Below, piece after piece: positions 1 through 64,000 of a DNA stretch of 64,000 nt. Position 1 is the first letter of the stretch, and every line of letters starts with the position of its first letter. The DNA is from Synechococcus sp. CBW1108. GTDB lineage: Bacteria > Cyanobacteriota > Cyanobacteriia > PCC-6307 > Cyanobiaceae. The translations under genes and the position numbers were made by a program. The stretch is from assembly GCF_015840335.1 (NCBI RefSeq), contig NZ_CP060395.1, positions 1,897,277 through 1,961,276 on the forward strand, written 5' to 3'. The notes under the pieces are model-generated. The model did no database searches. It saw only the letters and a list, made by a program, of their open reading frames with translations, and was not told the origin of the DNA.

Positions 1-633
1 CGCGACCTGTTCCCCGAGCCGCCGCCGCCGGGCATGGTGCCCTCCTGCGCCGAGGGCGGAGTGGTGGGGGTGCTGCCCGGCATCATCGGCCTGATCCAGG
101 CCACCGAAGCTGTCAAGATCATTGCCGGCATCGGCACCAGCCTCAGCGGCCGCCTGTTGTTGTTTGATGCCCTGGGCATGAAGTTCCGCGAGCTCAAACT
201 TCGGCCCAACCCCGAGCGGCCGGTGATCGACAAACTTATTGATTATCAAGAGTTCTGCGGGGTGGGCGGCAGTGCTCCGGGCCAGGAGGAGGCCGGCGCG
301 GTGGACAGCATCAGTGTTACCGAACTAAAAACCCTGCTTGATGGCGACACCAGTGGCCTCGTGCTGGTGGATGTGCGCAATCCCCCCGAGGCCGACATAG
401 CTCTGATCCCCGGCGCCACCCTCATCCCCCTCGACCAGATCGAGAGCGGCGTGGCGATTGATCAGATCCGCGACCTGGCGGCCGGCAAGAAGCTTTACGT
501 GCACTGCAAGCTGGGCGGCCGTAGCGCCAAAGCGCTCATCGCCCTTCGGCGCCACGGCATCGAGGGCATCAATGTCTCAGGCGGCATCGATGCCTGGAGC
601 CAGGAGGTGGATCCGGCCGTGCCGCGCTACTGA
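1..633 (+). CDS. moeB: MoeB/MoeZ-type adenylyltransferase with C-terminal rhodanese domain (5' end missing)
   Basis: The reading frame is open from base 1, so the gene begins outside the window. The visible part carries the end of a ThiF/MoeB E1-like adenylation domain (motif GIIGLIQATEAVKII) followed by a rhodanese domain from about base 300. The rhodanese active-site loop CKLGGRS has its Cys codon at 505-507. Proteins of this layout activate the C-terminal glycine of MoaD/ThiS-like carriers and pass sulfur to them for molybdopterin or related sulfur chemistry. The upstream ATP-binding part cannot be assessed. It converges on the next gene with a 9-bp gap. Confidence 0.9.
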   Translation, partial: RDLFPEPPPPGMVPSCAEGGVVGVLPGIIGLIQATEAVKIIAGIGTSLSGRLLLFDALGMKFRELKLRPNPERPVIDKLIDYQEFCGVGGSAPGQEEAGAVDSISVTELKTLLDGDTSGLVLVDVRNPPEADIALIPGATLIPLDQIESGVAIDQIRDLAAGKKLYVHCKLGGRSAKALIALRRHGIEGINVSGGIDAWSQEVDPAVPRY

Positions 634-642
634 GCCCCGAGC

Positions 643-1791
643 TCAGTAATCCACGCCCCGCTTGAGATCCACGCCCCGCTCGGCGTAGTGCTTGTGGCAC
701 ACCATCTCGGAGTAGACGCTGGCCAGGTCGAAGTAGGCGGGGCGATTTTTGCAGCGGCCGGTGAGGATTACTTCCGTTTCGGCGGGCTTGCGCAATAGGG
801 TCTGCACGATCGGCTCCACCGGCAGCAGCTCGAGATCCACCGTGGGGTTGATCTCATCGAGGATCACGGTTTTGTATAGGCCGCTGGAGATGGCTGCCCT
901 GGCGATCTCCCAGGCCCGCTCGGCCTCCACGTAGTCGATCGGCTGCTGCTGGCCGCGCCAGACAATCGCATCGCGGCCAGAGCGCAGGTGATCCACCAGG
1001 TGGGGATAGCTCTCGCGCAGGGCGGCAATCGCCGCATCCTCGGTGTAGCCGCTGCCGCCCTTGAGCCACTGCAGGATCAGCACCCGGTGGCTTTTGTCTT
1101 GGCTGATACCCCGGCCGATGGCCTGTAGGCCCTTGCCGAGGGCGCTGGTGGATTTGCCCTTGCCCTCGCCGGTGTAGATCTCGACCCCATCGAGACCCCC
1201 GGGCCCCTGGTGGGCCCGCATTTCCGAGTGGAGGTCTGCCAGTTGCACCAGCTTGTGGGGGGCACCGCGCCCCGTGCAGATCACTTCCATTCCGCCTGGC
1301 TTGGCCGCCAGGGTGCGGGCCACGTCGTCGATGTCCAGCAGGCCCAGGTCCAGCACGGGGTTGAGCTCATCGAGCACCACCACTGAGTAGAGGTCGCTGG
1401 CGATGGCGCCCTTGGCAATGTCCCAGCCGCGCTGGGCCTCCTGCCGGTCGAATTTGGTCGCCTCCTCGGCGCTGAAGAATTCGCCCCGGCCCGTGCGCAC
1501 CTGGTCAATCAGGTGGGGAAAGCCCTGCTGCAGGGCTTCGATGGCGGCATCTTCGTCGTAGGCCCGGCCCGGCCCCTTGAGGAAGCGCAGCAGCAACACC
1601 CTGGTGCGTTTCTGCTCGCAAATGCCCAGGCCGATCGTGCGCAGCACCACCCCGAGGGCGGCCTGGCTCTTGCCCTTGCCGTCGCCGTCATACACATGCA
1701 GCTGGCCGTGGGCCCTCTCATCGCTGCCGGCGGCAGTGCGGATGCCGATGCCCCGGCCCGTGCCCCGCTGCGGCGTCTGGGTGCTGCTCAT
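643..1791 (-). CDS. Tandem CobO-like P-loop protein (cob(I)alamin adenosyltransferase family, two domains)
   Basis: The 382-residue protein holds two copies of the CobO/BtuR fold. Each has its own Walker A loop (GDGKGKS near residue 37, GEGKGKS near residue 210) and its own Walker B-like segment (VVLDELNP and VILDEINP). CobO enzymes transfer the adenosyl group of ATP to cobalamin precursors and are normally about 200 residues, so this is an internal duplication or fusion. Both nucleotide loops look intact. Whether both halves catalyse, or one is structural, cannot be told. The ATG start gives a small basic N-terminal tail before the first domain. Confidence 0.8.
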   Translation of the reverse strand: MSSTQTPQRGTGRGIGIRTAAGSDERAHGQLHVYDGDGKGKSQAALGVVLRTIGLGICEQKRTRVLLLRFLKGPGRAYDEDAAIEALQQGFPHLIDQVRTGRGEFFSAEEATKFDRQEAQRGWDIAKGAIASDLYSVVVLDELNPVLDLGLLDIDDVARTLAAKPGGMEVICTGRGAPHKLVQLADLHSEMRAHQGPGGLDGVEIYTGEGKGKSTSALGKGLQAIGRGISQDKSHRVLILQWLKGGSGYTEDAAIAALRESYPHLVDHLRSGRDAIVWRGQQQPIDYVEAERAWEIARAAISSGLYKTVILDEINPTVDLELLPVEPIVQTLLRKPAETEVILTGRCKNRPAYFDLASVYSEMVCHKHYAERGVDLKRGVDY

Positions 1792-1854
1792 GGCGAGATG
1801 TTACCGGCGCCTTTGGCTTGGGGTTGGCAGGATCGGGTCAGGATTGGGGCCCGG

Positions 1855-2742
1855 ATGCACTTTTCTCTTCTAGAACCTCTGCCACCGGCCCTGGCGGGGG
1901 CCTTGACTGAACTGCGTGGCCAGCTGGCAGCCCTCAACCCGGTGGTGGTGGCCTACTCCGGCGGGGTTGACAGCGCCCTGGTGGCGGCCATCGCCCTCGA
2001 GCAGTGTGGGCAGGGGGCCCTGGCGATCACCGGGGTTTCACCGGCTCTGGCGCCCCACCTGCGTCAGGAAGCCCGCATCCAGGCCGGCTGGCTTGGCATT
2101 CGCCACCGGGAAATCCCCACCTCGGAGCTGGCAGACCCCGCCTACGCCAGCAATCCTGAGCAGCGCTGCTATGCCTGTAAGCGGGAGTTGCACCGCCTGC
2201 TGGCGCCGATTGCGGCGGCGGCGAGGGGAGCAAGCGTGGTCGATGGCGTCAATGCCGATGACCTTGGCGACCATCGCCCGGGCATCCGGGCTGCCCGGGA
2301 ATTCGGCGTGCGTTCTCCCCTGGCTGCGGTTGGCCTGACTAAAGCTGAGGTGCGCCAGCTCTCGCGGGCGCTGGGTTTGCCCTGGTGGGACAAGCCCGCC
2401 CAGCCCTGCCTGGCGTCCCGCTTTGCCTACGGAGAGCCGATCACGGCTGAACGGCTGCAACGGGTGGCGGCGGCGGAGGCCTGGTTGTTGGCCGCCGGCT
2501 GGGCCGAGGTGCGGGTGCGCTGCCAGGGCCAGACGGCCCGCATCGAGCTCCCGGCCGAGCAACTGGAACTTGCCCTTGGTCGCTGGGCTAAAAGTGAGCC
2601 CAGGCAGGCCCTAGTGACGGCCTTCCTCGCCCTTGGCTTCACGGCCGTGGGTCTGGACCTGGAGGGACTGGTGAGCGGCAAGCTCAACCGGGAGCTTGCG
2701 GCCAGTCCGCTTCCAGAGCTCAGCGGCTCAGGGCAGCAGTAA
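1855..2742 (+). CDS. larE: LarE-family ATP-dependent sacrificial sulfur transferase
   Basis: This 295-residue protein has the PP-loop ATP pyrophosphatase motif SGGVDS at residues 35-40, a CYACK segment, and the PCLASRF segment that holds the sulfur-donor cysteine in known LarE proteins. LarE activates the carboxylates of a pyridinium cofactor and gives up its own cysteine sulfur to make the nickel-pincer nucleotide of lactate racemase. larB, larC and larA are not in the window, so the substrate is uncertain. The ATG at 1855 precedes the conserved N-terminal helix. The last 23 bases overlap the convergent speD gene. Confidence 0.8.
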
Positions 2743-3226
2743 ACGGCTGCCCGTGCAGGGGCTCCCGCAGATTGCTGTGGATGCAGGAGGGGGTTTCGCG
2801 GCGGAAGCTGGTGAGCTTGTGGGTGTCAGCCATCAGCTCATCGACAAGCACGGCACAGGCCTTCTCCGGCATGGTGTGGTCCCCGCAGGTGAACACATCC
2901 ACCGCTGCATAGCCCGATTCGGGCCAGGTGTGGATGGAGATGTGCGATTCGGCCAGCAGGGCCAGCCCCGTGACGCCCTGGGGTTCGAAACGGTGGGTGA
3001 TCAGGTTGAGCAGGGTGGCACCGGCACGCCTTGCTGCTGCGGTGATGGTGGCCCTGAGGAAAAGTTCGTCGTCGAGCTTGTTGCCGTCGCAACCGTAGAG
3101 CTCGAGAATGCAGTGTTTCCCGACAGTATCGGAAACCTGGTGGGGGAGGGGGGCAGCTGGGTGGATCGCTGCGGGGGCCTCGGTCCATCCCGGGTTCGGG
3201 TGGAGGCAGGGCAGGGTCTGGGTCAT
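2720..3226 (-). CDS. speD: S-adenosylmethionine decarboxylase proenzyme
   Basis: The product is 168 residues. The segment [14 protein letters not shown] is the autocleavage site of prokaryotic SpeD: the chain is expected to break before Ser94, which becomes the pyruvoyl group. The conserved Cys in the FTCGD motif is also present. The enzyme decarboxylates S-adenosylmethionine to supply aminopropyl groups for spermidine. The N-terminal 30 residues or so are an extension relative to short bacterial SpeD, so a later start is possible, but no better start codon is evident. Confidence 0.9.
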
Positions 3227-3248
3227 CGAAGTTGACCGAACAAGCTCA

Positions 3249-4376
3249 TCACCATAGTTGGTTATGAAGGCTAATTTGACCGGCGCGCATGTGCACCAGC
3301 TGGCTCTGGGCCTGCCAGCCGCCGCTGAAGGCCCCCAGGTGGGTGGCGCTCACCAGGCACTGGTGCCCCTCGCCCACCGCCTCGAGCAGAAGTTGTTGCC
3401 GTTCCGGATCGAGCTCGGCCAGCACGTCGTCGAGCAGCAGCAGGGGCGGCTCCCCCAGCACCGTGCCCACCAGCTCCAACTCGGCCAGCTTGAGGGCCAG
3501 CACCAGGGTGCGCTGCTGGCCCGCCGAGCCGTAGCGCCGAGCCCCCTGCCCGGCCAGGATCAAGCCCAGCTCGTCGCGGTGGGGCCCCACCGTGCACTGC
3601 CCGAGTCGCAGTTCTTCGCCTCGCTGCTGCTGCAGTTGGGCCAGTAAGGCATCCCGCCAGGGATCCTCGGCATCTTCGCCACCCACCTGGGCGCCGCCCT
3701 GATACTCGAGCTCCAGGCATTCCCGGCCGCCGCTGAGCCTTGCCTGCCAGGCGGCGGCCAGGGGCTCCAGCCTGCGGATGGCCCGCGACCGACGGCGCTG
3801 CAGTCGGGTGCCGATCACAGCCATCTGCAGATCAAAGGCATCGAGCAGGCCCTGCAGATCGCCGCCGCCGAGGCTCCGCCGCAGCAGCTGGCTGCGCTGG
3901 CGCAGGAGCCGGCCGTAGCGGCTGAGCAGGTCGCCATAGACAGGTTCGAGCTGCAGCACCACCCGGTCGAGCCATTGGCGCCGGCCAGCGGGCTCGCCCC
4001 GCACCAATTCGAGGTCGAGGGCGCTGAAACCCACGCAGCGCAGCGATCCCAGCAGGTCGAGCTGGCGATCCAGCACCTTGCCGTTGCGCAGGGCCATGCG
4101 CCCGCCACTGCGGCGCAGGTGGAGCGCCAGCTGATCACTGCTGCCGGTTGAGGCCCGCACCTGGCAGCTGCTCTGCCCGTGCTGGATCAGGTCGCGATCG
4201 CTGGCGGTGCGGTGGGAACGCAGGCACCCCAGCAATTCCACCGATTCCAGCAGGTTTGATTTGCCCTCGCCATTGGCGCCAATCACCAGCAGCCGGGGGG
4301 CCTCCAGGGCCAGCTCCAGATGGCTGATATTGCGAAAATTCAGCAGCTCCAGGCGGTGCAGCCGGATGGCTCTGAC
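3249..4376 (-). CDS. recF: DNA repair and recombination ATPase RecF, without a canonical start codon
   Basis: RecF is an SMC-like ATPase that helps load RecA at gapped DNA. Walker A is GANGEGKSN, the signature region contains SAGQQRT, and Walker B is [13 protein letters not shown]. The family's N-terminal strand ([19 protein letters not shown]) is encoded in the same frame upstream of the first usable start, a GTG at 4286 inside the Walker A strand. From 4287 back to the stop at 4428 there is no ATG, GTG or TTG. Translation may begin at a rare codon such as ATC (4367), CTG (4361) or ATT (4397), or the 5' end may contain an error. A GGAGGA stretch sits near 4397-4404. The upper coordinate is therefore an estimate. 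Confidence 0.85.
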
Positions 4377-4435
4377 GCGACGGGAGGTTAAAGTAATTCC
4401 TCCGGAGCTCTGCTCCGGCCATGGGCCTTAGCCAT

Positions 4436-4509
4436 GGGCATGTAGCTCAGTTGGATAGAGCATCAGATTCCGGTTCTGAGGGTCGGGGGTTCGAGTCCCT
4501 CCATGCTCG
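4436..4509 (+). tRNA. tRNA-Arg (anticodon CCG)
   Basis: A 74-nt cloverleaf can be folded by eye. The acceptor arm GGGCATG pairs with CATGCTC including one G-U pair, the D arm is GCTC...GAGC, the anticodon loop is TTCCGGT giving CCG (Arg, codon CGG), and the T loop is TTCGAGT. CCA is not encoded. It lies just upstream of, and divergent from, recF. Confidence 0.95.
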
Positions 4510-4602
4510 CTACTTATCAAGTCAATACCTATCAAGTCAGTACTTATCAGGTCATTTGGCTCAACGGGCCAACCCAGTAAGGGAATCAACCCAGTAGGCG
4601 AA

Positions 4603-5061
4603 TCACCCGAGCAAGTTGAGGCCCATCGCCCTAATGCCGCCGGGATCGACGGAAAATCCATAGCGATCCAGGGCGGCCAGGGCCTCAGGCGGGGCTGAGA
4701 GCGAAATGCTGCACCCGGCTAACTCCCTGCGCAGCTTGCCGAGGGAGCCATGCACCAGCACCGCCAGGATGTCGCCCTGGTGCGGATCCCCCGGATCGGC
4801 GCACAGGTCCCAGAGGTTGGCATTGAGGGCCAGATCGCTGGTGGCCCGCACGAAACCCACCAATTTGCCCTCGGGGGATTGCACCCCCAGATGCCAGAGG
4901 CTGTTGTCCAGCACCCGCTGCCACCGGTCTGGGTTGCGGCTGCGATCGCCGCTGGCCAGCAGGAGCCGATTGAGCTCGTCGGGGCTGGGGAGGCTGTTGG
5001 CGAGCAGCGCATAGCCCTCCCGCAGACGCGGGGCTAGGGGCTGGCTGCGGAAAGGGATCAA
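4603..5061 (-). CDS. GNAT-like N-acetyltransferase
   Basis: This is a short single-domain protein of about 152 residues. The segment GKLVGFVRATSDLALNANLWDLCADP resembles strands beta2-beta4 of the GNAT fold, followed by an acetyl-CoA loop region (HQGDILAVLVHGSLGKLRREL) and a C-terminal strand with RYGF. Substrate is unknown. No ATG is available and TTG at 5061 is the likely start. It follows ppc by 57 bases on the same strand and may be the last gene of the trpE-gshA-ppc transcript. Confidence 0.7.
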   Translation of the reverse strand: MIPFRSQPLAPRLREGYALLANSLPSPDELNRLLLASGDRSRNPDRWQRVLDNSLWHLGVQSPEGKLVGFVRATSDLALNANLWDLCADPGDPHQGDILAVLVHGSLGKLRRELAGCSISLSAPPEALAALDRYGFSVDPGGIRAMGLNLLG

Positions 5062-5118
5062 GAGGGAATCCAGTGCTAGGCGGAGCTGGGATGGCTCAGG
5101 GGAGGGTCTGGGGGCTGG

Positions 5119-8109
5119 TCAGCCCGTGTTGCGCATGCCCGCGGCTATGCCATTGATGGTGAGCAGGGCCCCGCGCAGCAGCTCGCTGCGGCTGTAGGTG
5201 CGGCCATCGTCGCTGGAGCTGGCCAGCGCTTCACTCATCGGTGGTTGGCGGTTCTGGTCGCGCAGGCGCCGCAGCAGGGCCACCTGCAGGAAGCCAAGGG
5301 GAATGATCGTGCGGTTGCGCAGGTCGACCGATAGCTGCAGGGCAGGATCCCCATCCAGCAAGCGGCTGTGGCCCGTGATCGCCAGCACCAGATCGCGGGT
5401 GAGCTCGAATTCGGCGGCGATGGCCTGGAAGATCTGCTCGAAGGCCTCCCGGTTCTCGCTGCGGCCCAGGGCCTGCACGTAGTGGTGGGCCAGGTCGAGG
5501 TCGACTTTGGAGAGGGTCATCTCCACCTTCGAGATCAGCATGCGGAAGAACGGCCAGCGTTGGTGGAGCAGGCGCAGCAACTCGAGTTGTTCGGGGTCCT
5601 GGGTGAGTTCCTCCTGCAGGGCCGCCCCCACCCCGAACCAACTGGGCAGCAGGAAGCGGCTCTGGGTCCAGCCAAATACCCAGGGGATGGCCCGCAGGCT
5701 GGAGAGGTCCTTGGCGCCACTTTTACGGCGGGCCGGGCGACTGGAGATCTGCAGCTTGCTGATCTCTTCGATCGGGGTCACCTGCTGGAAGAAGGCCACC
5801 AGGTCAGGGTTGTCGTGCACCAGGGCCCGGTAGTGGTCCCGGGAGCGGGCCGCCAGCCGCCCCATCAGGTCATTCCAGCTGGGGGTGTCGTCTACGGGGG
5901 CACTCACCAGGCTGTTCTGCAGCACGGCGGTTGTGACCGTTTCCAGGTTGTAAAGGGCCAGTTCGGGCAGGGAATACTTCGAGGCCAGCACCTCTCCCTG
6001 TTCGGTGATCTTGATGCGGCCGCTGAGGGTGCCGCTTGGCTGGGCCAGGATCGCCTGGTAGGCAGGGCCCCCACCCCGGCCCACGGAGCCGCCGCGGCCA
6101 TGGAAGATCCGCAGGGCCACCCCGTGCTCGATGGCCAGCCGCTGGAGGGCAATCTGGGCTTTATGGATCTCCCAGTTGCTGGAAAGGAAGCCGGAATCCT
6201 TGTTGCTATCTGAGTAGCCCAGCATGACTTCCTGAAGTGGCTGGCCGCCGTCACTGGCCAGCAGGGCCCGGTAGAAGGGGTGGCGAAACAAGGTGGCCAT
6301 CACCGCCGGGGCCCCCTGGAGGTCTTCCACCGTTTCGAACAGCGGCACCACCAGCAGGCCGGCACGCTGGGCCTTCGGATCCACCAGGCCGGCCTCCTTG
6401 GCCAACAGCAACACCTCCAGCAGGTCTGACACCGTGTGACTCATGGAGATCACGTAGGTGCGGCAGATGCGGGAGCCAAATTCCTGCTGCAGGCGCTGCA
6501 ACATGCGGAATACGGCGAAGGTCTCCGTGGTTGCGGCACTCCAGCGGGCCGCCGGGGGCAGCAGGGGGCGGCGGGTTTGCAGCTCCTCCAGCAGCCACTC
6601 CACCCGCTGGGTTTCCCCCATCTCTCCGTAGGGAACTGGGAGTTGGAGGTAGCGGCTGAGCTCGTCGAGGGCGTCGCTGTGGCGGGTGCTCTCCTGGCGG
6701 ATATCGAGGCTGGCCAGGCAGAAGGCGAAGATCTGGGCCTGACTGATCAGGTGCTGGAGCGACTCACAGCTCAGTCCCGTGGCCTTGAGGCTGTCCTGGA
6801 TCAGTTCCAGGTCGTAGCGGAATTCATCAACCGTGCTGTAGTGCAGTTCCTGGGTGGGAGGGGCCGCCAGGCTTCCCCCCATCGGCGGGGGCGGGGCACT
6901 GCCGTCACAGGGGGATTCCCAGCCGGCATCGCTGAGGCTTTGGTTGCGCTGATGGGTGAGCTGCAACCGCTCCAGGGTGTAGCTGAGCTTCAGCCGGTAG
7001 GGCTCCAGGCGGTAGCGGGCGGCCCGCTCCTCATAGATCTCCGGAAAGCGCAGCCGATCCATCTCCAGCGACTCCAGCAGGGCCGGACTGACCTGACTCC
7101 ACTGCATTGAAATGCTGAGCTGGTCGCGCAGCTCTGCCACCGACTTCAGGTATCGCTCCAGCATCAGCTTGCGCTGGTAGCAGGCCGTTCGCCAGGTGAT
7201 GTCCGGGGTCACCGAAGGGTTGCCATCCCGATCTGAGCCCACCCAGGAGCCGAAGGTGCAGAAGGAATCCCGGGGCGGTTCCACATCGGGGTAGCTCCCC
7301 TTCAGGGCGGTACGGATGCGGTCCCGCAGCTGGGGCATGGCATCGAAGAGCACCTGCTGGAAGAAGTGCAGGGCGTAGTCGACCTCATCGAGCACCGTTG
7401 GTTTGAACTGGTGCAGTTCATCGGTGCGCCACCAGAGCCTGATTTCCTCCTCCAGCTGGAGCCGCAGGCTGTGGCGCTCGACGGAATTGAGGCTGGCGCC
7501 CTGCTCCAGCTGCTGAATCAGGCAGGCCACCCGCCGCTGCTTGTGGCGCACCGTGTGGCGCACGATTTCGGTGGGATGGGCCGTGAACACCAGCCGGAGA
7601 TCCAGGGTGCGCAGCAGGTTTTCCAGTTGGGCTGGGGGGACGTTCAGGCTCCTGAGCCGCTCAAACAGCTGGCGAAAGGTGGCTGGGTCGCTCTGGTTGG
7701 CCAACGGCGGCAGGAAGGGATCGCTGGGGCTGCTGCGCTGGTTTTTGAGGCTGTCGAGGTAGCTGTCCTCCTCGATGTGCTGTTCGAGGATGTTTACTAG
7801 CTGGAAATAGAGCGAGAAGGCCCGGGCCGCGGCGATCGCTTCGGCCAAATCCATCTCCCGGATCAGCTGCACGATCGCGGTGGTGGAATCCTCCTCGCTG
7901 GGGTCGCTCAGGTGCTTGAGCCGCAGCAGGCGCTCCGCCTGCCCGGCGGGACACTCGCTGTAGAGCACGGTTTCCCAGAGGTCTTCCACCAGCTCCAGGC
8001 GCTCGCCGAGTAGCCGGGTGACCCGCTGGGAAGTCGGGGAGGTGAGGGTGGGGCTGGGCATTGACTCCCCCATGGGGCCTGGCTGGGCAGCAAGCAGATC
8101 CATGATCAT
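5119..8109 (-). CDS. ppc: Phosphoenolpyruvate carboxylase
   Basis: The 996-residue protein converts PEP and bicarbonate to oxaloacetate, the anaplerotic step that feeds the cyanobacterial partial TCA cycle. Family landmarks are present: FTAHPTE with the catalytic His, [10 protein letters not shown], the glycine loop [14 protein letters not shown] and the C-terminal MRNTG. A proline-rich insert (SAPPPPMGG) sits in a variable loop near residue 415. The start codon overlaps the gshA stop as ATGA (8106-8109), which supports this start and translational coupling. Confidence 0.97.
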
Positions 8110-9284
8110 CCCAAAGGGAGCGGCCCAGTGTCTGTGGCGATTGCCTCCAGCAGTTCCACTTCCCGGGTTGCCATGGCAGCGATCTCCAGGGAGAGCAACT
8201 TGCTGATTGGAACCCCGGCTTGGTGGCCAGCCAGCCAGCGCATGGCCTGATTGCCCTGTTCCAGCACCTCCCCCAACGGCGCCAGCAGCTGCGTGAGCCC
8301 GAGCTCCCTTGCCAGGGGGGCCAGAGCTGCAAGCTCCTCAAGCAACCAGCTCTTTGCCAGCACCGGCTGCCCATGGCGCCAGTGGTGCAGGGTGGCTTCC
8401 AGGCTTGAGACGGCCGCGGCCTTTTCGTTGGCGTCGGCCAGGTGGGCCAATTCGCTTGGCGTCAGGCTGCTGGCCAGGAGGGGGTCGCAGTGTTCCGGCT
8501 GGCGCAGCAACTGCTGCAGCCGCAGTTCGGCGAAGGCCGTGATCGCCAACAGCAGAAGCGGATCCGTCACCAGGTCGCAGATGCGGATCTCCAGCCGGTT
8601 GAGGTCGTGGGGCCGGTTGTCCCCATTGGGCCGCACTGAGGTCCAGAGGTGGCGCACGTTTTGCATCGTGCCGAGCTCCAGCTGCTGCCCCATCCAGTTG
8701 ATGTAGTGCTGGTGATCTAGGAACAGCGGCACCTCGGCCGGGGTCAGCGGAAACTGCAGCCAGCGCTGGGAGTGGGCGCCGGTGACCTTGCCGTCGAGGA
8801 AGGGGGAACTGGCGCTGAGGGCCAGCAGCAGGGCAGCCTCGCAGCGCAGCAGGCGGAGGCCGGCAAACAGGCGGTCCATTTGCCCCGGGTCCTTGTCGCT
8901 GATGGGCCCCAGGTTGATGTGCACGCTGGCGGTCACCACCTTGGTGCCGTAGGTGGCCTCGATGTAGCTGTGGTAAGGGTTTGCGGGGTCGGAGCGCTCG
9001 AAATGGCGGCTGTCGCCCAGGCTGAGGGCGCTGCCCGGCAGCAGGGTGAGCTGGCGGCTGGCCAGCCACCGGCGCAGGCGCTGACGCGGCTCGATCAGCA
9101 GCTGTAGCTGGCGCGCGTAACTGGCATCGGGGGGCGTGATGTATTCCAGGTTGCGTTGGTCGGGCTCGGTGACGAACCCCTCCAGGGCCGCCGCCGCCGC
9201 CGCTGAGCAACCCACCACCGTGCCGTCGGTCCGACCGGTGTAGAGCTCCACTTCAAAGCCCTTGAGCAACAGGGGATCCTTCAT
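8106..9284 (-). CDS. gshA: Glutamate-cysteine ligase, cyanobacterial type
   Basis: The 392-residue protein resembles the GCS2-like glutamate-cysteine ligases of cyanobacteria, which make gamma-glutamylcysteine, the first intermediate of glutathione. Recognisable segments are [16 protein letters not shown] near the N-terminus, NLEYITPPD, and [12 protein letters not shown]. The ATG overlaps the trpE stop by four bases and its own stop overlaps the ppc start in the same way. The three genes are therefore probably one transcript, although they have no shared pathway. Confidence 0.9.
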
Positions 9285-10834
9285 GGCTGGGCGGGCAGCA
9301 GGCAGGCAATTGCCTTGAGCATGCCGCGGGCCTTGTTGAGGGTTTCCTGGTATTCGGCAGCAGCGTTGGAATCGGCCACCACTCCGGCGCCGGCCTGCAC
9401 CTGCACCCGCCAGCCCCCCTCTGGATGGGGCAGCACCACCATGGTGCGAATGGTGATGGCGGTGTTGAGGGCGCCGCCCAGGTCAACTCCGCCGTAAACA
9501 CCGGAGTAGGGGCCCCGGGCATCGGGCTCCAGGGTATGAATAAGTTGCATGGCGCGGATCTTGGGGGCGCCGCTGACGGTGCCGGCGGGGAAGGAGGCCA
9601 TCAATAGGTCCCACACGGTTTGCCCCTCTGCCAGCAGTCCCTCAACTTGGCTCACAATGTGCATCACATGGGAATAGCGCTCGATCACCATCAGCTCCCC
9701 CACCTTCACAGTGCCGGGCTTGCAGACGCGGCCCAGGTCGTTGCGGCCGAGGTCCACCAGCATCACGTGTTCGGCCCGTTCCTTGGGATCGGCCAGCAGC
9801 TCTTTTTCTAGGGCCAGGTCTTCCGCTTCGTCGCGACCGCGGGGGCGGGTGCCTGCAATCGGCCGCAGCGAGGCTTTCACTCCTCCCTCCGGGATCGGTT
9901 CGGCCTTCACCATCACCTCGGGGCTGGAGCCGATCAGATACCAGCCGCCAAAGTTGAAGAAGGCCATGTAGGGCGAAGGATTCACCATGCGCAGGCTGCG
10001 GTAGAGCTCGAAGGGATCGCGGTCAATGCGGGTTTCCAGCCGCTGGCTAAGCACCAGCTGGAATACATCCCCCGCTTCGATGTGGTGTTCGCCCTGGAGC
10101 ACTGCCGCCTCAAAGGCCTCCTGGCCGACGTTGCTGCTGGTGATCAGGCTCTGGGCTATCTCAGCCGGATTGGCGTCGTGCCAGCGCAGGGGAGTCACCG
10201 AGGTCGGCAGGGGGGCGTGCATGCGCTCTTCCAGGGCGCTGATGCGGGCGGCAGCAGCGGCGTAGGCCATCTGCCGGTCTTGGCCGCCGCTGAGGTCGGC
10301 GTAGGCCACGGCGGTGATCTGGCGCTTAACCTGGTCGAACACGAGCAGGCTGTCGGCGAGCATCCAGGACCCATCCGGGGGAGAGTCCTCCCCGGGCTGG
10401 TGCACCGGCACAACCGGCTCGATCCAGCGGATCAGTTCGTAGCCCCAGAAGCCAAACAGCTGGCCCACCGGAGGCAGCCCCGGAATCGGCGGGCTGGAGA
10501 GGGGCTCCAGGCACTCGCGCAACAGCTCGAAGGGGTTGCCCTGCAGGGCTTGGCAGCGGCCATCGCGCCAGCGGCGCTGGGAGTGGGCACCGCGGCTGGT
10601 GAGGGTCCAGAGGGGGTCGCTGACCACGAAGCTCCAGCGCCCGATGCGCTCGCCCCCTTCCACCGATTCCAGCAGCACGCCGTGCTCACTGGCTGCTCCC
10701 ACCTTCAGCCAGGTGGTCAGGGGCGTTTCCAGGTCGGCGGGCCAGCGTTTCCAGAGGGGGATGAAGTTGTGGCCGGCTGCCACCATGTCCAGAAATGCCT
10801 GCTGGGCTAAGCCATCGCGATCGGTGCTCGGCAT
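9281..10834 (-). CDS. trpE: Anthranilate synthase component I
   Basis: This 517-residue chorismate-binding enzyme has the hallmark segments QLVLSQRLE, PIAGTRPRG, LVDLGRNDLGRV and ASFPAGTVSGAPK. With a TrpG glutaminase it turns chorismate into anthranilate, the first step of tryptophan synthesis. The ATG at 10834 is preferred: the only upstream candidate, a TTG at 10849, falls inside the psaD terminator. The C-terminus overlaps gshA by four bases. Feedback by tryptophan is usual in the family but is not demonstrated here. Confidence 0.95.
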   Translation of the reverse strand: MPSTDRDGLAQQAFLDMVAAGHNFIPLWKRWPADLETPLTTWLKVGAASEHGVLLESVEGGERIGRWSFVVSDPLWTLTSRGAHSQRRWRDGRCQALQGNPFELLRECLEPLSSPPIPGLPPVGQLFGFWGYELIRWIEPVVPVHQPGEDSPPDGSWMLADSLLVFDQVKRQITAVAYADLSGGQDRQMAYAAAAARISALEERMHAPLPTSVTPLRWHDANPAEIAQSLITSSNVGQEAFEAAVLQGEHHIEAGDVFQLVLSQRLETRIDRDPFELYRSLRMVNPSPYMAFFNFGGWYLIGSSPEVMVKAEPIPEGGVKASLRPIAGTRPRGRDEAEDLALEKELLADPKERAEHVMLVDLGRNDLGRVCKPGTVKVGELMVIERYSHVMHIVSQVEGLLAEGQTVWDLLMASFPAGTVSGAPKIRAMQLIHTLEPDARGPYSGVYGGVDLGGALNTAITIRTMVVLPHPEGGWRVQVQAGAGVVADSNAAAEYQETLNKARGMLKAIACLLPAQP

Positions 10835-10847
10835 CGGTTTGGCGGGC

Positions 10848-10873
10848 AAAAAAAACGGGGCACCCAGGCCCCG
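10848..10873 (-). terminator. Rho-independent terminator of psaD
   Basis: On the minus strand a 6-bp stem (CGGGGC with GCCCCG, loop of 6) is followed by eight T residues. It lies 26 bases past the psaD stop and just before the trpE start, separating the two transcripts. Confidence 0.9.
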
Positions 10874-10899
10874 CCGTTATGGGAGTTGGTCGACGCGTT

Positions 10900-11331
10900 T
10901 CAGGCGTCGAAGCTGTTCTTGCCGGTGAACTTGAGGTTGGCCGGATTGGGGTTGGCGCCGATCCGGCGGGGGTTGTGGCCCACCATGGGGCGACCTTCGT
11001 TCACCTTCTCCGGGAAGACGCCATCCTTGGGGTGCAGGAATTCGGTGTCCCCACCGGGATAGATCCGGTAGATCTTGTAATCCTCGATTCTGGGTTTGAA
11101 CTTGGTGCGCAGCTGGGTGCCGAGGGCCAGGCACTGCTCCTTGCGGGCGAAGTACATCAGGTTGTCGCCCTCGTTCATGTGGGCGGCCCCGCCGGTGGGC
11201 AGCTCAAACACCTGTTCCTTCGGGCTGCTCCAGGTAATGGCGTATTTCTCCTCCGTTTCGGCGGAATTCAGCAGGCCGCCGGTGCTGCCGAGGTACTTCG
11301 GGAGTTGACCGCTGAGCGCCGTAGCTGCCAT
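10900..11331 (-). CDS. psaD: Photosystem I subunit II
   Basis: The 143-residue stromal subunit docks ferredoxin and anchors PsaC on photosystem I. The conserved run [17 protein letters not shown] and the basic segment [30 protein letters not shown] identify it, and the C-terminal KFTGKNSF is typical. ATG 11331 gives the usual MAATALSG start; an in-frame upstream GTG at 11349 is less likely. A strong terminator follows the gene. Confidence 0.97.
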
Positions 11332-11425
11332 GGCTTTGAAACGTTTCAACCGGAAGCTAGCACTGAGGTTTTGGCCCGTTCTGCGCTTCGCCTGCAGTCT
11401 TCACACCCGTCAACAAACCGGCCGC

Positions 11426-12805
11426 TCAGCACACGGGAAAAAAAACGGTCAGGCCACTGCCGCTGCGTTCGGTGAGACGACCGCCGAGGCGATGGAACAG
11501 CCGCTGGGTGGCCTGGCGGCTGAGCTGCAGGCTGCCGGTGGCGGGGTTCCAGCTCAGCACCGGCCCCACCAGCTCCCGTTGGTCGCCCTCGCCATCCCGT
11601 ACCGGCTCTTCCGGGCGATGGCCCTCGCTGCTCAGTTGCAGCTTGAGCCTGGAACCTGCCGGCAGCAGGCTGACGCTGACCTGACTGCCGGCGGGAAGGC
11701 TGCGGCTGAACCGGTCGATCAGGCCGCCGAGCATGGTTTCCAGCCGGGCCGGATCGCTGAGCACGGGCGAAAGGCCAGCTGGGACCAACAATTCCAATTC
11801 CAGGCCGCGGCGGGCCAGCTGCCGTTTCCACAGTTCCTGCTGCTGAAGCAGCACCTGGCTGAGGTCGGTGCGGGCCAGATCGTTTTGGCCCAGGGGCTGG
11901 TCGTTGCCTGGCTGGCGCTGCAGCTCGGCCGCCAGAAAGATCAGGCCAAATCGATCGATCTGCTCGCTGCATTCGCCATCGATCTGCTCGAGGCGCCCGC
12001 GCACCAGCGGCGGCAGGTCGCCGCGCCGCAGCAAGGAGCGAATCAGGGTGCGAATTGTGGCGAGGGGAGTTCGCACCTCGTGGGTGAGCGCTTCGAGCAG
12101 GGCCAGTTCGCTACTCACCTCCCGGGGGATGTCAGTGGGGGATCGGTCCCGACCCTTGCCCCCGTGCACCAGGGGTTGGAGGGTGAGGCTCGGCGCGATG
12201 GCGGCGAGCCGTTCCCCTACCCGGGGCCAGAACCGCACCCCCAGCTGCTCTTCGCTGCGCAGGGGGCCCAGCTCCTCCAGGGCGGAGCGCAGGGCCGTCG
12301 AGGCACCGGGGTCGCTGGCCAACAGGCGTCCGTGGATCAGGTTGAGGGCTTTGGAAAGGGCCTCCGGGTCGAATCGGGCGATCAGGCGCCGGCCCTCTGG
12401 GGGACCATCGAGGCACAGCGCCACCTGCAGGCGGGGGGTCATCACCAGCAGCAGCGGATCGGTGCCATCGGCCGGCTCCAGGGGCAGTCGCTGGAAACCC
12501 CTTGCGCCCGCTTCCCCGGTTGCGGAGCTGCCGGCTCCCCCCAGCAGGGGAGCGGAGCTCGTCAGCAGGTCGGCGAGTTCCCTGGGCGCCCACACCCAGC
12601 CCTGGAGTTGCTGCAACAGCACCGGCTCGTAGAGGGCAGGCAGGGGGGCCGCCAGCCACAGCCCTTTGAGGGGTTGCATCGGTAGCAGGAAGTCCTCCTG
12701 CAGGGTGGCCAGGGCCGCCCACCACTGGCGCCGCACGCTGTCTTCGCTGCTGGCGCCGGCCGGCACGCCGTCCGCCAGGGCACTCCGTAGGTCGGCCAGG
12801 CTCAC
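11426..12805 (-). CDS. Sensor histidine kinase with degenerate ATP-binding domain
   Basis: The 459-residue protein has a clear H-box (ALTHEVRTPLATIRTL) in the DHp domain. The ATP-binding half is divergent: where an N-box NLLxNA is expected it has GLIDRFSRSLP, the G1 box is not evident, and the end is GSGLTVFFP. The N-terminal 230 residues show no transmembrane segment or familiar sensor domain. The GTG start at 12805 overlaps the rodA stop as GTGA, with GGGAG five bases upstream, so it is coupled to rodA. A role in envelope or cell-shape signalling is inference only. Confidence 0.75.
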   Translation of the reverse strand: MSLADLRSALADGVPAGASSEDSVRRQWWAALATLQEDFLLPMQPLKGLWLAAPLPALYEPVLLQQLQGWVWAPRELADLLTSSAPLLGGAGSSATGEAGARGFQRLPLEPADGTDPLLLVMTPRLQVALCLDGPPEGRRLIARFDPEALSKALNLIHGRLLASDPGASTALRSALEELGPLRSEEQLGVRFWPRVGERLAAIAPSLTLQPLVHGGKGRDRSPTDIPREVSSELALLEALTHEVRTPLATIRTLIRSLLRRGDLPPLVRGRLEQIDGECSEQIDRFGLIFLAAELQRQPGNDQPLGQNDLARTDLSQVLLQQQELWKRQLARRGLELELLVPAGLSPVLSDPARLETMLGGLIDRFSRSLPAGSQVSVSLLPAGSRLKLQLSSEGHRPEEPVRDGEGDQRELVGPVLSWNPATGSLQLSRQATQRLFHRLGGRLTERSGSGLTVFFPVC

Positions 12806-14079
12806 CAGGCTCCCTGGGCTGTTCGGCCCCGGCGGCCCACGGAGGCACACAGGCCGAGGGCGATGAAGTTGACGAGCATGGCGGAACGTCCGTAGCTCAG
12901 CCAGGGCAGGGGGATGCCGGTGATCGGTCCGAGGCCGATGGTCATATTGATATTCACCACCACCTGAAACATCAGCATCGCGCCGATTCCTACCACCACC
13001 AGGGCTTCGTAGTCGCTGCGGGCCCGGCCCGCGATCTGCAGCAGCCTGGCCATCAGCAGGGCGAAGCCCGCCACGACCAGCACCGAGCCCAGGAAACCCG
13101 TTTCCTCCCCCAGGGCGCTGAAGATGAAATCGGTGTGCTGCTCCGGGATGAAACGCAGCTTGGTGAGGGATCCCTGCATCAACCCTGTTCCCCAGATCTG
13201 TCCGGAGCCGATACCCACCGTGCTCTGCAGCAGGTGGTAGCCCCCACCGAGGGGGTCCTGGCCAGGATCGAGGAAGAGGGTCAGTCTGTCCCGCTGGTGG
13301 GGCCGCAGGCCGTGCTGCCATAACCAGGGTGTTGCCACGGCAAACAGCCCTTGCACCGCCAGGCTGATCGCCAGGGCCACCCTTTTCCAGGGAAGGCTTT
13401 TCCAGGCCATCCAGCCCACCAGAGGAATCCAGCCCAGAAGCAGCACCGGCAGGGCGCCGGCCGTGATGGCTGTCACCAGGGGCGATAGCAACAACAGCAC
13501 CCAGGCTCCGGGCATCCCCGCCCAGAACAGCATAACCAGCAGCACGGCTGCGAAGACCAGGGAACTGCCCAGGTCGGGCTGCACGAACACAAGCAGCCAG
13601 GGCAGGGAGATCAGGCCCACAGGCCGCACCAGATCTACGGGGCGATCAACCGGGTGCCGGGCCAGTACCTCGGCGAGCAGCAGGATCGCCCCCAGCTTGG
13701 CAAATTCCGAGGGCTGGACGTAAAAGCCGCCGATGTTGATCCAGCTCTGGGCCCCCAGGGCGCTTGTGCCCACCAGGCGCACCGCGATCAGGCTGGCCAC
13801 CATCGCAATGTAGATCGGCCACTTGAAAGGAAGCAGCCGCTCCAGGGGCAGCCGGGCCAGCAGCAGGGCCACCACCATGCCCACCGCCGCCGTCACCCAG
13901 TGCTGGTACCAGTTGGCGTAATTGGCCTGTCGCTGGGTGCTGGCGATCAGGATGCCGGCCAGCGCTGCCATGGCCAAAGGAACGCCCCAGAGCACTAGGT
14001 CGACCCTGGCCAGGGGACTGCGGCGGCCACGGCCGGCGCCGAAGACCCCCTTATTGCGCCGCCCTGACTGGCTCAGCAT
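12802..14079 (-). CDS. rodA: Rod-shape SEDS glycosyltransferase RodA
   Basis: A 425-residue polytopic membrane protein of the FtsW/RodA/SpoVE family, which polymerises peptidoglycan glycan strands. Visible landmarks are the many hydrophobic segments, GAQSWINIGGFYVQPSEFAKL, QPDLGSSLVFAAV, PEQHTDFIFSALGEETGFLG and the C-terminal GIPLPWLSYG. Length and motifs fit RodA better than FtsW. It lies five bases downstream of mrp on the same strand and is coupled to the following kinase. Confidence 0.9.
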   Translation of the reverse strand: MLSQSGRRNKGVFGAGRGRRSPLARVDLVLWGVPLAMAALAGILIASTQRQANYANWYQHWVTAAVGMVVALLLARLPLERLLPFKWPIYIAMVASLIAVRLVGTSALGAQSWINIGGFYVQPSEFAKLGAILLLAEVLARHPVDRPVDLVRPVGLISLPWLLVFVQPDLGSSLVFAAVLLVMLFWAGMPGAWVLLLLSPLVTAITAGALPVLLLGWIPLVGWMAWKSLPWKRVALAISLAVQGLFAVATPWLWQHGLRPHQRDRLTLFLDPGQDPLGGGYHLLQSTVGIGSGQIWGTGLMQGSLTKLRFIPEQHTDFIFSALGEETGFLGSVLVVAGFALLMARLLQIAGRARSDYEALVVVGIGAMLMFQVVVNINMTIGLGPITGIPLPWLSYGRSAMLVNFIALGLCASVGRRGRTAQGAW

Positions 14080-14084
14080 GGCTC

Positions 14085-15182
14085 TCAGGCCGGCACCAGG
14101 TGGGCCGCGCCAATGCGCCGGGCCAGGGCCATCAGGGCCTGGGCGCTGGCGGATTCGGGATGGGAGAGCACCACCGGCCGACCGGCATCCCCCCCCTCCC
14201 GTACCGGCATTTCCAGGGGTAGTTCGGCCAGCAGCGGCACCCCAGCCTCCTCAGCGAGGCGGGCACCGCCCCCACTGCCGAAAAGGGCGTAGCGCTTCTC
14301 CGGTGCGTCGGGAGGGATGAACACACTCATGTTCTCGACCACGCCCAGCACGCTGACGCCCATCTGCACAAACATCGCCAGGCCGCGGCGGGCATCGGCA
14401 AGCGATACCAGCTGGGGGGTGGTGACGATGATCGCTCCGGCCATCGGCACGGCCTGGGCGATGGTGAGCTGGGCGTCGCCCGTGCCAGGGGGCAGATCCA
14501 CAATCAGCACATCCCGCTCGCCCCACTCCACCTGATACAAAAACTGACGGATGATGCCGTTGAGCATCGGTCCGCGCCAGACAACGGGTTGGTTTTCCTG
14601 AATCAGCAGCCCCATAGACACCATGGCGATGCCGCAGCATTCGACCGGGCTGAGCACCTGGCTGGCGCCCTCGCCGCGCACCTCTGGGGTGCGATCGGCG
14701 ACCCCGAGCATGGTGGGCGCATTGGGTCCGTAGATATCAGCATCGAGTAGGCCCACTTTGAGCCCGGTGGCGGCAAGGGCGCAGGCCAGGTTTACGGCCA
14801 CCGTGCTCTTACCGACGCCACCTTTGCCACTGCTCACCGCGATCACCTGCCTGACGCCTGCAATGGCCTGGCGCTGGGGGAGCTGACCTGCCCCAGGGCC
14901 AGGCGCCCCATGGCCCGCGGCACCGATGGGGGCGGCGCCTGTGGGCTGGGCCAGCTCGATCTGCACCTCGTTCACGCCATCAATGGCCAGCAGGGCGGCC
15001 CGAGCCTCAGTGACGATCCGATCCCGCTGGGCCTGGGCAAACCCGGGCAGAGCGAGCCGGAACACGGCGCGCTCGCCGACCAGGCGGGGTTCCTGGATCC
15101 AGCCAAGATCGATCAGGCTGCGGCCGCTGCCGGCATCGGTGACGGCCGTAAGGGCGGCATGGGCCTGCTCGACTGAGGCCAT
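14085..15182 (-). CDS. mrp: Mrp/ApbC-type iron-sulfur cluster carrier ATPase
   Basis: The 365-residue protein has an N-terminal MIP18/DUF59-like domain (about residues 5-80) and a ParA-like P-loop domain with the deviant Walker A SGKGGVGKST at 118-127. The segments DADIYGPNAPTMLG and PPGTGDAQLT follow. Proteins of this type bind and transfer Fe-S clusters. The CxxC motif of some Mrp proteins is not obvious. It is divergent from hemF, with about 150 bases between the starts. Confidence 0.9.
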   Translation of the reverse strand: MASVEQAHAALTAVTDAGSGRSLIDLGWIQEPRLVGERAVFRLALPGFAQAQRDRIVTEARAALLAIDGVNEVQIELAQPTGAAPIGAAGHGAPGPGAGQLPQRQAIAGVRQVIAVSSGKGGVGKSTVAVNLACALAATGLKVGLLDADIYGPNAPTMLGVADRTPEVRGEGASQVLSPVECCGIAMVSMGLLIQENQPVVWRGPMLNGIIRQFLYQVEWGERDVLIVDLPPGTGDAQLTIAQAVPMAGAIIVTTPQLVSLADARRGLAMFVQMGVSVLGVVENMSVFIPPDAPEKRYALFGSGGGARLAEEAGVPLLAELPLEMPVREGGDAGRPVVLSHPESASAQALMALARRIGAAHLVPA

Positions 15183-15329
15183 CGAGACTGCAATAAGGAA
15201 CTGGGATCCTAGGGGCCATCCGCCTGGATCCGGCCGGCGCTGGCAGGGTGAGCGCCGCCCCCTGGCTCCTGGGGGGAGGGGCTGGGCTGAAATGGTGGAC
15301 CTTTCCGGCGCCGCTTCGGCGCACTGCCC

Positions 15330-16367
15330 ATGGCCAAGGTCTTAGAAGCGCCGCCAGCCGACTCCCGCACCAGGGCAAAAGCGCTGTTGATGGGCCTTCA
15401 GGATTCCATCTGCTCAGGCCTGGCTGAATTTGACGGGGAGGGCGATTTTGCCGAGGAGAGCTGGGTGCGGCCGGAGGGGGGCGGCGGCCGCTCGCGGGTG
15501 ATGAAGGGCGGGCGCGTCTTCGAACAGGGCGGGGTGAACTTCTCCGAGGTGGAGGGCAGCGAATTGCCTCCCTCGATCCTCAGCCAGCGTCCGGAGGCCA
15601 AGGGCCACCGCTGGTTTGCCACCGGCACTTCGATGGTGTTGCACCCGCGCAACCCTTACATCCCCACCGTTCACCTCAACTACCGCTACTTCGAGGCGGG
15701 GCCGGTGTGGTGGTTTGGCGGCGGTGCCGACCTCACCCCCTACTACCCCTTCCTCAGCGATGCCCAGAATTTCCACCGCAGCCTCAAAAACGCCTGCGAC
15801 AGCGTCAACCCTGCCTACTACCAGGTGTTCAAGCCCTGGTGCGATGAATACTTCTTCCTCCGCCATCGCGGCGAGACCCGCGGCGTCGGCGGGATTTTCT
15901 ACGACTACCAGGACCCCCTAGGGGTGCTCTACAAGGGCCAGGATCCCGAGGGCCCCGCGGCCGCGGGAAGCAACCGCCTCGGGGCAATCGACCAAAACTG
16001 GGAGCAGCTGTTCGCCCTGGCGAGCGCCTGCGGCAATGCCTTCCTGCCCAGCTACCTGCCGATCGCCGAGCAGCGCCAGCCCACGGCTTACGGCGAGCGG
16101 GAGAGGGATTTCCAGCTCTACCGCCGCGGCCGCTACGTGGAGTTCAACCTGGTGTTTGATCGCGGCACGATCTTCGGCCTGCAGACCAATGGCCGCACTG
16201 AATCAATTTTGATGTCGCTGCCCCCGCTGGTGCGCTGGGAATATGGCTACCAGAGCGAGCCGGGCAGCCGGGAAGCCCTGCTCACCGACCTGTTCACTCG
16301 GCCCCAGAACTGGCTGGAGGACGGCTCGCTTGAGGCGCGTTGCGCTCCCCACCAGGCGGTGAGCTGA
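15330..16367 (+). CDS. hemF: Oxygen-dependent coproporphyrinogen III oxidase
   Basis: The 345-residue enzyme converts coproporphyrinogen III to protoporphyrinogen IX with O2, on the shared route to heme, chlorophyll and bilins. Characteristic segments are [11 protein letters not shown]-like [51 protein letters not shown] and [15 protein letters not shown]. The 3' end overlaps the convergent gene at 16294 by 74 bases. Confidence 0.97.
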
Positions 16368-17157
16368 CAGCTAGGGGCTGGGGCTGGGTCAGGGGCTGGG
16401 TAAGGGCCTGGGCGGGTTCGCGGCCCAGGCCCCTTTCGATCGCCTCCACCACCCGTAGGGCAATGGCATTGATGGTGACCACGCTGCGGCTGGGATCGCG
16501 CAGGGCGGCTTCGAGGGGGCCTTCGAGCTTGCCGATCTCGAGAATGGCGATGCCGCGCCGCGGCGCCCCCAGGCCATCGCGATAGTGGAGGGGATAGGGA
16601 CCAAAGGCCGCCGCCAGGCTTTCATCGAGAAGGCTGGGGGGGCGATGCAGCGGCGGGATCAGCCCCGACCCCACGCCGTCGGGTCCGTAGGCGTCGTAGT
16701 GGATCTCGAGGGCGTAGCCACCAGCTGCGGCGTGGGCTTTGCCAACGCTCCAGTTGGTGCGGGGATCATCGCCGTTGACAATCGTGCGCAGGGGCGGATC
16801 GTAGAAGCGGATCGCCAGGCCCCGCCGCTGTCCCAGGGAAACTACCGCCTGGGCGGTGAGCAGGTTCCAGTGGAGCTCGTCGCGCATGGTGGCCCGCATC
16901 GGTTTGGCCCCGCCCAGGTCCACAGCCGCCCCCGCCGTGCCGGCGCCACCGATCCCCTGGGAATCGGCATGGCCAGCGAGCACCAGAATCTCCGGTTGGC
17001 TGGCCATGGGGACCGTGCCCAGCCAGTCTTTGCTCAGGCGGCTGCGGGGCCCCGTCAGCGGATCGACGTTGGCGATAACGGGAGCTTGGGCGGTGGCGGC
17101 GGTGCCTAGGCAGAGAACCCCGATCAGGGCGGCCCCCACCCAGCGATGACGATCCAT
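16294..17157 (-). CDS. Secreted protein resembling N-acetylmuramoyl-L-alanine amidases
   Basis: The 287-residue protein starts with a signal peptide-like segment (basic N-terminus, then [15 protein letters not shown]). The segment [12 protein letters not shown] recalls the metal-binding GH(G)D segment of amidase_3 enzymes, and a later [10 protein letters not shown] could supply another ligand. It lacks the usual spacing of the family, so an amidase role is a guess. The proline- and glutamine-rich C-terminal 45 residues overlap the 3' end of hemF on the other strand and may be poorly constrained. Confidence 0.6.
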
Positions 17158-17167
17158 GGCTTTGGGG

Positions 17168-17719
17168 TCAGATGGGGGAACTGAGCAGGTTGCCGTCGCT
17201 GAATAGGCCGAGCTGGGGCCCGAGTTCGAGCTCCAGGGCAATCAGTTCATCGCGGTGGGCGCGCAGGCGCAGGGCACTGCCGGTAGCGCTGTCGTGGCTG
17301 ATCAGTCTCAGCTCGAGGGTTTCGGCTCGCCTTGCCCTGTTGCGATAGATAATTCCCGCCGCAGGCCCGAGCAGGGCCAGCAGCAGGGGCCACCAGCCCA
17401 GGGGAGGCAGGAGCTGACGCAGCACCAGAGCGAGGCAGGCTGCGCCCACTGCTCCTAGCAGCGAGAGCAGAACGGCCAACCAGGGGCTGGCGGCCACCTG
17501 GGCGCGAAAGCAGAGGTGGCGTCGCTCGGGATCGCTGGATTCGGCCTGCCAGCCCCGTTGCAGGAGCCACTCGCTGAGCCGGCCCAGCACCTCCAGGGGC
17601 GGCCGTGACGAGCGCACCTCCACCACGGTAGTGCGGTCTTTGCTGGCGGCCCGCAAAAAGAAAACCAGGCCGATGGCCAGCAGCAAGGTCAGTACGAGGG
17701 TGGATCCGAGGTTGGCCAT
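17168..17719 (-). CDS. CCB1-like membrane protein (cofactor assembly of complex C)
   Basis: A protein of about 183 residues with an N-terminal membrane segment (LVLTLLLAIGLVFFLRA) followed by SKDRTTVVEV, a soluble stretch, then a hydrophobic hairpin (LAVLLSLLGAVG and LGWWPLLLALLGPAAG). This layout matches the cyanobacterial DUF3529/CCB1-like family, linked in plants and algae to attaching heme ci to cytochrome b6. Family assignment is from memory of the N-terminal pattern. ATG 17719 (MANLGS) or ATG 17728 could be the start. Confidence 0.6.
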   Translation of the reverse strand: MANLGSTLVLTLLLAIGLVFFLRAASKDRTTVVEVRSSRPPLEVLGRLSEWLLQRGWQAESSDPERRHLCFRAQVAASPWLAVLLSLLGAVGAACLALVLRQLLPPLGWWPLLLALLGPAAGIIYRNRARRAETLELRLISHDSATGSALRLRAHRDELIALELELGPQLGLFSDGNLLSSPI

Positions 17720-17788
17720 GGCGGCCATTCTGCCGCCGGCGGGCCGCGATGTGGCTTGGCAGCATGGGCGGGCTCCTGTCCCATTTCT

Positions 17789-18466
17789 ATGGCCGCCTCC
17801 TCCACCCCCAGCAACCTGCCGGCACCAGCCCGGTTCGCTGTGTTTGACGGCGACCTCGATGGGGAGTGGGCAGCCCTCTATGCCGGCGCGAGGGCCCTGG
17901 CGGTGGACACCGAGGCGATGGGCCTGATCCACGGCCGCGACCGGCTCTGCCTGGTGCAGGTCTGCGACGACCACGACAACGTCTGCTGTATCCGCCTAAC
18001 GCGCGGCCAGTCCGCCGCCCCCCGGCTGCAGGCGCTGATGGAAAACCCGGCGGTTGAGAAGGTATTTCACTTTGCCCGCTTTGATGTGGCGGCCCTGGCT
18101 GAAAACCTTGGCATCACTGTGAATCCGATTTTCTGTACCAAGGTGGCCAGCCGCCTGGGGCGCACCTACAGCCCCCGCCATGGGCTCAAGGAGGTGGTGC
18201 AGGAGCTGGTGGGGGTGGAGCTCGACAAGCAGGCCCAGAGCTCGGACTGGGGTCGGGTTGAAGATCTCTCCGATGTCCAGCTGGCCTATGCGGCAGGGGA
18301 CGTGCGCTACCTGTTGCCGGCCCGAGATCGGTTGGAAACCATGCTCCAGCGCGAAGAGCGCTGGGAGCTGGCCCAGCGCTGTTTTGGCTGCATTCCGGTG
18401 TTCGCCGACCTCGACCGCCAGCGCTATCACCTGTTGTTCGAGCACTCCAGCGGGGGCAACCGCTAA
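17789..18466 (+). CDS. rnd: Ribonuclease D-like 3'-5' exonuclease
   Basis: The 225-residue protein is a lone DEDD exonuclease domain. The Exo I residues are in AVDTEAMG, Exo II in VFHFARFDVAAL, and Exo III with Tyr and Asp in LAYAAGDVRYL. The C-terminal HRDC domain of enterobacterial RNase D is absent, as is normal for the short cyanobacterial form. A role in tRNA 3' trimming is likely. It is divergent from the CCB1-like gene. Confidence 0.85.
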   Translation: MAASSTPSNLPAPARFAVFDGDLDGEWAALYAGARALAVDTEAMGLIHGRDRLCLVQVCDDHDNVCCIRLTRGQSAAPRLQALMENPAVEKVFHFARFDVAALAENLGITVNPIFCTKVASRLGRTYSPRHGLKEVVQELVGVELDKQAQSSDWGRVEDLSDVQLAYAAGDVRYLLPARDRLETMLQREERWELAQRCFGCIPVFADLDRQRYHLLFEHSSGGNR

Positions 18467-18507
18467 GCAGGGCTCGTCAAGCCTGGAATTCAGTCTTCGA
18501 GCAGGGC

Positions 18508-18795
18508 TCAATCCTCGACCATGAAGTTCTCATCGTTGCCCACCGCCTCAAGTAGGGAGGTGAGCAATTCCTGGTTGTTGGTGCCGCTGGATTGGGCTTC
18601 CGTCAGCATCTGCCCGGCCAGGGCCAGTTTGGCTGGGGTGTCCCGGAAGCCCTGCTGGGAGGCCTTGACGTCAACTTTGCGACGGGCGGCCGCCAGGCTG
18701 ATACCCAGCTGGCTGGCCAGCAGGCCGCAGGCGGCGTTGTAGGCCCGATCGGGGATGCCGGCCATGGCGACGCAAGCAAGGGATCGCCGCATCAT
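18508..18795 (-). CDS. Conserved small cyanobacterial protein of unknown function
   Basis: A 95-residue predicted soluble helical protein. Its core (IPDRAYNAACGLLASQLGISLAAARRKVDV) looks like a short DNA-binding or adaptor-like helical bundle, and the tail is acidic (ENFMVED). The ATG at 18795 overlaps the stop of the preceding glycosyltransferase-like gene as ATGA, supporting this start; an internal ATG at 18765 (MAGIPD) is the alternative. I do not recognise a function. Confidence 0.65.
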   Translation of the reverse strand: MMRRSLACVAMAGIPDRAYNAACGLLASQLGISLAAARRKVDVKASQQGFRDTPAKLALAGQMLTEAQSSGTNNQELLTSLLEAVGNDENFMVED

Positions 18796-20054
18796 CCCAG
18801 TAGACGCTGCTCCACCAGGGCCGCCAGCTGGGCGCTGCCGCCGCTGGGGCCCATTCGGCGCCGGCCGATGGCGGCGAGTCGGGCCCGCTCGGAGGGGTCG
18901 GCGAGCAGCTGCCGCAGCCGATCGACCAGCTGCTGGGGGCTGGAGCAGGGCTGCACAGCGCCGCCGAGCAGGCGGCTCTGGCGGCGGGCAAAGCCGGCCT
19001 TGAACTGGGGCCCCCGCCCCGGCAGGGAGAGGGCCGGCACCCCCAACCCCACCAGCTGTTCGGTGGCGGTGCCGGCGGTGGCCAGCCCCAGCTCGGCCCA
19101 GCCAGCCCAGCGAGTGAAGCTGTGCTGGCCCAGCAGCACGGTTAACCGTCCCAGCCGCCAACTGGCTGTGGCGCCGGTGGTGGCGACCTCCGCGGCCGGG
19201 GCCTCCGGCGTGAATCCCGCCTGGGCGAGCAGATCTTGCCAGGCCTGGGCCGTAGGCGTTGACCCTGAGGCCAGCAGCGCTGTGGCCGGCTGGTTTGGTT
19301 GCCAGAGAGCCAGGCATTCCAGGAGCCGGCGGGCGTTGCCGAGGGCCTCGGGCAGGCGGCTGCCGGCCAGCAGGATCAGGCGCCTTTGGCTCGCCAGCCA
19401 GGCCGGCAGAGGGGCCTGGGGGAAGCCATCCAGCATTGGGTTGCCAGGAGCCAGGGCCGCCACCCCATGGCGCCGCAATCCCCTGGCGGTGAGCCGGTCG
19501 CGCACGGCCACCAGCCGGCAGCGCCGGCTGCCCATCAGGGCCCACTCCCACCGATCCCATTCACTGCCCTTGCAGCGGTGGTAGCTATCCGCCAGCGGCG
19601 TGGCGCCCCAGTTCGGCGGCCCCGCTGAGGCCCAGGTGTAATCACTTTTGGGCGTGCCGATGAAGCCGAAACGGCCGCCGCCGCTCCAGGCCAGCAGCAG
19701 GGGCAGTAGGTCGCCGACGGCCAGCAGCGGATCGCCTTGGCGCGCCCACCGCCGCACCAGTTGCCATTGGCGCCAACTCAGCAGGGGCAGGCCGGCGGCC
19801 AGGTCGCGGACCAGACCCCGCAGGCTCTGATTGCTAAAGCCGCCGCTGGGCAGCCGCAGCTGGGGCCCGATCCTCTGCAGCTGGCCAGCGGCTTCTGCCG
19901 CGGCGAACGCCTCGCCTAAACCCACCAAGGGCAGCACCCGAATCTCCACATCCGGGCGGCGGCTGCCCAGGGCCTGCAGGATGCGCTGGGCGATCAGATC
20001 CTCCCCGTGGCCGTTGCTCAGAACCAGTAGACGGTTTAACGGCGGGGGGGGCAT
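18792..20054 (-). CDS. Lipid-A-disaccharide synthase-related protein (cyanobacterial)
   Basis: The 420-residue protein begins with VLSNGHGEDLIAQRIL, the nucleotide-sugar-facing loop of a GT-B fold, and has a second half with LLAGSRLPEALGN and TAGTATEQLVGLGVPALSLPGRGPQF, which fits the donor-binding domain of LpxB/MurG-like enzymes. Cyanobacterial homologues are usually annotated as LpxB-related, but canonical lipid A synthesis is limited in these organisms, so the acceptor is unknown. It is coupled to the small gene downstream. Confidence 0.75.
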   Translation of the reverse strand: MPPPPLNRLLVLSNGHGEDLIAQRILQALGSRRPDVEIRVLPLVGLGEAFAAAEAAGQLQRIGPQLRLPSGGFSNQSLRGLVRDLAAGLPLLSWRQWQLVRRWARQGDPLLAVGDLLPLLLAWSGGGRFGFIGTPKSDYTWASAGPPNWGATPLADSYHRCKGSEWDRWEWALMGSRRCRLVAVRDRLTARGLRRHGVAALAPGNPMLDGFPQAPLPAWLASQRRLILLAGSRLPEALGNARRLLECLALWQPNQPATALLASGSTPTAQAWQDLLAQAGFTPEAPAAEVATTGATASWRLGRLTVLLGQHSFTRWAGWAELGLATAGTATEQLVGLGVPALSLPGRGPQFKAGFARRQSRLLGGAVQPCSSPQQLVDRLRQLLADPSERARLAAIGRRRMGPSGGSAQLAALVEQRLLG

Positions 20055-20098
20055 GCCATGGCTGATACGATCCGCTGCAGGGAGTTTGCTCCCAGTGC

Positions 20099-20169
20099 GG
20101 CGGCATGGCCAAGTGGTAAGGCAGAGGATTGCAAATCCTTTACCCCCAGTTCGAATCTGGGTGCCGCCT
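20099..20169 (+). tRNA. tRNA-Cys (anticodon GCA)
   Basis: A 71-nt cloverleaf with acceptor GGCGGCA/TGCCGCC, D arm GCC...GGC, anticodon loop TTGCAAA (GCA, Cys), T loop TTCGAAT and discriminator T. CCA is not encoded. The mobile-element block begins 150 bases downstream. Confidence 0.95.
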
Positions 20170-20318
20170 CTTTTTGACAGCTGCCCCCAGGTCCTCTCTT
20201 CCTCTCTTCGTGGGGTCTGAGGCTCCGGTTTGGGCAGGGTTGGGCCAAAAAAATCCCTGGCGTGTTCGACTCGGCCAAGGACATCACTTACCGTCGCTCA
20301 TGACGACCCCTAAACGTT

Positions 20319-20326
20319 ACTGAGTA
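20319..20326 (+). repeat. Left target-site duplication of the IS66-type element (ACTGAGTA)
   Basis: The octamer ACTGAGTA directly precedes the left inverted repeat and recurs exactly after the right one at 25208-25215. An 8-bp duplication is the rule for IS66-family insertion. Confidence 0.9.
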
Positions 20327-20424
20327 GTATGCGTTCAGGGGTCGGGACGCCCGGCCGCACGAATGCAAGCCTGATCACTCACCGCTGAGCGATCAGAAAC
20401 TCTTCCTTGCTCGTTCTTCTTCCC

Positions 20425-21178
20425 TCAGGGGTCGCTCAGCAGTGACGGCATCACCCCACCGCGGTGATGGGCGATCCAGGCCTGCTCGAGGAACTCCCAG
20501 ACATCCCGCCCCTGTTGCCTGAGGGTAGTGGTGACCGTCAGCAGGCGGCTCCGGCAGATCGCACCTTGGCGGGATTGGACTCCTTGACTGATCTTGCGCT
20601 GAATCACCGACTGGCGCAGGGCACGCTCTGCGGCGTTGTTGGTGGGCTCGATGCCACGGGTCTCCAGGAAAGTCCACAACCCATCTGTCACCTTCTGGAG
20701 CTGCTGGCAGGTGCGCACCGTGCTGGCCCACGGCGTTCGCTCGCCGCGCTGGTAGCCCAGCTCCACTACCCGCTGCAGCGTGGTCTCGAATGCCTGGCGA
20801 ATCGGCAGGCAGCTTTGCTGCAAGGCGGGCCAGTCAATCCTTCCGTCTTTGTAGCGGTGCCAGTGGCCAAATAGCTGCTGCTGCAGACCCAGCAGCTCCG
20901 CTCCAAATTCAGCACTGGCGCCCGGGCGTTCGGCGATGGCCGTTAAATCGCGGATCAGGTGCGCCCAGCACAGCTGGCGCTGCTGGGTGGGCAGGTGGTT
21001 GTAAGACGAGAAGCGATCGCTCACGACAATCCCGCCAAAGGCGTTCCCCAGCAGCTCGATGGCGGCGGCCGTCGATCGACTCAGGCCTTGGATGAATACC
21101 GTCACCACGGCGGTGACCATGACCCACTGCCAGCCCCGCTTTCCAGTGGGATTGTTGCCCACCGCTTCGCGGAAGACT
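20425..21178 (-). pseudogene. IS66 transposase, 3' part (catalytic half)
   Basis: This is the C-terminal half of an IS66 (TnpC-like) DDE transposase. Visible are NPTGKRGWQWVMVTAVVTVF, the block GIVVSDRFSSYNHLP with a catalytic Asp, CWAHLIRDLTAI, and the late block ETRGIEPTNNAAERALR with the catalytic Glu region. It is cut off from its N-terminal part by the nested insert. An ATG- or GTG-initiated fragment could still be made but would lack the DNA-binding region and the first catalytic Asp. Confidence 0.9.
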
Positions 21179-21186
21179 GCGTCTAC
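21161..21186 (+). repeat. Small double-hairpin repeat, copy A (within the IS66 transposase gene)
   Basis: Two tandem 4-bp hairpins lie back to back: CCGC-TTC-GCGG (21162-21172) then AGAC-TGC-GTCT (21174-21184), bounded by terminal AC dinucleotides. On the coding strand it adds nine codons (VDAVFREAV) between GNA and GNNPTGKRG, where related transposases as I recall them have only about one residue. The GCGTCTAC octamer duplicated by the later insertion lies at its right end. Confidence 0.6.
21179..21186 (+). repeat. Left copy of the 8-bp duplication flanking the nested insert (GCGTCTAC)
   Basis: GCGTCTAC occurs here and again at 24338-24345, immediately right of the ISAs1 inverted repeat. 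Collapsing the two copies restores a 506-codon IS66 transposase frame, which strongly supports a true insertion duplication. Confidence 0.9.
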
Positions 21187-23053
21187 TTGTGCCACGAGTC
21201 AAATGTTCTTTATGAGCACTGACACAACTACATCGAGGATGGGAGTGTGGCCTCCCGGAGCCGGCCTGCAGGGGCAGGCTCCAAACCACCCCATGCTGCT
21301 GCGGTTAAGAGCTGCGGTAGTGAGCGATGGGGAAAAGGCGGCCTCGAGCTGTCAGGTGAGTGATGGGAAGATGAGCAACAGCGAATCGCCGCTGACGCAT
21401 CGAAAAGTCTTCCAGATGCTGTCAAAACGGGTGCAGGTAGGCGGCACCCGGATCAGTGTGGACGTTACCTGCTTACGGTCCACGCGGCAGCCGGTGTTCA
21501 GGCGGCATGAGCCCATCACAGGCCTCGATGTGGAACGTGGGAACCTGGCATGGGGTGTAAAGGAAAAGCCACAAGTGGCCACAACCACGAGGGCGAATAC
21601 CAAGACCCATGACAGGGGCGGATCAGCCCGTAGTAGTGATGAAGGAGCTGTAATGGCTCTGGAGCAAAGGGGCTGTGTTATCCCGTCCGGATCAACTCAA
21701 CAACTGCCATTGGCAGGAGGTAGGAGATGAGCCCGGACAGGCCGCTACCGATCACCAAGGCGATGGTCTGGAAGGCCTATCAGCAGGTGAAACGGAATGG
21801 GAATGCGGCCGGCGTGGATGGTCAGAGCCTGGATGACTTCGCCAAGGATCTGGAGAACAATCTCTATAGGCTATGGAATCGGATGGCATCCGGGAGTTAC
21901 TTCCCGCCGCCGGTTCGGCGTGTTGAGATTCCCAAATCCAACGGCGGAGTTCGCCCTCTGGGCATTCCGACGGTGGCTGATCGCATCGCGCAGATGGTGG
22001 TCAAGCAGATGCTGGAGCCCCAGTTGGAGCCGATCTTCGATCAGGACTCCTACGGCTACAGACCGGGCAAGTCGGCCCACCAGGCTGTGGAGAGCTGCCG
22101 TAAGCGCTGCTGGAAGTATGACTGGGTTGTGGATCTCGATATCAAGGGGTTTTTCGATTCGATCGATCATGACCTCCTGATGCGGGCCATCCAGTTCCAT
22201 ACGTCCGAGCGCTGGGTTGTTCTGTATCTGCGGCGCTGGTTGGAGGCTCCGGTGGAATTGCCGGATGGGCGCCTTCAGCCCCGGACCAGTGGCACGCCTC
22301 AAGGCGGTGTCATTAGCCCGCTACTGGCCAATCTGTTTCTGCACTACACGTTCGACAAATGGATGCGACGGAGTTTTCCACGCGTCCCGTTTGAGCGTTA
22401 TGCAGACGATGTGATCTGTCACTGTCACTGCCGAGCTGAGGCTGAACGGCTCATGGATGCCCTGCAGGAGCGATTTACCTCCTGCGGGTTACAGCTGCAT
22501 CCAGAGAAGACCAAAGTAGTCTATTGCAAGGATAGCAGCCGCCGTGGTCAGTTCGATCAGATCCAGTTCACGTTTCTCGGCTTTTGCTTCCGACCACGTA
22601 TGGCCAAGAACCGCTATGGGGAGATCTTTACGAGCTTCCTCCCAGCGGTTAGTCCGCAGGCGCTTAAGCGCATGCGAGAGAGGATCAGGAAAATGCATCT
22701 GCGTAGGCGGATGTTTTTGCCTTTGGAGGAGATCGCCCGGCTCCTGAATCCGATCCTAGGGGGTTGGATTCAGTATTACGGACGTTTTTATCCAACCGAA
22801 CTGAGGGCCAAGCTATTTGGCTATCTCAATGAGCACCTGAGCGCATGGCTGCGTCAGAAACACAGCCGGCTGTTGCGACATGACCGCCGCAGCCGGCAAG
22901 TTCTGGCGAGGATCGCTCAGGAGAGGCGGGACCTTTTTGCTCACTGGCGTGGTGTTGATGTTGCGGCTGGATGACAGGAGCCGGATGACGCGAGAGTGTC
23001 ACGTCCGGATCTGTGGGGGCCTCGGGGGGAAGTTCCCCGGGGCTACCCGGCGG
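21187..23053 (+). ncRNA. Group II intron (ribozyme plus intron-encoded protein)
   Basis: Domain V is clear at 22978-23011: a 34-nt hairpin starting GAGCCGG, with a GCGA tetraloop region and ending TCCGGATC. Domain VI follows with a GC-rich hairpin and a bulged A near 23045 (GGCTACCC). The reverse transcriptase ORF sits where domain IV is expected. The exact ends are uncertain: a GTGTGG at 21245 or a GTGCC at 21189 could be the 5' end, and the 3' end falls between about 23048 and 23053, without a clear AY dinucleotide. The stretch runs directly into the ISAs1 repeat. Confidence 0.75.
21727..22974 (+). CDS. ltrA: Group II intron-encoded reverse transcriptase/maturase
   Basis: The 415-residue protein has the ordered RT blocks: PKSNGGVRPLGIPTVADR (RT2), DLDIKGFFDSIDH with the first Asp (RT3), GTPQGGVISPLLANLFL (RT4) and the YADD catalytic box at 225-228 (RT5). 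It ends with a maturase X-like region (GGWIQYYGRFYPTEL). There is no HNH endonuclease domain, so retrohoming would need nicked or replicating DNA. All catalytic residues are intact, so the intron could be active. Confidence 0.93.
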   Translation: MSPDRPLPITKAMVWKAYQQVKRNGNAAGVDGQSLDDFAKDLENNLYRLWNRMASGSYFPPPVRRVEIPKSNGGVRPLGIPTVADRIAQMVVKQMLEPQLEPIFDQDSYGYRPGKSAHQAVESCRKRCWKYDWVVDLDIKGFFDSIDHDLLMRAIQFHTSERWVVLYLRRWLEAPVELPDGRLQPRTSGTPQGGVISPLLANLFLHYTFDKWMRRSFPRVPFERYADDVICHCHCRAEAERLMDALQERFTSCGLQLHPEKTKVVYCKDSSRRGQFDQIQFTFLGFCFRPRMAKNRYGEIFTSFLPAVSPQALKRMRERIRKMHLRRRMFLPLEEIARLLNPILGGWIQYYGRFYPTELRAKLFGYLNEHLSAWLRQKHSRLLRHDRRSRQVLARIAQERRDLFAHWRGVDVAAG

Positions 23054-23135
23054 CAGGGCCGCCTAAAAGTGTGTCCATGGCGTGCTGGCGGAGTCTGACA
23101 GCATTGGCTTTGGTCGGCGGGAATGGCTCACCTCC

Positions 23136-24316
23136 ATGCCCCAAATCCCAGGCGCAGCAGCTGATCAGCTTGATTCCAACGACCTAATCAGCTTTCTCAA
23201 GGCCATCCCCGACGGACGCTTTCGCCGTGGTGTGCGCTACCCACAGTGGTTCCTGTTGTTGGTGGCGGTGCTCGGGATTCTGAGTGGCAGCAGGAGCTCC
23301 CGTGATCTGGAGGCGTTTGCCAAGCGGCATCGGCAGGAGTTCAACCAGGCGCTGGGCCTGGATTTCAAACGCTGGCCGTCGGACGCCACATTCCTGTACC
23401 TTTTCAACAAAGCCCACCTGCAGACCTTTGGCGATGTCTTTCAGGCCTGGATGATCAGCCAGATCCCAGGCGGGACAGAGGGTTTGGAGCAGTTGGTGTG
23501 CGATGGAAAGACGCTCAGAGGCACAGCGGTGGACACGGAAGACGGCGGTCACCGGTTTGTGGCCCAGGTCACGGTCTATGCCCGGGCCCTCGGTGTCGCC
23601 CTGGCCCAGAAGGCCTACGACACCCACGAATCCTGCGAGAGGGCTGCGCTCAAAGAGCTTCTGAGCACCCTTGAGCTGGAGGGCACCTTGATCCAGGCGG
23701 ATGCTCTGCACACCACGCAAGCGTTTTTCGCTGGTGCCTCGCCAAGGGGGCCGACGTGCTCTTGACGGTGTAGCCGAAGGCTTCTCCGAAGGAGTGAGGC
23801 AACCAGAAAACCCTGCTGCGCCAGATCCAGTGCCAGTTTCAAGGTAAGCGTCAGATCCCTTTCACTGCAACGGCTCAGAGCAAAAAACATGGCCGTGACA
23901 CTTTATGGGAGATGCGGGCCAAGGAAGCCCCGGAACACATCAAAGAGAACTGGCCTGGCGTCAGCTGGATCATCGAGATGATCAGCACCACCGTGACCCG
24001 CAGAGGCCATCAGCGGCCACAGGCCCACTACTTCCTCACGAGCCTGCGGACCAAGCCAGAAGCGCTGCTACGACTGATCCGCCAGCGGTGGTCGATCGAG
24101 AACGAGTGGCATTGGCCACGGGACACGCAGCTGCAGGAAGACGCTCACCGTTACGCCAACCGCAACGGAGCGCCGCTGTTTGCGTTCCTGCGCACAGTGG
24201 TCATGAACCTGCTGCGCAACGGCGGCTACCGCTCAGTTCACGCTGGCCAGCAGGAACTGAGCCACAACATCAGGGGAATGCTCGCACTGGGAGGCGCGGC
24301 AGCGAGCACGGGATGA
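23136..24316 (+). pseudogene. ISAs1-family transposase, frameshifted and interrupted
   Basis: The N-terminal part (AIPDGRFRRGVRYPQWFLL, then CDGKTLRGT) and the C-terminal part (IKENWPGVSWIIEM, QRWSIENEWHW) are typical of ISAs1 transposases. One base seems to be missing near 23728, shifting WCLAKGADVLLTV out of frame. A 27-nt repeat insertion at 23771-23797 then adds an in-frame TAG. The rest is readable to 24316, so the damage is recent but disabling. Confidence 0.88.
23770..23795 (-). repeat. Small double-hairpin repeat, copy B (within the ISAs1 transposase gene)
   Basis: On the minus strand this reads AC, then hairpin CTCC-TTC-GGAG, then A, then AGCC-TTC-GGCT, then AC. It has the same length and layout as copy A at 21161-21186 but with different stem bases that still pair. 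It splits the transposase between LLTV and the NQKTLL segment. Confidence 0.65.
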
Positions 24317-24324
24317 AATTACTT

Positions 24325-25104
24325 TTAGGCGGCCCTGGCGTCTACGGCGTTGCCGGTGGGGGCGCCGGTCTCATCCACGTAAGCCACCGGTTGCTGACGG
24401 GCGGCCGCAAGCGCCTGGGCCATCGGTTCCGCCAATGCTGAGCTCAGGCGCTGGCGGACCCGTGCGATTGCCCCACAGCTAATCTCCACACCCAGCAGTT
24501 GCTGGAGCAGGGCCTGGGTCTTGCTGAAACTCAAGGGGAAGGCACTGCCCAGCAGGCCCACCAGGGCACTGAGCCTTGGGCCGTAGTGACTGGCTTCCAC
24601 ATCAGCCGGCAACGTCGCGCAGGTGCTGGTGGAGCAGCAGGGGCACACCAAGCGATGCAACCGGTGCTCGATCACCAGCGGTGTGATCGGTGGTATCTCA
24701 ATCACCTGATGGCGCATGGGATCTGGATCCTCCCCCACTCCCTGCAACAACGTGCCACAGCGGCGGCAGGCATCGGGGTGGTGTTCCACCACCTCATCCA
24801 CCCGCTCGATCGGCAGCAGTTCCGGCCCCGATCCGGGATGGCCCGGCTGGCCACCGCGCTTGCGGCCACTGCCCTTGCGCCGCTCTGGCGGATTAAACCC
24901 AAGCCCGTCACTGGAGGGAGGTTTGGAGGAGTTGCGGGAGTTGCGACCAATCCGCTCCCGCAGGCTGGCCAGCTTGCTCGCCAGGGCGGTGAGTTGGCTG
25001 CGGAGCAGCTCAATCTCCTCATGCTGGGAAAGGATCAGCTCTCTTGCACCAGCCGGCCAGGTCTCCCAGTCAGCTTCTGAAATTCCGGCCGGAGGTGTGC
25101 TCAT
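24325..25104 (-). pseudogene. IS66 transposase, 5' part
   Basis: The N-terminal half contains a leucine-rich coiled region (EEIELLRSQLTALASKLASL), the NSRNSSKPPSSDG linker, a basic segment GRKRGGQPGHPG, a zinc-ribbon (CRRCGTLL and CPCCSTSTC) and the first catalytic Asp in YVDETGAPTGNA. It then runs into the nested insert and stops at 24325. The real gene continues at 21178; the two parts join in frame once one duplication copy is removed. Confidence 0.92.
24338..24345 (+). repeat. Right copy of the 8-bp duplication flanking the nested insert (GCGTCTAC)
   Basis: Partner of 21179-21186. It directly follows the right ISAs1 repeat, as expected for an ISAs1 insertion duplication of 8 bp. Confidence 0.9.
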
Positions 25105-25207
25105 CACAAGCAGTCTCTGCCTGAGATACAACCGGTAATAAAGCTGCCGTCAAGGGTTCAGCAGGGACAATGTTCGCAATGAGCAGTCTCGACCCCTGAA
25201 CGGTTAC

Positions 25208-25215
25208 ACTGAGTA
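25208..25215 (+). repeat. Right target-site duplication of the IS66-type element (ACTGAGTA)
   Basis: Exact copy of 20319-20326, directly after the right terminal repeat of the IS66-type element. Confidence 0.9.
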
Positions 25216-25333
25216 TTTATTCCTAATAGGGGCGTGTCGCCCAGGGGTGTTCATGCGAAGGCACCCCGTTTGTTGCGCCCCAGCCCACGCAGGCCATTCG
25301 CTTGGGGCCACAATGGTGAAATAGGCGTCAAAG

Positions 25334-25510
25334 ATGGACAACCCCCTCTGGATGATGCTGCCATGGGCTGTCTTCGCTGTTGCAGCAGGAATCAAATTTT
25401 GGCGGCTGACCAGCCTCTTCCGCCGTCACCTGCTGGGCACGCCGACCGATACCGAACAATTCAGGCGGACCCTGGAGCGCATCTGGGCCAAGGATCAGCA
25501 GACAGCTTGA
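25334..25510 (+). CDS. Small membrane-anchored protein of unknown function
   Basis: A 58-residue ORF with an N-terminal hydrophobic helix (MMLPWAVFAVAAGIKFW) followed by a charged soluble tail (TPTDTEQFRRTLERIWAKDQ). The composition and the clean stop just ahead of the next small gene suggest a real single-span protein. I recall similar short ORFs in picocyanobacteria but cannot assign a function. Confidence 0.6.
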   Translation: MDNPLWMMLPWAVFAVAAGIKFWRLTSLFRRHLLGTPTDTEQFRRTLERIWAKDQQTA

Positions 25511-25531
25511 TCGGCCTTCTGCAAGCGTGCC

Positions 25532-25684
25532 TCAGTAACCCGAATCGGCCACGCAGCTGCCTTGGCAGCTGATGCCGTTGCTGGCGGTGCGCCCGCAGTG
25601 CACGCACAGGACGGGATCCTGCAGGGGCTCGGAGCAAATGGACCGCTCAGGGCCGGGCTCCTTGGTCCCAGTGGTTTTTGGCAT
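25532..25684 (-). CDS. Small cysteine-rich protein (possible zinc ribbon)
   Basis: The 50-residue ORF starts at MPKTTG and contains C-x2-C (CVHCGRT) and a second pair C-x3-C (CQGSC), a spacing that could bind zinc. The C-terminal VADSGY is cleanly terminated. Its short length and dense cysteines argue for a conserved small protein. Function unknown. Confidence 0.6.
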   Translation of the reverse strand: MPKTTGTKEPGPERSICSEPLQDPVLCVHCGRTASNGISCQGSCVADSGY

Positions 25685-25722
25685 GGGTACTTCGATTTGC
25701 TTGCCCATTTGGTCTGATCGCA

Positions 25723-26601
25723 TCAGCCCGCCGGTGGAGCGAGCTCGAAGCTGAGCACCACGGGCATTGGTTGGGAGCGCAGCACAGGGGGTTGGGGGCT
25801 GCCAGCGGGGTCTGGTTGTTTTTTTTCGGCTTCGGCTTCGGCTGCGGCAGCTTCCGGGCCACAGCTAGCCAATGCCTCCTGGAGCAGGGAATCGAAGGTG
25901 GCAGTGGGCAGTCGGTTACGGGCCAATTCCAGGAAGGCGCGGGCCAGGGATTCCCCGGCCGCTGCCCGCAGCGAGGGATTACTGAGACGAAGTTGCAGCT
26001 CGTCTTCGACGGAACGGATGAACCGCTCGGTGACATCGCGCTTGGTGGAGGCCCTGATGCGGGTGTCCTGCTCTGCCTGGGAGAGAAAGGGCTGGGCTTC
26101 AAGCTCTTCCAGCCGGCGACCCAAGCTCTCCAGCACCTCGCGGGCCTCCGTAGTCACGTGGGCCAGCTGGCCATCGGAGAGGCGCGGAAGGTCGGCGACA
26201 TAAACCTTGCCGTGATCCCGCAGGGTCAAAAAGGTGGGCCTTAGGCCACCACGCTGGGCTGGGGCTACCGGCTCCCTGGGCCGCAGGGGGCGCACAGGGG
26301 GAGTGGGGCCGGCCGAGCTGCGGCGTCGGGTGAGGCGCTGGCCCGTGCCCAGCTCAGATCCGACGATGACGGCAGAGCCTGCCCCCAGAAACCGTTTTGG
26401 GGAATTTAAAGATTGAAGTAAAGCTGGCGGCTGCCTGGGGCCTACTGGTTGGCTTGAACTTACCGGTCGGTTAGAATTAGATTGCTGGTTAGAGTTTATT
26501 TGCTGTTTAGACCGTATCGGTTGCTTGAAGCCTGTTGATTGCGTTGAACTTGCTGATTGAGTTGGACTTGCTGATTGCGTTGAACTTACTGAGTTAGTCA
26601 T
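25723..26601 (-). CDS. Hypothetical protein with Ser/Gln-rich repeat N-terminus
   Basis: A 292-residue protein. ATG 26601 is chosen because AAAGGGAG lies about six bases upstream. The first 60 residues are low-complexity, rich in Ser, Gln, Thr and Asn, built on an 18-nt tandem repeat (units STQSAS, PTQSAS, STQSTG at 26531-26584). The middle (LRDHGKVYVADLPRLSDGQLAHVTTEAREVL) and a helical, acidic second half look folded. The C-terminus is Ala/Glu/Pro-rich. It follows purM by 67 bases on the same strand. No family recognised. Confidence 0.7.
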   Translation of the reverse strand: MTNSVSSTQSASPTQSASSTQSTGFKQPIRSKQQINSNQQSNSNRPVSSSQPVGPRQPPALLQSLNSPKRFLGAGSAVIVGSELGTGQRLTRRRSSAGPTPPVRPLRPREPVAPAQRGGLRPTFLTLRDHGKVYVADLPRLSDGQLAHVTTEAREVLESLGRRLEELEAQPFLSQAEQDTRIRASTKRDVTERFIRSVEDELQLRLSNPSLRAAAGESLARAFLELARNRLPTATFDSLLQEALASCGPEAAAAEAEAEKKQPDPAGSPQPPVLRSQPMPVVLSFELAPPAG

Positions 26602-26668
26602 GTAAATCTCCCTTTGATGTCTTCTGGTGTCTTCGCCCTGCCCCAAATACCCCCTTAGCCTCACCACC

Positions 26669-27706
26669 CTAGGCAAACGGCAAGCCTGAAAGGGGCTGGG
26701 CGCCTGCTTCGCCGCTGGCGACTTCTCCCAGCAGCCACGCCTGGTAGCCAGCCTCCTGGCACACCGCAAGGGCTGCAGCGGCGGCAGCGGCTGGCACCAC
26801 CAGGCAGTAGCCCACCCCAAGGTTAAAGGTGTTCCAGAGGTCGGCCTCGGCCACCCCGCCTGCTTGCTGCAGCCAGGTGAATAGGGGTGGCCGCTCCCAG
26901 CTGCTGGGGTCTATCACCGCATGCACTCCGGCGGGAAGGCAGCGGGGCAGGTTCTCTGGCAGCCCCCCCCCAGTGATGTGGGCCATGCCGTGGATCGGCA
27001 GTCCACTGGTCAGGAGGTGTTTCACCAGGGCGCCGTAGAGGCGGGTGGGGGTGAGGAGGGCCTCAATCAGGGGTAGGTCGCTGCCGGGCAGAAGGGTGTG
27101 CCCATCGACCCTCTGATCCCTGAGGATCGACCGCACCAGGCTGAAACCATTGCTGTGAACCCCGCTGCTGGCGACAGCGAGGATGCGATCTCCGCCCTTG
27201 ACTGCACTGCCATCGATCACGGCATCGGCTTCCACCACGGCCAGGCAGAAGCCCGCCAGGTCGTAGCTGCCTGGGCCGTAGAAGCCAGGCATTTCAGCGG
27301 TTTCACCGCCCAGCAGGGCGCAGCCGCTCTGCTGGCAAGCCGCAGCGATGCCCTCCACCACTTCGGCCATGGCTGCGGGGCTGAGCTTGCCAGTGGCTAT
27401 GTAATCAAGGAAAAACAGGGGTTCTGCGCCGCTGGTGATCACGTCGTTGACGCACATCGCCACTAGGTCGATGCCCACGTCATGGTGCCGCCCATGGGCT
27501 TGGGCCAGTTCGAGTTTGGTGCCAACCCCATCGGTGCCTGCCACCAGCAAGGGCTGCCGCAGGCCGGCCGGCAGTCGGCAGAAGCCACCGAACCCTCCCA
27601 GCCCGCCCACAACCTCGGGGCGACGGGTGGTCTCCACGCTGGCTCGAATCCGATCCACAAATGCCCTGCCTGCGGCCACGTCTACCCCTGCCGTGCGGTA
27701 ATCCAT
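26669..27706 (-). CDS. purM: Phosphoribosylformylglycinamidine cyclo-ligase
   Basis: The 345-residue AIR synthetase closes the imidazole ring in purine synthesis. Segments [63 protein letters not shown] and [13 protein letters not shown] are all family hallmarks. ATG 27706 matches the usual MDY start; an upstream ATG at 27721 is less typical. Confidence 0.96.
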
Positions 27707-28101
27707 GCGATCGAGGCCCATCGGGCGCTGGTGCCTGATCCTCTTACGCCGCCCCAGCCCAGCCCGTGGACGACCCGCCGATAGGCACACATTCCCATCA
27801 GCTGTGCTGATCATGGCTATTTGGGCTGCTGATCTCCGCACGCCTTGCCTAACCCGCTGAACCCTGGCAGGGACTGGGCTGGGGCATTTGATGACAAATT
27901 CTGATCGGTTTTGCCGATGGGATTCCTCAGCTAAACCCCGGCGGAATCGGGTTACCTTTTCTCCGTCCTCAATTTTCTTAAGGAACTCCGAAGGCGAATT
28001 CGCAATCCAACTCCATTCAGTTTGGGAGCGAATCCAACGCTGACGAATCACTGAATGCCTCTGGCTGGTGATTGCTGCTTAGTCAACGGGTTTCGTTTGT
28101 T
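27707..28101. other. Divergent intergenic region between purM and rlpA
   Basis: These 395 bases separate two divergent genes and must hold both promoters. No gene, tRNA or recognised riboswitch is visible. It is somewhat AT-richer than its surroundings around 27890-28070. Confidence 0.5.
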
Positions 28102-28653
28102 ATGCGACGCACCTTTTCTCTCGGGGCCCTTGCCCTACTTCTCCCGGGTAGTGCCTTGGTTCCCGCCATCGCCGACTCCAGTTTCGCCGCAACTCAAAAC
28201 GAGCCTGCTGTCGTTGCTGCCCCCAGCTCAGCTGCCCTTGAACCCACTCCAGAGGTAGCTATCCGAGAGGTTGGAACTGATGTTTTGCCCGATCAAGGGA
28301 CCACCCAGCAGGCTCCTCCGACCCGCCTTGCCCCGGCACCCAAGCCGGCTCCCCGGGTTCTCCACAGCTCCAGTGGCCAAGCCAGCTGGTATGGACCAGG
28401 TTTTTACGGAAACCGCACCGCCAATGGTGAGGTGTTCCGCCCCGGCACCATGACTGCCGCCCACCGCACCCTTCCCTTCGGCACCAAGGTGAAGGTCACC
28501 AATCTGTGGAATGGCCGCACCACCGTGGTGCGCATTAACGATCGCGGTCCCTTCCATGGCAACCGGGTCATCGACTTGGCCCATGGCGCCGCCCACAGCC
28601 TCGGCGTCACGGCCAGCGGCATCGCCCAGGTACGTCTCGACGTACTCCAGTGA
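28102..28653 (+). CDS. rlpA: RlpA-family septal ring lytic transglycosylase
   Basis: The 183-residue secreted protein starts with a signal peptide (RRTFSLGALALLLPGSALV...) and a Pro/Ala-rich linker. The C-terminal double-psi beta-barrel begins at about ASWYGPGFYGNRTANGE, continues through MTAAHRTLPFGTKVKVTN and ends with INDRGPFHGNRVIDLAHGAA, carrying the conserved Glu and Asp of RlpA. Such proteins cleave denuded glycan strands during cell separation. No SPOR domain is attached. A terminator follows 30 bases after the stop. Confidence 0.9.
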   Translation: MRRTFSLGALALLLPGSALVPAIADSSFAATQNEPAVVAAPSSAALEPTPEVAIREVGTDVLPDQGTTQQAPPTRLAPAPKPAPRVLHSSSGQASWYGPGFYGNRTANGEVFRPGTMTAAHRTLPFGTKVKVTNLWNGRTTVVRINDRGPFHGNRVIDLAHGAAHSLGVTASGIAQVRLDVLQ

Positions 28654-28681
28654 GCTGAGCTGAGCGGCCTTGAGCCCCTCG

Positions 28682-28712
28682 CCCATCCGCCAATCTGGCG
28701 GGTGGGTTTTTT
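28682..28712 (+). terminator. Rho-independent terminator of rlpA
   Basis: CCCA-t-CCGCC pairs with GGCGG-g-TGGG around a 5-nt loop and is followed by six T residues. It overlaps the first codons of the longest frame upstream of panC, which argues for a later panC start. Confidence 0.9.
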
Positions 28713-28734
28713 ATTGCCGGTTCGCCGTCTCCCC

Positions 28735-30291
28735 GTGCTTCTGCTCCAAACCCGCGAAGACCTGGCCGCCTGGCGGCGCCAGCAGCCTGGCCCGGTCCAT
28801 TTCGTTCCCACCATGGGGGCCCTGCATGCGGGGCACCGGCAGCTGATCATCCGGGCTGCCCAGCCCCTGGCTGGCGCGGCTCCAGCGGTGCTGGTCAGCA
28901 TCTTTGTCAATCCCCTTCAATTTGGCCCCGGGGAAGACTTCCAGGTCTATCCCCGCGATCTCAGCGCCGATGCGGCCCTGGCCGCCGCAGCTGGTGCCAC
29001 CGCGCTGTTTGCCCCCAGCGTGGCTGAGATCTATCCCCGGGGCGATACCGGCTTGACCCGGATCTTGCCCCCCCAGTTTCTGAGTGAGGGACTCTGCGGC
29101 CGCCACCGGCCCCAGCACTTTGAGGGGGTGGCCACCGTGGTGATCCGCCTGCTGAGCCTGGTGCGCCCCGATTGCCTGCTGCTCGGCGAAAAGGATTGGC
29201 AGCAACTGGTGATCCTGCGGCAGGTGGTGGCGGATCTGGGCCTGCCGGTGCGGATACGGGGGTGCCCGACCGTGCGGGAGGCCGATGGACTGGCCTGCAG
29301 TTCCCGCAACCGGCGCCTTTCCCCCTCCCAGCGCCAGCAGGCCGCGGCACTGCCGCTGGCCCTGGCAGCGGCAGCGGCCCAGGTGCGCACTGGAACCTAT
29401 CGGGCCCAGGCGCTGACCGCCCAGCTGATCCAGCAGCTGGAGGCGGCCGGCTTGGAGGTGGAGTACGCGGAGTTGGTGGCGCCCCATAGCCTGGAGCCAC
29501 TGCAGCAAGTGCAGGGCCTGGCCCTGCTCGCCGCCGCGGTGCACTGCGGTCCCAGCCGCCTGATCGACCATTGTTTGCTGATGTCCCGTCTGCCGATCGT
29601 TGCCATTGATGGACCAGCGGGGGCGGGCAAGAGCACCGTCACCCGGGCCTTCGCCAGGCGCATGGGTCTTGTCTATCTAGATACGGGCGCGATGTATCGG
29701 GCCCTCACCTGGTGGGTGCTGCGCCAGGGTGCCGACCCGGCCAATGCGGCGGCAGTGGAGCCCCTTTTGGATGGCCTGGATCTGCAGCTCAGTGCCGGCG
29801 CGGATGGCGAGCAGCTGGTGAGCATCAACGGCCACGATGTGACCGAGGCGATCCGCAGCCCGGAGGTCACGGCCCAGGTGTCGGCGGTGGCAGCCCATGG
29901 CTGGGTGCGCCAGGCCCTGACGGCCCAGCAGCAGGCCATGGGGCGCAAGGGGGGGCTGGTGGCCGAGGGCCGCGACATCGGCACCGCCGTTTTCCCTGCT
30001 GCGGAGCTCAAGGTGTTTCTCACGGCCACCGTTGGTGAGCGGGCCCGCCGCCGCGCCCAAGACCTGCAGCAGCGGGGTTTTGCGGTGCCCCCGCTGGCTG
30101 AGCTGGAGGCCCAGATAGCTGCCCGCGATCACCAGGATTCGAGCCGGGAGGTGGCGCCGCTGCGTCAGGCCGAGGATGCGGTGGAGCTCGTCACGGACGG
30201 CATGGCCATCGAGGCGGTGATCCAGGCCCTGGTGGACCTGTTCCGTCAGCGGGTTCCGGAGGAGGCCTGGCCGGCCGCTGACGGCGCCTAG
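28735..30291 (+). CDS. panC/cmk: Bifunctional pantoate-beta-alanine ligase / cytidylate kinase
   Basis: The fusion is typical of cyanobacteria. The N-terminal part is pantothenate synthetase: PTMGALHAGH (HIGH-like), VNPLQFGPGEDF, GRHRPQHFEGVATVV and LLGEKDWQQL. From residue 283 (base 29581, where an internal ATG remains) comes CMP kinase, with P-loop DGPAGAGKST, YLDTGAMYRAL and GRDIGTAVFP. The first activity makes pantothenate for CoA, the second phosphorylates CMP. GTG 28735 is the preferred start because upstream candidates lie within the rlpA terminator; TTG 28714 is the alternative. Confidence 0.95.
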   Translation: MLLLQTREDLAAWRRQQPGPVHFVPTMGALHAGHRQLIIRAAQPLAGAAPAVLVSIFVNPLQFGPGEDFQVYPRDLSADAALAAAAGATALFAPSVAEIYPRGDTGLTRILPPQFLSEGLCGRHRPQHFEGVATVVIRLLSLVRPDCLLLGEKDWQQLVILRQVVADLGLPVRIRGCPTVREADGLACSSRNRRLSPSQRQQAAALPLALAAAAAQVRTGTYRAQALTAQLIQQLEAAGLEVEYAELVAPHSLEPLQQVQGLALLAAAVHCGPSRLIDHCLLMSRLPIVAIDGPAGAGKSTVTRAFARRMGLVYLDTGAMYRALTWWVLRQGADPANAAAVEPLLDGLDLQLSAGADGEQLVSINGHDVTEAIRSPEVTAQVSAVAAHGWVRQALTAQQQAMGRKGGLVAEGRDIGTAVFPAAELKVFLTATVGERARRRAQDLQQRGFAVPPLAELEAQIAARDHQDSSREVAPLRQAEDAVELVTDGMAIEAVIQALVDLFRQRVPEEAWPAADGA

Positions 30292-30311
30292 TCGTTTAGG
30301 TGTTTAGTCGC

Positions 30312-30782
30312 TTAGACGTCTAGGGCCTGCAGCAGGCCGGCGCAGGCGTCGTCCAGCAGGTCGAGCACATGCTCAAACCCCTCGTCTCCCCCGTAGTAGG
30401 GATCGGGCACTTCGCTGAGATCAAACCGGCTGCGATAGCTGAGCAGGGGCTCGATACGGGCGATGCTGCTGCCGCCAGCCTCCTGGGCTAGGGCCTGCAC
30501 CTGGCTCAGGTTGCTGGCGTCCATGGTGAGGATGTGGTCGAAGCGGGTGAGGTCGGCCAGCTCCAACTGGCGCGCCTTGCTCGCTAGGTGGATGCCGCGG
30601 CGGCTGGCCGCTGCGCGCATGCGGGCATCGGCAGCCTTGCCCACATGCCAGCCCCCGGTGCCAGCCGAATCCACCACAAAGCGCTCACCAGCCTGAGATT
30701 GCTCCAGCAGGTGCAAAAACACCCCTTCGGCGGCGGGGGAGCGGCAGATATTGCCCAGGCAGACAAACAGCACCCGCTTCAT
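30312..30782 (-). CDS. Low-molecular-weight protein tyrosine phosphatase
   Basis: The 156-residue protein begins with the P-loop CLGNICRS (C-x5-R-S, Cys at residue 8) and has the general acid in VPDPYYGG near residue 126, so it looks catalytically complete. The ATG overlaps the cpcF stop as ATGA, placing it in one transcript with the cpcE-cpcF lyase genes. The target is unknown; a link to pigment regulation is only suggested by position. Confidence 0.9.
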   Translation of the reverse strand: MKRVLFVCLGNICRSPAAEGVFLHLLEQSQAGERFVVDSAGTGGWHVGKAADARMRAAASRRGIHLASKARQLELADLTRFDHILTMDASNLSQVQALAQEAGGSSIARIEPLLSYRSRFDLSEVPDPYYGGDEGFEHVLDLLDDACAGLLQALDV

Positions 30783-31423
30783 TGCTGCTCCAGACGCAGG
30801 AGCGCCAGGTGCGCGCGCCGTTGCACCACCGGAGCGTTGTCTGCGGCCGCTTCTTGGAGTGTGAGCAGGCCCTGTAGGGCCTGTTTCCTCTCAGGGCCTG
30901 CCGCGGGCAGGCCAGCTGCCAGCAACTCCAGCCCCACAGCCACCGCGTAGCGCACCACCCACTCGCCGTCGCTGGTGGCGGCCAGTAGGGCTCCTAGGCA
31001 CTGGCGCTGGACGACCTGCTGTTGGTCAGGGGGGAGCTCGGCCAGCTGCATCTGGCCCAGCCCCTTGGCCGCTGCCCGGCGCACGCTGGCTGCCACGTCG
31101 CTGCCGAGGGCATCCAGCAGCAGTTCCAGGCCGCGCACGTCGCCGATGCCGGCCAGGGCGCGGACGGCCCAGGCCCTGGCCCCGTAGTTCTCCGGATCCA
31201 GCTGCAATAGGGCATCCACAGCCGCTGTCCCCAGGCTGATCAGCCCTTCCACGGCGGCAACTGCCGCACCGGGGTTGTTGAAGCCCAACACTTCCACCAG
31301 CACCGGCGCTGCTGCGGGATCGCCGCTAGCGGCCAGTTCCTGGGTTGCACGCAGCAGGCCTTGGACGCTGTCGGCCTGCTGCAAGGCGGTAATCTGCTCG
31401 GCCACCGGAGATACCTGGCTCAC
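30779..31423 (-). CDS. cpcF: Phycocyanin alpha-subunit bilin lyase, subunit F
   Basis: The 214-residue HEAT/armadillo-repeat protein matches CpcF (EVLGFNNPGAAVAAVEGLISLG, AWAVRALAGIGDVRGLELL, SVRRAAAKGLGQM). With CpcE it attaches, removes or isomerises the bilin at Cys84 of CpcA. The start overlaps the cpcE stop by ATGA and the stop overlaps the phosphatase start. Confidence 0.9.
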   Translation of the reverse strand: MSQVSPVAEQITALQQADSVQGLLRATQELAASGDPAAAPVLVEVLGFNNPGAAVAAVEGLISLGTAAVDALLQLDPENYGARAWAVRALAGIGDVRGLELLLDALGSDVAASVRRAAAKGLGQMQLAELPPDQQQVVQRQCLGALLAATSDGEWVVRYAVAVGLELLAAGLPAAGPERKQALQGLLTLQEAAADNAPVVQRRAHLALLRLEQQ

Positions 31424-32247
31424 AGCAAGGCGTCCATGCAGGCCAGCAGGGCCTCGTCGCCGGGGTCGCCGTTGCCCTGTTCCACCAGCCCCCGCAGGGC
31501 CATCAATTTCAGACTGTTCTCGGCCAGGGTGGCGGCAATGGCTTGAAATCCGGGCCGCCAGCCTGCGGCACCAAGATCCATCAGGGCTGCCCGCCGCACC
31601 TGCAGCTGGGGATGGTCAAGTAGGTCCACAAGCAGCTCCCCCCAGCGCGCCTCACCGCTCAATTGCAGCAGGGTCCGCGCCGCAGCGCTGCGGATCAGGG
31701 GGCGCTCGTGGGTGAGGAAGGGTTTCACCACGGCCAGCACCCGCGGCTCGTTGACGCCGATGTCGCCCAGGGCTTCCAGCAGGGCTTCGCAGGGTTCCAC
31801 CAGGCGGGGGCTGTTGGCCTGCTGGGCGCCGGCCCCGGCGGGGCCGCTGGCTAGCTTCTCGCAGAGAGCCTCAATGGCTTCGCTGGCCGCGAGTTGACCC
31901 AGGGCTCGGGCTGCCGCTTCCCGTAGTCCGTCGTCGGCATCCTGCAGGGTGTCGAGTAGGTCGGGGATGGCCGTTTGCGCTGCTGGAGCCAGTTTGCCGA
32001 GGGCGCGGGCGGCATTGCGGGCTACCGCGTTCTCCTCCACGCCGTCTCCGCTATCCCTAGGCCGGCGTTGGCGCAGGGCTTGTTGCAACAGGGGCACCGC
32101 CTCCGGGTGCTGGCTGCGCATCCGGCCCAGCCACCAGGCTCCGTAGTACTGCTGGGAGGAGTCTTCGCTCTGGCGGAGCCTGCGCAGGGCTTCTTGTTCA
32201 CTGATGGGTTCGCCTGCCTGGGGGGGGCTGGCGTCGGCGTCGACCAT
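31420..32247 (-). CDS. cpcE: Phycocyanin alpha-subunit bilin lyase, subunit E
   Basis: The 275-residue HEAT-repeat protein has the CpcE N-terminal signature EQEALRRLRQSEDSSQQYYGAWWLGRMR and repeats such as VARNAARALGKLAPAA and GLREAAARALGQLA. ATG 32247 is favoured over longer frames. It acts with CpcF (next gene, 4-bp overlap). Its substrate CpcA is encoded at 52042-52530, about 20 kb away. Which bilin it attaches (phycocyanobilin or phycoerythrobilin) cannot be read from the sequence. Confidence 0.9.
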   Translation of the reverse strand: MVDADASPPQAGEPISEQEALRRLRQSEDSSQQYYGAWWLGRMRSQHPEAVPLLQQALRQRRPRDSGDGVEENAVARNAARALGKLAPAAQTAIPDLLDTLQDADDGLREAAARALGQLAASEAIEALCEKLASGPAGAGAQQANSPRLVEPCEALLEALGDIGVNEPRVLAVVKPFLTHERPLIRSAAARTLLQLSGEARWGELLVDLLDHPQLQVRRAALMDLGAAGWRPGFQAIAATLAENSLKLMALRGLVEQGNGDPGDEALLACMDALL

Positions 32248-32545
32248 GGGTGCTGTCGCGAGACACGGAGTCCTGGTGATGTTGCCAGCCCCGGGGCTGG
32301 TTCGAAATTTCAGTTTGGGCATTATTCCGGCAGGTCCGCTGAAGCCCGGCTCTCAATGAGTGGGAGTCAGCCAGGCAGGCACCGCAATCACATAAAAGGG
32401 ACTTACAAAGCATCGACTCAGCCGCAGGACCAATGCGAATGGCGGCCCTACCAGGCCAGTCGTGAACTCTTCGCAAAGGGGCAAACCAATTCAGGGTGCC
32501 CCCACTAAGTTGCTGCCGGCATACATGTTCTTGAGACTGGTACCT
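32248..32545. other. Divergent intergenic region between cpcE and ho1
   Basis: About 300 bases between the divergent lyase operon and heme oxygenase gene. Both promoters must lie here. No hairpin or known element stands out. Confidence 0.5.
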
Positions 32546-33265
32546 ATGGCTGTTGCTCTCGCCTCCCAACTGCGTGAAGGCACCAAAAAAGCCCACACGA
32601 TGGCGGAGAACACCGGCTTCGTGAGCTGCTTCCTCAAGGGGGTGGTGGATAAGGCCAGCTACCGCACCCTGGTGGCCGACCTTTATTTCGTCTACTCCGC
32701 CATGGAAGAGGAGATCGGGCGCCTGCGGGCCGAGGGGCATCCGGTGGTCGGCCCGGTGGGCTTCCCGGAGCTGAACCGCTGCGAAACCCTCGAGCAGGAT
32801 CTCGCCTATTACTTCGGTGAAAGCTGGCGCAGTGCAGTGAAGGCCACGCCTGCCGCCCAGGAGTATGCGGCTCGCTTGCATCAGTTGGCCAAGGAGGCCC
32901 CCGAGCTGCTGGTGGGTCACCACTACACCCGATATATCGGCGATCTGAGCGGCGGTCAGATCCTCAAGAACATCGCCCAGAAGGCGATGAATCTGGGCGA
33001 GCACGATGGCCTGCGTTTTTATGAGTTCGACGCTATCCCCGACGAGAAGGCCTTCAAGATCAACTACCGCGCCACCCTTGATGCCCTGCCGCTCGACCAG
33101 GCCATGGCCGATCGGATTGTGGAGGAGGCCAACCACGCCTTCCATCTGAACATGAAGATGTTCCAGGAGCTGGAGGGCAGCCTTATCGCCGCCATCGGCA
33201 AGGTGCTCTTTGGCTTCCTCACTCGCCGCCAGCGGGCCGGCAGCACCGAGGTGGTGGCGGCCTGA
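32546..33265 (+). CDS. ho1: Heme oxygenase (biliverdin-producing)
   Basis: The 239-residue enzyme opens heme to biliverdin IX-alpha using ferredoxin, supplying PebA and other bilin reductases. The proximal-His region LREGTKKAHTMAENT and the distal helix HHYTRYIGDLSGGQILKNIA identify it. ATG 32546 gives the standard MAVALASQLREGT start. Confidence 0.96.
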   Translation: MAVALASQLREGTKKAHTMAENTGFVSCFLKGVVDKASYRTLVADLYFVYSAMEEEIGRLRAEGHPVVGPVGFPELNRCETLEQDLAYYFGESWRSAVKATPAAQEYAARLHQLAKEAPELLVGHHYTRYIGDLSGGQILKNIAQKAMNLGEHDGLRFYEFDAIPDEKAFKINYRATLDALPLDQAMADRIVEEANHAFHLNMKMFQELEGSLIAAIGKVLFGFLTRRQRAGSTEVVAA

Positions 33266-33292
33266 AGATCAGCGGCGCCTGGTTCGGAACTA

Positions 33293-33535
33293 TCAGTCCT
33301 CGATGAGATCAACGCTCACCAGCCTGGTGAGCTCTTCTGTAGTAGCTGGGTCGATGCTGCCTGGCTTGAAGTTGACCTGAAACCACCACTGGCGACCGTC
33401 CTTGCTCCGCCGCTCCACACGGAAGTTGGCCAGTCCCTGCTCCCGCAGTGCCAGTTGCAAAGCATCCCCGCTGCAGCCGACGCAACTGACGGGCAGGGGC
33501 GGTAGCCCAGGCACTTCGACGCAATAGACGGGCAT
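33293..33535 (-). CDS. Hypothetical protein, 80 residues
   Basis: A compact ORF starting MPVYCVEVPGLPP, with CVGCSGD (C-x2-C) and the segment RSKDGRQWWFQVNFKPG. It looks like a small alpha-beta domain, possibly metal-binding. It is convergent with ho1. Function not recognised. Confidence 0.6.
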   Translation of the reverse strand: MPVYCVEVPGLPPLPVSCVGCSGDALQLALREQGLANFRVERRSKDGRQWWFQVNFKPGSIDPATTEELTRLVSVDLIED

Positions 33536-33669
33536 GGGCTTAAGGCGACATTCCAGGCTCCCATAAGAACCGAACGGGAAGCCGGGGTCCCCCGATCCGT
33601 AGCCACAACAACGCAACCCCCCATCTGGCCGCCCTAAGGTTGCAAAACTTCATGGTTGGGTTTTGCAAA

Positions 33670-34587
33670 ATGACTTCTACCCCAGACCTGGCCTCCCTCT
33701 ACCAGCTGCTGTCGCTCCAGGAGCGCCCCATCCTGCCCTCGGGTGAGCGTCGCGCGATCCTGGGTTGCGGCTACGTGGGCGAAGCGGTTGCCAAATCCTG
33801 GAAGCAGCAGGGGCATGCACTTTGGGGCACTACAACCCGGCGTGAACGCTTGGTAGAGCTGGCCGACTTAGTCGAGAACCCGTTGGTTTTTGATTCCACG
33901 GATCCCTTCAGCAGCCTGGATTTCGCAGCAGATCTCGAAGGCATTTTGGTGTCCTTCGCTCCGTCGAAGAGTTCCAGTGTTGAGCTGAGCCAATACGAGC
34001 AGACCTTTCTTGGCGGCCTGCAACGGCTGATCGAAACGCTAAGCAGGCGGCCTGTCGGCTCGCCCCTGCAGCTTGTGCACCTCAGCAGCTGTGGCGTGTA
34101 TGGCAATCGGCAGGGAGCGCTCACAAGTGAGGGCGATCCAACCGATTCGAATCATCCCGTGAATTCCGTGCTCGTGAGGGCAGAGCAGATGGTCGCTTCG
34201 GTTCGTTCAGAGTCTATTAAGGTCTGCGTGTTGCGCCTCGGTGGCATATACGGGCCTGGCCGCGATATTCCGGGCATGTTGCTCAGTGCCGCTGGCGGCC
34301 TGGTGCAGCGCAATGGCCTGAATGTGCCGTGCTGGATTCACCGCGACGACATCGTTCGGGGCATCAACTTTGCCTTTGACCAAGGTCTGGATGACACGTA
34401 CAACCTGGTCAACGACACCCAGTACAACGGCCAGGAGCTCACAGATCGGCTGTGTGAGCGCGCTGGCTTGCCACTAGCCAAGTGGTTGACCAGAGACACC
34501 AGCGATCGAATCCTCAATGCGCGGGTTAGTAATGCGAAGCTGAAACAGCTTGGCTTCAGCTTTGCTCATCCCTGCATGCTGGGCTGA
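33670..34587 (+). CDS. NAD(P)-dependent epimerase/dehydratase-like protein
   Basis: The 305-residue protein has a Rossmann nucleotide loop GCGYVGEAVA, then VHLSSCGVYG (active-site region, with Tyr in VYG replacing the usual YxxxK setting) and LRLGGIYGPGRD. This is the atypical short-chain reductase/epimerase group that includes YeeZ-like proteins. Substrate unknown. It stands alone between divergent gaps. Confidence 0.75.
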   Translation: MTSTPDLASLYQLLSLQERPILPSGERRAILGCGYVGEAVAKSWKQQGHALWGTTTRRERLVELADLVENPLVFDSTDPFSSLDFAADLEGILVSFAPSKSSSVELSQYEQTFLGGLQRLIETLSRRPVGSPLQLVHLSSCGVYGNRQGALTSEGDPTDSNHPVNSVLVRAEQMVASVRSESIKVCVLRLGGIYGPGRDIPGMLLSAAGGLVQRNGLNVPCWIHRDDIVRGINFAFDQGLDDTYNLVNDTQYNGQELTDRLCERAGLPLAKWLTRDTSDRILNARVSNAKLKQLGFSFAHPCMLG

Positions 34588-35286
34588 TGGCGGCGCTCTA
34601 TCCAGCCCAAGGGGTTGTGATTAGCGTCAAACCATGCTGCCAGCTGCGCAAAGTTTTGATAATCTGGTAAGCAGTCGAATTGGATCTTAAATGAATACTT
34701 CGGCAAGCTTCCGGCAGGCTGCAGATTAAATTATCTGCAAACAGACCATCTATTCATTCTTGACAAATCATTCGCTGCAGATTGACGGTAACCGCTGATT
34801 TGATGATGCGTTTCCCCCGCACAGCACGCGGGTTTTGTCACTGATGCCACTGATGCCAGCTCGAGACCAGTCTTGAATACCACCTCCAGCATCTGAAACC
34901 TTGCATTCGGGGTCAGGCTTAACTCGTTGGCAGCGAATTGGTGTGGTTGCGATGGCTTCCAGAGGCATTGGCCCATCGGCTGCTGCCTGGTAAAGCGCTA
35001 GCCACCAGCATCGAACGACTCCGCACGCTGAAGAAGTTCACTTCATGTGATCAGAGGGGGCCCAGCGAAAAGTTAATGGTGGCCCGGAGGCAGCGCCCCG
35101 CTGGTGCTGGCGGAGCTCCAGCCAACCCCACAGCGAGGTGGTGGTGAAAGATCCCCGGGGCCGGGGAGGGTCTTGATCCACTTCGATGTGAGGGCAGGGC
35201 CCTAAACGTTTCTTATTCAACCGAGCGAGTGCAGTTGCCAGCAGTTGTAGACCTAAGGTGTTGTTTGGCCCCATGATCGCCAAGCA
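34588..35286. other. Gene-poor stretch upstream of hemH
   Basis: Nearly 700 bases without a convincing gene. The first 350 bases are AT-rich. The last 250 carry short open frames on both strands that resemble eroded coding sequence but match nothing I recognise. The hemH promoter should lie near the end. Confidence 0.5.
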
Positions 35287-36462
35287 ATGGCCAAGGTAGG
35301 CGTGCTCTTGCTGAACCTCGGGGGTCCGGAGCGCATCCAGGACGTCGGCCCTTTTCTCTACAACCTGTTCTCGGATCCGGAAATCATCCGGCTACCCAAC
35401 CCGGCCCTGCAGAAACCACTGGCCTGGCTGATCAGTAGCCTGCGGGCGAGTAAGTCGCAGGATGCTTATCGCTCCATTGGGGGCGGCTCACCACTGCGGC
35501 GAATCACTGGGCAGCAGGCGCGGGAGTTGCAGAGTAGCCTCCGCCTGCTTGGGATCGAGGCCACCACCTACGTGGCAATGCGCTACTGGCACCCCTTCAC
35601 CGAATCGGCGGTGGCAGACATCAAAGCCGACGCCGTGGATGAGGTAGTGGTGCTGCCTCTTTACCCCCAATTCTCAATTAGCACCAGCGGCTCCAGCTTC
35701 AGGGAGCTTCAGCGTCTTCGCCAGTCTGATTCTGTTTTTGCAGCTTTGCCGATCCGATGCATCCGCAGCTATTATGATAACCGGGGTTACATCGGCGCCA
35801 TGGCCGGGCTGATAGCGCGCGAGATCCAGGCCTGCCCAGACCCTGCCAGCGCGCACGTGTTCTTCAGTGCCCACGGCGTGCCTAGGAGCTACGTGGAGGA
35901 AGCGGGAGATCCATACCAAGGGGAGATCGAGACCTGCGCCCGGCTGATCATCGAGAATCTGGAGGCCACATTGGGCCACAGCAACTCTTTCACCCTCGCG
36001 TACCAGAGCAGGGTGGGCCCTGTGGAGTGGCTTAAGCCCTACACCGACGAGGCATTGGAGGAGCTGGGACGGCAGGGTGTGAAGGATCTGGTAGTTGTGC
36101 CGATCAGTTTTGTGAGCGAACACATCGAGACCCTCGAAGAGATTGACATCGAGTACCGCAAGCTGGCTTTCGAGTCGGGCATCACTAATTTTCGCCGTGT
36201 TCCTGCGCTCGACACCAACCCTGCGTTCATCCAGGGGCTTGCGCGACTCGTTCAACATGCCCTGGAAGGGCCCGAAGTGAATCTTGACCAGGCGGCCGCT
36301 CTGCCCAGCACTGTCAAGCTATACCCCCAAGATAAGTGGTCTTGGGGCTGGAACAACAGCTCCGAAGTGTGGAATGGCCGCTTAGCTATGCTCGGACTCT
36401 CCGCTTTTCTAGTGGAGCTGATCAGGGGCAGTGGGCCTCTTCATGCCCTCGGCTTGCTGTGA
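35287..36462 (+). CDS. hemH: Ferrochelatase with C-terminal chlorophyll a/b-binding-like helix
   Basis: The 391-residue enzyme inserts Fe2+ into protoporphyrin IX. The catalytic His lies in [19 protein letters not shown] and the acidic [13 protein letters not shown] segment is present. After a linker, the C-terminus adds a membrane helix with the CAB motif ([18 protein letters not shown]), as in cyanobacterial and plastid type II ferrochelatases. That helix can bind pigment and tune activity. Its position next to pebAB links heme output to bilin supply. Confidence 0.96.
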
Positions 36463-36470
36463 TTTCCTTT

Positions 36471-37261
36471 TTACTCAGGGTAGTGTCTATCCAGATCAAA
36501 CAACACCTCATGGATATATGTTTCGGTCCATTCTGCGCCATGAAAGCGGCTGAGCATCCCTCTTGCCGGGTCTTTCTCTGCCCGGTAGCTGGTGTAGCGC
36601 CGTTGGCCATTGAGCAATATCGCTGAGCGATCATCTGCTACGGGAGCCGCTTCATGCACGAGTTGTAAATAAAGTTTTAAGTACTCAGCAAAGGCTTGAA
36701 ATATAACGGTGGCGATCAGCTCATCGGAGGCTGCTCCCAAAGGCAGGCGGGTCCAGAGAAATGCAGGCGAAAAGTAAGGTTCCGCCTCGGCAGGAATAGG
36801 CCCGCCATCGGGTAAGTGAGGTTTCCAGCTGTTAAAAATTGGGAGCAAGCGATCCCAGACAGGTTGGGTATGGAGGGAATCGCTGCGGTCGACTGGCTGC
36901 AGGTCAAGGGCTAGCAGATGGCCTGAGGGCAGCGTGACCAAATCGGCTCCGAAGAAAGGCAGATCAAAACGGCAGTGGGGATTGATAACTAGGTTCAGCA
37001 CGGACGCTGCTGGCCCCGCTTCCACGCAGGCGGCCCTCACCTGGCGAAGCTTGTTGGTTTGACAGGCCCAAGTTGCAGTTTGCACAACTACCGGCTGCGC
37101 CTTCGAACCTGTGGATCCGATTTTTTGCAGAAACTGCTCCGGCACGGGGTAGGCCGCTGGCTCCAACGCTTGAAGCAATTCGACTGCATGATCAAGAAAG
37201 GGCTGCCAACGCCAATTGGCGATTCTGACCTGATCAAGACTGCATCTTTGCGGTGCTGTCA

Positions 37262-37262
<1 letters not shown>
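36471..37262 (-). CDS. pebB: Phycoerythrobilin:ferredoxin oxidoreductase
   Basis: The 263-residue ferredoxin-dependent bilin reductase converts 15,16-dihydrobiliverdin to phycoerythrobilin. The sequence fits Peb[57 protein letters not shown] and the C-terminal [17 protein letters not shown]. The start overlaps the pebA stop by one base (TAATG), the usual pebAB coupling that favours substrate channelling. Confidence 0.95.
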
Positions 37263-38595
<1,333 letters not shown>

Positions 38596-38613
38596 TGAGA
38601 GGGGGATGGGAAG

Positions 38614-38868
38614 TTAAATCTGTTCGGACTTCTGGGCCTCAAGCTGAGCCAGAATTGCTTCTATCTTTTGCAATTCGGGATGCTGAGCCAGGGTGAATTC
38701 CACTTGCTTCTGAGGAAGCTTCAGTCTCTGACCCATTCCGATTACGTCTTTGACAAGACGATCGCGGTAGGCCGCGAGCTGATCAATCGACTCCTCCAAC
38801 TCCTGGCGGCTGGGATCGGATGCGTTGATTGCAGACGTGTCGGCGCGAGCGGTGGTGCCGTCGGACAT
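38614..38868 (-). CDS. Small conserved protein of the phycobilisome region
   Basis: An ORF of about 84 residues starting MSDGTTARAD (or three codons earlier at 38877). The rest is a predicted helical, charged protein (SRQELEESIDQLAAYRDRLVKDVIGMGQRL, then KIEAILAQLEAQ), probably a short coiled coil. It is 18 bases upstream of the lyase gene on the same strand. I recall such small genes in picocyanobacterial phycobilisome clusters but know no function. Confidence 0.6.
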   Translation of the reverse strand: MSDGTTARADTSAINASDPSRQELEESIDQLAAYRDRLVKDVIGMGQRLKLPQKQVEFTLAQHPELQKIEAILAQLEAQKSEQI

Positions 38869-38877
38869 GGGTTGCAT

Positions 38878-39130
38878 AGCGCGAAGCTCAGCATACGGAG
38901 TCGACCGCTGCGATCCACCAAAACAGCTGCGCCGTTCACCAGGGCTGCTTGGTTGTGGCGGATCGCCCCCAGCAGGGCGGCCGGGTCGCATTGTTGCTGC
39001 AGCTTCTCGATGCGTTGGCGGCCCTTGCGGCCCATGCATCCCCCCCATCGCAGCAGCCGATCAGCTGGGATGAGCGGTTCGTCATCGCGGCTGGGGAGCG
39101 GGACACATTTGCTCCAACCATGGGCACTCT
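38878..39130 (-). pseudogene. Coding-like frame without a start, probably a truncated gene
   Basis: The minus-strand frame through 39130-38878 has protein-like composition (KCVPLPSRDDEPLIPADRLL, then RIEKLQQQCDPAALLGAI and NGAAVLVDRSGRLRML). The only ATG is internal at 39035, and the region upstream belongs to an eroded transposase. It may be a gene whose 5' end was lost when the element arrived, or it may start at 39035. Its end runs into the start of the next small gene. Confidence 0.4.
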
Positions 39131-39169
39131 GGTGACGATGCGCAAGCAGCGGCGCCGATCCTGACCGCC

Positions 39170-39400
39170 CTGGGCAAAGCGAGCCGGTCGAATCTCCAGG
39201 TGACCATGGCGCTCAAGAGCCTCCACAAGCGTGGGCAACACCGCCGCGAGGCGTTTGCCGCAGCGATGGTCGCTGGCCTCCCACAGGGTCTCCAGGAGTT
39301 GCATCACTCGGGGCCATAGCGCCTCCAGCCGGCAGCAACCGCAGCCCCGATTTGCGGTGATACCCGCTCAGTGCTGCATCCATGGTGAAAATGGAAGAAA
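39170..39400 (-). pseudogene. Eroded transposase/integrase N-terminal fragment
   Basis: Two frames on the minus strand together recall an Rve-type transposase N-terminus. One has DAALSGYHRKSGLRLL, the other LEALWPRVMQLLETLWEASD and then HRCGKRLAAVLPTLVEALER. The GYHRK...RLL and CGKRL...LP blocks with this order are typical. A frameshift separates them and nothing of the catalytic domain follows. It lies upstream of cpeB. Confidence 0.55.
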
Positions 39401-40234
<834 letters not shown>

Positions 40235-40281
40235 TTCATCCGAAGAGATTGCTTTCTTCTCAACCATTACTTCTTTATTAA

Positions 40282-40791
<510 letters not shown>

Positions 40792-40824
40792 TCAGTTTCT
40801 GATTAATTGTTGAGGACAAACAAG

Positions 40825-40850
40825 GGAGGCCTTAGGGCCTCCTTTTTTTT
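40825..40850 (+). terminator. Rho-independent terminator of cpeBA
   Basis: GGAGGCC-TTAG-GGCCTCC is a perfect 7-bp stem with a 4-nt loop, followed by eight T residues. It lies 34 bases after the cpeA stop and just before cpeZ, so lyase expression would depend on read-through or its own promoter. Confidence 0.95.
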
Positions 40851-40856
40851 AAGTAA

Positions 40857-41504
40857 ATGAGCCTTCTCATCCCCCTCCCCTCGATAGAAATGGAAGCGTT
40901 GGATATCTTGTTTGAGGACCTTGCCCACCCTAATCCTTATATTCAAAGCCAGGCCTTTATGGCTATGGTTAGGGATTGGCCCCAGCAGGCGCTTCCTCGC
41001 CTGCTGGGCTTGTTGGCCCAGCCGGACATAACTTTACGCAGGGCGTCTGTTCGGGGCATTGGCGCCTTTGGCTCGGCTGCCTTGCTGCCCTTAGCTGATC
41101 TACTCCTGGCCAGCACGGACAGCACTATCCGCGCGAGCTGCGTGAAGGCCTATGCCCAGGTGGCTTCAAACCAGCCTGGGATACATTTCCCCGATTCTGC
41201 GATGCAGGCCCTCGAGGAGGCACTTGGCGACGACTCACCGGTTGTGGCTGTAGCTACGGTGATGGCCCTTGGGCAGGTGGGTGGGCAGGCGGTGCCGCTG
41301 TTGCTGAGAGTGGTGGGCGGAGATAATCCAGCCCAGGCGGTAGCAGCTGTCAATGCGCTTGCCCAGATTGATGATCCTGCAATTGAACGGACTCTTAGAG
41401 ATCTGCAGAACCAACCACAGCTAGACAGTTATGTGCGCGAGACGCTTGAATCAGCCCTCGCTCGAATTAGGGACCTGCAAGCCCGCCAACCTCAGCCGGG
41501 GTGA
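40857..41504 (+). CDS. cpeZ: Phycoerythrin lyase/chaperone CpeZ (HEAT repeat)
   Basis: The 215-residue protein is a short E/F-type HEAT-repeat protein (RRASVRGIGAFGSAALLPLADLL, VVAVATVMALGQVGGQAVPLLL, AVAAVNALAQIDDP). Position directly after cpeBA and its size fit CpeZ, which works with CpeY on CpeA and chaperones phycoerythrin. It begins six bases after the cpeBA terminator. CpeZ is the best family match; another small HEAT lyase is possible. Confidence 0.8.
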   Translation: MSLLIPLPSIEMEALDILFEDLAHPNPYIQSQAFMAMVRDWPQQALPRLLGLLAQPDITLRRASVRGIGAFGSAALLPLADLLLASTDSTIRASCVKAYAQVASNQPGIHFPDSAMQALEEALGDDSPVVAVATVMALGQVGGQAVPLLLRVVGGDNPAQAVAAVNALAQIDDPAIERTLRDLQNQPQLDSYVRETLESALARIRDLQARQPQPG

Positions 41505-41523
41505 CGCGAGACAATTGCCAACT

Positions 41524-42414
41524 TCACTTGCTCAGCTGACTGATTGCTAATTCCAGCACTAACCTGACACCAGGTTGTTCTTCCTGCTCCACACTTGCTT
41601 TTAAGGCAGGCAATGCATCCTTGGCCCCTAGCTTCATCAGCGATAGAGCAGCGTTTTTGCGGACCTGTTCTTCCGGGTCGGTGAGCAGCGGGAGCAGGCG
41701 CGGGCATGCCCATTCGGGCTCTTGCAGCTTGCCCATCAATGTTGCAGCTTCTGCCCTCACCTCGGAGTCCAGGTCATCCAGCGCGGTTAGAAGCAGCTGT
41801 CTCGCCTGGTCATCCTCCAAAGCCTGGATCTGCTCGCCGAGAGCTGCTATTGCTGCCGCTCTTACCCTGGCATCAGGTGAGCTGGCTGCTTGGCGAAGTG
41901 CCTCGGGAGCCCTGGCGCCGATAAAAGCGATCCCCCAGCTGGCCAGCCCTTGCTGCATGGCTGAGGCTTCTGGATGAACCAGCACTGAGAGGAGTGGCTC
42001 GAGAGCCTGGTCGCCGACTGCGGCCATCGCTCCGACAGCTGATCCCTGCACCACGGGATCCGAATCTGAGAGCAGGGTTTCGAGTAAAACGGGCAAGGCA
42101 GAGGGATCCGCAATCAGGGTCAGAGTTTTCGCTGCAGCGCGGCGAACGGTGACGTTGTCGTGAGACCGCAATGCACGGCAGAGTGTTGGCACTGCTGCTG
42201 AACCCACTGCTCCAAGGCTTTCGGCAAAGGTGAGCCGCATTAAGCCTCTGGTATCGCCGAGACCAGCAACCATGCGCTCAATTGCTGGGCTATCGGAGGC
42301 GGGAACTAGCCCCTGGCGAAGTTGGGAACGAAGCTCTGCAGCCAGAATGTTGGCTTCCTCCACGCTCAGTTGCTGGTTCCCAGATGCGGGGGCAGTGGAC
42401 AACTCGGTAGACAA
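41524..42414 (-). CDS. cpeF: Phycoerythrin beta-subunit lyase CpeF (MpeV-like)
   Basis: The 296-residue HEAT-repeat lyase matches CpeF/MpeV: AGLGDTRGLMRLTFAESLGAVG, VTVRRAAAKTLTLIADPSALP, DSDPVVQGSAVGAMAAVG and QGLASWGIAFIGA. In Fremyella, CpeF attaches the doubly linked bilin at Cys50/Cys61 of CpeB, both present here. The start is TTG at 42414, supported by GGAGG five bases upstream. It is convergent with cpeZ and divergent from the next gene. Confidence 0.82.
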   Translation of the reverse strand: MSTELSTAPASGNQQLSVEEANILAAELRSQLRQGLVPASDSPAIERMVAGLGDTRGLMRLTFAESLGAVGSAAVPTLCRALRSHDNVTVRRAAAKTLTLIADPSALPVLLETLLSDSDPVVQGSAVGAMAAVGDQALEPLLSVLVHPEASAMQQGLASWGIAFIGARAPEALRQAASSPDARVRAAAIAALGEQIQALEDDQARQLLLTALDDLDSEVRAEAATLMGKLQEPEWACPRLLPLLTDPEEQVRKNAALSLMKLGAKDALPALKASVEQEEQPGVRLVLELAISQLSK

Positions 42415-42487
42415 GGGACCCTCCTATCAAGCAAAATTATCAGGGATAGCCATGGCTTTCCTATGGTGGGCTTAACAAGACCAAGAC

Positions 42488-42916
42488 ATGACACGTTTTT
42501 TGCTCTCCCACAACCTTCAGGTAGTTTCCGAAAACCTGAAAGGCCTGAACTCCGCCGATCTGGCGGCTGGCCTTGTTGCACACCTACCCACCGATGTCCA
42601 TGTTCAGGCACTGAGCCACCCCCACTGGTTGGTTCAGGTGGAAGCGGAGCTGCTACCCATCGATCTGGCCAATGCCGTACTCCAGGCCTGGCGTCAGCTC
42701 CGCTGCTCTGCAGGCGCTGCAGATGATGCGTGCCAGCTGTTGGCCTTGGGTGGACGCAAGGACGATCAAGCCGCCTCTGGAGCTTTGCTGCAGAGGAGTG
42801 ACTGGGGGGTCGATGTGGTGGAGACTCTGAACGCTGCCGCTTTCCTTCAGTCGATCAACTGGGAACTGCTCAAGCAGGGGCGTGCTCCTGATGGTGTGTT
42901 CGAGCTCCATGGCTGA
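42488..42916 (+). CDS. DUF2656-like protein of the phycobilisome region
   Basis: A 142-residue soluble protein starting MTRFLLSHNLQVVSENL, with a central HPHWLVQVEAELLP and the C-terminal segment RSDWGVDVVETLNAAAFLQSINW. This pattern resembles the cyanobacterial DUF2656 family, which tends to occur near phycobilisome genes (recalled, not searched). Function unknown. It is divergent from cpeF and ends seven bases from the convergent CpcD-like gene. Confidence 0.65.
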   Translation: MTRFLLSHNLQVVSENLKGLNSADLAAGLVAHLPTDVHVQALSHPHWLVQVEAELLPIDLANAVLQAWRQLRCSAGAADDACQLLALGGRKDDQAASGALLQRSDWGVDVVETLNAAAFLQSINWELLKQGRAPDGVFELHG

Positions 42917-42922
42917 GCTGGG

Positions 42923-43183
42923 CTACTTGCGGCGGCGGCGTGTTGATTGCTGGCCAGGCTTGGGTGGCTCGCCATGTTCCATGGCCACTGCCGCCACTCC
43001 GGAAGCCGAGGTGGCCGCCTCAAACAGGCTCACTGATGTAACAGGGATCCCGTTCTGGTGGAGTTGCTGCAAAGTGTGGCTCAGCATATGGGGCGGAACC
43101 CGGAGCTTCTGAACAGCCCTCTGGGGTGTTTCGGATTTGATGCTAGTAACAAGCAGAAGTGCACCGCATTGATAGGGACCCAT
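42923..43183 (-). CDS. Small CpcD-like domain protein
   Basis: The 86-residue protein has a strand pair (CGALLLVTSIKS, then QKLRVPPHMLSHTLQQLHQNG) followed by IPVTSVS. This reproduces the CpcD rod-cap pattern of VPY...M...I...GG.I.SV. A basic tail (KPGQQSTRRRRK) ends it. An AGAGG sits before the ATG. It could cap phycoerythrin rods or bind another phycobilisome part; it is more divergent than the CpcD-type protein at 53405. Confidence 0.6.
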   Translation of the reverse strand: MGPYQCGALLLVTSIKSETPQRAVQKLRVPPHMLSHTLQQLHQNGIPVTSVSLFEAATSASGVAAVAMEHGEPPKPGQQSTRRRRK

Positions 43184-43306
43184 TGTGCCTCTAACTTAAA
43201 CAGCTTCATGTTGATCGCTTCCTGGCTGGATTGGATCAAGACACATAACTCTTAAACTTTCAGCGGTGTTGCCCCGCCGGCTATCAGAGTTGGAATCAGC
43301 TCTTGC

Positions 43307-44692
43307 TTGAGCTCCGCAGCTTCGACTACCTTGACCTCTGAGGACAGTATTTTGGCCAGCTCCAGCAACAGTTATGACAATATTCATCCAGGCCTCAGCC
43401 ACCACGGTGCGCTCGCCATTCTTGAGCAATCTCTTGACTCTCTCGATTCTGCTAGCGATTACTACATGGCGGTCGCACATCTCGTAAATTTTCCTGGTAA
43501 TAAAACGGAGGAGGCTTTATTGAGGCTAATCGAGACTTCTTCGTCCGAACAGGCGGTCAATCTTGCGCGCCGCAAAGCGGTCGAAGTTTTGGGCCGGCTT
43601 GGGGTTCAACGGGCCATCCCCAGCATTGGGCGTTGCCTAAGGAGCAATGATCACTATCTCGTTGAAAATGCCGCCTGGGCCCTTCTTCAGCTCAATTGCC
43701 AGGATGTTGAACTCCATCAGGAGATGTGCCTGCTACTCAATGATCCAGCCCAGAGCCGCAGGGTTCTTATTCAGGCTCTTTCCGGGTTAGAAGTGCACAC
43801 GGCCTTGCCCGTGCTTCAATCGCTGCAAGATGAGGCGAATCCAGGGGTTCGAGGGGCTGCTTTAGCCGGGGTTGCACAGCTTAGTGGCGATAGTAGTCGC
43901 CTTAAAGAGTTGGAAGACCACCTGACCCTGCCGAACCAAATGGATCGGCAGTCGGCAATTCAGGATTTAATTGACTGTCGGGCTACGTATCTATTGCCCT
44001 CGATCCTCAAGGCGCCCGTGTCCCCTGTGTTCAGGTTGCGCGCTCTGCGGACACTCTGGCCGGGCCAAGACAAAGCACACGCAGGCCTCGACCTGCTTAC
44101 TTGTTTGGATTCGCTTATGTGGGATCAGCCAGAAGTTTTGGTCTTGGCGCACTGTTACGACACTGAACCCACCACGATATTTCTATTTGAGGAATTTTTT
44201 GGTACTGACTTTAGCCGTTGCTACCTAGCATTGTCCACATTGAAGCATAGGCCAGCAGAGGAGCTCTGGCCTACTTTCTGGAAGCGATGGCAGGAGGATG
44301 CTTATAATGATTATGGTGCACACTATTTCTTCATTCAGCTTCTTGGCAGTGTGGACCACTGGCCTTCCGCTGCCACCGCCACCATTGAGTCGCTTCTGCT
44401 GGAAGCCATGAACAGCAAGCGACCGCAATTCAGCAAGTCAAAAGTGGCTGCTTGTCTGACATTGAATAAACATTTTCCTGATATATGGTGTAAAAGTGTG
44501 CAGCAGTTTTTGTCTTCCGACCTCACAGCAAGCTGGGAGCTGCGTTATGCTGCATTGATGGGCCTTGGTTCAATTGATATTGGGAATAATCATGAAATAT
44601 TTTTGCTCTTAAAGAACTATTCATCCGTTCAGGATCCTGATCCTTTTGTAGATCGTAGACGTCAATTGCTAATTTCCGAAAACCGTGTCTGA
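43307..44692 (+). CDS. cpeY: Phycoerythrin alpha-subunit lyase CpeY (HEAT repeat)
   Basis: The protein of up to 461 residues is a long E/F-type lyase: AVAHLVNFPGNKTEEALLRLIE, NLARRKAVEVLGRLGVQRAIPSIG, HYLVENAAWALLQL. CpeY attaches phycoerythrobilin to Cys82 of CpeA with help from CpeZ. No ATG precedes residue 54. TTG codons at 43307 and 43352 are candidates; the latter has GAGGA seven bases upstream and is my preferred start (446 residues). Its 3' end overlaps the convergent cpeR by 31 bases. Confidence 0.85.
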   Translation: MSSAASTTLTSEDSILASSSNSYDNIHPGLSHHGALAILEQSLDSLDSASDYYMAVAHLVNFPGNKTEEALLRLIETSSSEQAVNLARRKAVEVLGRLGVQRAIPSIGRCLRSNDHYLVENAAWALLQLNCQDVELHQEMCLLLNDPAQSRRVLIQALSGLEVHTALPVLQSLQDEANPGVRGAALAGVAQLSGDSSRLKELEDHLTLPNQMDRQSAIQDLIDCRATYLLPSILKAPVSPVFRLRALRTLWPGQDKAHAGLDLLTCLDSLMWDQPEVLVLAHCYDTEPTTIFLFEEFFGTDFSRCYLALSTLKHRPAEELWPTFWKRWQEDAYNDYGAHYFFIQLLGSVDHWPSAATATIESLLLEAMNSKRPQFSKSKVAACLTLNKHFPDIWCKSVQQFLSSDLTASWELRYAALMGLGSIDIGNNHEIFLLLKNYSSVQDPDPFVDRRRQLLISENRV

Positions 44693-44976
44693 AAGGAACC
44701 ACGTTCAGCCCAGTAGCGTTGAATTTCCAGGCCTTTGGGCCTCGGTACAGCTGCTTCAGCTCTCAGGATCTTGAATGTCCGGCGAGGCCCCATGGGCCAG
44801 TTTCCAATTGCTCTTACGGATCGCATGTGCCCATCAAGCATGTTTAGGCAGGCTTCAAAACGCTCAAGCTGGCTATGGTCAATGGTTTCAAAAATAAAGT
44901 CTTGGCCCTGGCAAATTAGGTGCTGCGAGCGAATCCAGCTACGGAATTGCTGGATAGCTGGACTGTCAGCTTGCAT
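44662..44976 (-). CDS. cpeR: CpeR, activator of phycoerythrin gene expression
   Basis: The 104-residue protein matches CpeR: QQFRSWIRSQHLICQGQDFIFETIDHSQLERFEACL and a C-terminal EIQRYWAERGSFQTRF. In Fremyella, CpeR is encoded at the end of the cpeCDESTR operon and is needed for cpeBA and pebAB expression in green light. Here it is also last, 11 bases after cpeT. ATG 44976 follows the cpeT stop closely; the longer frame to 45021 would overlap cpeT. Confidence 0.88.
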   Translation of the reverse strand: MQADSPAIQQFRSWIRSQHLICQGQDFIFETIDHSQLERFEACLNMLDGHMRSVRAIGNWPMGPRRTFKILRAEAAVPRPKGLEIQRYWAERGSFQTRFSEISN

Positions 44977-44986
44977 GCTCTTTTGT

Positions 44987-45625
44987 CTATCCAATATGCG
45001 TAGGTTGACCCCCCTGATCATTCGTTATATTTCTCCACTCAGCTGCTACTTCATTTTCATAGCTAGCTATTCGTTTAAATCGAAGCGCTCCATGTTCGGA
45101 GCCCCATTGTAAAGCATCTGTGGCTGGATCAAAGCCCTGATCTCTACTAATCCAGTTTTCGTGATCAACTAATACCTCACTCACTAGATAGGTAGGCCGC
45201 CCATCGCGAGGTACTAGGCATTTTTGACCAGGCTCTACCAATCCGCTGAAGCAACCCGGTGTCGTTTCGTGGAAATGCATCGCACAACCACAGCGCTGTT
45301 TAAGGCGTTTAATATTAATGAGCTTGAGAAGTTCAGGCGTGAAGCCTGCTCCAGCTAATCGAATCGGTTCGTCGAATCCATAATTTTCAACAATTTGCAC
45401 CTTCTCAGTTGAGATCAGTCGATGTACGCCTTGCCTGTAGGGTCGCCAAGGGTCGTGCCCATAACTCTGCTCAGAGTAAAAGCCAGGGCCTTGAAATACT
45501 CCCCATGGCAGAGGGCGGAAATAGATGTTAATATGTGCAAAATTTACTGGGTCGTGTTGAGATTGAGCAGAATTGCTGTAATGGCCAGCCAGTATTTTTG
45601 CAAATCTCAGGGCATTGTTTGGCAC
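44987..45625 (-). CDS. cpeT: CpeT-type phycoerythrin lyase
   Basis: The 212-residue T-family lyase has the hallmarks LAGHYSNSAQS, INIYFRPLPW, GFYSEQSYGHDPWRPYRQ, GCFSGLVEPGQKCLV and YLVSEVLV. CpeT attaches bilin to the third CpeB site (Cys165-type, here Cys167). The only reasonable start is GTG 45625, 11 bases after the cpeS stop. Confidence 0.9.
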   Translation of the reverse strand: MPNNALRFAKILAGHYSNSAQSQHDPVNFAHINIYFRPLPWGVFQGPGFYSEQSYGHDPWRPYRQGVHRLISTEKVQIVENYGFDEPIRLAGAGFTPELLKLINIKRLKQRCGCAMHFHETTPGCFSGLVEPGQKCLVPRDGRPTYLVSEVLVDHENWISRDQGFDPATDALQWGSEHGALRFKRIASYENEVAAEWRNITNDQGGQPTHIG

Positions 45626-45636
45626 GGCGATTACTG

Positions 45637-46176
45637 TTAGCTGAAGGAATCTAATCGTCGGATTTCAGATGCGAAGGAGGTTTGCAGTATCCCTGAACCT
45701 GCTGAAGTTCGTAGCACTGACGAGCGGCAGCGTACATTCTCAGATACGAACCAGATCCTTTCCTCTGCAATGGATTGGCCGTATTGTGTACTTAGTATAA
45801 AAGTGTCATCTTCTAAAAATGTGTAGTTAGAGACTGCCTGCTCGGCTTCTGCGTATCCAACGCTTCGCAGCAAGATTCCCTTTCGATTATCAGTTGGTAT
45901 TGGAACGAGAATGCATGATCCTGCTGTTATTGCGCTGGGGTCATCTGGTTCCCAGTCGCTTTCGGCATTCCATTCCATTCTAAATGGATGAATAGGTTTT
46001 GCATCGCGTATTGTGCAATCCTTGAGCAGATTAAGAACCAATGGATCTTGGGGTTCAATTGACTCTATCAAGACTGAACTGCGAACATCCTCAAATTGCT
46101 GAAAAGCAAGAGAATGCCCACTTCGCATTGATCGCCAGCGGCCCAGGCTACGAGCTACAAAGGATTCCAGCTGCAT
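45637..46176 (-). CDS. cpeS: CpeS-type phycoerythrin lyase
   Basis: The 179-residue S-family lyase begins with the classic helix LESFVARSLGRWRSMRSGHSLAFQQFEDVRS and continues with GSCILVPIP, GILLRSVGYAEAEQ and ERIWFVSENVRCRSSVLRTSAGSG. CpeS attaches phycoerythrobilin at Cys82-type positions of CpeA/CpeB. It lies between cpeE and cpeT in the Fremyella-like order. Confidence 0.92.
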   Translation of the reverse strand: MQLESFVARSLGRWRSMRSGHSLAFQQFEDVRSSVLIESIEPQDPLVLNLLKDCTIRDAKPIHPFRMEWNAESDWEPDDPSAITAGSCILVPIPTDNRKGILLRSVGYAEAEQAVSNYTFLEDDTFILSTQYGQSIAEERIWFVSENVRCRSSVLRTSAGSGILQTSFASEIRRLDSFS

Positions 46177-46384
46177 TAAATATGCTCAGGCCTTACTACT
46201 GTAGGTGGTCCTTCCACTTGGGAGACGGCCTCCCTGCACCATGTGTACCCATGTATCGATCATCATGTTGATCGCAGGCTGGGGCTCATCAGTGCTTTGA
46301 TTGGCTGGAAGCAATGGTGCTTGCCGATAGTTTGTGTTTTTTGAGATCATTGATAACAAGAGTACTGTTCGTCAATTGCGGCAA

Positions 46385-46417
46385 TTGGGCGGAGACATGA
46401 ATGCAATATCCGCCCAA
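46385..46417 (-). other. Stem-loop between cpeE and cpeS
   Basis: TTGGGCGGA (46385-46393) and TCCGCCCAA (46409-46417) form a perfect 9-bp stem with a 15-nt loop, in the 270-base gap after the cpeE stop. There is no T-run on either strand, so it is not a standard terminator. It could attenuate read-through into the lyase genes or protect the linker mRNA from 3' decay. Confidence 0.6.
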
Positions 46418-46446
46418 AGTCTTCTGCTATTTTAGCTTGTCTCTAT

Positions 46447-47187
46447 TTAGGATTCTGTCACTGAGGCAATGCTGCCCCCACGCCGATGGATTGATTGAAT
46501 AACTGATGAGAGTGAGCTGTATGGCGCAGTACTGGTCTGCACCACTCGCCGGTTTAGTCCAACAGGATTAGATGATGTCCATCGAATTGTATAACGTTGG
46601 CCATTGCGGTCTCCTGGCCCTGGAGTTCTTTGAGCAGCCCTGGGAGTTGAATTGGTGGCAATGCTACAGAGTAACTGTGATTGCTTATCACCATCAAAGC
46701 CTGCAAATCCAGAGGCTAATGCAAGAGTTCTGTTGTAAGTAATGTTCGAGTTGCCACTGATGCTTGTTGCTCCTCGATTATAGGGCACTGTATCAAAGCC
46801 GAAGATTTCTAGATATTCAGCTCCATATATATAGCTGTTGATTTCAGCTTCATATCCATTTGTGGCCAGGATTTGTACATGCTCGCTCAGTTCAGCCTGA
46901 TTTCGTGGGGCGCGGCCTAAGAGATGTTTGAAGTTGAGCTCAACAAAACGATAGGGACCATTTGCATCAAAAAAGAGACGCCGATAGCTATCAGAAAGGG
47001 CCAGGGCATTGACCAGCCCCTGCACTGTGAGATCGCCGTTGATGAACAGACTCTCGGCCGAGAGTGAGCGTTCATCATCAAAAAGGTGTGCATTGCCAAA
47101 TACCTGGCGGTAGGCTGCCTTCAGCTGGGCTTGGGCTTCCGACTGGCGTAAATCCGAATCGGGACGGGCAAGAGTTTTGATTTCCAT
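46447..47187 (-). CDS. cpeE: Phycoerythrin-associated rod linker CpeE
   Basis: The 246-residue linker has one PBS linker domain (KAAYRQVFGNAHLFDDER, ALALSDSYRRLFFDANGPYRFVELNFKHLLGRAP, NSYIYGAEYLEIFGFDTVPYNRG), then a short CpcD-like tail (RRVVQTSTAPYSSLSSVIQSIHRRGGSIASVTES). Linkers hold phycoerythrin hexamers in the rod and fix the energy gradient. It is third in the cpeC-linker-cpeE order. Confidence 0.85.
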   Translation of the reverse strand: MEIKTLARPDSDLRQSEAQAQLKAAYRQVFGNAHLFDDERSLSAESLFINGDLTVQGLVNALALSDSYRRLFFDANGPYRFVELNFKHLLGRAPRNQAELSEHVQILATNGYEAEINSYIYGAEYLEIFGFDTVPYNRGATSISGNSNITYNRTLALASGFAGFDGDKQSQLLCSIATNSTPRAAQRTPGPGDRNGQRYTIRWTSSNPVGLNRRVVQTSTAPYSSLSSVIQSIHRRGGSIASVTES

Positions 47188-47258
47188 GGCTTTTAAGTTG
47201 GCTTGTGAGAGGGAGATAAGAAGTGTATCTTTGGCCTGAAAAGATAAGGCAGTGTTTT

Positions 47259-48875
47259 CTAGGTGATTTCGGTCACAGAAAGGATCCGGCCTCCGCGTCT
47301 ATGGATGTATCCCAGTTGGCTGGTAATGTCACTGCCGCTTACTACGTAACTGGCGTTCGGGTTGCGTTGGCGGCCGCCTGCAGGCTGGGCATTCACCACA
47401 ATACGGAACCGCTTGGATGTGGGATCAGCTGATCCAGAGGCCGCAGCAAGCCTGTTAATCCGTACTGTTGTATTTGTCCAGTTTGTAGGCGCAGATCTTG
47501 TTGCTACTGAATTCAGCAGACTTGATGCACATTGAATGGTGTCACTGGCTGCATAGCCTTGAACTAGTGCTATATGGCGATTAAAAGAAACCTGTTCGCG
47601 GCCATTCTCAGTCGCCACACGCAGATAGGGAACAGTATTCTCGCCGAAGGTATTCTGATACTCTTCACTATCAACGTAGCTGTTGATTTCTGCGTCATAG
47701 CCATGTATGGCTAGTCTTTGTAGATGTTCACTCATCTCAGCCTGAGTTGCTGGCGCACGGCCCAGAATATGTTTGAAATTCAGCTCAACAAAACGGTAGG
47801 GAGCATTTGTTTCGAAGAAGCGCCGGCGATAGTCTGCAGAGAGTCCAACAGCTCTTATAAATTCACGGGTACTAAGCCTTCCTTCGGCAAACTGGCTTTC
47901 TGCGGTTAAGTTGCGTTCGCTTTCCATCACATGGGGATTGCCCAACACTTGGCGGTACACCGACCGGATCAGCGCAGCAATCTGATCTGCTGAATCGCCG
48001 TTGCAGCGCTCGAACACCTCCTGCTGGCGCTGACCAAGCCCAAAGCCAACGTAGAGATCACCTCGCATCGGTGTTGAGTCGCCTCCGTCTGCACTGTTCC
48101 GCTTCACAGGTTCTAGCATTCCAGCCGAACCAGTCGTTGTTCTACCCATCTGACCAAGGGAACTGGATCGGTACACCTGGGCAGGCACCTTTATTGAGAG
48201 CCTGTAGCCGCTAACTAGATTCCCTAACAGCTGGCTTTTGTTCCCTACGGCTGTGTCGCTACCTGCGAAGTTCTGCTCAAGTGCTGCGATCCGGTTGAAC
48301 GCTGCTTGAGGCTGGCCTACTGGAGAGTTCCAGCTTGTTGGGTATGGAACAGTTTCCTCGCCAAATGACTTTAGATACTCATCGGAATCAAGATAGCTAT
48401 TGATCTCGCCTGTGAAACCACTTGTGGCGATCAGTGTTACATGGCTTGCAACCTCTGCTTGATTCTGGGGGGGGCGTCCCAGCAAATGCTTGAAGTTAAG
48501 CTCAACTGCTCGATGCGGAGATACGGAATCAAAGAAGCGTGAGCGATAAAAACTGGATTGGGCCAACCTTCGTACGAATTCTCGTACGTTTATGTCGCCA
48601 TTGCGTAATCTAGATTCTGCACTGAGTAGGCGCTCGCTTTCCATCGGCTGAACATTGCCGAATACCTGCCGGTATGCAGCTCTTACTGCGATGGTAAAAG
48701 CAGCATTGTCGTTCGCGGTGAATGCTGACGGCGTATTTAGTAGTTGCTGGTTGCGAAATAGATCTTCACTTGTGGCAGTCTCAGGGTCATCAGTCCTTTG
48801 GCGCGAAAATCTTGCTGGGGCTTCAAGAAGCTGAGTGGCTCCGAAGTCAAGCGACTTGCTTTGATTTGCTGTCAT
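47259..48875 (-). CDS. Phycoerythrin rod linker with two linker domains plus CpcD domain (cpeD position)
   Basis: The 538-residue protein contains two PBS linker domains in tandem, at about residues 60-200 (AYRQVFGNVQPMESER...HLLGRPPQNQ) and 300-430 (VYRQVLGNPHVMESER...HILGRAPATQ), and a C-terminal CpcD-like domain (about 470-538, ending LGYIHRRGGRILSVTEIT). It could span two phycoerythrin hexamers. It occupies the place of cpeD in the Fremyella operon but is twice as long, as in some Synechococcus linkers. The symbol is left open. Confidence 0.85.
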   Translation of the reverse strand: MTANQSKSLDFGATQLLEAPARFSRQRTDDPETATSEDLFRNQQLLNTPSAFTANDNAAFTIAVRAAYRQVFGNVQPMESERLLSAESRLRNGDINVREFVRRLAQSSFYRSRFFDSVSPHRAVELNFKHLLGRPPQNQAEVASHVTLIATSGFTGEINSYLDSDEYLKSFGEETVPYPTSWNSPVGQPQAAFNRIAALEQNFAGSDTAVGNKSQLLGNLVSGYRLSIKVPAQVYRSSSLGQMGRTTTGSAGMLEPVKRNSADGGDSTPMRGDLYVGFGLGQRQQEVFERCNGDSADQIAALIRSVYRQVLGNPHVMESERNLTAESQFAEGRLSTREFIRAVGLSADYRRRFFETNAPYRFVELNFKHILGRAPATQAEMSEHLQRLAIHGYDAEINSYVDSEEYQNTFGENTVPYLRVATENGREQVSFNRHIALVQGYAASDTIQCASSLLNSVATRSAPTNWTNTTVRINRLAAASGSADPTSKRFRIVVNAQPAGGRQRNPNASYVVSGSDITSQLGYIHRRGGRILSVTEIT

Positions 48876-49004
48876 GGGAAGACGGGATTAGTGGACTTGC
48901 TTTGTTGAGTGGTATGTTGCTAGATGTTTTTCAGGCACCTAATCTCTTCGATCCTGGCTGGCTTGGTAACTTACTGGTTGAGTAGGGCTGGTTGGAGCAA
49001 TGGA

Positions 49005-49889
49005 TCAACTCAGGGGTGTGATGCTTGCGATCTTGCCACCCTCGCGGTGAATAAGTTGATACTGCTCTGATAGCTTGTTGAAGGGAACGAAGTATACTCT
49101 GTTAGATTTTCTATAGCGTGATGTGGGGCGCACATTGTTGGCTCTATAGCCTGTCACTTCAACTCGATAGACTTTGCCTGTTTCGCCTGCGAGTACACCT
49201 ATCCGTGTAACGGGATCTGTCAGGTTGGCGGCTGGGCGGAAGCTCCAGCCTTGGGAATCTTGTGATGAGGGAGCTACCACTGGAAGAGGGCGGTCCTGAT
49301 AAGCAGCACCGCCAAGACGGCTCCTGATTCCAGCTAGGTTGCCTTTTAAGCTGCTGCTGCTGTTTCCACGCAGCAACTGGAATGACCAGGTGAACTCTTG
49401 GAGCGTTGTACAGGATTCCGTTTTCCAACCACGCTGATATGGAACTGTCCACTCACCAAAGGTGTTCTGATATTCGTCAGAATCTAAGAAGCTGTCGATG
49501 TCTGCTTCGTAACCACTTGTATCTAGTCGTTCGGCATGGCCACGCATTTCCTCAAAGTCTGCTGGGGCACGGCCGAGTAGGTGGCGAAATGCTAGTTCGA
49601 TATAGCGGTAGCGCGCGCATGAGTCAAAAAAGCGGGTGCTGTATAGATCGCTTTTGGCGATGCGTCGTACCAGTTCTCTAACGCTGATCTCGCCAAGCTT
49701 GAATTGCGATTCTGCAACTACTTGTCTTTCGCTTTCCATTACGTAGGCATTCCCAAGCACCTGTCTATAAACTGCTCGGACTATTTCCTCTTTTGATTGG
49801 TCGTCGTCTCCCGGAACTAGCTCTCGTGGTGCCTCGCATTCTTGCGAGAAGCTTTCCACACCCAGGATGGAGGCGGGGCCAAAGGGCAT
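49005..49889 (-). CDS. cpeC: Phycoerythrin-associated rod linker CpeC
   Basis: The 294-residue linker starts with the conserved MPFGPAS (ATG 49889; an upstream TTG at 49913 is possible). The linker domain runs from EIVRAVYRQVLGNAYVMESER to YQNTFGEWTVPYQRGW, followed by the CpeC-like FQLLRGNSSSSLKG segment and a CpcD domain (SNRVYFVPFNKLSEQYQLIHREGGKIASITPLS). It heads the linker-lyase run. Confidence 0.9.
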   Translation of the reverse strand: MPFGPASILGVESFSQECEAPRELVPGDDDQSKEEIVRAVYRQVLGNAYVMESERQVVAESQFKLGEISVRELVRRIAKSDLYSTRFFDSCARYRYIELAFRHLLGRAPADFEEMRGHAERLDTSGYEADIDSFLDSDEYQNTFGEWTVPYQRGWKTESCTTLQEFTWSFQLLRGNSSSSLKGNLAGIRSRLGGAAYQDRPLPVVAPSSQDSQGWSFRPAANLTDPVTRIGVLAGETGKVYRVEVTGYRANNVRPTSRYRKSNRVYFVPFNKLSEQYQLIHREGGKIASITPLS

Positions 49890-50005
49890 GACTGAAACTG
49901 CAATACTCCCCAATTATCCCTGTCTTTTATTTCCCTTTCCCGGCAGCTTGACAAAGCTCAATCTTTTGTTTCAATGGCTATGCTTTTTCTGCCAGTGCCA
50001 GCGCG

Positions 50006-50737
50006 CTAACCGGGCTGCATTGTCGATTCCAGCAGCGATTCCAGTGTCGCCCGGGTCGCTTGCCTAGTGAGTGGGTTCCAGCAATCCAGTTCGATGTGCG
50101 AGCGAGTTAGTAGATTTGCTAGCTGTAACTTGTCCATACCCGTAGCCTGCCTGAAGTCAGCGCCCTGAATACTTTCCGACCCTTCCAGGATTGCCTCTGT
50201 TAAATCAGCAGCCCTAAAGTCTGCCTGCTGCAACTGACTGCCGGTAAAGCGTGTGCCCACGCAGCGACAGCCTTGCATCCTCGCAAACCTTAAGTCGGCA
50301 CCTACAAAACGTGCTCCGTCCAATACTGCACCACTTAGGTCACACCCGCTTAGGTAGGCACCCATAAAGTTGGTGTTTCGAAGGTCCATTCCCCGGAGAT
50401 CTGCACCATTTAAAAAAGCCCCATTAAGGGCTGCTCCTGGACCCACTGCTCCTGACTTTTCCAGATTAAAACCAACGGGTACGCGAGTCTTTTTATCATA
50501 ACGGGCAAGTGTTAAATTGCATCCTTCTAGTTGGCAGGCAGTTAGGTCTGTGCCTCTTATGTCCGTACGACAAAGGTTTGCATCCCGTAGATCAAGTGGC
50601 TGGAGAATAAGGTTGACCCAATTGGCCCCTCGCGCGTCTATGGGTTGATGCTGTGATGAAACAGGTTTGCAATCTTCAGGAGCCCTCCATTGGCTGGGGT
50701 CTTCGGGTAACAAGCAGGCTTGGTGCTTATGATTCAT
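50006..50737 (-). CDS. Pentapeptide-repeat protein of the phycobilisome region
   Basis: The 243-residue protein is built of A(D/N)Lxx-type repeats (LDLRDANLCRTDIRGTDL, NGADLRGMDLRNTNFMGAYLSG and further copies), predicted to form a right-handed quadrilateral beta-helix. A non-repeat insert (LARYDKKTRVPVGF) interrupts it. It sits 117 bases upstream of cpeC and 84 bases after an orphan phycobiliprotein-like gene. A scaffold or docking role is inferred from position only. Confidence 0.8.
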   Translation of the reverse strand: MNHKHQACLLPEDPSQWRAPEDCKPVSSQHQPIDARGANWVNLILQPLDLRDANLCRTDIRGTDLTACQLEGCNLTLARYDKKTRVPVGFNLEKSGAVGPGAALNGAFLNGADLRGMDLRNTNFMGAYLSGCDLSGAVLDGARFVGADLRFARMQGCRCVGTRFTGSQLQQADFRAADLTEAILEGSESIQGADFRQATGMDKLQLANLLTRSHIELDCWNPLTRQATRATLESLLESTMQPG

Positions 50738-50821
50738 TTTTCAGACAGGATGTTATCTACTGGTAATTTAGTGCAACTCTGTTTTTTTTAGCTTGCTTCG
50801 GCTATGGGGCGTTGAGTTTGC

Positions 50822-51430
50822 TCAGCTTTCTGGCATCAGTGAATCGCTTGATTTTAGGGCGTTGATTAGGTTATCGAAGGCCCTGTTTAGGCAGTCTATC
50901 TCGCGAAGATGGCCAGAAGCTTCAAGGATAAGTGTAGTCAGTTTACGCATTTGGGCTAAAGCGTACATCATCGCTGGAACTGGTACTTTCATTTCTTTGT
51001 ATAATAACCGCAATGCAGCCATTCCGGTCGTGTCTGTTATCTCTGCGCAATCGCATGCCACTCCGTAGATGACTATTCGTAGAAACTGTTGGCAATCTCG
51101 CCAGCAGGCCTCTGCTCTTTTCTCCGGGTATAGCTCTCCGCCTGGCAGTATCACATTAGGTTGTTGGTCTAGTAATTTTCGCCTTGCCGCATCAGTTACA
51201 TTGTTTGTCTCAGTAATCAGTAGGCTTACGGCATGTTCTGAGGTATTGCAACACACGCATACCTTTTTCAATTCATCGACCTTTAGAGGCTGTTTTGAGG
51301 TGTCCGCATTTGCTATCAACTCTCTCACTTCAACGGGGAGGCTGTTGCGCTTTGTTATGCCGCATACTTGTGCTGCCTTGGCAAGTTCGCTTATTCTTAG
51401 TTGTCGCTGAGCTTCTATAGTCAGGTTCAC
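50822..51430 (-). CDS. Orphan phycobiliprotein-like protein
   Basis: The 202-residue protein has a C-terminal half similar to the phycobiliprotein globin fold: EKRAEACWRDCQQFLRIVIYG matches the C82-R-D bilin loop region (Cys109, Arg111, Asp112 here), followed by ITDTTGMAALRLLYKEMKVPVPAMMYALAQMRKL like the G-H region. The N-terminal half is divergent and has a CVCC cluster at 58-61. No second bilin site is evident. The GTG start overlaps the preceding stop (GTGA). It could be a minor rod subunit, bilin carrier or assembly factor. Confidence 0.7.
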   Translation of the reverse strand: MNLTIEAQRQLRISELAKAAQVCGITKRNSLPVEVRELIANADTSKQPLKVDELKKVCVCCNTSEHAVSLLITETNNVTDAARRKLLDQQPNVILPGGELYPEKRAEACWRDCQQFLRIVIYGVACDCAEITDTTGMAALRLLYKEMKVPVPAMMYALAQMRKLTTLILEASGHLREIDCLNRAFDNLINALKSSDSLMPES

Positions 51431-51843
51431 GATCCCACAGGAGTAGCAGTAAGCCAGCCATGCCTCTCCAAGTGGAACGCCCAGATGGCTGCTCCACCTA
51501 GGCCTGGGCAGTGTTCCGATGCGAGATTAACAAGTTGTTCTGACACACCGAGGCTTTTGAGCAGATATTTTGCTTGGGCCGTTCCTTCAACCTGGGCAGA
51601 ACGTATTGCCGCTCCAACTACCCAGGTCAGATTGGTTTCCGACAGTTCACCGCCATTATTTTCGCATGCAAGCAGAAGATTGCTGTAGCCAGGATGCTTG
51701 GCGCTATGGGATTTCCAAATGTCAATGTCGTCAATTCTGAGGTCTATGCGCAAGCGGGCCTCCCCTGTTCCGTACTGAAGCTCCTGCTCCTCGCCGGCTT
51801 GTTTAATTAAATCTTCTATGCTTAAAATTTCTTTGGGCAGCAT
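51427..51843 (-). CDS. Hypothetical protein coupled to the phycobiliprotein-like gene
   Basis: A 138-residue acidic-to-neutral soluble protein (MLPKEILSIEDLIKQAG..., IDIWKSHSAKHPGYSNLLLAC, GAAIRSAQVEGTAQAKYLLKSLG). No family recognised. Its stop overlaps the next start as GTGA, so the two products are made together and may act as partners. It starts 140 bases after the cpcA terminator and may head the whole unknown-cpeC-cpeR transcript. Confidence 0.65.
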   Translation of the reverse strand: MLPKEILSIEDLIKQAGEEQELQYGTGEARLRIDLRIDDIDIWKSHSAKHPGYSNLLLACENNGGELSETNLTWVVGAAIRSAQVEGTAQAKYLLKSLGVSEQLVNLASEHCPGLGGAAIWAFHLERHGWLTATPVGS

Positions 51844-51982
51844 GATGGGTTTTCTTTTGCATGGGGTTGGTTGCCCCGTGGCTGTATATTTATCTTGCCG
51901 AGCGCTCGGGTGCGCTTAATGTTTTGTAACTAGCATTCTGATGTGGATTTGGGCTAAGGCTGTTCGCTTGTGTTTTTAATCA

Positions 51983-52013
51983 ATAAAAATAGCCCCCCCG
52001 CTAATGGGGAGGC
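51983..52013 (-). terminator. Rho-independent terminator of cpcBA
   Basis: On the minus strand GCCTCCCC pairs with GGGGGGGC (one G-U) around ATTAGC and is followed by TATTTTTATT. It lies about 30 bases after the cpcA stop. Confidence 0.88.
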
Positions 52014-52041
52014 TTTTGTTGCAATTTGGCAAGAAGCTTAA

Positions 52042-52530
52042 TCAAACAAGCGCGTTGATTGCGTAGTCGAGATAATTGTTTGCTTCTGTCGCTGCTTCGC
52101 CGGCAAGGCCATGGTTTGCCTTGATATAGTTAAGAGCTTCCACGTACCAAGAGGGGGAGAGCTCAAAAGCGCGATTGATTTCATCAATTCCGGCAATCAG
52201 GTACTCATCCATGGGGCCGGTCCCACCAGCTACGAGGCAGTAGGTGACCATGCGGAGGTAGTAACCGATGTCGCGGGAGCACTTTGCCTTGCCGCGGGCA
52301 TCAGCGGCATAGTTTGCACCCTGCATCTGGGTGGTGTAAGGGAATTTATTGTAAACGGCTTGGGCGGCTCCGTTTACTAGGTTGTCTGCGTTCGCTGTCA
52401 GGCCCTTAGCCGCTGCAAGAGAATTTTTGGCGCGGTTAAAGCGACCAAAAGCAGAGTTGATCTCAGTATTGGAGAGGAAGCGACCCTGGGAATCAGCGGT
52501 GGCGACGGCTTCGGTAAGGGGAGTCTTCAT
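52042..52530 (-). CDS. cpcA: Phycocyanin alpha subunit
   Basis: The 162-residue subunit starts [20 protein letters not shown] and carries the bilin Cys84 in [12 protein letters not shown]. It forms the rod hexamers nearest the core together with CpcB. CpcE/CpcF encoded at 30.8-32.2 kb are its likely lyases. It follows cpcB by 42 bases and is closed by a terminator. Confidence 0.97.
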
Positions 52531-52572
52531 GGGAAGGGGGGATAGGTTGGATTGACTTTTTTAGTGAGCTGA

Positions 52573-53091
52573 TCAGCCGACGGCTGCTGCAGCGCGGTCG
52601 AAGTAGGTGCCGATTTCGCTGATTAAAGCTGAGCAGTCCCCTTGGGTGATGCCGTTGCGGTCGTTGGCAATTGCAATGGCGGCGGCCTTCATTTTGCGAA
52701 CGCCTTCAGCAACGGAAGCGCCAGGCACGCCGAGGGCCAGGTAGGTTTCCCGAAGGCCGTTGAGGCAGCGATCCTCCAGTACGGATGCATCTCCGTTGAA
52801 AACGGCGTAGGTGATGTAACGGAGAATGATGTCCATGTCCCGCAGGCATGCAGCCATGCGGCGGCTGGTGTAGGCGTTCCCTCCAGGAGCTGTAAGCGCC
52901 GGCTGAGCCTCAAAAAGATCACGCGCCGCATTGGTAACGATCTTTGAAGCGTTTGAGGTGATGCGGTTCACAGCATCCATACGCTTGTTGCTCTCGGCAA
53001 CCATCGCGGCAAGCGCGTCGATCTGACCGGCGTTGATGAATTCGCCACGGGCGTCGGCCTGGGCTACAACCTTGGTGAAGGCGTCGAACAT
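52573..53091 (-). CDS. cpcB: Phycocyanin beta subunit
   Basis: The 172-residue subunit starts [18 protein letters not shown] (ATG 53091, preceded by AGGAG) and carries Cys82 (AACLRDMD) and Cys153 ([10 protein letters not shown]), plus the conserved Asn-rich NRITSNASK region. The longer frame to 53250 is not typical of the family. It is the first gene of the cpcBA operon. Confidence 0.97.
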
Positions 53092-53302
53092 TGGGAAGCT
53101 CCTAGTCGCGACGAAGAGTCGGCAGGGTGGATAAGTTGCCAGGCTGGCCAGGGCACAGGAGCTACGCATTGCCCCATGTGGGCAGGGCGCAGCTAGCTGG
53201 CTGTTGTCAACTTGGTGCAACCATTGTCGGCAAGAAGCCAGCCCAGCCACGATCCGCGTAACAAACAGTCACCGCTAGCGTCGCTCCTGAGGCGTCCATC
53301 AA

Positions 53303-53329
53303 AAGCCCCCGCCTGCAGAGGCGAGGGCT
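53303..53329 (-). terminator. Rho-independent terminator of the cpcD-type gene
   Basis: On the minus strand AGCCCTCGCC pairs with GGCGGGGGCT (one G-U) around a short loop, followed by TTTT. It lies about 75 bases past the stop of the CpcD-type gene and ahead of the cpcB promoter region (53092-53300), in which I see no other gene. Confidence 0.85.
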
Positions 53330-53404
53330 GGGTCAGCGCTGGGTCGGTGCCCTTGGCGCTGGAGAGTTTCTCGTGTGGCGGGTTTGTCCAGTGTGGCCGT
53401 TTTT

Positions 53405-53683
53405 TCAGCCGGGAGCCTTTGCCGCTTTGGAAACTGTTTTCTTGCGCGCATGTAGGCCAGATGCCGAGGCTGCATCCAGGTCGCCACCATTGACGGCCAC
53501 TCCGGTGATCTTGCCGCCCATGCGCTGCACCATGCGCATGGTTTCGTTCATGCGGGTGTAGGGCACATTCATGACCATGTCCGCCGTGCGGGAATAGTCA
53601 TTGTTGGCCAGGGAGGTGACGGTGAGTGTGACCTGTCTGCCGTTGTTGAAGCTGGTGCCTCGGGTGCCTGCTGAAAGCTTCAT
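53405..53683 (-). CDS. cpcD: CpcD-type phycobilisome rod-capping protein
   Basis: The 92-residue protein is a lone CpcD domain: GRQVTLTVTSLANNDYSR, then MVMNVPYTRMNETMRMVQRMGGKITGVAV. CpcD-type caps sit at the distal end of rods and limit their length. The C-terminal 25 residues are a basic Ala/Lys tail not found in classic CpcD. It is upstream of cpcBA on the same strand but separated by a terminator. Confidence 0.82.
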   Translation of the reverse strand: MKLSAGTRGTSFNNGRQVTLTVTSLANNDYSRTADMVMNVPYTRMNETMRMVQRMGGKITGVAVNGGDLDAASASGLHARKKTVSKAAKAPG

Positions 53684-54111
53684 AGATGAGGGATGGTTAG
53701 GGGATTGCCATGACGTACTGGTTGCCCAGGTCTGCCCGTAAAACGCCCTTACTCAGGAACAATCTATCGTTTGTCTGTGGCGGTTAACAAACCTTCATTT
53801 TTGCGATAATTTGGTTTATCGCCTGACTCACAGGTAAGCAGCGTTGGCGAGAGTCACGGGCGTGGGGCCGAGGGAGAAAGGCGGAGCTGGTTGCCAGCTG
53901 GCTGGGCTGGGGCAGCCGGCTGGGGGCTAGGGCAGCGGGGGGGGAAATCTCAACCCAAAGCTGCAATCGGGATCCTATGGGTCTGTTTTGTCAGGATCCC
54001 AAGGTTTTCGGAATCGTTACAAACCATGGGGCCTGGGGGCTGGGCCCGAGCTTCCCCCTTGGCGCCTGGCGGTGGCGCCGATACCATCCGGCCATCCCAC
54101 CGCCAATCAGC
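53684..54111. other. Intergenic region upstream of the cpcD-type gene
   Basis: Over 400 bases between divergent genes. A perfect 7-bp inverted repeat lies at 53803-53822. The right half (53850-54100) is GC-rich with only weak ORFs. The two promoters should be here. Confidence 0.5.
53803..53822. promoter_or_regulatory. Palindrome GCGATAA-n6-TTATCGC upstream of the cpcD-type gene
   Basis: GCGATAA (53803-53809) and TTATCGC (53816-53822) are perfect inverted repeats with a 6-nt AT-rich spacer, 120 bases upstream of the start. The symmetry suggests a dimeric regulator site. The protein is unknown. Confidence 0.4.
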
Positions 54112-54516
54112 ATGGCTGTTGAGCTGTCGGTCACAGATTGCACCCAGCGGCTGGCCGGTCAGTTGCGGGCCCTCTCCGAGGTCACCGAAACCCTGACCGT
54201 CAGGTTGCTCGAGCTGGAGGAGCGGCTCCTGGCCCAGGAATCGAAGCTGGAGCCCCTGATGGCAGAAGACACCGAGTTCAGGATGGCGGATACGGAAGAT
54301 CGCCTTTCCCGATTGGAGGGTTTGCTGAGCGGCGGCTCGCTCCCGGGAGGCTCTCCCATGGGCACAGATCGGTTTCGAGCGGTTCGCGAGCTACGGCCCG
54401 GGCTGGCTGTAGAAGAGATCCAGCAGGAAAGCTTCCTGGAGGTTGGGTCCCAAGAGGACGGGTTCCTACAGGACGACTTCCAGGAGCAGCCTTTCCTCGA
54501 TGAGCTGAGTGCCTGA
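54112..54516 (+). CDS. Hypothetical coiled-coil protein
   Basis: A 134-residue protein starting MAVELSVTDCTQRLAGQL. Residues 5-75 form a heptad-rich coiled coil (LSEVTETLTVRLLELEERLLAQESKLEPL), followed by a Gly/Ser linker and an acidic Phe/Gln tail (FLEVGSQEDGFLQDDFQEQPFLDEL). ATG 54112 is preferred to a longer upstream frame. Function unknown. Confidence 0.6.
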   Translation: MAVELSVTDCTQRLAGQLRALSEVTETLTVRLLELEERLLAQESKLEPLMAEDTEFRMADTEDRLSRLEGLLSGGSLPGGSPMGTDRFRAVRELRPGLAVEEIQQESFLEVGSQEDGFLQDDFQEQPFLDELSA

Positions 54517-54563
54517 ACTGAGCGCCTGAGCTGAGTGCCTGAACTCAGCGACTGAGCTCAGCT

Positions 54564-55166
54564 TCAGCGGCCCAGTTGGTTTGCCCAGCTGGATGGGAGC
54601 TCATTGCTGTAGTCGTCGGTGCGGGCGAATTCAAATGGACCCGCCAGGGACCCCCAGAGATGTTCATGGGTTTGGGGGTCGTGGCCTCGGTCAATGGTGC
54701 GCATGCCTGTGGGATTGAGTTCCAGCCGGCTGACCAGATAGGAGGTGGCGCCTTTGCGTTCCACCAGGCAGCGGCAGCCTGGCTCCACTTCGCCAATGAA
54801 ACCTTCGCCCTCTTCTTGCACCAGATAGGCGCAGCCCTGCAGCTGCCGCAGGTCGGAGGCCTGAATTTGACTGCGGCGTTCGGGATCGTCGACCGCGCCC
54901 CAGAAGCGCTGGTCGTCTATCAGGGCCTGGTTGTGAATGATCAATTGGCCGGCCTGGCGCTCCGCCCGCAGCACCCGGATCCGGTAGGGCGCAGCCGGGT
55001 TGATCGCGTAACTCTGCTCGAGCAGCAGGGAACCGGGCTCCAGCTGGGGTAAGGGGCGGAACTTGACCAGGATGTGGGCGTAGAGGGGCGGATTCTCAAA
55101 GGCCTGGTCCTGGTTGCTGAAGCCGCCGCTCAGCATCCGTACCAATCGCTCCAGGGAGCTCTCCAT
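54564..55166 (-). CDS. cpcT: CpcT-type phycocyanin beta-subunit lyase
   Basis: The 200-residue T-family lyase has LERLVRMLSGGFSNQDQAFENPPLYAHILVKFRPLP, LLLEQSYAINPAAPYRIRVL, GFIGEVEPGCRCLV and SYLVSRLEL. It fits CpcT, which attaches bilin to Cys153 of CpcB, better than CpeT. It closes the pigment region. ATG 55166 is directly preceded by an alternative GTG. Confidence 0.88.
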   Translation of the reverse strand: MESSLERLVRMLSGGFSNQDQAFENPPLYAHILVKFRPLPQLEPGSLLLEQSYAINPAAPYRIRVLRAERQAGQLIIHNQALIDDQRFWGAVDDPERRSQIQASDLRQLQGCAYLVQEEGEGFIGEVEPGCRCLVERKGATSYLVSRLELNPTGMRTIDRGHDPQTHEHLWGSLAGPFEFARTDDYSNELPSSWANQLGR

Positions 55167-55200
55167 CACGCCCGCCCGACCAAGTTCTGGGGAGTTGAAG

Positions 55201-55449
55201 CTACAGGCTCGACCGCGTCAGTCCCAACAGCCGCAGCCGAAACCCAGCCACTTGGCGGGCCAGCTCCGGTTCGTTGGCAAGGAAGGGATGGTCAGCGAGC
55301 TGTTGGAGCATCAGCTCCACCTTTGCAGCGGAATCCAGGCCATGGTGGGGATCTCGCTTCTCGTGCTGGATCCAGGCCTCATCGAAGGCCTGGGCAAAGC
55401 TGTCGGCGTTGTTGAACACCCTGTTGGGCGCCTCTGAAGACTCGCGCAT
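55201..55449 (-). CDS. Small conserved hypothetical protein
   Basis: The 82-residue soluble protein (NNADSFAQAFDEAWIQHEKRDPHHG..., then KVELMLQQLADHPFLANEPELARQVAGFRLRLLG) is predicted helical. It is 34 bases upstream of cpcT on the same strand, so the two may be co-transcribed. No function recognised. Confidence 0.6.
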   Translation of the reverse strand: MRESSEAPNRVFNNADSFAQAFDEAWIQHEKRDPHHGLDSAAKVELMLQQLADHPFLANEPELARQVAGFRLRLLGLTRSSL

Positions 55450-55504
55450 GGGGCATGGGGTAGGGGCAGCCTCCAGGCCTAGGGAAGCATTCTTGAGTTC
55501 CTAA

Positions 55505-55577
55505 TGCCAGGACCCAGATTTGAACTGGGGACACGGCGATTTTCAGTCGCCTGCTCTACCAACTGAGCTATCCCGGC
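55505..55577 (-). tRNA. tRNA-Phe (anticodon GAA)
   Basis: A 73-nt cloverleaf on the minus strand: acceptor GCCGGGA/TCCTGGC with one G-U pair, D arm GCTC...GAGC, anticodon loop CTGAAAA (GAA, Phe), T loop TTCAAAT and discriminator A. CCA is not encoded. Confidence 0.95.
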
Positions 55578-55585
55578 CCGCCGCC

Positions 55586-56206
55586 TCAGCGGTTTGTGGA
55601 TCTTAGATCACGGTCTCGCCTGGGGGTTTTCCCCAGGCAGACCATTCCTGCCACCAGCCAGCCCCGCTCGCCCAGGGCAGCGGCGGCGGCGCAGGCGGTG
55701 GCACCGGTGGTGAGAATGTCGTCGATCAGCAGCACCGGGCGCCGTTGGCCCGCCAGCTGTGAGGAGCAGCGAAATGCTCCGGCCTGGTTGGCCCAGCGCA
55801 ATTCGCGGCCCAGGTGGTGCTGGCCGAGCACGGGCCGGCTCCGCAGCAGCAGGGGCTCCTGGCGCCAGTCAAGTTGCCAGGTAAGGCACCTGCTCAGCAG
55901 ATCCGGCAGGGGGTTGCCCTGGCGCTTCCAGCTGGGAATCGGCACCAGCAGGGGGGGCTGGGTCCAGGGCTCCCGGCGCAGGCCTGCAACCAGCTCCTGG
56001 ATCAGGGCGCCGACTAGCGGGGGTTTGGGACTGGTGCGCAGGTGCAGCAGCTGGCGACGTAACAGGCCCCCGTAGAGCCCCGCAGCCCACCAGGTCAGGG
56101 GGGCCGAGCCCTTGAGCCCCCCCTGGGGCAACTCGGCCACCAGTGCGGGCTGCAGGCTGGGGGCCTGGGCGATCCAGTGCAGGGGCAGCAGTTTGAGGAT
56201 TGCCAT
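55586..56206 (-). CDS. ComF-family phosphoribosyltransferase-like protein
   Basis: The 206-residue protein has the PRPP-binding loop VLLIDDILTTGAT and the preceding PIPSWKRQGNP segment, typical of ComF proteins linked to DNA uptake. The N-terminal zinc-finger cysteines of ComF are missing: this half is hydrophobic and proline-rich. ATG 56206 is preferred over a GTG at 56239. Confidence 0.8.
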   Translation of the reverse strand: MAILKLLPLHWIAQAPSLQPALVAELPQGGLKGSAPLTWWAAGLYGGLLRRQLLHLRTSPKPPLVGALIQELVAGLRREPWTQPPLLVPIPSWKRQGNPLPDLLSRCLTWQLDWRQEPLLLRSRPVLGQHHLGRELRWANQAGAFRCSSQLAGQRRPVLLIDDILTTGATACAAAAALGERGWLVAGMVCLGKTPRRDRDLRSTNR

Positions 56207-56250
56207 GGCCAGATGGGGTAGCCCTTTCAGGCTTCCCACAACTGGCCCGC

Positions 56251-56517
56251 TCAGCCTGGTAAGGCCCGCAGCATGGCCACCAGGGTGCGGTGGGCATCCT
56301 CGCTGTCGCTGAGGCTGTGGTCGAAGGGCACCGTGACGGTGGCGCCATCCACCTGGAGGTCCATCGCCTCGGGCCTGACGCTGAGCAGGCTGGCCTGCTC
56401 AGCGGCGCTGATGCCGCCGTAGTGGCGGGCGAAGGCCAGCACCGCTTCGGCATGGTCGTCGTTCATGTGCCTACAGATCCGATCACTGACGGCGGAGCTG
56501 AGGGGGTCGGCGGCCAT
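56251..56517 (-). CDS. DUF2470-family protein
   Basis: The 88-residue protein starts MAADPLSSAVSDRICRHMNDDHAEAVLAFARHYGG, the signature of DUF2470/HugZ C-terminal-like domains, and continues MDLQVDGATVTVPFDHSL. Such domains occur in heme-handling flavin-fold proteins. Here it is a stand-alone domain of unknown role. Confidence 0.75.
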   Translation of the reverse strand: MAADPLSSAVSDRICRHMNDDHAEAVLAFARHYGGISAAEQASLLSVRPEAMDLQVDGATVTVPFDHSLSDSEDAHRTLVAMLRALPG

Positions 56518-56552
56518 GGCGCGGAGCTGGGGAGGTTGGTTTGGATTCTGGT

Positions 56553-56672
56553 TCAACCAGCCCCGAACCGCTGCCAGAGCAGTAGGCCGAGGCGGATGGC
56601 GCTGAAGCCCACGTAGCCGGCCAGCACTACGAAGAGCCCCATGGCGATCACGGAGCGCAGGCGTTCATTCAT
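56553..56672 (-). CDS. Small single-span membrane protein
   Basis: A 39-residue ORF: short basic start (MNERLRS), hydrophobic helix (VIAMGLFVVLAGYVGFSAIRLG), then LLLWQRFGAG. Its ATG overlaps the end of the sugar-kinase gene (ATGAATGA), so it could be made by coupled translation. It resembles the small membrane peptides of photosynthetic complexes in size only. Confidence 0.5.
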   Translation of the reverse strand: MNERLRSVIAMGLFVVLAGYVGFSAIRLGLLLWQRFGAG

Positions 56673-57933
56673 CGCTGCTGAGGGCGGATGCTGCCAGTCT
56701 GGCCATGCCGAGGGCGGCGCAGAGCCCAGGACGATTCAGCACCGGAACCCCCAGGCTCTGCTGGCGTAGGCGACGCCATTGGGGATTCCGGGCCCCACCT
56801 CCCAGGCTGATCACCCTCTCCAGTGGCGGGGCGCCAGCTTGGCGCAGCCGCTGCCAGCCCTCCTGTTCGATGGCCGTGAGACCCTCCAACAGGGCCTGGA
56901 GGTAATGGGCATCGCTTATCGGTCGAGGTTCCAGCAGCGGCTCCAGGGCTGGGTCGTCCACGGGAAAGCGTTCCCCGCGGGCCGGCAGGGGGCGGAGCCG
57001 CAGGCCGGTGGGCTGGCTGGGGTCAATCTGGCGGCTGAGTTCGCCAATCTGCTGATCACTGAAGAAGCGCCGCAGGATGCCAGCTCCGGCATTGGAGGCC
57101 CCCCCCACCAGCCAGCGCCCCCCCACCCGATGGCAGCTGATGCCAGGCCCCTGGATCGGCCCCGGGCTGAACTGCTTCAACACCAGGGTGGTGCCCAGCA
57201 CGGTGATGCCTTCGCCTGCGGCTGGAGCCGCTGCCAGCACTCCGGCGTTGGCATCCGTAGTGCCTGCCACCACCCGGCAGTGGCGGGGTAGCCCCAGCCG
57301 CTCCGCCAGCTTGGGCGCCATGCTGCCGAGCACCGCGCCACTGGCGCATATCTCCGGCAGGGCTTTGGCCCAGTGCTGCTGAGCAATCGATCCGCTCCAG
57401 GCCTGGCGTTGGAGGTTCCAGCCCAGGCGCAGGTTGTTGCCCTCTTCCCCCCAGCGCCAGTCGCCCAGCAGCCAACCCATCAGCCAGTCGGCCTGATGGC
57501 GCCATAACCAGGGCCCAGCTTCGCCGGCCAGATCGGCCTGGGCGAGAAGGTTCAGGGCCCGGGCCAGGCTGCCGCTGGCACTGGTGGCTGGCCCGGATCC
57601 TGCCAGGGCGGCAGCAGCCTCGGCCTGATCGCCGCAGGCCCGGTGATAGGGAAGGGCCCGCCCCAGGCTGCCGGGGCCCGGCTCCCCTGTGGGGCGGCAG
57701 AGCAGCAGGGTGCCGGAGGTGCCGGCTACGGCGACGGCGCCGATGCGGATTCGGCTTGCGGCGGGCAGCCTGGCGCAGAGGGCCTCAAATCCGCTGGCCC
57801 AGCCAAGGGGATCTTCCAGCCCGTTGGGGTACGGGCTGGCTTCCGTAAGCAGTTGGGGCCCATGGGCAGGCACCAGGGCAATTCGCAGGCCGCTGCTGCC
57901 CAGATCCACCCCCAGAGCGAGTGGTGTTTTCAC
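56665..57933 (-). CDS. FGGY-family sugar kinase (D-ribulokinase-like)
   Basis: The 422-residue protein starts LALGVDLGSSGLRIALV (phosphate-1 loop) and has VAGTTDANAGVL, GEGITVLGTTLVLK and ISLGGGARNPQWRRLRQQSLGVPV. It fits the cyanobacterial and plant group once called xylulokinase-like and later shown in some members to phosphorylate D-ribulose. The start is GTG 57933. Confidence 0.82.
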   Translation of the reverse strand: MKTPLALGVDLGSSGLRIALVPAHGPQLLTEASPYPNGLEDPLGWASGFEALCARLPAASRIRIGAVAVAGTSGTLLLCRPTGEPGPGSLGRALPYHRACGDQAEAAAALAGSGPATSASGSLARALNLLAQADLAGEAGPWLWRHQADWLMGWLLGDWRWGEEGNNLRLGWNLQRQAWSGSIAQQHWAKALPEICASGAVLGSMAPKLAERLGLPRHCRVVAGTTDANAGVLAAAPAAGEGITVLGTTLVLKQFSPGPIQGPGISCHRVGGRWLVGGASNAGAGILRRFFSDQQIGELSRQIDPSQPTGLRLRPLPARGERFPVDDPALEPLLEPRPISDAHYLQALLEGLTAIEQEGWQRLRQAGAPPLERVISLGGGARNPQWRRLRQQSLGVPVLNRPGLCAALGMARLAASALSSDE

Positions 57934-57961
57934 CCGCCGGGCTGGGGCTGGGGCTGGGAAA

Positions 57962-59209
57962 TCAGGCGGCTACCTGGGCTGAGGTGGCCTGTTTGAGCGT
58001 GGCGGCGATGGTGGTCACGTCCTCCCAGGGCAGGTCGAGGTCGCTGCGGCCGAAGTGGCCGTAGGCGGCGACGTCCTGGTAGAAGCGGCCCCCCCTCTGC
58101 TGGGGGAGGGTGCGCAGGCCGAAGGTTTCGATGATGGCGCCTGGACGCAGGTCGAAGTGCTCATGCACCAGGGCAGTGAGATCGGCGTTGCTGAGGGCGC
58201 CCGTACCGAAGCTCTCCACCAGAATGCTCACGGGCCTGGCCACGCCGATGGCGTAGCTCAGTTGCACTTCCACTTTGCTGGCCAGCTCTGCGGCCACTAG
58301 GGCCTTGGCCACATAGCGGGCGGCGTAGGCAGCAGAGCGATCCACCTTGGTGGGATCCTTGCCGGAGAAGGCGCCGCCACCATGGCGGGCGTAGCCGCCG
58401 TAGGTGTCGACGATGATCTTGCGGCCCGTCAGGCCGGCATCACCCTGGGGGCCGCCCACCACAAACTTGCCGGTGGGGTTCACCAGGAAGCGGGTGTCTG
58501 CCTGGGAGGGCTTGAGGGCCAGATCGGCGGTGGCGGGCTCCACCACATGTGTCCATAGGTCGGTAGCGATGCGCTCGCGTATCGCCTTCTCTTCAGAAAT
58601 TCCATCAATCTCTGCGGTGTGTTGGGTGGAGATCAGGATCGTGTCGATCGCCACCGGGCGATCGTCTTCGTAGACGACGCTCACCTGGGTCTTGCCGTCC
58701 GGCAGCAGGTAACCCAGGCTGCCGTTGTGGCGCACCTCCGCCAGGCGCCGAGCCAGGCGGTGGGCCAGGCTGATCGGCAAGGGCATCAGCTCGGGGGTCT
58801 CATTGCAGGCGTAGCCAAACATGATCCCCTGATCTCCCGCACCGATCAGATCCAGGGGGTCGCCTTCGTGGTCGTCGGCCTCATTCACCCCCTGGGCAAT
58901 GTCAGGCGACTGTTGATCCAGGGCCACCAGCACGGCACAGCTGTGGGCGTCGAAGCCGCCGGCGCGGGCACCGGCATAGCCGATCTGGTTGATCACTCCC
59001 CGCACCAGGGTGTTGAAGTCGACCCTGGCCGTGGTGGTGACTTCGCCGGTGATCAGGCAGAGGCCAGTATTCACCACGGTTTCGCAGGCCACCCGGGAGG
59101 CCGGATCCTGGGCCAGCAGGGCATCGAGCACCGCATCGCTCACCTGGTCACAGATTTTGTCGGGGTGACCTTCGGTTACCGACTCGGAAGTGAAGACGTA
59201 GCGGCTCAT
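57962..59209 (-). CDS. metK: S-adenosylmethionine synthetase
   Basis: The 415-residue enzyme joins methionine and ATP. Hallmarks: [65 protein letters not shown] and [19 protein letters not shown]. Its product is the substrate of SpeD encoded near 3 kb. Confidence 0.97.
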
Positions 59210-59236
59210 GCGGCCTTGGCCAAATGTCGACCCAGC

Positions 59237-60046
59237 TTATGCGCCGCAGACTCTCACTTCAAGCTCACTCCAGTGGCTCAGACAGGGGAAACAGGGATCG
59301 AGGGGAGGGGGCGAGCTCCAGCCGGCGGTGAAGCCGATGACCACTGGCACTCCGGCCTGCTTTGCCATCCTCAGATCGCTGTTGGCATCTCCGATCAGGG
59401 CACAGCGGTCGGGCGGTACCTCCAGGCTGGCGCAAAGGGCGTGCACGGCTGCGGGGTCGGGCTTGTGGGGGGTGTGATCGGCGCTCCAGTGGGCCTGAAA
59501 CTGACAGGTGAGGTTTGCGCTGGCCAGAAATGCTGCGATGCCAGCCCCATCGTCGTTGCTGATCACGGCACAGGCCACCGCTGCTCTGCCAAGGGCCTCC
59601 ACCAGTTGATGGAGGCCGGGGGTGGCGATCGGCCGTCGCTGGCTGCCCTGGCCATGCAGGCCATCGGTGGCGGTGAACACGCTTTCGCCCAACGCCAGGG
59701 CTTCGGGCCAGCCCAGCCCCACCTGGGCCAGGGCCGTGGCGGTGGAGATCAGGTTGTGCTGGCGGGAGCCCACGGCCGTGGCTCCCGCCGGATCGATCGC
59801 CTGCTCCCCCAATCCATAGGCTCGGCCGAGGAGCTCGACAAGTTCATCCCCTCTGGCGGCGGCAAGCTCGGGATGGCCCTGGGCCAACAGCTGGCTGGCA
59901 ACTGAAATCCTGGCCGAGGCCAGGGCATGGAGCATGGGCTCGCTGATTGAAAGGGTGCCGTCCTTGTCGAACAGCACCGCTTCGATCTGGTGGGGGATGC
60001 CCTTGTCGTCTGCCAGGGTCTGGCCCCGCAGGAGCAGCTGTGCCAT
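59237..60046 (-). CDS. HAD-superfamily phosphatase
   Basis: The 269-residue protein has motif I DKDGTLSISEP (DxDGT), motif II VISNDDGAG, a Lys in HKPDPAAVH and motif III/IV GDANSDLRMAKQAG. This is the phosphoglycolate phosphatase-like layout with a helical cap. Phosphoglycolate is a reasonable but untested substrate in a phototroph. ATG 60046 is chosen. Confidence 0.82.
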   Translation of the reverse strand: MAQLLLRGQTLADDKGIPHQIEAVLFDKDGTLSISEPMLHALASARISVASQLLAQGHPELAAARGDELVELLGRAYGLGEQAIDPAGATAVGSRQHNLISTATALAQVGLGWPEALALGESVFTATDGLHGQGSQRRPIATPGLHQLVEALGRAAVACAVISNDDGAGIAAFLASANLTCQFQAHWSADHTPHKPDPAAVHALCASLEVPPDRCALIGDANSDLRMAKQAGVPVVIGFTAGWSSPPPLDPCFPCLSHWSELEVRVCGA

Positions 60047-60071
60047 TGGGAACTGCGGCGATTGCTTGCCC

Positions 60072-61130
60072 TCAGTCCAGGGTGACCCCCATGGGCTCAT
60101 TGTCTTCGGCCTGCTCGAGCAGCATCTGCTTGTAGCGGGCAGCCATCTCCTCGGCCTTCTCGAACACCTTCTGGGGATCTGTGAGCATGTCGCCGGGCTC
60201 AGGCTCGAGGGCCTTGGTCGAGAGGGAGATCCGGCCCCGCTCGGCGTCGAGGTCGATGATCATCACCTTCATTTGGTCGTTCACATTGAGCACCGTGTGA
60301 GGTGTCTCGATGTGCTCGTGGCTGATTTCAGAGATGTGCAGCAGGCCGCTGACGCCGCCGATGTCGATGAAGGCGCCGTAGGGCTTGATACCGCGAACGG
60401 TGCCGAGTACCACTTCGCCCACCTCGAGGCGATTCATCTTGCGTTCCACAAGGGCGCGGCGATGGCTTAGCACCAGGCGGTTGCGCTCCTCATCCACCTC
60501 CAGAAACTTGAGCGGCAGGAAGTCGGCCACCAGTTCTTCCTTGGCCTTGCGGGTGCTGATGTGGCTGCCTGGAATGAAGCCGCGCAGGCCTTCAACCCGC
60601 ACCAGGGCGCCGCCGCGGTTGGTGGCAAATACCTCGCTGTAGATGGTGGCGTCTTCTTTTTGCAGCTGACGCACCCGCTCCCAGGCCCGCTGGTATTCGA
60701 TGCGGCGGATAGAAAGCGAGAGCTGGCCGTCTTCGTTCTCCTCACTCATGATGAAGAATTCCCGGATCTCGCCGGGCTGGAGCACGTCGCTCAGGCCCTC
60801 CACCCGGTTGATCGACACCTCCTGGAGGGGCATGAAGGCAGCTGTTTTGGCGCCAATGTCAATCATGGCCCCCTTTGATTCGAGGGCAAATACGGTGCCG
60901 TTGACAACGTCACCGGGCTTGAAGTTGTAGTCGTACTTGCTAAGCAGTGACGCGAACTCGTCGAGGGTGAAACCCACCCCATCGGCGTCATTGCGCGATT
61001 TGGCCCGGCTGCTGGGGTCATCGGCGGTAGGCACCTCTTCCGGAATGGCCAGGTCGAGATCCTCGGCCGTTTCGACGGCTACAAGGTCTAGATCGGTCTC
61101 AGTGGTGGCTTCGGAAGGGGTCACTGTCAT
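60072..61130 (-). CDS. rpsA: 30S ribosomal protein S1
   Basis: The 352-residue protein has three S1 domains: GDVVNGTVFALESKGAMIDIGAKTAAFMP, then GGALVRVEGLRGFIPGSH, then GEVVLGTVRGIKPYGAFIDIGGVSGLLHISEIS. Three domains with an acidic N-terminus is the cyanobacterial form, shorter than the six-domain enterobacterial one. ATG 61130 (MTVTPSEATTET) is preferred to the longer frame. Confidence 0.95.
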   Translation of the reverse strand: MTVTPSEATTETDLDLVAVETAEDLDLAIPEEVPTADDPSSRAKSRNDADGVGFTLDEFASLLSKYDYNFKPGDVVNGTVFALESKGAMIDIGAKTAAFMPLQEVSINRVEGLSDVLQPGEIREFFIMSEENEDGQLSLSIRRIEYQRAWERVRQLQKEDATIYSEVFATNRGGALVRVEGLRGFIPGSHISTRKAKEELVADFLPLKFLEVDEERNRLVLSHRRALVERKMNRLEVGEVVLGTVRGIKPYGAFIDIGGVSGLLHISEISHEHIETPHTVLNVNDQMKVMIIDLDAERGRISLSTKALEPEPGDMLTDPQKVFEKAEEMAARYKQMLLEQAEDNEPMGVTLD

Positions 61131-61254
61131 GGGAGAAGGCGGCCTGCCGGGGGCAGTGCGAAGGGAGTGACCGATCTGCCCGCCAGCAGACCCAGTCAGA
61201 TCCAACACTCTACCAACGCGGCATGCCTTGCTCCCGTTGGCCCTTGGGCAGCCT

Positions 61255-61749
61255 TCAGCCGATTGCGGCCAGGCTTGGCTTGCCCCATCTGCCGCCGTTG
61301 CGCTTGTCGAGGCCCTCGAGGGTGGCCACGAAGTCACTGATGCCCTGGAATTGGCGATAAACTGAGGCAAAGCGCACGTAGGCCACCTCACTCATCTCAC
61401 TGAGGTGGCGCAGCACAAGTTCACCGATTTCGCTGCTTGTTACTTCGCGGCCGCTGCGCTGCTGCAGCTCAAGTTCGATTTCATCCACCACAGCTTCAAG
61501 CCGGGCAGGTTCTAGGCCGGTTTTTTCGCAGGCGCGCAACAGGCCATGGAGCAGTTTCGCGCGGTTGAAGGTTTCCCGGGTGCCGTTGCGCTTCACCACA
61601 GTGATGGGCACCGTTTCCACCCTTTCATAGGTGGTGAAACGAAATTCACAGTTGAGGCATTCGCGCCGCCGCCGCACGCTGCGCCCACTGTCGGCCGCTC
61701 GAGATTCGAGCACCCGGCTGTCGGTGTGTTGGCAAGAGGGGCATTGCAT
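61255..61749 (-). CDS. nrdR: Transcriptional repressor NrdR
   Basis: The 164-residue protein starts with a zinc ribbon ([15 protein letters not shown] ... [13 protein letters not shown]) and an ATP-cone ([29 protein letters not shown]). NrdR represses ribonucleotide reductase genes according to dATP/ATP level. ATG 61749 gives the canonical MQCPSC start. Confidence 0.96.
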
Positions 61750-61832
61750 CCCCGAACATCCGGGCTTGGTTCTTAAGTTTAGACACGCCACTTTCATTTG
61801 GAAAGGGCTCCATTGATTACCCATTTGCCATG

Positions 61833-61858
61833 AAAAAAGCCCCTGCTTAAGCAGGGGC
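61833..61858 (-). terminator. Rho-independent terminator of psbB-psbT
   Basis: On the minus strand GCCCCTGC-TTAA-GCAGGGGC (8-bp perfect stem) is followed by six T residues, about 20 bases after psbT. Confidence 0.93.
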
Positions 61859-61879
61859 ATGGCCAAGGGGGCTGGCCTG

Positions 61880-61976
61880 TTATTTGCCGATCTTCGGGGG
61901 ATCGCGGAAAGCGATGGCAAAGAAGAGGGTAGAGATGGCCAGAGCCAGGATCAGGATGTACGCGAAGCTTTCCATG
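61880..61976 (-). pseudogene. psbT: Photosystem II protein PsbT, frameshifted as given
   Basis: ATG 61976 opens [19 protein letters not shown], the single helix of PsbT. A run of four T residues on the coding strand (A run at 61919-61922) replaces the three expected, so the frame then shifts. The expected remainder ([12 protein letters not shown], then TAA at 61880-61882) is intact in the next frame. It is either a sequencing error in a homopolymer or a real lesion or slippage site. Its place after psbB is standard. Confidence 0.85.
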
Positions 61977-61999
61977 AATTTCCTCTAGGGGTCTGGCGG

Positions 62000-63559
62000 T
62001 CAGCTGAGGGGCGAACCAGCTGGGGGCACGTAGCCCTCCGGCAGGCGGCGGGTGGAGCGGTCGCCCAGTTTCTGGAAAAGACCGAATTCCACCTGTTCAC
62101 CCAGATCTGGATCAATACCTGCGAACACATCTCGGTAGAGGGTGCGGGCACCGTGCCAGATGTGGCCGAAGAAGAACAGCAGGGCGAAGGTGGCGTGGCC
62201 AAAGGTGAACCAGCCGCGGGGCGAGCTACGGAAGACACCATCGGAGTGATAGGTCTCCCGGTCGAATTCGAATGCTTCCCCAAGCTGGGCCTTGCGGGCC
62301 AGGCGCTTGACATCTGCCGGATCCGTAAAGACTTGACCATTGAGGGCGCCGCCGTAAACGGATGCGGTTACGCCGGTCTGCTCGAAGGAATACTTGGCTT
62401 CAGCCCGCCGGAATGGGATGTCGGCGCGCACAATGCCTTCCTGGTCCTGGAGAATTACGGGGAAGTTTTCGAAGAAGTTTGGCAGGCGCCGCACTTCCAG
62501 ATCCCTACCTTCTTTGTCTGTGAAGCTGATGTGGCCCAGCCAGCCGGTGGGCAGACCGTCACCGTTGACCATCGGGCCCACCCGGAATAGGCCTCCTTTG
62601 GCAGGACTATTACCGACGTAGTCATAGAAGGCCAGCTTCTCTGGAATTGAGGCATAGGCCTGTTCCTTGCTGGCGCCGTTGTCGAGGGCCGTCTGCACCC
62701 GGCGGTTGATCTCCGCCTTGAAATAGCCCTGATCCCACTGGTAGCGGGTGGGGCCAAACAGCTCAACTGGTGTCGCCGCAGCGCCGTACCACATGGTGCC
62801 GGCCACAATGAAGGCCGCAAAAAACACCGCCGCGATAGCCGAAGCCAATACGGTTTCGATGTTGCCCATCCGCAGGGCCTTGTAGAGCCGTTCGGGCGGG
62901 CGGGTGGTGATGTGGAAGATGCCGGCGATGATGCCGACGATTCCAGCTGCGATGTGGTGGGCCACGATCCCGCCGGGATTGAAGGGGTTGAAGCCCTCCG
63001 GGCCCCAGGAGGGTTGAACAGCCTCCAGGTGACCTGTTAATCCGTAGGGGTCACTGACCCACATCCCCGGCCCGAAGACCCCGGTGAGGTGGAAGGCGCC
63101 AAAGCCAAAGCAGCCAAGGCCTGCGAGCAGCAGGTGGATGCCGAAGATCTTGGGCAGATCGAGGGCTGGTTCACCGGTGCGGGGGTCCTGCCAGATCTCC
63201 AGATCCCAGTAGGTCCAGTGCCAGATGGCGGCTAGGAAGAGCAGGCCGCTAAAAATGATGTGGGCAGCTGCCACGCCTTCAAAACTCCAGAAGCCTGGAT
63301 CAACGCCGGTCTCACCGGTGATGCTCCAACCGCCCCAGCTGCCCGTAACCCCCAGGCGGGCCATGAAGGGCATGACGAACATGCCCTGGCGCCACATGGG
63401 GTTGAGCACCTGGTCGGATGGATCGAAGATGGCGAGCTCGTAGAGCGCCATAGAGCCGGCCCAGCCGGCAACTAGGGCGGTGTGCATGAGGTGCACGGCA
63501 AGCAGACGGCCCGGGTCGTTAATCACGACCGTGTGCACCCGATACCAGGGCAATCCCAT
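62000..63559 (-). CDS. psbB: Photosystem II CP47 chlorophyll-binding protein
   Basis: The 519-residue core antenna begins [20 protein letters not shown] and contains six hydrophobic segments with chlorophyll-ligand histidines (for example [50 protein letters not shown]). The large lumenal loop lies between the last two helices. psbT follows and a ferredoxin gene is divergent upstream. Confidence 0.98.
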
Positions 63560-63686
63560 GGGGGTAGTTCTGGGTAGGTTTCGCGATCGTAAGGGGAGCC
63601 CTGGCCACTGCGCGGCCTAGGTAACGGACCGCAACGGCCTGACCCACAATGGGACCCACAATGAAGCCCCCATCAGGAGCTACCCC

Positions 63687-64000
63687 ATGCCCGTGATCCG
63701 ATTTGTGCGCGAGGGCAGAGAGGTGGAGTGCTTCCCGGGAGAGAACCTGCGGGAGGTGGCCCTGCGGGAAGGTATCCAGCTCTACGGGCTCAAGGGAACT
63801 CTGGGCAACTGCGGCGGCTGCGGCCAATGCATCACCTGTTTTGTGGCCGTTCCGGAGGGTGGCGCTAGCCAGGCGCTGAGCGAACGCACTGTCGTGGAGG
63901 ACCAGAAACTGCGCCGCCGCCCCCAGACCTGGCGACTGGCCTGTCAGGCCCTGGTTCAGCAGTCGGTGCTGGTGCTCACCCGTCCCCAGGTGGGCTTGCC
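63687..64000 (+). CDS. [2Fe-2S] ferredoxin-like protein (3' end missing)
   Basis: The frame runs off the window with 104 codons visible. The cluster loop NCGGCGQCITC and the later LACQ supply the four cysteines of a plant-type-like fold, in a compact variant. Cyanobacteria often have this gene divergent from psbB. Its electron partner is unknown. Confidence 0.85.
   Translation, partial: MPVIRFVREGREVECFPGENLREVALREGIQLYGLKGTLGNCGGCGQCITCFVAVPEGGASQALSERTVVEDQKLRRRPQTWRLACQALVQQSVLVLTRPQVGL

Follow-up and report, generated by a model that had tools for sequence, protein, structure and literature searches.

An AplA-type biliprotein gene in the pigment gene cluster of Synechococcus sp. CBW1108 and the association of AplA with phycoerythrin across cyanobacteria

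Here I consider a short gene that lies among the pigment genes of Synechococcus sp. CBW1108, in a window of 64,000 nucleotides (the whole stretch of DNA that was analysed, to which all positions refer). Its frame runs without internal stops and, to judge from the sequence, it is aplA, a freshwater picocyanobacterial member of the AplA family. On the minus strand the order of genes is cpcB-cpcA-unk4-aplA-unk5, and the features discussed below are collected in Table 1. The stop codon of unk4 and the GTG start of aplA overlap by 4 nt (GTGA, 51427-51430), which suggests translational coupling, and GTG occupies the same start codon in the five nearest relatives within the genus. Curated models supply the names of CpcA and CpeA, while the other six antenna names are my own and agree with the clades of those proteins; the cpcB frame begins upstream of its PF00502 domain, and the two stops in the pebA match region are simply that frame's own end. 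A DUF2656 protein (PF10847; 42488-42916, plus strand) also lies in the phycoerythrin cluster, and a small protein follows cpeT (44662-45021, minus strand) that has no match in Pfam or NCBIfam and that aligns over 95 residues, at 41% identity, with a protein of 102 aa encoded at a Microcoleus locus; it is presumably CpeR.

Table 1. Positions of aplA, its parts and the neighbouring pigment genes in the window
Feature	Coordinates	Strand	Basis or remark
aplA, allophycocyanin-like biliprotein, 202 aa, GTG start	50822..51430	(-)	PF00502, AplA clade, published gene order
Expected bilin attachment loop, Cys109-Trp110-Arg111-Asp112	51095..51106	(-)	CWRD in 61/62 and C-x-R-D in 62/62 AplAs
CVCC cluster, Cys58, 60 and 61	51248..51259	(-)	lineage-limited
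N-terminal extension, residues 1-35, predicted helix 5-19	51326..51430	(-)	no counterpart in ApcA; AlphaFold2
unk4, 138 aa	51427..51843	(-)	no Pfam match; in 21/79 aplA loci; published unk4-aplA order
unk5, pentapeptide-repeat protein	50006..50737	(-)	PF00805; best-hit label in 36/79 aplA loci
cpcA, phycocyanin alpha	52042..52530	(-)	TIGR01338 above cut-off
cpcB, phycocyanin beta (name assigned by the author)	52573..53250	(-)	PF00502 at residues 60-223; groups with CpcB rows
Phycobilisome linker with CpcD domain	49005..49913	(-)	PF00427, PF01383
CpeS-type lyase family protein	45637..46176	(-)	PF09367
CpeT-type lyase family protein	44987..45625	(-)	PF06206
CpeY-like HEAT-repeat protein	43307..44692	(+)	NF058505 at 319 bits, under its cut-off of 600
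HEAT-repeat protein, probably CpeZ-like	41524..42414	(-)	PF13646, PF03130
cpeA, phycoerythrin alpha	40297..40791	(+)	NF058506 above cut-off (G000)
cpeB, phycoerythrin beta (name assigned by the author)	39674..40234	(+)	PF00502; groups with CpeB rows
pebA, bilin reductase of phycoerythrobilin synthesis	37262..38107	(-)	NF009720 above cut-off (G000), PF05996
Bilin reductase, probably pebB-like	36471..37262	(-)	PF05996
Ferrochelatase gene, adjoining pebB	35287-36462	(+)	

Such an arrangement has been described before. In the available text of PMC6363710 the Type IIB pigment cluster of freshwater and brackish waters reads cpcBA-unk4-aplA-unk5, and by its sequence context the window gene sits at this published Type IIB place, after cpcBA and unk4; the same excerpted description includes cpeT and leaves out cpeS and cpeR, whereas the window adds CpeS-type and CpeR-like genes and so, on that text, is an inexact copy. 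Synechococcus sp. 1G10, listed there as Type IIB, has an AplA homologue (36% identity over 155 residues) between unk4 and unk5, with a linker gene separating cpcA from unk4. Larsson et al. 2014, as excerpted (PMC4139726), point to cpcA followed by unk4 as a unique order and to hemH immediately after pebAB, and AplA is listed among cluster genes in the figure legends of PMC5478717 and PMC6776005. For marine Synechococcus with phycoerythrin-II, the passages of Six et al. 2007 drawn on here (PMC2246261) put unk4 upstream of aplA and aplA upstream of cpcGII, which unk5, a pentapeptide gene, generally follows, and they present AplA as a photosensor or photoreceptor of unknown function that is unlinked to the phycobilisome, a view to which the original prediction, in naming bilin sensing as one option, came close. 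Unk10 was also considered as the published name of the window gene and was rejected, being a Nif11-domain protein of 107-118 aa.

The domain of the window protein is complete: PF00502 matches at E = 1.8e-29 (103.2 bits against a cut-off of 22.2), its positions 2-155 of 155 corresponding to residues 38-192, and the earlier view, in which the N-terminal half did not resemble phycobiliproteins, was thus mistaken, just the first ~35 residues being extra. Residue 36 aligns to residue 5 of ApcA, so that the extension amounts to ~31 residues relative to that subunit. The organism's own genome (3.2 Mb, one contig) yields 11 PF00502 matches, namely eight antenna subunits, AplA, and two pieces of one long protein that I take to be ApcE. 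Although the top NCBIfam match of the window protein is ApcA, and its top PDB sequence matches are allophycocyanins, the equivalog scores for ApcA (66.4 bits, cut-off 270) and ApcB (53.7 bits, cut-off 228) both fall short, and those for CpcA/B and CpeA/B lie far below their curated cut-offs. A profile made from AplAs instead gives 238 bits for the window protein and 276 bits for a Nostoc protein (both are rows of that profile), against at most 106 bits for canonical subunits. The Cys-x-Arg-Asp site is shared with ApcA and ApcD (25% and 28% identity), yet the window protein differs from ApcA in its N-terminal extension and separate clade; CpcA/B and CpeA/B share with it the fold and Asp43, Cys109, Arg111, Asp112, Arg118 and Tyr122 at an identity of 22-24%. 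Neither is it the orphan that it had been called, since it belongs to a named family and 254 of the 272 matches to a sequence pattern in GTDB genomes (a pattern that requires CWRD) code for a relative. The nearest relative is 90% identical, the homologue of Cyanobium usitatum Tous 67%, and AplAs from outside the window's family 26-35%, and a profile search of 242 genomes places AplA in many cyanobacterial families. A viral or phage origin was rejected, with two matches to the same CWRD-demanding pattern in viral_contigs and none coding for a relative; among 50,697 phage records there were no matches to AplA.

AplA has also been studied at the bench. Montgomery et al., in 2004, reportedly found that Fremyella AplA binds its chromophore covalently and is absent from phycobilisomes, and are said to have described a 28-residue N-terminal extension relative to allophycocyanin, retention of the bilin-site residues and substitutions of the family at alpha-beta contact positions. 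A tie between the window protein and this experimentally studied protein would run through the name that the literature gives this locus and through anatomy: the AplA family and the window protein share an allophycocyanin-like domain with an N-terminal extension, the bilin-site residues, and the position between cpcBA/unk4 and unk5. In alignment with antenna subunits the window protein keeps Asp43, Arg118 and Tyr122, which I take to be the places of Asp13, Arg93 and Tyr97. The window clade departs from AplAs elsewhere in being rich in cysteine, with nine here (residues 23, 58, 60, 61, 109, 113, 126, 128 and 180 of 202; p ~9e-4 when set against the cysteine rate of 20 window genes, a post hoc comparison) and 7-10 per row in the five nearest rows of an alignment built from AplA loci (A2), compared with 2-3 in 26 of the 28 A2 rows from outside picocyanobacteria and sponge symbionts. 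The CVCC cluster is where the original prediction put it and looks like a lineage detail, Cys60 occurring in four and Cys61 in eight of 17 rows (the window counted) that were found without a motif filter.

AlphaFold2, run with a 47-sequence alignment, gives the window protein a confidently predicted phycobiliprotein fold (pLDDT 94.4, pTM 0.90) with no loss of the globin core, which the original prediction had named as grounds for refutation. All but one of the 50 PDB entries listed (Z 14.9-15.9) are of phycobiliproteins or their derivatives, the exception being titled just 'Bacterial fluorescent protein', and residues 61-195 of the model fit onto a far-red biliprotein whose parent is an ApcF subunit, at 1.9 A for 134 residues. 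Whole-chain Foldseek TM by query is modest (0.51-0.61 among the 50 matches listed), as would be expected if the N-terminal helices are placed differently. In the tree, a branch with support of 100/100 separates 31 AplAs from 32 antenna rows of eight subunit types (ApcA, ApcB, ApcD, ApcF, CpcA, CpcB, CpeA and CpeB); a second tree was made without 18 long-branch rows, mostly picocyanobacterial AplAs. The best trees set AplA outside the allophycocyanin clades, at the junction of alpha and beta. The idea that AplA is an ancient branch preceding the alpha/beta split was dropped, because trees joining AplA to ApcA/D (p-AU 0.37) or to ApcB/F (p-AU 0.13) were not rejected.

Cys109-Trp-Arg-Asp is likewise present where it had been reported, and its conservation could be followed in two samples. 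At E <= 1e-20, 17 of 60 genomes match (the window's own counted), and in their 17-row alignment Cys109, Trp110 and Asp112 are invariant, with Arg111 changed to His in one row (L013), so the loss of Cys-Arg-Asp in close homologues that would have told against a bilin was not seen beyond that one substitution. In the wider sample, a profile derived from A2 and applied with a limit of E <= 1e-45, which would miss strongly diverged copies, finds AplA in 62 of 242 genomes of the class (each at least 95% complete); CWRD stands in 61 of them and CLRD in one (G096), giving Cys-x-Arg-Asp in 62 of 62 with no motif required by the search. The CWRD count in A2 itself (47/47) is set aside as evidence because the scan behind those loci demanded CWRD; 33 of the 79 loci were left out of A2 against redundancy and one of 80 (L090) was dropped for having no usable start. 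Tryptophan in place of the leucine of the bilin loop is therefore present as claimed, but as a mark of the AplA family in these alignments rather than a peculiarity of this protein. The suggestion that the protein may bind a bilin is well supported by this conservation together with the predicted fold.

AplA tracks phycoerythrin in the 242 cyanobacterial genomes. CpeA is present in 70 of them; 57 genomes have both proteins, five AplA alone, 13 CpeA alone and 167 neither, so that CpeA accompanies 57 of 62 AplAs and occurs in 13 of the 180 other genomes (Fisher p = 1.5e-36, which is overstated because kinship is uncorrected). AplA and CpeA lie on one contig in 39 genomes, at most 30 kb apart in 34 of these and 47 kb-2.4 Mb apart in the other five. 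Seven of the 13 genomes with CpeA alone are members of the window's family with lower CpeA scores (255-270 bits) and are probably Prochlorococcus. As for the five genomes with AplA and without CpeA, G038 has PebA, and G046, G068, G096 and G144 have no PebA at the thresholds used; aplA is close to a gene of the CpeT/CpcT family in G046 and G068 and to CpeS- and CpeT-family genes in G144, and in G096 no other cluster gene was found within 8 kb of it.

The neighbourhood of aplA was compared at 79 loci (80 fetched, one dropped), which are non-independent samples with flanks of at most 6 kb that are often cut by contig ends. At least one best match to 26 cluster-gene queries occurs at 74 of the 79, a count to be read knowing that six of the queries originate in these loci and that L077 is counted solely through its self-match. 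The best-hit labels were linkers (44 loci), a HEAT-repeat protein (37), unk5-like (36), CpeS (25), CpeZ-like (24), unk4 and CpeT (21 each), PebA (20) and PebB (19). An 80-aa protein with no Pfam match (L092:4223-4465, plus strand) is encoded directly before aplA at several loci and beside cpeZ-like genes elsewhere; by eye, it may correspond to a small ORF of the window at 38614-39048.

The HEAT-repeat protein (~220 aa, e.g. L064:6746-7426, minus strand) is divergent from aplA at 25 of its 37 loci and convergent at 12. At 270 bits or more it occurs in 43 of the 242 genomes, 40 of which have AplA, counts that are biased towards the positive because the profile was made from chosen aplA neighbours and the sampled genomes may overlap. 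Of the 49 AplA genomes outside the window's family, 40 have it at 270 bits and 33 have it no more than 2.5 kb from aplA, whereas in the window's family none of 13 AplA genomes has it at E <= 1e-62, and the window's genome holds no such gene (best match 100.6 bits). Lowering the limit to 225 bits adds company of another kind, with the HEAT-repeat protein found without AplA in 16 genomes; around the HEAT gene of three genomes that have this protein and no AplA, no aplA remnant was found within ~6 kb. That it is AplA's own partner was borne out just in part, since it follows CpeA more closely than AplA: CpeA is present in 42 of the 43 genomes that have it, and outside the window's family it occurs in two of the five genomes with CpeA and no AplA and in none of the five with AplA and no CpeA. 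From these counts the HEAT protein may serve phycoerythrin rather than AplA. On the NblB model one member reaches 86 bits where 300 are required, and on CpcE 17 where 330 are required, so none of the NCBIfam models that it matches claims it. Its score on the 'PBS lyase HEAT-like repeat' model (19.6 bits) is just below the cut-off of 20.9, weaker paralogues (~68-140 bits) are present in genomes without AplA, and the cyanobacterial HEAT protein IaiH acts on iron-sulfur clusters, to go by a paper's title; taken together, these make 'lyase' a guess for the HEAT protein.

How might these observations fit together? I consider it probable that AplA is a non-antenna biliprotein, carrying one bilin on Cys109 and acting as a sensor of light or of bilin supply around phycoerythrin production. 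Within the phycoerythrin/phycocyanin gene cluster aplA and unk4 are probably co-translated, the lyases of the same cluster would load the bilin, a thioether at Cys109 would attach it, and Arg111 and Asp112 would hold it as they do in antenna subunits. The soluble protein, outside the phycobilisome, could then sense light or bilin supply and control or support phycoerythrin production.

A more elaborate version, which I regard as unlikely though worth stating, casts AplA as one of two halves, the biliprotein, of a conserved module for monitoring phycoerythrin or the supply of bilin, together with a HEAT loader and, in freshwater picocyanobacteria, a tuning by thiols. Outside picocyanobacteria the lyase-like HEAT protein, usually head to head with aplA, would load the bilin of AplA, and both proteins would follow phycoerythrin across the phylum; the freshwater picocyanobacterial branch, lacking the HEAT protein, would have gained thiol or redox tuning through Cys113, which lies a helical turn away from the bilin cysteine, and through Cys58, 61, 126 and 128. 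The tracking of CpeA by the HEAT protein lowers the odds of such a module. Also unlikely is a role for AplA as bilin carrier or assembly factor, holding phycoerythrobilin or another bilin for a time and passing it to phycoerythrin subunits or lyases with no sensing of light. The genomic tie to CpeA, PebA at 20 and CpeS/T/Y/Z-type genes at 16-25 of the 79 loci, and the reported absence of AplA from phycobilisomes would suit a carrier, but Cys-x-Arg-Asp in every one of the 62 AplAs is as for a permanently bound bilin, and four AplA genomes have neither CpeA nor PebA.

I think it improbable that AplA is a minor structural subunit of rod or core, either capping it or acting as a terminal emitter. 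The full phycobiliprotein fold is predicted, aplA is placed among linker genes, and with Asp43, Arg118 and Tyr122 kept the loss of alpha-beta contacts that one would expect does not show clearly; against this stand the N-terminal extension of ~31 residues, the clade outside all antenna subunits tested and the report, in the excerpts of PMC2246261, that the family is unlinked to the phycobilisome. Rod capping, which the original prediction had offered, is thus unsupported in a family described as absent from phycobilisomes. That AplA is a functionless, decaying duplicate of an antenna subunit is very hard to credit: AplA does diverge faster from its nearest relative (90% identity) than CpcA, unk5 and CpeS do (97-98%), as does unk4 (also 90%), but a dN/dS of 0.38 (CpcA 0.17, unk4 0.17, unk5 0.31, CpeS 0.13) indicates purifying selection on the window gene against that relative, and the frames open in relatives, the invariant bilin site and the occurrence in many cyanobacterial families all point the same way.

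The window protein is, then, an ordinary member of an already known kind. AplA has been known for two decades, its published label is that of a photoreceptor of unknown function, and both its phylum-wide association with CpeA and its HEAT neighbour go beyond the open-licence literature on AplA in PMC, in the parts available here, where neither is reported (Montgomery et al. 2004 may have it). The link to phycoerythrin raises the question of whether AplA has an effect on phycoerythrin production, and the HEAT neighbour that of whether this protein is a lyase for AplA or for phycoerythrin.
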